From: a virus
Reading direction: 5' to 3' (one strand)
IMG/VR virus record: IMGVR_UViG_3300045282_000125
Location: 1 to 26,443 of that record
Length of the DNA stretch: 26,443 bases
Of the stretch, positions 1 to 26,443 are shown one piece after another (position 1 is the first letter of the stretch; each line of letters starts with the position of its first letter). The notes under the pieces were generated by a model. That model had not been told where the DNA came from, searched no databases, and was given only the letters and a program-made list of their open reading frames with translations. A program made the translations under genes and the position numbers.

Positions 1-164
1 GGGGACGTCTTACCCCAGTTCTCAAAACTTGGGGGTCGATATTATTTGGAGTCTTGGTAGGCCATAAATTAAATAGCGCGTTTCGCTTTATGGACGTTTC
101 AATATGGCAGTTTGAGAACTTTAATAACCGTAGAAGGCGCGGCTATTACTTCAATTGGAAGAAA
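1..164. other. Left-edge non-coding stretch with inverted repeats
   Basis: I see no supportable gene here. The stretch is visibly more AT-rich than the rest of the window and lies just downstream of the last minus-strand gene. It holds a local stem-loop at about 12-36 (ACCCC-AGTT, loop CTCAA, AACT-GGGGT with one bulge). The arm AGTTCTCAAAACT (17-29) is repeated in inverted form as AGTTTGAGAACT (109-120), with one base missing. A short stem AGCG/CGCT near 75-86 is followed on the minus strand by ATTTAATTTA and could be a weak terminator. The role is not known; a transcription end or a structured RNA leader of a gene to the left are both possible. Confidence 0.4.
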
Positions 165-545
165 TTAGCGATTCCACACCCACTGCTCACCATTCGTGGA
201 GTCGCGAAACCGTAGCTTGTTGATGCGTTCAACTTCGACAAACTGAGACGGATCGTCGGGGTTTTCAATCCGCACTGTCTCACTTACCCGGCTAACTTCA
301 ATCAGCCCTCCCGGCCTGAACAAAGTAGGCCTTGGATTGGTCGGATTGCTGGGGCTTTGGTAAAAATTGTTGACAGTGCCAAAATTGGCGTTGTTGATAG
401 AGTTCAAGATGCGCGTGTTATTGTTCACGATATTGATGATCTGCGGCAAGGTGGCGCCAGCAGGGATCTGCTGCAGGTTGATTGGCCGTGTACGCGGGTC
501 GCCGTTCGGCTGCGGGGTAGTAAGATTACAAACAGGAGCGGGCAT
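165..545 (-). CDS. Small hypothetical protein downstream of the tail protein
   Basis: This ORF encodes 126 residues and I do not recognise the family. The ATG at 545 shares its A with the TGA stop of the 926-residue tail gene (TGATG), so translation is probably coupled to it; a GTG one codon earlier is the alternative start. The N-terminal third is rich in Pro, Asn and Thr. The middle has an Asn-rich run (INNANFGTVNNFYQSP), and the C-terminus looks like short beta-strands ending in GEQWVWNR. No signal peptide or membrane segment is apparent. Being last in the tail operon, it is most likely a minor virion or tail-assembly component; this is inferred from position only. Confidence 0.7.
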   Translation of the reverse strand: MPAPVCNLTTPQPNGDPRTRPINLQQIPAGATLPQIINIVNNNTRILNSINNANFGTVNNFYQSPSNPTNPRPTLFRPGGLIEVSRVSETVRIENPDDPSQFVEVERINKLRFRDSTNGEQWVWNR

Positions 546-3325
546 CACACGTTCGCCAGTTCTTTAACGGAGGTTGCGATTTGCACGTTTGATACCAACA
601 CCCTGCCGGTCACTTCCCACTTCCAGGTATCGGCTTTAAAGCCGTCCACGATCCGCAGCATCTCGCCTGACGTGCGAAGCTCGCGGCAATCAATGAGGGT
701 CAATTGCCCTGTCCCGTCCACGTCCACATACGTCTTGATGAAGCCGTAGCTGTCGGTCGGCAGAGTAGACCAGACAGGGTCGGAAGCGACGGCTTCGATA
801 CGTGTCGGGTTCTGCGCTGGCGTATTCGTCGGCACGGTAAAGAATGCCTTCATCGCACTGTAATTCCGCCGGGTGTTTTGTTGATAATGCTTGCTTTGCC
901 ATGTGAAAGGTATCATCTCCGGGATTGGGTCTGAGAAGTCGAAGTACCATACCTTACCGTCTGACACGACCATACCAATGCCCGTCCAAGGGTCGGTCAA
1001 TACGTTCTGGACATCTTCGTCGGTGGGGCTGTCGAGCAGGCTAAACCCGAGCCGGTGGCCGCCGGGCTGCGGCCAGATCGTGAAACTCGTGTTGTCCTGG
1101 TCAAGCTCGATGGTGAAGCCGCGTTGCGCCTGCGTTGTATCAATTGGTGATACAGTGGTAGGGCTCACCGAGCCAAGGCAGTAGTAGCAGGACGCCAGGA
1201 AGATCGCGCGTCCGTATTTCGGCGGCGTCAGCTGCTGCCAGTTCTCCCGCGTGAACCACAGGTCGGTGGTATTCGTTGCCACACCCGAAGAGGTGACCTG
1301 GATGAGGCCGTTCGGGCTCATGTACGACACTGCGGCGTCGCCGCCAATGATCGAGCCGCGGGACGAGCAAGGGTTCGGAATTGAGCACTTCAATTCCGTC
1401 ATCTGATTCGGGGCCAAGCCGCTGATGACATAGGGGTTGGTATTGGTACAGACAATCAGGGTGCCGTTGGTGACGCCCAGCCCTACAATAGGAAAGTCAA
1501 CCGTCAACACATAACTCGGCGGCCATGCGTGCGGCCGAAACGGCTCGCAGAACCACACCTCATTGTTGACAAACCCGGCCACCATGCCGTTCTGCAAGGT
1601 GACGAACCCCTGTAGACTGGCCGGCGGCGGGAACCAGTTCGTCGATTGAAGCTGGTCGTTGAGCGCCACCGTGTTGTTCGGGTTACTATCCACATAGTCG
1701 GTGGCGCCGATATCGATGGAGGCGACGAAGAAGAACACTGTGGCGCCGCCCACTCCCGGCACCGTGCGGTAGAGATTGATCTTCTTCAGATTACGGGTGA
1801 CGCCGAGGTCGTCGGGGGGCGGCTGCCACAGCCCGACAGTCCATGTACCGTTCGACCACCCATCCAGGAGCGTCGGATCGGAGGGTGGGCCCTCCTCACC
1901 GTACTCGCTGACCCAGGTGTAGACGTAGGCACGGCTCTCCAGTACGTCGCTGGTGAGGAAGTCGCCCCACATATTGATGCCCGGCTGTCCGGCGGCAGCT
2001 GTTGGCGCGGTCCCTGGGGGGCCGTTGGTGAACGTGTTTGAGAACGAAGAGGTGTTAGAAGCATCGTCACCAGGGCCACCCTGCAGCGTGAGGCTGGTAT
2101 CTATCATGATACCTATCCAGTACGCCGTGTTGTTGGTCAGCCCCACCGGGTTGACAAACGAGCTTTCGTTGGGGTTGCTGGCGTTCACTCCGAGGATAAC
2201 CTGCCCGGTGCCTAGGAGCGTCCCTGGTACACCGGCTTCATCGGAGTAGACAACACCAGCGAAGCGAGCGGACGGCACATCGGCTGCCTCTGCAGCGCGG
2301 AACTGAATGTCCTGGATGACGGTGTCACCGGTTATGGTGATCTTTGTCAGGTAGACGTGGTTGGAGAGCGCGCCAAACGTGCCTGTACCCTGGGTCACGT
2401 TGCCGAAGGTGAACGTATTACCGCCCCCAGTGACGCTGAGCGTCACCGCACACCCAGGCCGCGGGATACCCAGCAGCCATGGAGCATCGCCGTTCACGAT
2501 CCGGTCGTACGTGTTGTACTCCGGCATCTGGCTGGGGGAGGCGAAATAGAACCGATTCCACTGGTCGGCAACGACGGGGGACTTGATGACGTTCGTGTCG
2601 GGATCGTCGAACTCAAGCCATGCCGCATCGCCCGTGATCGAGGCATCGAAGGAGGGGTTGGTGCCGCTGGCGAAGGTTGTAGTGGTGTTCGCCAGCGCAC
2701 TGAGGTCGCTCAGCCACGTCGTACGGACGTTGGCGGTGGTCTCCGTCACCTTGACGAGATTGTACGCCGCCCCGAAATCCAGGGCTCCTACGAACACGTA
2801 GACATAGGTGGGGCCACCGATCTCTACGCTGCTCACGGAGGGCGCAGAGAGCCCCGACAGTGGGGTAGTACCGGGTAGATTATAATGAACCTCACCGTTC
2901 GGACTTGTACCGGGTCCATACAGGATATTCTCATTTGTACGCTCACCACTGTCAACTGTCAGTGCGGCGGTAAAATTGGCAGCGCTCTCGCCGGTATTGG
3001 CGCCGATCAGAATGTCTTGGGGGTTCGCGAGCGCGCTTACCCAGGTGTACGTCAGGTCACCAACGGTAAGCTGGTCTGCGGGGGAGGGGTTCAGCTTGAA
3101 GACGAGATACGCTGCCGCCTGCATCTCGCTGACAATCGGCACGCGGTAGACCATGCGCGTAGAGGCGTGGGTTAGCTCGCGCAGAACCTTAGGCCGGCGC
3201 CAGCCTTGCAGGGCGCCGGAGAACAGGTAGCCATTCTTAGAATAGGACGCCTGCCCGGGCGGCAGCAGCCGCGGATTCCAGGCGGGTAGCATCCCCCCAA
3301 ACTGTTCCGCTTTGATGGCCGGCAC
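545..3325 (-). CDS. Large podophage-type tail protein (tail tubular B / tail-hub-like)
   Basis: The 926-residue product starts at GTG 3325, seven bases after AAGGGG. The N-terminus (QFGGMLPAWNPRLLPPGQA, then YLFSGALQGWR) and the central section (VSEYGEEGPPSDPT, INLYRT, PPPASLQGF, FCEPFRPHAWPP) follow the pattern I associate with long podophage tail proteins near the tail tubular B position. This is recalled similarity, not a search result. The protein would form part of the tail tube or nozzle. Residues about 302-455 look like an extra beta-sandwich module (VVYSDEAGVPGTLLG, AYWIGIMID) placed between otherwise continuous tail sequence. The ORF is intact, with no signal peptide or transmembrane segment. 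It is followed directly by a small coupled gene and preceded by a 148-residue gene. Confidence 0.75.
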   Translation of the reverse strand: MPAIKAEQFGGMLPAWNPRLLPPGQASYSKNGYLFSGALQGWRRPKVLRELTHASTRMVYRVPIVSEMQAAAYLVFKLNPSPADQLTVGDLTYTWVSALANPQDILIGANTGESAANFTAALTVDSGERTNENILYGPGTSPNGEVHYNLPGTTPLSGLSAPSVSSVEIGGPTYVYVFVGALDFGAAYNLVKVTETTANVRTTWLSDLSALANTTTTFASGTNPSFDASITGDAAWLEFDDPDTNVIKSPVVADQWNRFYFASPSQMPEYNTYDRIVNGDAPWLLGIPRPGCAVTLSVTGGGNTFTFGNVTQGTGTFGALSNHVYLTKITITGDTVIQDIQFRAAEAADVPSARFAGVVYSDEAGVPGTLLGTGQVILGVNASNPNESSFVNPVGLTNNTAYWIGIMIDTSLTLQGGPGDDASNTSSFSNTFTNGPPGTAPTAAAGQPGINMWGDFLTSDVLESRAYVYTWVSEYGEEGPPSDPTLLDGWSNGTWTVGLWQPPPDDLGVTRNLKKINLYRTVPGVGGATVFFFVASIDIGATDYVDSNPNNTVALNDQLQSTNWFPPPASLQGFVTLQNGMVAGFVNNEVWFCEPFRPHAWPPSYVLTVDFPIVGLGVTNGTLIVCTNTNPYVISGLAPNQMTELKCSIPNPCSSRGSIIGGDAAVSYMSPNGLIQVTSSGVATNTTDLWFTRENWQQLTPPKYGRAIFLASCYYCLGSVSPTTVSPIDTTQAQRGFTIELDQDNTSFTIWPQPGGHRLGFSLLDSPTDEDVQNVLTDPWTGIGMVVSDGKVWYFDFSDPIPEMIPFTWQSKHYQQNTRRNYSAMKAFFTVPTNTPAQNPTRIEAVASDPVWSTLPTDSYGFIKTYVDVDGTGQLTLIDCRELRTSGEMLRIVDGFKADTWKWEVTGRVLVSNVQIATSVKELANV

Positions 3326-3336
3326 TTAGCATCCCC

Positions 3337-3783
3337 TTACGAACTCGCGATAGTCTCCGCGCGTACCTGCCCCTGGTTCTTCTTCGGGTCAGGAATAAAA
3401 TCTCGTGGCCGGAATACAGGCGTCATACGACCCTCTGTCGGATCGACAGGGCGCTTCGGTCGCAGGGCCTCTTGGGCAGCGCGGGCCTCGACCATACGGC
3501 GGCCGGCTTCCATCTCTTCGTTGGTGCGCTTGGCGACCGCTTCGGCCACCGGAGGCGGCGTATAGACTGGCTCTACAACTTGACGGGCCTTCATGACGTC
3601 GCTCACAAAATTGTGAACACGGTTCTCCCGGTGTGCCTGCTTATATTCTTCGTTAGCAAGGGCATCAAGCGCCGGGCTTCGGATCGGTTCGGCGATCACG
3701 GCGACGTCTTCTGAGGGCGTCGGATCGGTCGGTTGCAGTTCCACTGGCTTCACCACCGGCATTGCTGGGGATTGGTCCTTCAT
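3337..3783 (-). CDS. Hypothetical charged, proline-rich virion-operon protein
   Basis: This ORF encodes 148 residues from ATG 3783, chosen because AGGAG lies six bases upstream; an in-frame upstream extension to 3831 lacks such a site. The product is hydrophilic and probably partly disordered. The N-terminal half is rich in Pro, Val and acidic residues, the middle is helical and charged (ANEEYKQAHRENRVHNF), and the C-terminal part is rich in Arg and Pro (RPKRPVDPTEGRMTPVFRPRDF). I do not recognise a family. The stop lies 11 bases before the tail-protein GTG, whose ribosome-binding site falls in that gap. A role as tail-assembly accessory or minor structural protein is plausible from location alone. 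Confidence 0.75.
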   Translation of the reverse strand: MKDQSPAMPVVKPVELQPTDPTPSEDVAVIAEPIRSPALDALANEEYKQAHRENRVHNFVSDVMKARQVVEPVYTPPPVAEAVAKRTNEEMEAGRRMVEARAAQEALRPKRPVDPTEGRMTPVFRPRDFIPDPKKNQGQVRAETIASS

Positions 3784-3955
3784 AGAGAACTCCTGGGGTT
3801 TGTCCTGTATAACGCTTCTTTGTCGAGGCAACGGCGGCTTCCTTTGTTCCTACGTCACTGCGAAAACCACGGCCTTGGGAGATGCCCAGCGGCGAATGCT
3901 GGTCTCCCTTAGCCATTGCTTTCGAAAGGGTAACGAAGGAAGATCGCCATCTCAT
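3665..3955 (-). CDS. Possible small overlapping gene (Lys/Gly-rich N-terminus)
   Basis: A 96-codon frame starts at ATG 3955, overlapping the preceding stop as TAATG. It continues about 119 bases into the 148-residue gene in another frame. The first part (MAKGDQHSPLGISQGRGF, from an internal ATG at residue 14) looks like ordinary protein. The tail past residue 58 (RRRRRDRR) looks like a shadow of the downstream gene. It is the only frame that fills 3784-3955, and the tight start-stop junction favours real translation. It may be genuine with a run-on C-terminus, or the stretch may be an untranslated spacer. No function can be given. Confidence 0.4.
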   Translation of the reverse strand: MRWRSSFVTLSKAMAKGDQHSPLGISQGRGFRSDVGTKEAAVASTKKRYTGQTPGVLYEGPIPSNAGGEASGTATDRSDALRRRRRDRRTDPKPGA

Positions 3956-4146
3956 TAACAGTCATCATCCTGCAGCAGCGCCCGCGCGAGTCGGCGCTTG
4001 ATCCGTCGTTCGGGAACCCGTTTTACGGCCTCCCGAATCGTGTTGGCATCTTCACGGTCACACCCGTCCAATAGCCACTGCTTGATACTGTGGTACCGCA
4101 TGTGGTTGTCGTGGAGATTTTCATATGTCTCCATAGGATCACGCAT
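3955..4146 (-). CDS. Small basic hypothetical protein in the lysis/tail region
   Basis: This 63-residue ORF starts at ATG 4146 and overlaps the end of the peptidoglycan-binding-like gene by 8 bases (ATGCGTGA). A second ATG at 4134 would give 59 residues. The frame stays open upstream to 4239, but that part reads as a shadow of the upstream gene. The product has no membrane segment. It is helical and highly charged: tyrosine/histidine-containing at the N-terminus, Arg/Lys-rich in the second half (VKRVPERRIKRRLARALL) and acidic at the very end (QDDDC). It could bind nucleic acid or act as a small lysis accessory. I do not recognise it. Confidence 0.55.
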   Translation of the reverse strand: MRDPMETYENLHDNHMRYHSIKQWLLDGCDREDANTIREAVKRVPERRIKRRLARALLQDDDC

Positions 4147-4594
4147 GGATCGGCGCCGCGGTGAGCTTGGCATCGGCGTCGTGCTTGAGGAGCGCGTCGA
4201 ATGCAGCCGCCATGGTTTTATCGCCAGGGAAGCCATCAACAGTTTCCATCTTCAGCATCGTCTGCAGCTTCTCGCAGGCAGCCTTGCTCATGGCGCCGAA
4301 GTGCCCATCCACATCCAGATTCGGCGAAGGCTCAAGGAGCAGGTTCGCAGCGTTCTGGAACCGTTTCACATACTCCGGCGAAGACACCACAACCGCCGCT
4401 GCAGACCCTTGTATTTCCGGCTTGGCGTTGGGGAACAGGATGCCGCCGAGAGTCGTGAAAATTGCCTTGATGTCTTCGTTCTGCACGAGGTTGAGAAGTG
4501 AGTTGACGCTAATACCGCTGGACGCCGCCCCCTTCAAAAGGTCAATAACCTTCATGATGTTTGGCAGCATACCGATAAGTGCAAGAGGGTTCAT
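4139..4594 (-). CDS. Peptidoglycan-binding-like protein next to the endolysin
   Basis: This ORF encodes 151 residues from ATG 4594, chosen because GGAG lies six bases upstream and just after the endolysin stop; the longer open frame to 4849 overlaps the endolysin and is rejected. The N-terminal 35 residues are hydrophobic (NPLALIGMLPNIMKVIDLL) and could be a membrane-associated helix. The C-terminal half, from about residue 78, resembles the PG_binding_1 fold: VKRFQNAANLL, then VDGHFGAMSKAACEKLQ, then VDGFPGDKTMAAAF, with the typical D-G-x-F-G turn. Placed right after the endolysin, it is likely a cell-wall-targeting partner or a lysis accessory. The binding assignment is moderately sure; the partner role is inference. 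Confidence 0.65.
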   Translation of the reverse strand: MNPLALIGMLPNIMKVIDLLKGAASSGISVNSLLNLVQNEDIKAIFTTLGGILFPNAKPEIQGSAAAVVVSSPEYVKRFQNAANLLLEPSPNLDVDGHFGAMSKAACEKLQTMLKMETVDGFPGDKTMAAAFDALLKHDADAKLTAAPIHA

Positions 4595-4596
4595 AG

Positions 4597-5481
4597 TTAT
4601 CTCCATCCAAAGAGTGATTTGATCCAGCCCCAGATATCGAAGTCTTTCCAATCCGTGGGCGGTACCGGAGTGGGCGGGTCTTTCATGAAGCCCCAGTTGA
4701 CGAGTCCCTTGCCGGGGATCTTGAGTTTCTTGGCGAGCGCGGGCGACAGATCGATGCCGGCCTTGTTGGTATTCCGGCCGCTCATGTCGATGCCGCCCTC
4801 GGCTTGCGGGCGCTGGCCGGTCTCCCAATACGGGTTGTTGATATTCCAAGGCCCAACATCGTCAGGCAATACGTTTTCGGCCCGGTCATGGGTGGATACG
4901 TTTTCCACCCACACCAGCGGACGTGGTTCAGCGAAATGATAAGGCAGCGCTACATACAGATCAGTGTCATTTAACAGTTTGCCTGTGTATGCGCTGTTAT
5001 TCGGATCGCTGACGCCCCCGAAAACAGTTGCAACGATATTGGTCTGAGCTTTCGAAGGGGTTACCGGCGCCGCAACGAATTTCCACAGCGCTGTATCATC
5101 ATAAAATGCGGGGCTAGGCTTCACCGAAATATGCATGTGGTGCCGGTGATCATTCGTCCCGGCATAGGGGCGCCATACCCACGCTTCGTGGTCTTGTTGG
5201 GTGCCGCTACAAATCTGGGCGTTAGAAATCAAGTACTTGATGCGCTGGTCTTTACTGGCAACGAGATTCTCGGCAAGGGCCCTGGAGTTCGGGGCGCCAT
5301 TCGGATCGTTGGTGAAATCGCGAGCGCACACCACCCCTGCCGGATTGGGGTTGTGGTCCGACTCACGGGCCGAATGGGCCTCGTCGCCAATGGACCCGTC
5401 GCTCGACTTGTCCCGATTGGGCCACTTCTCGTTGACCTGTTTCAGAAGAACGTCAAGGGATTTTGCTACACGCCATGCCAT
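4597..5481 (-). CDS. Endolysin: M15-like peptidase with RlpA-like C-terminal domain
   Basis: The product has 294 residues and starts MAWRVAKSLD at ATG 5481. The in-frame extension to 5568 overlaps the upstream gene and carries no family sequence. Residues 20-120 show the phage M15-type peptidase pattern: SSDGSIGDEAH, SDHNP (His43), ARDF (Asp55) and a terminal HHMHIS (His115/117), which should supply the zinc ligands. Residues about 135-265 resemble a double-psi beta-barrel of RlpA type (ATVFGGVSDP, DDVGPWNINNPYW, GIDLSPALAKKL). The protein should cleave or bind peptidoglycan for host lysis or entry. There is no signal peptide, so export presumably depends on a holin. The start has only a weak ribosome-binding site. 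Confidence 0.85.
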   Translation of the reverse strand: MAWRVAKSLDVLLKQVNEKWPNRDKSSDGSIGDEAHSARESDHNPNPAGVVCARDFTNDPNGAPNSRALAENLVASKDQRIKYLISNAQICSGTQQDHEAWVWRPYAGTNDHRHHMHISVKPSPAFYDDTALWKFVAAPVTPSKAQTNIVATVFGGVSDPNNSAYTGKLLNDTDLYVALPYHFAEPRPLVWVENVSTHDRAENVLPDDVGPWNINNPYWETGQRPQAEGGIDMSGRNTNKAGIDLSPALAKKLKIPGKGLVNWGFMKDPPTPVPPTDWKDFDIWGWIKSLFGWR

Positions 5482-5515
5482 TGCGGCAGCATCGCCCAGG
5501 AGACTTAACAGGACG

Positions 5516-6253
5516 TTAAGTTCTGGGGAATCTGGACGCCGTAACGGTGTAGCCCCCGTCAGACGCATACCGCGCTATACCTTTAGTGATACGAATTTCT
5601 TCGATAAATCCAGTGTAGTTATCGCTAATCGAAGACGCCCCCACGGTCAGGTTAGTGGCAGGATCGTTCGTCATTGTGCTATCCGCCGGGGTCGAAGACG
5701 CCTTCATAACGCCGTCAACGTACAGACGGATCTTACCGGATGAGTCCTTATCGACCGCAACCGCGTACCACGTATTAATCGCGAACCCGGCACCCGAGGT
5801 GGTCAATGTTTGGTTGGAGGTCGAAAGATTCGCCGCCCACTGCCACACCAACTCCGTGCCAGTAGTAGCAAACTCGAACCCGCGCCCGCCAAGGCCCGAA
5901 TACCGGCCAATAATACAGCGGAAGCCGGACAAGCTCGCCGGCCTGATCCAACATTCCAGGGTAAACGGAGTCGTATTCGTCGGCCCCAGCGTCCAGTCGT
6001 TGGAGTGCAGCCAAGTAGCTTTGTTGCTCGCGCTGGGGATGCTAAGCGACGACCCGCCAAATACAAACTGTGCCGTGGAGATTGCGGCTGCCCCGCTAAT
6101 CGAGGCATTGCCATGGGCCGCGGGGGACTCGTCTGGGACTGTTGTCGAGCCGTTGGTACCGTCCGCGCCCATCAGGAAGACAACGGACCCCAGGAATGGG
6201 TCTTGCTGTTGCCCTACCATCAACATGACTTGGTGGACACGGCACAGGGACAT
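5516..6253 (-). CDS. LamG/concanavalin-like fold virion protein
   Basis: The product has 245 residues and starts at ATG 6253, overlapping the stop of the collagen-like fibre as TAATG. From about residue 25 it reads as a jelly-roll lectin of the Laminin-G/Concanavalin-A superfamily: FLMGADGTNGSTT, SLSIPSASNKATW, FTLECWIRP, IIGRY, YAVAVDKDSSGKIRLYVDG, FIEEIRITKGIARY. This order and the final EEIRIT-K-ARY element are characteristic of LamG-like phage proteins. Such domains usually bind glycans. The tight coupling to a collagen fibre suggests it is a receptor-binding or fibre-associated module. The 25-residue N-terminal segment is not typical of the fold and may anchor the protein to the virion. 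Confidence 0.8.
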   Translation of the reverse strand: MSLCRVHQVMLMVGQQQDPFLGSVVFLMGADGTNGSTTVPDESPAAHGNASISGAAAISTAQFVFGGSSLSIPSASNKATWLHSNDWTLGPTNTTPFTLECWIRPASLSGFRCIIGRYSGLGGRGFEFATTGTELVWQWAANLSTSNQTLTTSGAGFAINTWYAVAVDKDSSGKIRLYVDGVMKASSTPADSTMTNDPATNLTVGASSISDNYTGFIEEIRITKGIARYASDGGYTVTASRFPRT

Positions 6254-7392
6254 TAGGTCAAGCCTGTGCCGGAGATGATCCAACTGGTTGCCGTGATTTT
6301 TAACGCAGTGCAGACTCCATCGGCAGCGAGAGTGCGGCTACCAGTTGAACCGGCGCCTGCGAGCCGCATGGTGTCAGTAGTGATGGCAATCGTGAGGACA
6401 CCCGCGCCATGTTCGTTGACGAATGTATGGCAGGCGCCAAGGGGCCAAGGAACATTGGCGTTACTATCAATAGTAAAAGTTCGGGCCGTTGTATCGGCAG
6501 CGGGGTGAAGCTGGTGTTTTCCGTCGTCAGCAAGGACAAGCGTATAGTCCGCGCTATGTGAGTTCTGCGCGAGATCGACAGGACCGGTCGCTCCGGTATT
6601 ACCGGTTGGCCCCGTAACGCCTGTTGCCCCTGCCGCTCCCGCGGAGCCGCCAGAACCCTGTACGCCGGTCGGGCCGGTGGCGCCCGTTGCCGAGGCCGTC
6701 CCCTGTGGCCCGGTGAAGCCGGTTGGACCAGTTGGACCCGCCCCACCGGTTGCGCCTGTAGCCGAGGCTATGCCAGCAGGGCCGGTGAAGCCTGTCATCC
6801 CGGTAGGGCCGGTAGAACTGGGGCCGGTGAACCCTGTCGGGCCGTCATTACCGGTTGGACCGGTGGCGCCGGTCGCAGAAACATCGCCCGCGGGGCCGGT
6901 GAAGCCAGTGGGCCCTGTATCCCCCGTAGGGCCTCCAGGGGCACCAGTGAACCCCGTAGGCCCGGTAGGGCCGCTGGAAGGACCGGTGACACCCGCCATA
7001 CCGGTGGGACCAGTAAACCCGCCGCCGCCAGTAGGACCGGTGGGGCCGATCACCGACAGCAGCAGTTGGTCGAGGTTTGGGTTGACGACGACAGGGCCGC
7101 CATTCGTCTCTACGAAGATCTCAAAATTGTCGTGGCGGCGCTGCCCAAGCGAACTATCGGCGATTACGACGACGTTGAACTCATCGAACAAGGTGCCACC
7201 GTCAAGGATGAAACTGACAGAGCGCTTATTCGGGGATAACACAACGGTATCGACCGTCGCAGTGCCGGCATCGATCACACAAGAGACGTCATTGACATGT
7301 TCACCGGGCTCAAGCCAGTCGTCAAGAAGTTCATAATTGACCTCCAGGCGATGCCGGTCGCCTACCAGCTGAGATATACGTCCTAACAACAT
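6253..7392 (-). CDS. Collagen-like tail fibre protein
   Basis: The product has 379 residues in three parts. Residues 1-115 form a beta-rich N-terminal domain ([30 protein letters not shown]). Residues about 115-270 form a collagen-like region of Gly-X-Thr and GPT/GFT triplets with short breaks such as ASATG. Residues 271-379 form a globular C-terminal domain ([38 protein letters not shown]), which probably promotes trimerisation. This is a classic phage fibre plan: virion anchor, triple-helical shaft, head. Its N-terminal domain resembles the stand-alone 104-residue protein encoded just upstream. It is coupled to the LamG-like gene by a TAATG junction. The shaft carries many threonines in the Y position that could accept sugars. 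Confidence 0.85.
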
Positions 7393-7396
7393 TGGC

Positions 7397-7711
7397 CTAG
7401 CTCACTGGTACGACGTTAAACGGCACGGTGAAGTTCCAATCCTGAGTCTCGCTGGTAGTGACCTCCAAAGTCAATGTGAAGGTTTCAACGTCTGGCGTGG
7501 TCACCAAGAACGTGCAGGATTTCTTGGCGCTCGCGAGAACAGGGGTTGATACTGTAGCGGTAAGGCTCGTCACCGTAATGACAGCTGTAGAAAGAACTTC
7601 ACCTTTCCCCAGCACTTCAGACAGATCGGCCCGATAGCGGGTAATATTCCCCTCTGTCGTAGTCTGAGGTTCAAGGTGGCTGTTTAAATCAACGATGTCG
7701 ATGTGGACCAT
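7397..7711 (-). CDS. Small beta-sandwich virion protein, paralogue of fibre N-terminus
   Basis: The product has 104 residues and begins at ATG 7711, one base after the stop of the preceding gene. It is predicted all-beta, with alternating hydrophobic and Thr/Ser-rich strands ([41 protein letters not shown]). The pattern L..GE....V...ATV.T.VL...K.S..F.......F......S..Q......F.V can be traced in both this protein and residues 18-95 of the downstream collagen fibre. I therefore think the two share an Ig-like fold and arose by duplication. It may cap or bridge fibres on the virion. Exact function is not known. Confidence 0.7.
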
Positions 7712-7712
7712 G

Positions 7713-8258
7713 TTACGACCCTATGGCGTGCCACATGACTTTAGCCGTCGCAGAGACCGACACTCCAAAGGCGCTTATAGTCGCCCCATTGACGGTAGGA
7801 AAGGTACCGGTAGGACCGCTCGCTCCTAAGGTGATACTAGGTGCGGCATCCACATAAGAAGTAGGGAACGAGATCGTGGCACCGGGAGGGGAAACAGAAG
7901 TGGCGCCCCATTGAAACTTTACGTTCCCGATAGTCATGTACCCTGTAGGCCCTGCACCAGTGCCGCCAACCGTAAAGCCCGGCCCGGTATCCCCCGTAGG
8001 GCCGCCAGCTGGACCAGTCACAGAGGCACCGGGCGGGCCAGTGTAGCCGGTCGGCCCAGTTCTACCTGTCGGGCCTGTCACGGTCGATGCGGGACCAGAA
8101 GCCCCCGTAGGGCCGGCAATGCCAATATGACCAGTCGGACCAGTATATCCCGTATACCCTGTCGATCCCGTAGGGCCGCCCGAGGGGCCGGTGGGGCCTC
8201 CTACGACGACAATGGGGCGGGCTGCGACTGCGGCAGGACCCTCAACGCTAGACGTCAT
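7713..8258 (-). CDS. Collagen-like short tail fibre with gp53-like C-terminal domain
   Basis: The product has 181 residues; a GAGG lies five bases before ATG 8258. After about 20 N-terminal residues there is a collagen-like segment to about residue 95 ([17 protein letters not shown] and similar). The C-terminal part contains [29 protein letters not shown] and VMWHAIG. That order (W-G, then FP..Y, then a closing W-x-A-I-G) resembles the gp53-like C-terminal domain found at the tips of phage fibres. It is therefore probably a second receptor-contacting fibre. It sits between two beta-sandwich proteins and close to the longer collagen fibre, consistent with one adhesion complex. Confidence 0.8.
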
Positions 8259-8259
8259 C

Positions 8260-8640
8260 TCAGCCTCCAGTCACGCCGTGATCGAGCACGAACTCGCCAT
8301 GCATAAGCGGCGTCCGAATTGTGTCTGCGTCGATCATGATTAGGTCATAAACATATTCGCCCGCCGGCATCGCCGCTGTCAGCGTCGCCTCAGGCACATT
8401 GAAGTGCAGGATACGGAGCGCCACATCGTCAACAATGATCTGGCTGGCGCCGGAGGTGAGCGAGAGCAGCGTCGTCGTGGCCTCGCGGTTGGCCTTGATG
8501 TCCATGCGGAAGGTCTTGTTCGAGAAAGTCCAGCTTGTATCGGTGTCGTCATCAAACTGGTACGCTTCCTGGAAGGTGGCGTTATCAGGTGTGACGATTT
8601 TAACGCGGGCACTAGACGGTGGCGATACTCGTTCGTGCAT
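8260..8640 (-). CDS. Small beta-rich phage tail/fibre-adaptor protein
   Basis: The product has 126 residues from ATG 8640, which overlaps the upstream TGA (TGATG) and has GAGG eight bases upstream. The open frame extends to 8964, but that part is a shadow of the neighbouring gene. The order of elements ([14 protein letters not shown]-like strand, [12 protein letters not shown], then [16 protein letters not shown] and [15 protein letters not shown]) matches a small beta-sandwich family commonly placed before phage fibre genes, in which a G-x-Y-x-Y-D-L strand is followed by a G-x-F/V-x-V ending. It probably joins a fibre to the tail. The family recall is moderate; the adaptor role is inference. 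Confidence 0.7.
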
Positions 8641-9278
8641 CAGAATACCCTCGACGGCCATGCGGTAGAGACGCCGCCATGCTGTGACCCGCGTGTCCCT
8701 TGCGGAAACGCCCACGACTGGGCGCCCTGCAGGTTCTGGGACTTCGAAGCCATGCGGGCGTCGTTCTGGCCGGCTAGAAACCGCTTCAAATGATACGTTG
8801 CCGTAGTCAAGTCGGTGAAGGACTTGTCTTTTTGCATCATCATCCTGCCCAGAAGACCATCGAGAATGTGCTCGCCATAGACGCGAAGTGTCCAATCTGG
8901 TGCAACCGGGACGTCGTCCATGGTGGTCGGCAGGGTTACGTTCTTGATAACACGCGCGAACCATGTCGTTGTAGGGGTCGTGGTCGGCCTCGTGTATAAA
9001 CGAATGGTGCCAAAATCTTGCATGAACGCAGGGATGATGATCCCCTTATCGTCCCATACACCGACAAGCCGAATGATCTGCCCCTCGACGGGGACGAGAG
9101 CGTAGTTCTGCTCATCCGCAATAGCTTGGAAGACGATATCCTCGGTCCATGCGTTCGTGTAGCTAAAGAACTCCTTGAGAACCGGAAACATCTCGGTTTT
9201 AAGGCCGCGGACGGAGGCACCGGGGAGCTTGATCAGGGCGTTCGCGAGAAATAGCTCGACCTCGTTCTTGTCGATCAT
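8640..9278 (-). CDS. Putative neck / head-tail adaptor protein
   Basis: The product has 212 residues. It starts at ATG 9278 and overlaps the stop of the upstream gene by four bases (ATGA). The N-terminal third is helical (EVELFLANALIKLPG, TEMFPVLKEFFSYTNAW). A beta-rich segment follows (YALVPVEGQIIRLVGVWDDKG, GTIRLYTRP), and then a helical end (LLGRMMMQKDKSFTDLTTATYHLKRFLAG). Together with the 137-residue gene it lies directly after the capsid gene and before tail genes, where podophages encode the connector proteins that dock the tail to the portal. The last 20 residues are low in complexity and may be flexible. The assignment rests on position and general shape. Confidence 0.7.
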   Translation of the reverse strand: MIDKNEVELFLANALIKLPGASVRGLKTEMFPVLKEFFSYTNAWTEDIVFQAIADEQNYALVPVEGQIIRLVGVWDDKGIIIPAFMQDFGTIRLYTRPTTTPTTTWFARVIKNVTLPTTMDDVPVAPDWTLRVYGEHILDGLLGRMMMQKDKSFTDLTTATYHLKRFLAGQNDARMASKSQNLQGAQSWAFPQGTRGSQHGGVSTAWPSRVF

Positions 9279-9688
9279 TGCGAGCTATCCTTCTTCTGCG
9301 GGGTCGGGGTGCCCGCATTAGGCGGCATCGGAGGCTGTCGTACGCCTACCAGCGTATTCTCGAACCGCACCAGGAAGGCGTTCGAACGCGCGTCCTGCAC
9401 GTCCTCCTCGTCGGATAGCAGCGTATGAGCAGCGATCCCGTACACGAACGCCTGCCGGAACTGGCGCTCGATGGGGACCTCTTCGCCTGTGACTTCCTCG
9501 TACGACGGCACCCGCATCCGGCCGCGATGCACGAACAGGTCTGGGCGCAGCCGAAAACCCTCGTCTATGGCCAGATTAAGGCCAACGAGGATCGCAGTGT
9601 CGCTATAGCGGTACGGCTGTACGCGGTCCTGCAACAGCCGCCGGGTGTCGCGGATGTACCCTTCAACTGATCGGAGATTGAGCGCCAT
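9275..9688 (-). CDS. Putative head-tail connector (gp4/DUF6682-like)
   Basis: The product has 137 residues from ATG 9688, with GAGGA five bases upstream. The opening elements (IRDTRRLLQDRVQPYRYSD, ILVGLNLAIDEGFRLRPDLF) match the helical start of small phage connector proteins, in which a long helix with LLQD is followed by Y-R/W-x-D-x-x-L and a R-P-D motif. A later helix (RQFRQAFVYGIAAHTLLSDEE) fits the same fold, and the tail is Pro-rich and probably disordered. These proteins form a ring under the portal after packaging. It is the first gene after the terminator that follows the capsid gene, so it may need its own promoter or read-through. Confidence 0.7.
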   Translation of the reverse strand: MALNLRSVEGYIRDTRRLLQDRVQPYRYSDTAILVGLNLAIDEGFRLRPDLFVHRGRMRVPSYEEVTGEEVPIERQFRQAFVYGIAAHTLLSDEEDVQDARSNAFLVRFENTLVGVRQPPMPPNAGTPTPQKKDSSQ

Positions 9689-9704
9689 CGGCGGTCCTCA
9701 TAAA

Positions 9705-9731
9705 GAAGCCGCCGAGGTATACCCCGGCGGC
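9705..9731 (-). terminator. Stem-loop terminator after the major capsid gene
   Basis: On the minus strand GCCGCCG and CGGCGGC form a seven-base GC stem around a ten-base centre that itself contains the palindrome GGTATACC. The stem is followed by TTCTTTATG. It lies 30 bases past the capsid stop, so it probably ends or attenuates capsid transcription before the neck genes. The T-tract is short, so partial read-through is likely. Confidence 0.65.
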
Positions 9732-9760
9732 CTTTAACACTTGATTAATCACCCCGGTGA

Positions 9761-10771
9761 TTACGAAGCCGGAGTAACCTGGGCTTGCACGAGCGCCTTT
9801 CCATCGACGATCTGATACCCGTAAACCTGCAGGCCACGGAGGATCTGACCGAAGGTAAGCTCCGAGCGCAAAGTCTCCACCTTGCTAATCTGGCTAGCAA
9901 AGGTAAGACCGTGGGCATGCCCAGCGTAGATCGGCCACTCACCAGAAGCGAAGTTCGTGCTATCCGTGCTGTTGTTCGGCAGGAGGTTGGAGATGTACAG
10001 GGTGAACCTGTCCACCATACCGAGACGGCCGTTGCGGAGCATAGTCACCGCGTCGCCAGACAGGTAAGCCTGACGAAGCTCCGACTGCTTGATCATGCGG
10101 CCAGCCCACGCCGGCAGCACGACCCAGCGGCCCTGCTCCGGAATGTTCTGCTCGTCGAGCACCTGCCCCATGCGCAAGAGCACGTCGATAAGCTCGACCT
10201 GTCCAACGCCCGGGTTACGGCCAACGACGGAGAGGGGGGTACCCTTGACGCCGAGGTTGATCGAGCCAGTGATGACGCCGGCAGCGGTGCCCTGATTGGC
10301 AGCCGCCATGCCGTTGACAATGCCGTCCAAGACGTCACGGTCTACGGTAATTTTCAGTTGCTGTGCAGCATCGTCGCTCCACATCGACAGGATGTTCAAG
10401 TCAGACTGAATCTCCATGACGTCGTCAAGGATCAGGCTGAAGTACTTCCCGTTGCCGATATAGAGTTCGAGGTTGCTGCCGGTCGGGCGGTCGAGACCGA
10501 GCAAGCCGTCTGCGTCATAATCATGGATCGCGACGGTCGGCTTGGTGCGGATCTTGACGCGGTCGCCCTTGTTCTTGATCTCGCCTTCGTAGTCAGTATT
10601 CGAGATCGCCGCGAGCACCGTGCTCGCGTAGAACTTCTCGACCAACTTGCCGCTCCAGATTTCCGGAATAAATCCAGTCGCCTGAAGGTTGTTGGAGGTA
10701 GACCCGGTCGGGTAGATCGGAGGCGTAGAGCCGGACGTTGCGCCCGGGAAGCCGGTGCTAGGAATAGCCAT
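9761..10771 (-). CDS. Major capsid protein (HK97-fold type)
   Basis: The product has 336 residues, with AAGGA ten bases upstream of ATG 10771. The sequence has the look of a phage major capsid protein: an N-terminal arm (TSNNLQATGFIPEIWSGKL), an extended region (GDRVKIRTKPTVAIHDYD), the helix rich in Q/D (EIQSDLNILSMWSDDAAQQL), the core (QGRWVVLPAWAGRMIKQ) and a C-terminal A-domain stretch (VETLRSELTFGQILRGLQVYGY). It would assemble the icosahedral shell. It sits directly after the scaffold and before the connectors, the usual head-gene order. A stem-loop lies just before its ribosome-binding site and a terminator just after its stop, suggesting it is expressed as a high-level unit. Confidence 0.9.
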   Translation of the reverse strand: MAIPSTGFPGATSGSTPPIYPTGSTSNNLQATGFIPEIWSGKLVEKFYASTVLAAISNTDYEGEIKNKGDRVKIRTKPTVAIHDYDADGLLGLDRPTGSNLELYIGNGKYFSLILDDVMEIQSDLNILSMWSDDAAQQLKITVDRDVLDGIVNGMAAANQGTAAGVITGSINLGVKGTPLSVVGRNPGVGQVELIDVLLRMGQVLDEQNIPEQGRWVVLPAWAGRMIKQSELRQAYLSGDAVTMLRNGRLGMVDRFTLYISNLLPNNSTDSTNFASGEWPIYAGHAHGLTFASQISKVETLRSELTFGQILRGLQVYGYQIVDGKALVQAQVTPAS

Positions 10772-10792
10772 CTGTAGTCGTCCTTAAGGTGG

Positions 10793-10826
10793 GGCGGCTA
10801 CTGGTTTCTCGTCCTAGTCAGCCGCC
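10793..10826 (-). promoter_or_regulatory. Intercistronic stem-loop between scaffold and capsid genes
   Basis: GGCGGCT pairs with AGCCGCC, and the stem extends inward through ACTGG/CC(T)AGT with small bulges around a loop of about eight bases. The stem starts a few bases past the scaffold stop and ends about 20 bases before the capsid start, just ahead of its ribosome-binding site. There is no T-tract on the minus strand, so it looks more like an RNA-processing or stability element than a terminator. Confidence 0.5.
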
Positions 10827-10829
10827 AAG

Positions 10830-11885
10830 TTACCCTCTGACACGCCCTTCCCGCTGTGCTGCGAAGATCATCTCTTCGTCTCTCTTCTTGTCTGCCTCTC
10901 GCCCCGAGTAATGGGGCGTCTGATTGACAAGCCGATAGAACTCGCGAATCTGGGCGTGCGTGAAAACTGGCTTCTCGGCAGCAACCGCCGTATTGCCGGC
11001 TGCTGGTTTCGGCCTGCCAGGGGCAGTGATCGTCTCCAGGGCGAGTGCAGCTTGACGAGGCGGTTGAACCGGCTCAGCTTGCACTGCCGCGGGCGAGTTA
11101 CCCGTGGCGAGTTCCTCGTTCAGGAACCCTTTGAAGAACGCTGCCACCCGAGGGGCATTGCCGCTTTGGTACGCAGCGATCAGCATCTTCTGACGTACTT
11201 GCCCAGAGTAAACATCTTGTGAACGCGCCCAATTTTTAAATCGCTCGTCGTTGTTGAGTTGGCGCCAGTTCGGCACTTCACGATCCAGCTGCTCGTCCAT
11301 CTGCTGCTTAGCGCTAGACTGGACCTTCTGCGCAACCTGCTGGGTTCGCTGGTTGATCTGAGCCAGATCGGGGGCCACGACTTCACGGGCGGCACGCTGG
11401 ACAAAATCCACAAGCTCCGGCCCGAAAGTCTGGACATCCTGGTCGTTGATAAGTCGAATATCCGGATTCGGCGCCGGCTGCTTCAGATACGAAGGCTGCG
11501 CCGTGGGCTTGCCCTGTGCGATATTCTGCCAGTGCATAAGCTCGTTACTGGTCTCCTGCAGGAGGTGCTGGACTTCTCCAAGAGTCCGCTGAGAGGCACG
11601 GTACCGCCCCTCCATTGCGTAGTATTTGCCCTCCGGGGACGCCGGATCGACACCCTTGCGTTGCTCCGGAGCGGATAGCTCTGGTGCCGGCGGAGCGGGA
11701 GCGGCCTCAGGTTCTGTTACAGGAGCCGGCTCCTGTAACGGCGCTGCCTCTACCGGCGCTTCAGCGGCAGCCGGGGGCTCTTGGGGGTATGCCTGCGCAT
11801 AGGCAGCATCGGCTTTGGCGGCGAGGGCGGCAATAGCGGGGGGGAGCGCCACATTGGTATCAATGGGGGCCATAGCTTCAGCCAT
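10830..11885 (-). CDS. Capsid scaffold protein
   Basis: The product has 351 residues, with AAGGAG six bases upstream of ATG 11885. It is highly charged, with little hydrophobic core. An Ala/Pro/Glu-rich, probably disordered segment lies at residues 25-75, and a long helical and coiled-coil-prone centre spans about 95-215 (SQRTLGEVQHLLQETSNE, INQRTQQVAQKVQSSAKQ). The C-terminus is basic and polar (YRLVNQTPHYSGREADKKR). This composition and the position directly upstream of the major capsid gene are typical of phage scaffolds, which guide shell assembly and leave before packaging. The basic C-terminal region is the expected coat-binding part. No protease domain is visible, so it is probably not a self-cleaving type. 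Confidence 0.8.
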   Translation of the reverse strand: MAEAMAPIDTNVALPPAIAALAAKADAAYAQAYPQEPPAAAEAPVEAAPLQEPAPVTEPEAAPAPPAPELSAPEQRKGVDPASPEGKYYAMEGRYRASQRTLGEVQHLLQETSNELMHWQNIAQGKPTAQPSYLKQPAPNPDIRLINDQDVQTFGPELVDFVQRAAREVVAPDLAQINQRTQQVAQKVQSSAKQQMDEQLDREVPNWRQLNNDERFKNWARSQDVYSGQVRQKMLIAAYQSGNAPRVAAFFKGFLNEELATGNSPAAVQAEPVQPPRQAALALETITAPGRPKPAAGNTAVAAEKPVFTHAQIREFYRLVNQTPHYSGREADKKRDEEMIFAAQREGRVRG

Positions 11886-11895
11886 AACAGTCTCC

Positions 11896-12144
11896 TTACG
11901 GCGCTCGTGGCTTAGGCGACGAGGGCACGGGTTGTAGCCCCGGAATTTCCGAGACCAGTTGCAAAAACTTTTGGGCCTGTTGGGCCCTACCTGCCGCTCG
12001 AAGGATTTCGTCGTTAGGAGCCGCTGTTACCGCGGCGGTAACCCCAAAGACGTACGCATCGAGCGTCCGCATAAAATTTTCATACAGGCGGGGATCGGCT
12101 GCATGAAACTTGTTGAAATACTCGGTAAGCTCCTGTTCCGGCAT
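11896..12144 (-). CDS. Small helical hypothetical protein upstream of scaffold
   Basis: The product has 82 residues from ATG 12144, which overlaps the preceding stop as TGATG. It is mainly helical (EQELTEYFNKFHAADPRLYENF, RAAGRAQQAQKFLQLVSEI) with a Pro-rich end. The stop lies ten bases before the scaffold start, and the scaffold ribosome-binding site falls in that gap. I do not recognise a family. Its place directly before the scaffold suggests a head-assembly accessory. Confidence 0.7.
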   Translation of the reverse strand: MPEQELTEYFNKFHAADPRLYENFMRTLDAYVFGVTAAVTAAPNDEILRAAGRAQQAQKFLQLVSEIPGLQPVPSSPKPRAP

Positions 12145-12362
12145 CAATACCCACTATCCGGCGGCCCCATGGACGGCATCGGAGAAGGCATCTGCGGCTG
12201 GGCCATGGGGGTGGCCTTGGCATAGTCGTTCATCCCGCCCTGCCCACGGGCGAGGCCCTGGACGGCGCTGCGGTTGGGCATGGCCGCCATCTGCGAGCCT
12301 TTGCCTTTGTGGACGGTCATCTGGCCGCCTTTGGTGAGCGGCGTCATGTGCTTCTTGAACAT
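12144..12362 (-). CDS. Small Gly/Met-rich basic protein in coupled mini-gene cluster
   Basis: The product has 72 residues from ATG 12362, overlapping the previous TGA as TGATG. It is unusually rich in methionine (about one residue in seven), glycine and proline, and basic in the first half (MFKKHMTPLTKGGQMTVHKG). The C-terminal half is Pro/Met-rich (PMAQPQMPSPMPSMGPP). It is probably disordered. No family is recognised, and no membrane segment is visible. It sits third of four mini-genes that share start-stop overlaps. Confidence 0.65.
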   Translation of the reverse strand: MFKKHMTPLTKGGQMTVHKGKGSQMAAMPNRSAVQGLARGQGGMNDYAKATPMAQPQMPSPMPSMGPPDSGY

Positions 12363-12556
12363 CAAGTTTCTCCCGTAAGACCGGTGTTGCCCGCCAACGG
12401 GGGCAACTTCGGCTGCTTGCCGTACTGGGTTTGATTCGCCATCGGCTTCACCCGCTGCATGCTGGGAGAAGGCGGGTAAGTGCCGTGCAGGAATTTGGCC
12501 TGAGTAGGCGCGGGAACGCCTTGTGGCCGGTTAGTCCCCGTCTTGACGACAGCCAT
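12362..12556 (-). CDS. Small Pro/Gln-rich protein in coupled mini-gene cluster
   Basis: The product has 64 residues from ATG 12556, sharing its A with the preceding TAA (TAATG). It is rich in Pro, Gln, Thr and Lys (NRPQGVPAPTQAKFLHGTY, QYGKQPKLPPLAGN) and is predicted to be disordered. No domain is recognised. It is translated between two similarly small proteins, and the whole run leads into the scaffold gene, so a head-related accessory role is the best guess. Confidence 0.6.
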   Translation of the reverse strand: MAVVKTGTNRPQGVPAPTQAKFLHGTYPPSPSMQRVKPMANQTQYGKQPKLPPLAGNTGLTGET

Positions 12557-12840
12557 TAGCGCGCCGAGGTGATGCCCGAGCGTGCCGGCTGGGAGCCCGC
12601 AAAACCAAACATGGAGTTGGAGCCGCCCTTGGCGAACTCAGCGCCCTTGCCCGTGCCGCCCGGATCGCCGGTCTGGCCAGACTTCATCGGCTCAGCCTGC
12701 TGCTCGCCAAACATGGAGGTGTTACCCCCCTCGGCGAACGTGGCGTTATGGGTGGATTCGTTGCGGGAAACAGAGCCGGCGCCGGAAAGATCGCCAACGG
12801 ACCCGCTGTCCTTGGCGCCAGACTTAAAACCATTGGCCAT
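12556..12840 (-). CDS. Gly-rich protein with two FAxGGxxSMFG repeats
   Basis: The product has 94 residues and no recognised family. It contains two imperfect repeats of about 24 residues, starting at Phe35 and Phe69: FA(E/K)GG, then SMFG, then P and (K/R)SG. They are joined by a Gly-rich linker (TGDPGGTGKG). The rest is Ser/Gly-rich, polar and probably flexible. The ribosome-binding site AGGAGA lies just before ATG 12840, but it is embedded in the 3' arm of a 38-base stem-loop. Translation of this first mini-gene, and through coupling the next three, may therefore be controlled by that structure. Such short repeat proteins near head genes could be minor virion or decoration proteins (inference). 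Confidence 0.65.
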   Translation of the reverse strand: MANGFKSGAKDSGSVGDLSGAGSVSRNESTHNATFAEGGNTSMFGEQQAEPMKSGQTGDPGGTGKGAEFAKGGSNSMFGFAGSQPARSGITSAR

Positions 12841-12845
12841 AGTAG

Positions 12846-12883
12846 TCTCCTGAATGATGCATCAAATGCATCTAGTCAGGAGA
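12846..12883 (-). promoter_or_regulatory. Stem-loop covering the ribosome-binding site of the mini-gene cluster
   Basis: Two perfect arms are nested: TCTCCTGA with TCAGGAGA (8 pairs), then GATGCAT with ATGCATC (7 pairs) around a three-base loop, separated only by a 2/3-base internal loop. On the minus-strand RNA the 3' arm contains AGGAGA, the only ribosome-binding site for the 94-residue gene starting at 12840. No T-tract follows, so a terminator is unlikely. It lies between the mutase stop and the mini-gene cluster. Confidence 0.65.
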
Positions 12884-12896
12884 TGCTTAATAACTT

Positions 12897-13976
12897 CTAA
12901 CCGGTAATTTTCTTTGCCGCCGTAAGAGCAGCCCCTACAACTTGATCCATGTTGTAGTAGCGATATTCAGCCAGCCGCCCAACAAAGACTATATCATCAG
13001 CACTGCTGAGACGGGCGTATTTCCGGTAAAGCTCGTCACTCTCCGGACACGGCACGGGGTAGGCGGGCTCGTCTTCGGCGCCGGGGTACTCCCAGCTAAT
13101 TGAAGTGCCGGTATGGTCCTGGCCAGTAATATGCCGGAACTCCGTAGTCCGAGTATAATCGACTTCCAGTCCTGGGTACGTGATTAAAGCGACCGGCTGT
13201 CTCAAGCCACTATTCGGAAAATGCTTATGCTCAAACCGAGTAGAACGATATGGCAGAGGACCGAAGCAATGGTGGTAAAATTCATCTATCGGGCCCGTCC
13301 ACACGTCCGGCAAGCGGCCCCGAGTTTTCTCCCATGGATGGTTCAGCACAACCTGGATGTTGGGGTGGTCCAACATCCGTTGAAGCATCTCCGTGAACCC
13401 AAGCAGGGGCTGCGCTTGGTACGTATCAAAGAAGGTACGCTCCTCGTCAGAATAACGAACCGGCACGCGCCGAAGAACGGACGCATCTAGCTCTGAGAGG
13501 TCGCGGCCCCATTGCTTGCGGTTATACCCCCGATAGAACAGATCAGTAAGCCTCGACCCTACAGAACTAAGAGCGACATCTTCACTGGTTTTAATATCCA
13601 TCCCATAATAGTCTTCAGTTTCTGAATCCAAATACCGCCGCATGCATTCTTCGTCTAACTCCATATCGCCGAAAATTCGATTGAAGGTCGTCCGGTTGAT
13701 AGGGAACGGATAGAGAACACCGTCCACGCATGCTTGTACTTTATTCTCGTATAGATGCCACTCCGTGAACTGCGACAGGTAGTCCCAGATCCGCTTGGAG
13801 TTGGTATGAAAAAGGTGCGGGCCGTAGCAATGAATCATAACGCCGTGCGGGTCTAAGCAATCATAGGCGTTTCCAGCAATGTGGGGGCGCTTATCAATCA
13901 CCGTCACCTGCTTACCGGCTTCGGCCAGCTGGCGGGCAACAACACAACCTGCGAAACCGGCACCGACGATCAGCAT
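12897..13976 (-). CDS. glf: UDP-galactopyranose mutase
   Basis: The product has 359 residues from ATG 13976. The 15-codon upstream extension lies in the preceding gene and is rejected. The enzyme is a flavoprotein that converts UDP-galactopyranose to UDP-galactofuranose. Family marks are visible: the FAD-binding IVGAGFAG at the N-terminus, VIDKRPHIAGNAYD, YGPHLFHTNS at 51-60, KQWG after the tyrosine-rich helix, and the C-terminal GRLAEYRYYNMDQVV. Length is slightly short of the usual 365-395 but all key blocks are present. It is the last gene of the sugar cassette and overlaps the upstream HtrL-like gene by seven bases. Its presence strongly suggests that the cassette builds a galactofuranose-containing glycan. 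Confidence 0.92.
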   Translation of the reverse strand: MLIVGAGFAGCVVARQLAEAGKQVTVIDKRPHIAGNAYDCLDPHGVMIHCYGPHLFHTNSKRIWDYLSQFTEWHLYENKVQACVDGVLYPFPINRTTFNRIFGDMELDEECMRRYLDSETEDYYGMDIKTSEDVALSSVGSRLTDLFYRGYNRKQWGRDLSELDASVLRRVPVRYSDEERTFFDTYQAQPLLGFTEMLQRMLDHPNIQVVLNHPWEKTRGRLPDVWTGPIDEFYHHCFGPLPYRSTRFEHKHFPNSGLRQPVALITYPGLEVDYTRTTEFRHITGQDHTGTSISWEYPGAEDEPAYPVPCPESDELYRKYARLSSADDIVFVGRLAEYRYYNMDQVVGAALTAAKKITG

Positions 13977-14656
13977 GGAAAATTGGTCAGTTGAGTATGG
14001 TCGTACTCGGCTTGATACCAATTAATCGGGTACTGCTCCTCAACCATTGACCAGATCGCGAGGTCGAGGGGGATCGCCTTGTACGCACGGATAAACTTTA
14101 TCGCCGTGCTTTTGTAGGCTTCATATAGAGGTCCAACATGAGGCGCTGGCACAACAATAGTCGAGCCACAGAACCGCCAGTTATCGCCATAAGGTTGGAT
14201 CGGCGCCTTTTCGGTAATACCCGGCATATAGACACCTGACGGCTCCCACTCTTCAAGATGGTCGAGAAACGCGGTTACATGCCAAGGCTTAATACGACGC
14301 CCGGTAAAGTCGCCCTGCTTAAGAATCGAATACCCCATCCAGACAAAGACGTCGGAGCTATGGTCTTCTTCCCAAGCCGTATGCATCCACTGCATCGGAG
14401 AATGCTGGATATAATTTGAACGAACATGTTCCAATTCACTGACGAAACGGTCTTCAGCACGAGGGTTGGCGGGGGGATGGGCGTTCCATGTAAAAGTCCA
14501 CGGCAGCCAACACTCTGCGAAAGGAAAGTTACGGAAGATACGTGACCGCCCCTTAGCGGCGGCTTCAAGCTGATTGCCCAACACATGGAAATCGGGCGCG
14601 GGCCGCTTCGTTAGGCCGAGATCGACGTAGGCCGAGACTAATCGAACCTTAGTCAT
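13970..14656 (-). CDS. HtrL/YibB-like protein, probable sugar-transfer enzyme (copy 2)
   Basis: The product has 228 residues from ATG 14656, overlapping the galactosyltransferase stop by eight bases. It is clearly related to the 230-residue protein at 16231-16923. Shared blocks are FVWM-YSI/GI, GDNWRFCGSTIVVP versus PNWRFCGGLMVVP, LYEAYK versus LYKAIK, and the end WYQAEYDHT versus WYQADHNET. The block order is reminiscent of the HtrL/YibB family, a GT-like group of uncertain activity often found in glycan clusters. No signal peptide or membrane segment is seen. Its location between the GT31-like gene and the mutase makes a role in glycan assembly likely. The specific reaction is unknown, and the family call is from memory. 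Confidence 0.65.
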   Translation of the reverse strand: MTKVRLVSAYVDLGLTKRPAPDFHVLGNQLEAAAKGRSRIFRNFPFAECWLPWTFTWNAHPPANPRAEDRFVSELEHVRSNYIQHSPMQWMHTAWEEDHSSDVFVWMGYSILKQGDFTGRRIKPWHVTAFLDHLEEWEPSGVYMPGITEKAPIQPYGDNWRFCGSTIVVPAPHVGPLYEAYKSTAIKFIRAYKAIPLDLAIWSMVEEQYPINWYQAEYDHTQLTNFPC

Positions 14657-15248
14657 TCTTATAGCCCTCAAAGAACTTGTGCATCAACGAGATATCGCCC
14701 TCAAGGTGGGCAGTGATCAAGTCCTTCGGACGGTCCTTCGGCGGGCTGCCGTAGTATCGATTGTCCGCGTCTAGCCCGATCCCAGCGCGGCGAAGATGGT
14801 CCGCCACCCACATGTCGGAGAACCCAGAGGTCGGCTTGGCTTCCGCCAGAACCTTTATTGCAGGCCCTGACACCCAGAATCCGGCGCCGCCGCTTGCATG
14901 TCCCTGATCGCAGCGCAACCCGATATAAGGAGCCCGTGTATAGTCAGACACCAACAACTTGGGCACATTAATGAATGTATCTGTATCAGAATAGAATACA
15001 TTGGTATACCCCTCTTCTCGCGCTTGCTGCATGGCGGCGTGGCACTTGAACGCCACTGCGTCGTAGTGGTCCGGCACCGGGAAATACCAGTTCCCAAACG
15101 AGCCATTAAAACTTAGAGCGCCGCCCAGAACAAAACGATGCGTGATCAGGTGCCCCCACCGATCCAGCCACGTCTCTTCAATGGCGTTTTGGCGGCCGTT
15201 CTCTAGATCACGCTGGCACGACTGTGTTACGACGAGGACTTTAACCAT
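14649..15248 (-). CDS. GT31-like galactosyltransferase
   Basis: The product has 199 residues; ATG 15248 has GGAG eight bases upstream. The motif order fits the galactosyltransferase family 31 (beta-1,3-GalT type): QNAIEETW near the N-terminus (compare R-x-A-I-R-x-T-W), VFYSDTDTFINVPKLL with the metal-binding D-T-D, GGAGFWVSGPAI, and a late DMWVADHLRRAGI (compare E-D-V-x-x-G). It should transfer galactose or a related sugar from a UDP donor onto an acceptor. It has no transmembrane anchor, unlike eukaryotic members, and is short for the family. It overlaps the RmlB-like gene by 22 bases. A UDP-Gal donor would also be the substrate of the mutase in the same operon. Acceptor is not known. Confidence 0.75.
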   Translation of the reverse strand: MVKVLVVTQSCQRDLENGRQNAIEETWLDRWGHLITHRFVLGGALSFNGSFGNWYFPVPDHYDAVAFKCHAAMQQAREEGYTNVFYSDTDTFINVPKLLVSDYTRAPYIGLRCDQGHASGGAGFWVSGPAIKVLAEAKPTSGFSDMWVADHLRRAGIGLDADNRYYGSPPKDRPKDLITAHLEGDISLMHKFFEGYKND

Positions 15249-16246
15249 TCGGGGTGCTCCATTTGCCATCTAACTGTTTCTTGAAGGCGCTCGTGAAAGC
15301 CGCGCGGTGATTTCCAGCCGAAGTCGTGTAGCTTCTGTCCGTTAAGTCCATAGTGACGGTCATGGCCGGGGCGGGCGTTCTGAAAGTCTTCGTACCGCAC
15401 GTCCAGCGGTTTGCCCATATAACCGGCAACCAGCCTCGCCATCTCCATATTACTCACTTGGGCATCGCCGGGGATATTATAACGATCCGGTTTGTCCATC
15501 TTGCCAGGAACGTGCAAATAAGGTTCTGGCCCGCACACCAGGAACAGCAATGCATCGGCGGTGTTCGACGAATGGATGTAAAATCTGGAGCCGTCGTTCT
15601 CCGGAGAACCATGGATTACAACAGGTTCTCCATCGGATACCTTACGCTGCACGATGACGGGAAACTTTTTTGGGCTTTGCATTTCCCCAAAGTTGTTCAT
15701 GAGATTCACTATAACCAACGGCACGTTGTATGCTCTCCAATAGGAGATGGCGATACTTTCTTGAGCGGCTTTCGACGCTGAGTATGGGCTGGACGGCACG
15801 ATGGGGTCCCACTCCTTATGAAGGAACGTCCCATCAGTCGGCCCATAGACCTCGTCAGTTGATACTTGGATAAACACTGATGGTTTCGTAGCGCGTGCAA
15901 ATTCTAGCACATTGAGTATCACCGCTACATTATTCTGCACAAAGGGGACTGGGTTCTCCAGGCTGTCATACACATCGCTCATGCTGGCGAGGTTGAAGAT
16001 ATAATCAATAGAACCAATTTGGCTCATCTCCCGGGGCGAAAACGGCGTTGTCAAATCATGAGTAATAACTTTTACCCGTTGTTTACGTCGATGCTTAGAT
16101 TTCATAACCTCAACAAGCCGAGGAGCTTCTCCCATATGCCTGAAGCTATCAACCAGAACAAAATTCCAAGCCGTATTATCCAGCAAGTACGCGACAACAT
16201 GACAACCAATAGAGCCAGCAGCGCCAGTGATCAGTGCAGTAGGCAT
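15227..16246 (-). CDS. RmlB-like NDP-sugar 4,6-dehydratase / epimerase (extended SDR)
   Basis: The product has 339 residues, with GGAG seven bases upstream of ATG 16246. It is an extended short-chain dehydrogenase/reductase: NAD-binding GAAGSIG at 8-14, the STDEVYG block with T130-D131-E132, the catalytic Y155-x-x-x-K159 (YSASK) and NLMNNFGEMQ. The Thr-Asp-Glu triad and the final RPGHDRHYGLNGQKLHDFGW closely follow dTDP-glucose 4,6-dehydratase (RmlB). I therefore favour dehydration of an NDP-hexose to a 4-keto-6-deoxy sugar, though GDP-mannose or UDP-GlcNAc dehydratase activity is also possible. No RmlA/C/D partners are visible here, so the next steps would rely on the host or genes outside the window. 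It lies in the sugar cassette, overlapping both neighbours. Confidence 0.8.
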   Translation of the reverse strand: MPTALITGAAGSIGCHVVAYLLDNTAWNFVLVDSFRHMGEAPRLVEVMKSKHRRKQRVKVITHDLTTPFSPREMSQIGSIDYIFNLASMSDVYDSLENPVPFVQNNVAVILNVLEFARATKPSVFIQVSTDEVYGPTDGTFLHKEWDPIVPSSPYSASKAAQESIAISYWRAYNVPLVIVNLMNNFGEMQSPKKFPVIVQRKVSDGEPVVIHGSPENDGSRFYIHSSNTADALLFLVCGPEPYLHVPGKMDKPDRYNIPGDAQVSNMEMARLVAGYMGKPLDVRYEDFQNARPGHDRHYGLNGQKLHDFGWKSPRGFHERLQETVRWQMEHPEWLKSSS

Positions 16247-16923
16247 TGAGGGGCTCCATAGTTAGTGAACATTGTTTCGTTGTGGTCGGCTTGGTACCAT
16301 CTCAGCCCCGGAAGGCGCTTCTCGACATTCGCCAATGAGTTCACCTCCCAGGTTATATTTTGAGTGCGCTTGACGTGGTTACCCACTTCCCATTTGATAG
16401 CTTTGTATAGCTTCTCAACTTGGTCACGTGGCACCACCATAAGGCCCCCACAGAACCGCCAGTTCGGCCAGAGGTAGTTCGAGTTCTCCTTGGCGTAATC
16501 CTTCTCCCAGCACCCGGGGATTGCGAAGTCACCGGGGCGTACCCGATCCATAAAGTCTTGAACGACCTCTGCAGTCACCCCTTTAACATGGCCAATACCA
16601 TAGTCCATCCAAACAAATGTCGAGGGGGTCGGATCGAGAATGGCAGCTTTAAGAAGCCAGCCAAACTTCTGGTAATTAGCACAATGGTACGCCAGCGTAT
16701 TCTTGGCCGGATTATCGGCGATGGAAGGAGTTATCTTGAAAGGGGTTTCCATGATTAGTTTGTGCAACCACGTCGATTCCACATGCTCATAGAACGGATG
16801 AATAGTGAAATTCTCACAGTTGAGATTACCAAAGATAATCTCGCCCAACCAGCCATACTCAGCGGCAGATCGGGGGTGATTCGCAATTGGGCAATAACCT
16901 GTGACAAGCTTGATGTCAGACAT
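16231..16923 (-). CDS. HtrL/YibB-like protein, probable sugar-transfer enzyme (copy 1)
   Basis: The product has 230 residues, with AAGGAA eight bases upstream of ATG 16923; the start overlaps the glycosyltransferase stop by eight bases. It is the paralogue of the 228-residue gene at 13970-14656: both carry F-V-W-M, N-W-R-F-C-G, V-V-P, and W-Y-Q-A near the end. In this copy the ITWEVNSLANVEKRLPG segment reads as the family E-N / VE block. It resembles HtrL/YibB-type proteins found beside glycosyltransferases. No transmembrane segment or export signal is visible, so it probably works in the cytoplasm. Activity unknown; the two copies may act on different sugars or sites. Confidence 0.65.
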   Translation of the reverse strand: MSDIKLVTGYCPIANHPRSAAEYGWLGEIIFGNLNCENFTIHPFYEHVESTWLHKLIMETPFKITPSIADNPAKNTLAYHCANYQKFGWLLKAAILDPTPSTFVWMDYGIGHVKGVTAEVVQDFMDRVRPGDFAIPGCWEKDYAKENSNYLWPNWRFCGGLMVVPRDQVEKLYKAIKWEVGNHVKRTQNITWEVNSLANVEKRLPGLRWYQADHNETMFTNYGAPQCLLH

Positions 16924-18925
16924 CCAAGAATTTCCTTACCTCGTCTGCATCCACAATAGCGATACGAGCTTCTTCATCTTTATATCCATACGAGATAATC
17001 AAGATGCCAGAATGGTATGCCATACCGGCGCAAAACTCAATCACACGGTCCTGGAATACGAACGGCAGGGAAAACTTGATAAGCTTGCCAAGCCGGTCGT
17101 ACTGGGCGAACCGGTGGTAATAGTATCGTTTCCACGGCGCCTCCGGCAATCCGCGCGCCTCATGAACAATGGCAAGCCATCCATCGTCCCACGGTATCAG
17201 CTGAGATGACCCACTGATGTGATCGACCGTCGTCCCAGTGGGGTATTCTCGGATCGTTCTACCGTCAGTATCCACCACGACGCCGGGGCGGTACATGAAC
17301 AGGAGTTCTTGGTAGTCTACGAACGGGGCCCAGTTCTTCTCGGTCTGGCGGGGCTCTCGGAGAATACGCTTTATGTTTTTTTGTTGAAGAGTTTGCAAGT
17401 CGTGGCGAGGAGCATACCAACTTTCAAGCTGCGATATAACTTGTTCACAGTTACCGTCAGGATGAAGCTGACGTACTGTAGCCGAGGTCCACAGGTTGCC
17501 GCCCCATGAGAACAACCGTATATCCTCAAACCCCATAACAAGGTTGAATTCGCAGGGTAGATCGGGCGGGGGGACTATCTCACAATACAGCCCTTTTAAA
17601 AACGGGTTCCCCCCTAAATACATAGTAAAATTACGAGTTTTAATCGGGTTCTCAGCGTTCGCCGTCCCATCCGTTGCCTTGATAATGTAGCGCCCGTCTT
17701 GGTCAATGTGGTAATTCACACACCGCACATTGCAGTACAAATCACCAAGATGGTTTGTCACGCTGGGGTTCATCGCCACCCAGCCCTCAGGCGCATCAAA
17801 GGCAATCTTCTGTGACTTAAACGAAGGACACCACTCTGCCAGCGGCTGGATATAATGATAAAGGTTGCACCTCGCTAACTCCCGCGTGCCCCCGTAGTTT
17901 CCCGTCTTCATCGAAAGCTCAGACGCTGCCTTGAACGCCGTCAATCGTTTACCCGGCACATAGAACCCGGCGATGGAGATTTCCTCTTTGGCGCCTACTT
18001 CATGCATATACGTGTTGACGAAGAGACCGTCCTTGGACATCGGCACATGGGCGATGGCTTCTGCAAACGCGAGCGCTGGCGGGTTCATACCTTTCTTGCG
18101 AAAGTAGGTAGCCACCTCCCACATCGGCTCCACGCGCGTCGGCCGCATGTTGTACGCAACCAGCGACTCACGGATAAACCCTTCTTCATTGCCCATGTCA
18201 CGCAGACATAGGGCATGGCAATACTGGGCGTGCCATACCTCTTCGTCCCAGCCGCCCACCTCCACGCGGCGCTTGTACCACTTTATCGCCTTATCAAGCT
18301 GACCGGCATCCCGGTAAGACTGAGCAAGGTAATAGAAGGTACGGCCGTTGTCGGGGTCTTTCTTCAAATCGTCAAGCAATAGTCGAATGTCACGTTTATA
18401 TTTATCGGGCCGATTAGACCCATCGGCATGGTCGATAAAATATGCGACATCGTGGGGCACCTGCGCACTGGCCTCAATATCGAGATACTCATGTGTTGCT
18501 CCACGATAATATCCAGTCGTGTTAACACTAACGATCCGCCGGTTAAGGTAGGAGATACCACCACCATCTTGGTACATGTCCAATGAAGTTGGAGTTGTGA
18601 AGTTGCGGAATGTTACCGCGTCGGTAACAACCAGTTCCATGTCAGCATCGGCGAGGAGGAGGGCGTCATACCCATGTAGTTTAGCCAGTCGTCGGCCCTC
18701 ATCAAGAGCCACATTGCGCGCCTGTGACCACGTCTCAAAGGGAGCGTCCTTGATAGCAAACGGCTTGCCAGCATCTGCAAAAGTTCGTGCGATCACTTCT
18801 TTTGTGTCGTCAACGCTCCCCGTATCGATAACCATCGCGCTTTCAATGTACGGCATATACGACTTGAGTGCTCGCTCGATACGCGCTGCTTCGTTCTTAA
18901 CGATCATATTCAAACAAAGCTTCAT
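16916..18925 (-). CDS. Modular glycosyltransferase: GT2 domain, TPR region, propeller-like C-terminus
   Basis: The product has 669 residues and GGAG five bases upstream of ATG 18925. Residues 1-165 are a GT2-type (GT-A) transferase: LCLNMIVKNEAARIERAL, VIDTGSVDDTKEV (34-37 DTGS) and LLADADM with D93-x-D95. Residues about 174-300 are helical and TPR-like (FYYLAQSYRDAGQLDKAIKWY). Residues about 330-669 contain beta-propeller-like strands (GFEDIRLFSWGGNLWTSA, SGSSQLIPWDDGWLAIVHEA, FCAGMAYHSGILIISYGY) that recall GH130-type or related sugar-binding propellers. It heads the sugar cassette. The TPR part could hold a protein acceptor and the propeller a glycan. The first two assignments are secure, the third is moderate. 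Confidence 0.85.
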   Translation of the reverse strand: MKLCLNMIVKNEAARIERALKSYMPYIESAMVIDTGSVDDTKEVIARTFADAGKPFAIKDAPFETWSQARNVALDEGRRLAKLHGYDALLLADADMELVVTDAVTFRNFTTPTSLDMYQDGGGISYLNRRIVSVNTTGYYRGATHEYLDIEASAQVPHDVAYFIDHADGSNRPDKYKRDIRLLLDDLKKDPDNGRTFYYLAQSYRDAGQLDKAIKWYKRRVEVGGWDEEVWHAQYCHALCLRDMGNEEGFIRESLVAYNMRPTRVEPMWEVATYFRKKGMNPPALAFAEAIAHVPMSKDGLFVNTYMHEVGAKEEISIAGFYVPGKRLTAFKAASELSMKTGNYGGTRELARCNLYHYIQPLAEWCPSFKSQKIAFDAPEGWVAMNPSVTNHLGDLYCNVRCVNYHIDQDGRYIIKATDGTANAENPIKTRNFTMYLGGNPFLKGLYCEIVPPPDLPCEFNLVMGFEDIRLFSWGGNLWTSATVRQLHPDGNCEQVISQLESWYAPRHDLQTLQQKNIKRILREPRQTEKNWAPFVDYQELLFMYRPGVVVDTDGRTIREYPTGTTVDHISGSSQLIPWDDGWLAIVHEARGLPEAPWKRYYYHRFAQYDRLGKLIKFSLPFVFQDRVIEFCAGMAYHSGILIISYGYKDEEARIAIVDADEVRKFLDV

Positions 18926-18929
18926 GGGG

Positions 18930-18962
18930 ACTCCAAAGAAAAGGGGGCGCTGTGGGCGCCCC
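18930..18962 (-). terminator. Rho-independent terminator after the collagen-like gene cluster
   Basis: On the minus strand GGGGCGC and GCGCCCC form a seven-base GC stem around CCACA, followed by CTTTTCTTT. It lies about 35 bases past the stop of the last short collagen gene and just ahead of the modular glycosyltransferase. Most transcripts of the collagen cluster should end here; the glycosyltransferase needs read-through or its own promoter, which I could not identify with confidence. Confidence 0.8.
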
Positions 18963-18998
18963 TGAGTAACTGATTACACAGCAATTTACAAGTCAATT

Positions 18999-19295
<297 letters not shown>

Positions 19296-19303
19296 CTACA
19301 GTC

Positions 19304-19906
<603 letters not shown>

Positions 19907-19909
19907 GGT

Positions 19910-20491
19910 TTACCCTAGCGAACGAGTGAGAGTGCCGGCATTGCTCCAAACCTGTCCAAGAACGTGTGGATCAGCCGTAGGCGGTTTGAACTGGAACAAA
20001 GACTTCCCAGTATTGCCGGTCTGACCAGTATAGCCAGCAGGGCCTTGCGCGCCGGTCGGACCCTGAGTTCCTGCCCCGCCAGTCATACCGGTCGAACCTG
20101 TCTTGCCAGTCGGGCCTTGCGGGCCGCTCGGAACACCAGTCGGGCCTTGCGGGCCGGTCGAGGTGCCGGTGAGCCCAGCGAGCCCTGTGTAGCCGGTTGG
20201 GCCGGTCGGGCCGGCTAAACCTGCGGGCCCCTTATAGCCTGTCGGACCCGTTGCGCCAGTGACTCCGGTAGCACCAGCTGGGCCAGAAGGGCCAGCAGTA
20301 GGACCGGTAATCCCAGCAGGACCAGTGGGACCAGTAGGACCAGTAGAACCCCCACGAATCCCAGTAGGACCAGTAGCCCCAGTAGCCCCGCCCACACTGC
20401 CCGCATTGACCTTGTCAACGACCTGTTTAAGGACCGAGCCGAGTGTGTTTTCGTCGTAGTGGCGAGATGCGAGAATATCATTCGTGGCCAT
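19910..20491 (-). CDS. Short collagen-like protein (second of tandem four)
   Basis: The product has 193 residues: a helical head ([20 protein letters not shown]), a collagen-like shaft of about 135 residues dominated by GPT, GAT and GxT triplets, and a cap [17 protein letters not shown]. The ATG has AAGGTG five bases upstream. The head is closely related to that of the next gene upstream ([16 protein letters not shown]). The stretch near 20290-20390 uses GGTCCTACT codons repeatedly, unlike the GGCCCGACT elsewhere, hinting at local repeat expansion. Confidence 0.8.
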
Positions 20492-20499
20492 ACTTCACC

Positions 20500-21075
20500 T
20501 TACGGTCCAGTTGACACAACGGGAGTGCCGTTGCGGTTCCATACGTACCCCGTAATGCCAGGATTAGACGTCGGCGCAATAAACAAGGGGAGGAACCGCC
20601 CGGTAGCTCCAGTCGGTCCAGACGCTCCAAAAGCCCCTACGGCACCGGGGAGCCCGGTGGCACCAGTGGGGCCGGTAAATCCGGTCGGGCCAGTGAAGCC
20701 CGTTTTCCCGGTAGTGCCGGTCGAGGGGCCAGTCGGCCCAGTCGGGCCGGTAACGCCCTGCGGAATGCCGGTCGGGCCTAGAACACCTGGGGAGCCGGTC
20801 TGACCAGTATCGCCAGTCTGACCAGTGTAGCCAGTAGCGCCGGTCGGGCCGCGCGGGCCGATTGAGCCTTCAGGGCCAGTGTAGTTACCAGTGGGGCCAG
20901 TATTACCAGTCGCGCCGCCAGGGCCAGTCGGGCCTGCGGGGCCGGCCGAGAGGCCAGTCGGGCCAGTCGGACCAGTATTGCCGCCGCCGATACCAGAGTT
21001 GAGGACGTCAACCACCGCCTTCAAGGTCGGACCAAGCTGGTTGCGGTCGTAATTGGACGAGGACAAAATAGCCAT
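20500..21075 (-). CDS. Short collagen-like protein (first of tandem four)
   Basis: The product has 191 residues. The head ([22 protein letters not shown]) is followed by a Gly-X-Thr shaft of about 130 residues and the cap [19 protein letters not shown]. The ATG follows GAGGA at seven bases. It opens the collagen cluster after the portal block. Head and cap are both shared with the second gene, so these are paralogues of one capped-trimer design. Location on the virion is not known; either capsid decorations or tail fibres are possible. Confidence 0.8.
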
Positions 21076-21129
21076 GTAGCATCCTCAAAGTGTTCGCCGG
21101 AACGCTATCCGGTGGTAGTTACTGGTTTA

Positions 21130-21372
21130 TTAAGCTTCATACATCCGTGCGGTCCAATCGAAAGCACGAACAGCTTCATAGCATTCCTGGCTGCGCCATC
21201 CGCGAATTTCCTGCAAAACAGGATATTGGCGCTGTACCTCCGCGGAAATAGCTTCGTTTTTTAGCCAATTAACTATGACCTCTTGTTGGACCGCAATGCC
21301 CCACTCTTTAAGTTGATAGGGAATTGGGAAAAGGGAACACGCAGGCTCTGAGGGGTACCGGCCAATATCCAT
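21130..21372 (-). CDS. Small hypothetical protein coupled to the portal
   Basis: The product has 80 residues from ATG 21372, sharing its A with the portal stop (TGATG); a GTG at 21375 is the alternative. It looks like a compact helical protein, rich in Trp, Glu and Gln (LKEWGIAVQQEVIVNWLKNE, VLQEIRGWRSQECYEAVRAF). There is no known family I can name. Its coupling to the portal suggests an accessory role in head assembly or portal-ring formation. The 54-base gap after it holds an imperfect stem (CGCCGGA/TCCGGTG) ahead of the collagen cluster. Confidence 0.65.
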   Translation of the reverse strand: MDIGRYPSEPACSLFPIPYQLKEWGIAVQQEVIVNWLKNEAISAEVQRQYPVLQEIRGWRSQECYEAVRAFDWTARMYEA

Positions 21373-23678
21373 CACCCGATCCCCGGGGAAAGTTTCGTAT
21401 TCGGTCCTTGAGCCTGCTGGCCAAACAAATGAGTCTGCGGGGCCATACCGCCGCCCGCCCTATTCGGCGGACGACTACCTTGCCCCACAGCAGCGTCGTG
21501 CTGCGCGCTGCCGCCACCGGTACCCTGAGAGCCGACTTCGCCCTCCTGGCCTTCCGGTGACTGGCCCTGCTGCGGCATCGTGCCCAAGTGGGTCGCGCCG
21601 CCCTCAGGCATCCCCAGCTGCATCGCAAGCTCACCGGCCGTCAGTTCGGTCGTGATCTTCTTGATGCCCTGCTGAACGCCCTCATTAACACCCTTCTCGA
21701 CCATCTCCATCACAGGTCCATGCGCTTGCTGCTGTTCCTGCTGCTTGTGCATTCGCTCAAGCTGGTCATCACTGGGCACTACGTCTTCACCGTTCAAGCC
21801 AATGGTCTGGGAAACGGCCCGCAGCACCTTGCCGCGCCCCGTAATACCCATCAGCTTCATATCCGTGGGGTTCATCGTGGCTTGCAAGAATTCAATCTGG
21901 CGCTGCCGAATCGTCTCTCGCTGGATAGCCACGTTGACACCTAGCACGCTAATCTTCTCTTCTCCTGTAAGGATACCCGTAGTATCTGTCAAGAGAATAA
22001 GGTCCGACAACTGCATAAGCGCCGGCTCGATGATGTCCCGGTCAATATTCGCCGACACCGTCTGCAATATCTTCGAAGCATTACCCATCAGCATAGCAAG
22101 GCCAGACGCCGTACGCCCGGCGCCGCCGCCAGCCGCGCCGCCGCCAACATACTTCGGGATCGCACTGACGTCGTCCGCCATCGACACCCAATGTTCGTAA
22201 ACCTTGATCAGCGTGTCCGCGTTCGAGGTCGGCATGAAGAAGGAGACCGGGGGCTGCGAATTCGCGCCCACAGGATCGTTCCGAATCTTCCACCGTTTCC
22301 AGGGGAACATGTCGTCTTCATTCTCGCCGGGCACCAACCGGCTCGTGTCGATCATAACCTGAGGGCCGGACGAAATAGACAGGTTGTTGATCAGCGCTCG
22401 CGCCGTCGCCGAGAGGGCCTGCTGGATGTCCGCTAAAATGTCCGTCAAAGAATTGCCCACAGGCGAGCCGGGGGTCTTCTCAAAACTAGTCAGAAAATAC
22501 GGGTGACGAGACCGAGGGTTAGGCGTCAGATGCGCCTTGATGACGTGGTTCCCAATGCACCACAACTGGACATGATAGTCACGCAATTCGTCCGGCACCG
22601 CGAGGCCGTAGTCCTGCAATGTCCGTCCCTGCACATTGCCGTTGTACTCGAACATGGTGATCATCGCTGATCGGTTCCATGCCGGGTTCTCGCGGTTTTC
22701 TAGAACCGCCCGCTCCGCATCCGTAGAGTCCCAGCCGTCATACAGGCCGCCACGGCCGTACTCGTCGAGCACCTGTCGAATCGCTTCGGTATCGTACCCC
22801 GGCAGATCGAGGAGATCGTTCAACTCCCCGCGGGTAATCCGCTGTTTCTCAATAATCTCGGCGTTCTCAATGTCGGAGACGCCAGGGGTGAACCAAACAT
22901 CGAATGGGGAGACCCGGTTCCAGGTCAGGGTCGGCTTATGCTCGATGGCCGGTTTCCCGCCCCCCTTGGCCCATGTCACAACCGGTATAACCTTGACCAC
23001 CGGCCCCTTAAGCACACAAAACGGAAACTTGGGAATGTCGAAGAGGCACTCGGCCAAGGCGCCATAGAAGTCGCCGGCACGGAGGATGTCCTCTATTTTG
23101 TCCTCAGACGCACGCGCCTGTTTCGTCGCCTTCTTTTTGGCGGCTTCCTCCGCGCTGTCCATCAACGCTTCTTTGCGGGACTCCAGATCGGAGCCGGAAG
23201 GCTGCTTGCCTAACGTCTGCTGGACCTGGACAGCCTCCTGCTGGATCAACTGGGTAATGGACTGGAGGATTTCGGGGGGGATATCAGGGTTCGACGGCGG
23301 CCGGATGCCCCAAGGACGGTCCTGCGACAGGTAGATATCCCGGAGCAAACTCGATACCGCACGGCATTTCTGAGCAGTGACCCGGGGGTAGATGGTCGAG
23401 CCCCCGAATTTCTGGATCATCATCAAGGTCGTCTGGTCGTACTGCCCATCGAACGTCCGCAAAGACTCCAACAAGCGCTCGCTCCAGCCGGACGCCGTAT
23501 TCCGGTGATTCCGGAAGATCTCGAACCGCCCACGGACGTAACTGCAAAGCGAAGACGGGTCTTGGCCAGGGTCTATCGCCGCTTGGGCTGCAGCTGTAGC
23601 ACGGTCCTGCAGTTGTTGCTCATATTGTGCAGGCGGCACCACATTGAGAACGCCTTGTTGGCCGAGACCATTATCCAT
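21372..23678 (-). CDS. Portal protein
   Basis: The product has 768 residues starting at ATG 23678; an in-frame TGA lies six bases upstream, which fixes the start window. The order of elements fits a large podophage portal: helical N-terminus, clip/wing section with YDQTTLMMIQKFGGSTIYPRV, IPKFPFCVLKGPVVKV, VSPFDVWFTPG, the crown-facing FFMPTSN, and a Gln/Glu-rich helical and disordered tail (LERMHKQQEQQQ, then Gly-rich). It forms the dodecameric DNA gate in the capsid vertex. The ribosome-binding site is weak: AAGGGA lies about 25 bases upstream, separated by a CTCGCGCGAG palindrome. It is preceded by a divergent plus-strand gene island. Confidence 0.88.
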   Translation of the reverse strand: MDNGLGQQGVLNVVPPAQYEQQLQDRATAAAQAAIDPGQDPSSLCSYVRGRFEIFRNHRNTASGWSERLLESLRTFDGQYDQTTLMMIQKFGGSTIYPRVTAQKCRAVSSLLRDIYLSQDRPWGIRPPSNPDIPPEILQSITQLIQQEAVQVQQTLGKQPSGSDLESRKEALMDSAEEAAKKKATKQARASEDKIEDILRAGDFYGALAECLFDIPKFPFCVLKGPVVKVIPVVTWAKGGGKPAIEHKPTLTWNRVSPFDVWFTPGVSDIENAEIIEKQRITRGELNDLLDLPGYDTEAIRQVLDEYGRGGLYDGWDSTDAERAVLENRENPAWNRSAMITMFEYNGNVQGRTLQDYGLAVPDELRDYHVQLWCIGNHVIKAHLTPNPRSRHPYFLTSFEKTPGSPVGNSLTDILADIQQALSATARALINNLSISSGPQVMIDTSRLVPGENEDDMFPWKRWKIRNDPVGANSQPPVSFFMPTSNADTLIKVYEHWVSMADDVSAIPKYVGGGAAGGGAGRTASGLAMLMGNASKILQTVSANIDRDIIEPALMQLSDLILLTDTTGILTGEEKISVLGVNVAIQRETIRQRQIEFLQATMNPTDMKLMGITGRGKVLRAVSQTIGLNGEDVVPSDDQLERMHKQQEQQQAHGPVMEMVEKGVNEGVQQGIKKITTELTAGELAMQLGMPEGGATHLGTMPQQGQSPEGQEGEVGSQGTGGGSAQHDAAVGQGSRPPNRAGGGMAPQTHLFGQQAQGPNTKLSPGIG

Positions 23679-23778
23679 AGATCAACGCTCGCGCGAGAAT
23701 TCCCTTGCGCACACTGCCGGGTTCATATTAATAGTCAATTAATGGGTCTATGCCCATCAATGGGGCTACGAGGTACAA
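23679..23778. promoter_or_regulatory. Divergent intergenic region between portal and plus-strand island
   Basis: This 100-base gap is the only divergent junction in the window and must drive transcription both ways, yet no convincing consensus promoter is visible. A TTGACT at 23733-23738 (minus) could be a -35 box but lacks a good -10. It contains the palindrome CTCGCGCGAG (23688-23697). It also contains three alternating arms ATGGG, CCCAT, ATGGG at 23742-23764, which can form two mutually exclusive short hairpins in front of the gene at 23779. GAGG lies five bases before that gene's ATG. Confidence 0.45.
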
Positions 23779-24333
23779 ATGCTTACTGAAATCGACGTTA
23801 CCGCCGCGGTAGCCCTCCCCGAAGGCCCCGAGCCCACCGTCCACGAAGTCCCTTCCGCCGTCATGCCCACAGGCTGGACCATCTACCGGTCGGCCTCGCT
23901 GGTCCGCGATATCGCGCACAACATGTACGATATCCCAGTTATCCTGGAGAAACACGGGCTCAGCCAAGAGCAATACGAACGACTCAAGGACAACAAGTTC
24001 TTCAAGGAGGCGGTCGAGGCCACCACCCTCGAATGGAACGCGCCCCAAAACACCAAACGTAGACTTGCTTTAGAGGCGGCAATTGCGATAGAAGATTCGT
24101 TACCAGACGTAGTCGCCAGATTGAGCAAAGCCAATGAGCCCCTCCCCGGCGTTGTTGCCCTCCTCAAATTACTCTCGGAAATCGCCGGAGTATCCGGCAC
24201 AGCGGCGGCATCTCAGCCGCAGGCGGTGGGCGCCAAGTTCAATATCACGTTCAACCTTGGGGACGACCGAGTCCAGCACAAAGTGGTGGATGTAACCAAG
24301 GAGATCGCGCATGGGCCAATCGAGAGTACATGA
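23779..24333 (+). CDS. Probable terminase small subunit (HTH-type)
   Basis: The product has 184 residues. A GAGG five bases upstream supports ATG 23779. Residues about 38-100 form an all-helical region (ASLVRDIAHNMYDIPVILEKHGLSQ..., KFFKEAVEATTLEWN, TKRRLALEAAIAIEDSLP) matching a small helical phage family often annotated as small terminase or packaging proteins, in which a helix with R-D/E-x-A precedes H-G-L/I-S-x-x-x-Y. The C-terminus (residues 150-184) is polar with beta-like strands. It would recognise the packaging site and recruit the large subunit. It is placed between terminase and portal but on the opposite strand. The call is a recalled pattern plus context; other DNA-binding roles remain possible. 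Confidence 0.55.
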   Translation: MLTEIDVTAAVALPEGPEPTVHEVPSAVMPTGWTIYRSASLVRDIAHNMYDIPVILEKHGLSQEQYERLKDNKFFKEAVEATTLEWNAPQNTKRRLALEAAIAIEDSLPDVVARLSKANEPLPGVVALLKLLSEIAGVSGTAAASQPQAVGAKFNITFNLGDDRVQHKVVDVTKEIAHGPIEST

Positions 24334-25102
24334 AGTCCATAACGGCCCCCGACTCAACATAAAAATCAAAAACGGGATTGCTATTGTCTTCAGCGATTGC
24401 CATTATTGGCCGAAGAAAAAATCCACCGCTCATCGCGCCCTCGTCAAAATGGTCCGCGAATTAAAGCCAGACGCCCTCATCTGCAACGGGGACGCCGTGG
24501 ACATGGCCAGCGTCTCCCGGCACCCGCCAATTGGGTGGGAGCGTCGCCCCACCGTCCAGGAAGAAATCGAATGGGCCCAAGAGTGCCTTACAGAAATCCT
24601 CGATGCCTGCCCAAAGAAGTCCTACAGAACTTGGAATCTCGGCAACCACGATAGTCGGTTCGAAACCCGTCTCGCCGATAAAGCGCCAGAATACGCCAGA
24701 GTCAAAGGTATTCATCTGCACGACCACTTCCCGGAATGGGATCGTGCATGGAGCACCTGGATCAACAAAGACGTCGTAGTCACGCATCGATATCTGGGGG
24801 GCGATAACGCGCCCTACCGAAACACAGTCCGCTCCGGCAAAACTATGATTACCGGGCACCTCCACAGCGCCAAAATCTGCCCTTATACTGACTACAACGG
24901 CACCCGGTTCGGGGTAGACCCGGGATGCGTCGCGGACACCCACGACACTCAATTCGTTAATTATACTGAAGACAACCCCAAAAACTGGATAAGCGGGTTC
25001 GGAGTATTCACATTTGATAACTACCGTCTGCGCTGGCCCGAGCTAGTCACCGTCTGGGATAAGAACCACGTCCAGTTCCGAGGTAAAATCATAAGATGTT
25101 AA
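24311..25102 (+). CDS. Calcineurin-like metallophosphoesterase
   Basis: The product has 263 residues; ATG 24311 is preceded by AAGGAG at seven bases and overlaps the previous stop by 23 bases. The metal-binding motifs are complete: FSDCH (Asp29, His31), NGDAVD (Asp61), GNHDS (111-115 with Asn112-His113), VTHR (His159) and TGHLH (182-185). The fold is a two-metal phosphoesterase acting on a nucleotide, nucleic acid or protein phosphate; the substrate cannot be read from sequence. Phages often carry such genes near packaging genes, with roles that remain unclear. The C-terminus (FTFDNYRLRWPELV) is a normal beta-strand end. No export signal. Confidence 0.88.
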   Translation: MGQSRVHEVHNGPRLNIKIKNGIAIVFSDCHYWPKKKSTAHRALVKMVRELKPDALICNGDAVDMASVSRHPPIGWERRPTVQEEIEWAQECLTEILDACPKKSYRTWNLGNHDSRFETRLADKAPEYARVKGIHLHDHFPEWDRAWSTWINKDVVVTHRYLGGDNAPYRNTVRSGKTMITGHLHSAKICPYTDYNGTRFGVDPGCVADTHDTQFVNYTEDNPKNWISGFGVFTFDNYRLRWPELVTVWDKNHVQFRGKIIRC

Positions 25103-25108
25103 GTTATC

Positions 25109-25138
25109 CCCTTGTAACATAAAGGTAATTAACAAGGG
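25109..25138 (+). promoter_or_regulatory. Stem-loop covering the holin-like gene's ribosome-binding site
   Basis: CCCTTGT (25109-25115) is complementary to ACAAGGG (25132-25138) across a 16-base AT-rich loop. The AAGGG in the 3' arm is the only ribosome-binding site before the ATG at 25148. The stem may lower early translation of the holin-like protein. The stem is short, so its stability is moderate. Confidence 0.5.
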
Positions 25139-25147
25139 AACTCTGTG

Positions 25148-25582
25148 ATGTCTGGTCCCGATATATCGCCTATACGCGCAGGAGTCATTGCCATTGACGC
25201 GGGGGCGGTCGGGGTTATCGCCGCCGCCATCGTGGGGTGGCTACCACCGCTAGCCGCGATTGTAGCCATCCTCTGGTATGTCATCCAAATCTACGAGAGC
25301 CAAACAGTCCAACGAAAAGTTCGTGCTTGGCGCCTTCGGAAACTAGTCAAACTCAGGGCCGAGACCGTTGCCCTGGAACTCGCTCTCCGGACCCAGAACT
25401 ACGATCTCCGCGCGCTCGATGAAGCCACTCAAGTCCATAAAGTCGCCGTCGAAAAAGCAGCCGAGCTATCCCACCTAGCCGCCAAGAAAGAAACAGAAGA
25501 GATCCAGGCACAGCGCCTGGAAGACGCCCTGTTCTCCCTCAAAGATGAGTCCAAAATCGAAAAGCACGGGCCGTTCGACTAG
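25148..25582 (+). CDS. Putative holin (N-terminal membrane segments, C-terminal coiled coil)
   Basis: The product has 144 residues from ATG 25148, nine bases after AAGGG; a GTG one codon earlier is the alternative. Residues about 10-50 are strongly hydrophobic (AGAVGVIAAAIVGW, PPLAAIVAILWYVIQIY), probably two membrane helices separated by the short WLPP turn. A charged helical, coiled-coil-like tail follows (RKVRAWRLRKLVKLR, ETVALELAL, then Lys/Glu-rich). This matches small phage holins of the W-L-P-x-x-A-A type ending in Y-E-S-Q/K-T. It would permeabilise the inner membrane for the endolysin encoded far to the left at 4597. Its stop overlaps the terminase stop tail to tail (shared CTAG). Holin is the best guess; a membrane-anchored spanin-like role is less likely. 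Confidence 0.65.
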   Translation: MSGPDISPIRAGVIAIDAGAVGVIAAAIVGWLPPLAAIVAILWYVIQIYESQTVQRKVRAWRLRKLVKLRAETVALELALRTQNYDLRALDEATQVHKVAVEKAAELSHLAAKKETEEIQAQRLEDALFSLKDESKIEKHGPFD

Positions 25583-26443
25583 GTCCACGCCCGCGCGTCG
25601 AACTGCCTCGGCGCTGGCTTCCCACGCGGCCTCACCAGTTCAAAGATATACGGCATCATAGACCCGTGAACGACGAGGCTCGCGTACTGGAGGCAGTCCG
25701 CGACGTGCGAGTACCCTTCCGGGTCATTTTTTTCCGGGATGTTCCGGAGCCCACCAAGCTTCGTTTTCGTAAATCTGTATCCGCCACCCATTGCACGACA
25801 GAGCATAGGGCAGCCACCTCGGTTGATAGCAAGCGCTGGTCCTCCAAGCACTTGTCTAACAAGGAGAGCTTCGACCGCTCTAAGGCGGGGTTCAATGTCG
25901 TTTGTTGGAGCAGGGATAGCAGGGAGACCAAGTCGTTTGAGAGCGTCGAAAGGGCTCTCTTCGCTGATCGAATCTTTGGCAACACCTGCTGGGTCTCCAA
26001 CGACTGCCATCTTGTATCCCAAGTAACAGTCTCTAAACAAGCGGGGTTTGAGGTTTTGAATGACATGCTGCTCCAGTCCTATGTTGGTGCCTTCAACTTC
26101 TTCGTGGACAACCAGCCTACCGAGATGGTCGGGCTGGCAGATCAAGCTCCAGGGGTTGCGGCCGAAATCCTGGGCGATGACGAGGGGGTATCCAGGAGTC
26201 AGAGTGGTGTGATCGACGATATGGAACTGTGACCGGAAGCTCGAACGAAACACGGCGAGGCCGCTGGGGTCGTCTCCGTACTGCGCATGAACGTACCGCT
26301 GGGACCACGGTGTATCATCTCCGTGCATCCGGATCAAGTTCTCGTAGTACTTTCTCCCCTGCGCGAGCCGCACCGGATGATCAATGGGCAGCAGGATCGT
26401 CTGGTTGGTCTGCAGCAGCCAGTTCAAATTCTCGGCAAGGGGG
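25579..26443 (-). CDS. Terminase large subunit, C-terminal part (gene continues past right edge)
   Basis: The frame is open to the window edge, so only about the last 287 codons are present; a TTG at 26427 is not a convincing start. Visible motifs belong to the RuvC-like nuclease that cuts packaged DNA: VIAQDFGRNPWS with the first acidic residue, MAVVGDPAG with the second, and PEGYSHVADCLQYA near the end with the third. Upstream, ATPase motor motifs must lie outside the window. The C-terminus is Arg/Pro-rich (LVRPRGKPAPRQFDARAW). It would translocate and cut the genome with the small subunit and portal. It overlaps the holin stop by four bases, tail to tail. Confidence 0.88.
   Translation of the reverse strand, partial: PLAENLNWLLQTNQTILLPIDHPVRLAQGRKYYENLIRMHGDDTPWSQRYVHAQYGDDPSGLAVFRSSFRSQFHIVDHTTLTPGYPLVIAQDFGRNPWSLICQPDHLGRLVVHEEVEGTNIGLEQHVIQNLKPRLFRDCYLGYKMAVVGDPAGVAKDSISEESPFDALKRLGLPAIPAPTNDIEPRLRAVEALLVRQVLGGPALAINRGGCPMLCRAMGGGYRFTKTKLGGLRNIPEKNDPEGYSHVADCLQYASLVVHGSMMPYIFELVRPRGKPAPRQFDARAWT

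What the first reader, a model, noticed from the sequence alone, without database searches (positions are those of the whole stretch)
12846..12883. Two-part hairpin hiding the ribosome-binding site of the mini-gene cluster
Arms TCTCCTGA/TCAGGAGA and GATGCAT/ATGCATC form a near-perfect 15-pair stem whose 3' arm holds the only ribosome-binding site of the 94-residue gene. No T-run follows. Because the next three genes are start-stop coupled to it, one structure could gate all four.
Basis: seen in the sequence. Interest (0 to 1): 0.55.

Follow-up and report, generated by a model that had tools for sequence, protein, structure and literature searches.

The report
Read-through lock on phage structural genes
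A hairpin in an uncultivated phage genome hides the ribosome-binding site of a cluster of structural-region genes, and a promoter sitting inside the hairpin probably makes messages that lack half of it, so that only messages started right there would be translated.

Summary
The hairpin is real (8 + 7 pairs, -19.3 kcal/mol) on the minus-strand mRNA of an uncultivated phage; its 3' arm holds the only Shine-Dalgarno (SD) of the 94-codon gene. Homologous genes in relatives carry hairpins of different sequence at the same place: native arms pair far better than arms swapped between genomes (n=76, z -13.7; 63 unlike representatives, z -11.1), and G.U is tolerated over A.C, as expected of RNA.

In the window it is the best motif match on either strand (18.5; next 18.3). 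The start would fall in the loop, so local transcripts lack the whole 5' arm (predicted SD openness 0.00 to 0.75) while read-through transcripts stay locked.

This is the logic known for T4 genes e, soc and I-TevI, here in unrelated phages, on a virion operon, and repeated in relatives at the gene after the capsid gene. Transcript ends, translation and CtrA binding are untested; some of the nearest relatives do not fit the start-site rule.

The parts
12886..12901 (-). CtrA-box-like direct repeat GTTAGAAGTTATTAAG at the -35 position; overlaps the stop codon of the upstream mutase gene. Its first half-site is degenerate (GTTA instead of TTAA)
   Evidence: motif fitted on relatives' leaders; with the window left out of the matrix, box plus -10 score 18.5, best of either strand, next 18.3
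12870..12875 (-). -10 element CTAGAT, inside the 5' side of the hairpin
   Evidence: offset 26-31 of the motif
12863..12863 (-). predicted transcription start, last base of the hairpin loop
   Evidence: offset 38 of the motif, 7 nt after the -10; inferred, not mapped
12876..12883 (-). outer 5' arm TCTCCTGA, the anti-SD strand, upstream of the predicted start
12866..12872 (-). inner 5' arm GATGCAT, upstream of the predicted start
12856..12862 (-). inner 3' arm ATGCATC
12846..12853 (-). outer 3' arm TCAGGAGA holding SD AGGAG (12847-12851)
12556..12840 (-). g94: 94-codon gene directly under the lock; no PHROG or Pfam match, homologues in many relatives
12362..12556 (-). 64-codon gene, TAATG-coupled to g94
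12144..12362 (-). third small gene from ATG 12362 (TGATG overlap), with its own SD GGGAG
11896..12144 (-). fourth small gene from ATG 12144 (TGATG overlap)
12897..14021 (-). codirectional upstream gene, UDP-galactopyranose mutase: a source of read-through transcripts

Best explanation
A promoter-in-hairpin translational lock at the head of a virion operon. Shown in sequence: a covarying hairpin with the SD in its 3' arm, and a promoter motif (CtrA-box-like direct repeat plus -10) overlapping its 5' arm. Inferred: RNA polymerase starting at this promoter begins in or just after the 5' arm, so its mRNA cannot form the lock and is translated, and the next small genes follow by start-stop coupling. 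mRNA that reads in from the codirectional cargo genes upstream carries both arms, folds and is silent. Inferred from the motif alone: host CtrA activates the promoter. The result would be that these genes are expressed only when their own promoter fires, however much read-through reaches them.
For: Arms: native -11.38 against swapped -7.74 (sd 0.27), z -13.7, n=76; 63 representatives under 50% identical, z -11.1, and z -6.6 with the SD core masked; segments further upstream give about zero. RNA level: G.T 28 against A.C 11 in g94 stems, 79 against 41 over three gene starts, 31 against 36 in shuffled leaders. Promoter: box plus -10 in 76 of 83 deduplicated leaders, matrix fitted on the same leaders; best hit of the window when the window is left out; 41 sites against 6 for the reversed pattern in 12 relatives' records. 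Geometry: the SD complement is centred 5 nt before the predicted start (z -9.3); all SD partners lie before the start in 49 of 64 leaders, shuffles 35.7 sd 3.7, at most 45 in 60 rounds. Predicted SD openness 0.17 in read-through and 0.44 in local transcripts, higher in 67 of 76; window 0.00 to 0.75. Upstream ORF codirectional in 70 of 71 leaders, 28 families. Same design at the gene after MCP in relatives.
Against: No transcript end, translation or binding has been measured; the start is set at a fixed offset from the motif. 9 of 64 leaders have no SD partner before the start, among them L005, L006, L011 and L013, which are close to the window by g94 identity (72-81%): their local transcripts would carry the lock. 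Openness does not rise in 9 of 76 leaders and its mean in local transcripts is only 0.44. L014, L047, L063, L095 and L097 show little SD pairing at all. L178, L179 and L180 have the gene set but no such promoter within the 16-17 kb held. In the window the second-best motif site scores nearly as high (18.3), and the three other box sites before genes show no lock-and-release. The scaffold-gene leader also folds somewhat better than shuffles (mean z -1.08), though its SD is paired less than in shuffles.
Confidence: 0.7

Rival explanations
1. The hairpin is on the operon's own mRNA and gates translation directly (ligand, temperature, protein or autoregulation); transcription starts upstream of the 5' arm.
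For: L005/L006/L011/L013-type leaders keep the whole hairpin downstream of the predicted start. No start is mapped.
Against: All SD partners lie before the predicted start in 49 of 64 leaders, above every one of 60 shuffle rounds; no conserved loop sequence, arms and loop length (3 to 35) vary freely; no Rfam match.
Confidence: 0.15
2. The hairpin is an intrinsic terminator of the upstream transcript, with its T-tract in the SD-ATG spacer.
For: 15 of 83 g94 leaders have TTTT between SD and ATG, against 0 to 1 at the starts of the third, fourth, scaffold and MCP genes; some leaders of the gene after MCP look terminator-like.
Against: 68 of 83 have no TTTT, the window among them; the window hairpin is not among the 9 terminator-like sites. 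It could act in addition in some relatives.
Confidence: 0.06
3. A DNA palindrome: operator for a repressor overlapping the promoter.
For: The inverted repeat lies around the predicted start.
Against: Arm sequences and loop lengths change while pairing is kept, and G.T is tolerated over A.C on the gene strand; the 3' arm is anchored on the SD.
Confidence: 0.04
4. A chance hairpin in this window, or RNase processing or mRNA-stability element.
For: On the window alone 2 of 200 shuffles fold as well.
Against: Covariation in relatives.
Confidence: 0.05

Closest known systems
T4 genes e, soc, 49 and I-TevI, Aeh1 mobE: RBS-sequestering hairpin with a late promoter in or beside its 5' strand (PMC3014915 section 29 and passages; PMC2988022 passages)
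   Same: Long transcripts fold over the SD; transcripts from the promoter beside the gene lack the 5' strand and are translated.
   Different: T4-type late promoter there, CtrA-box-like repeat plus -10 here; here a virion operon head in unrelated phages and, in relatives, a second operon start. Experimentally shown in T4, only predicted here.
CtrA-controlled promoters of alphaproteobacterial phages (PMC9437464: outline, abstract, passages, section 21)
   Same: TTAA-N7-TTAA boxes before phage genes.
   Different: There the sites are dense in terminal-repeat or gap regions; the word hairpin does not occur in that paper's main text. Here single boxes at operon starts, coupled to an RNA lock.
IS10/IS50 protection from impinging transcription (recalled; the two papers opened, PMC5006887 and PMC4265352, gave no passage on it)
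   Same: Outside transcripts fold over the transposase SD, inside promoter transcripts do not.
   Different: Transposon ends, not a phage operon.

Membership tests
T4 gene e-type promoter-in-hairpin lock | SD (or AUG) sequestered in a helix in long transcripts | tested here: met
   computed: SD openness 0.00 in the window's read-through RNA; covarying arms
T4 gene e-type promoter-in-hairpin lock | Local promoter whose transcripts lack the 5' strand of the helix | tested here: inconclusive
   predicted start 12863 leaves out both 5' arms; 49 of 64 relatives agree, 9 have no partner before the start; no mapped 5' end
T4 gene e-type promoter-in-hairpin lock | Longer transcripts run in from upstream | tested here: inconclusive
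   upstream ORF codirectional in 70 of 71 leaders; transcripts not seen
T4 gene e-type promoter-in-hairpin lock | Local transcripts translated, read-through transcripts not | not testable with these tools
   needs reporters
CtrA-activated promoter | TTAA-N7-TTAA near -35 with a -10 at fixed spacing | tested here: met
   76 of 83 leaders as a family; the window's first half-site is degenerate, GTTA
CtrA-activated promoter | Host has CtrA | tested here: inconclusive
   host unknown; 68-72% MCP relatives are a Rhizobium phage and two Bradyrhizobium contigs, which lack this promoter
CtrA-activated promoter | CtrA binds and activates | not testable with these tools
   needs gel shift and reporter
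Intrinsic terminator | T-run directly after the stem | tested here: not met
   none in the window; TTTT in 15 of 83 leaders
Known Rfam family | Gathering-score match | tested here: not met
   0 matches in the window

The most novel reading that the evidence does not exclude
A two-key control of virion production: the promoter's -10 region doubles as the anti-SD, so that host CtrA (cell-cycle state) is the only source of translatable mRNA for these structural genes, and the RNA lock makes that gate leak-proof against read-through from swapped-in cargo genes; a lineage of alphaproteobacterial phages uses it at two operon heads.
Probability: 0.35. Interest if true: 0.75.

Novelty: new variant of a known kind. 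Interest (0 to 1): 0.56.

Why it matters
If true, the T4-style read-through lock arose separately in another phage group, guards virion genes, and is tied to a CtrA-type promoter; it would explain how a structural operon stays silent beside a swappable cargo region. It also offers a sequence-only way to place transcription starts in uncultivated phages: the anti-SD strand tends to end just before the start.

Tried and rejected
Rfam: nothing. Sigma-70 scan with TTGACA: one plus-strand match, fewer than shuffles. The fold is the wrong strand. The first SD-pairing null (0.775 against 0.624 shuffled for g94; g73 and g83 no difference, scaffold lower, MCP higher) is weak because shuffled leaders keep the anti-SD pyrimidines; arm swapping replaced it. 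The exact pattern TTAASNNNTTNTTAA was too strict, 3 of 12 records. Some averages are spoiled by no-hit duplex values; those rows were not used, and searches set such values to 0. The 8-leader g94 alignment A2 is weak: one row misaligned, pairs with both-sided change reached by 38 of 500 shuffles, cells paired by 1, covariation score by 2. In A3 the count of further pair types does not exceed shuffles (409 of 500), the other measures do. A portal leader could be checked only in the window and L178. Terminator and DNA-operator readings were set aside as main explanations. Papers: searches (open-licence library only); none listed a paper with this combination.

Rows dropped before counts: 157 loci with a g94 homologue (window and L178 included, some from the same contigs), 153 with a usable start and upstream sequence, 83 after removing leaders over 80% identical, 76 with the box. 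Gene after MCP: 135 loci, 101 usable, 63 deduplicated, 44 with score over 9, 41 with leader length 14-40. MCP leaders: 85, 75 with the scaffold stop 34-66 nt before the start. Upstream ORFs: 71 of 76 leaders. The box matrix was fitted on the same leaders, so 76 of 83 is not independent; only the window's score is leave-one-out. Searches were capped at 80 loci.

Full report
WHAT IS THERE. The window is one 26.4-kb virus record with a structural gene set on the minus strand: portal-like gene (21372-23678), a cargo block with glycosyltransferase-like, epimerase and UDP-galactopyranose mutase genes (12897-18925), four small genes (11896-12840), a scaffold-position gene (10830-11885), major capsid protein (MCP, 9761-10771) and further structural genes. 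The finding's hairpin lies between the mutase stop and the 94-codon gene (g94). On the mRNA strand it has 8 + 7 pairs, with SD AGGAG in the 3' arm. With flanks, 2 of 200 shuffles fold as well, so the window alone gives moderate evidence; the strong evidence is comparative.

RELATIVES. Scans of viral contigs with g94, MCP and a g94 alignment listed 22, 80 and 80 loci (the last two capped, partly the same contigs). 157 loci hold a g94 homologue and 83 leaders remain after deduplication. Windows of 45 nt slid along 57 leaders show one folding peak, -40 to +5 of the start (mean z -1.48), the other windows away from it reaching -0.61 at most. For the last 50 nt before the start the mean z is -1.76 for g94, -2.17 for MCP, -1.08 for the scaffold gene, -0.53 and -0.04 for the fourth and third small genes.

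COVARIATION. For each leader I compared the bases before the predicted start with the bases before the ATG, native against swapped between loci: -11.38 against -7.74, sd 0.27, z -13.7, n=76. In 63 representatives under 50% identical z is -11.1, and -6.6 with the SD core masked. Segments farther upstream give about zero. In ungapped stems G.T outnumbers A.C 28 to 11 in g94 leaders (p 0.005), 18 to 7 at the gene after MCP (p 0.02), 33 to 23 at MCP (p 0.11), 79 to 41 in all, against 31 to 36 in shuffled leaders. A structure acting as RNA of the gene strand predicts this; a DNA palindrome does not.

PROMOTER. Motif fitting on the leaders gives TTAAC-NNN-TT-N-TTAAC, a TA-rich -10 at offset 26-31 and a purine bump at 38-39, in 76 of 83 leaders. 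This is the TTAA-N7-TTAA box of CtrA (PMC9437464 passages; PMC3616915 passages give TAA-N7-TTAAC in Sinorhizobium) at the -35 position, which the abstract start of PMC11264516 in a search listing gives as usual for CtrA-activated promoters. With the window left out of the matrix its own site (12901) scores 18.5, the top of both strands; the next, before the portal-like gene, scores 18.3. In 12 relatives' records the motif occurs 41 times against 6 for the reversed pattern, and in 10 of the 11 records with hits all hits lie on one strand. The upstream ORF is codirectional in 70 of 71 leaders examined and falls into 28 families: the promoter-hairpin unit stays while the neighbour changes.

HOW IT FITS TOGETHER. 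The SD complement is centred 5 nt before the predicted start (z -9.3). All SD partners lie before the start in 49 of 64 leaders with at least 3 paired SD bases; shuffles give 35.7, sd 3.7, at most 45 in 60 rounds. Predicted SD openness rises from 0.17 to 0.44 on average, in 67 of 76 leaders; moving the start by -6 to +4 nt gives 0.33 to 0.44. In the window it goes from 0.00 to 0.75, because the start falls in the loop and the local transcript loses the hairpin. This is the design documented for T4 genes e, soc, 49 and I-TevI (PMC3014915 section 29; PMC2988022 passages).

A SECOND COPY OF THE DESIGN. In relatives the gene after MCP (window 9275-9688) has the same promoter in 44 of 63 deduplicated leaders. 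In several of them (L126, L137, L149, L159) the -10 itself is in the 5' arm, the start in or next to the loop and the SD in the 3' arm. Native against swapped z is -7.8, n=41. In six aligned leaders 94.3% of cells pair and 7 cells change on both sides, each above all 500 shuffles, while the count of further pair types is not. In the window this second site shows no lock-and-release (openness 0.38 to 0.22).

WHAT DOES NOT FIT. Nine of 64 leaders have no SD partner before the start, L005, L006, L011 and L013 among them, although these are close to the window by g94 identity; their local transcripts would carry the lock. Openness does not rise in 9 of 76 leaders. L014, L047, L063, L095 and L097 show little SD pairing. 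Rhizobium phage RHph_TM3_14A (68% MCP identity) and two Bradyrhizobium contigs (70-72%) have the gene set but no such promoter in the stretches held, and the phage's whole record has 0 pattern matches against 6 control. The host of the clade is therefore unknown and CtrA is an inference from a motif. No transcript end has been mapped.

VERDICT. Observation confirmed; interpretation partly supported. Best reading: a read-through lock with an internal CtrA-like promoter (0.7); new variant of a known kind. The step from motif and fold to function is inference throughout.

Noticed in passing
10772-10832, minus strand (between scaffold-position gene and MCP): Conserved three-strand arrangement: strand 1 directly after the scaffold stop codon, strand 2 about 31-15 nt before the MCP start, strand 3 the MCP SD region. 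Both 1:2 (z -12.7, n=75) and 2:3 (z -12.3, n=85) covary while 1:3 does not, as for a two-state switch; a ribosome ending the scaffold gene would cover strand 1. In the window the 1:2 helix wins.
   Followed up: partly
9688-9748, minus strand; L126:7108-7144, L137:5841-5877, L149:4646-4682: Gene after MCP: in relatives the same promoter-in-hairpin design with very regular stems; in the window an exact TTAA-N7-TTAA repeat at 9734-9748 but no lock-and-release.
   Followed up: yes
12897-18925: Cargo region between portal-like gene and g94 (mutase, epimerase, glycosyltransferase-like genes); in relatives the ORF before g94 falls into 28 families.
   Followed up: partly
23727-23742 and 21118-21133, minus strand: Further box-plus-minus-10 matches 18.3 and 16.1 before the portal-like gene and gene 20500-21075; no lock-and-release there.
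   Followed up: partly
L179 and L180 (Bradyrhizobium contigs of about 60 kb): Bacterial genome contigs of phage size with portal, g94, scaffold, MCP and the gene after it at 70-72% MCP identity: phage, phage-plasmid or prophage in Bradyrhizobium.
   Followed up: partly
11716-11739: Perfect palindrome of two 12-nt arms inside the scaffold-position gene.
   Followed up: no
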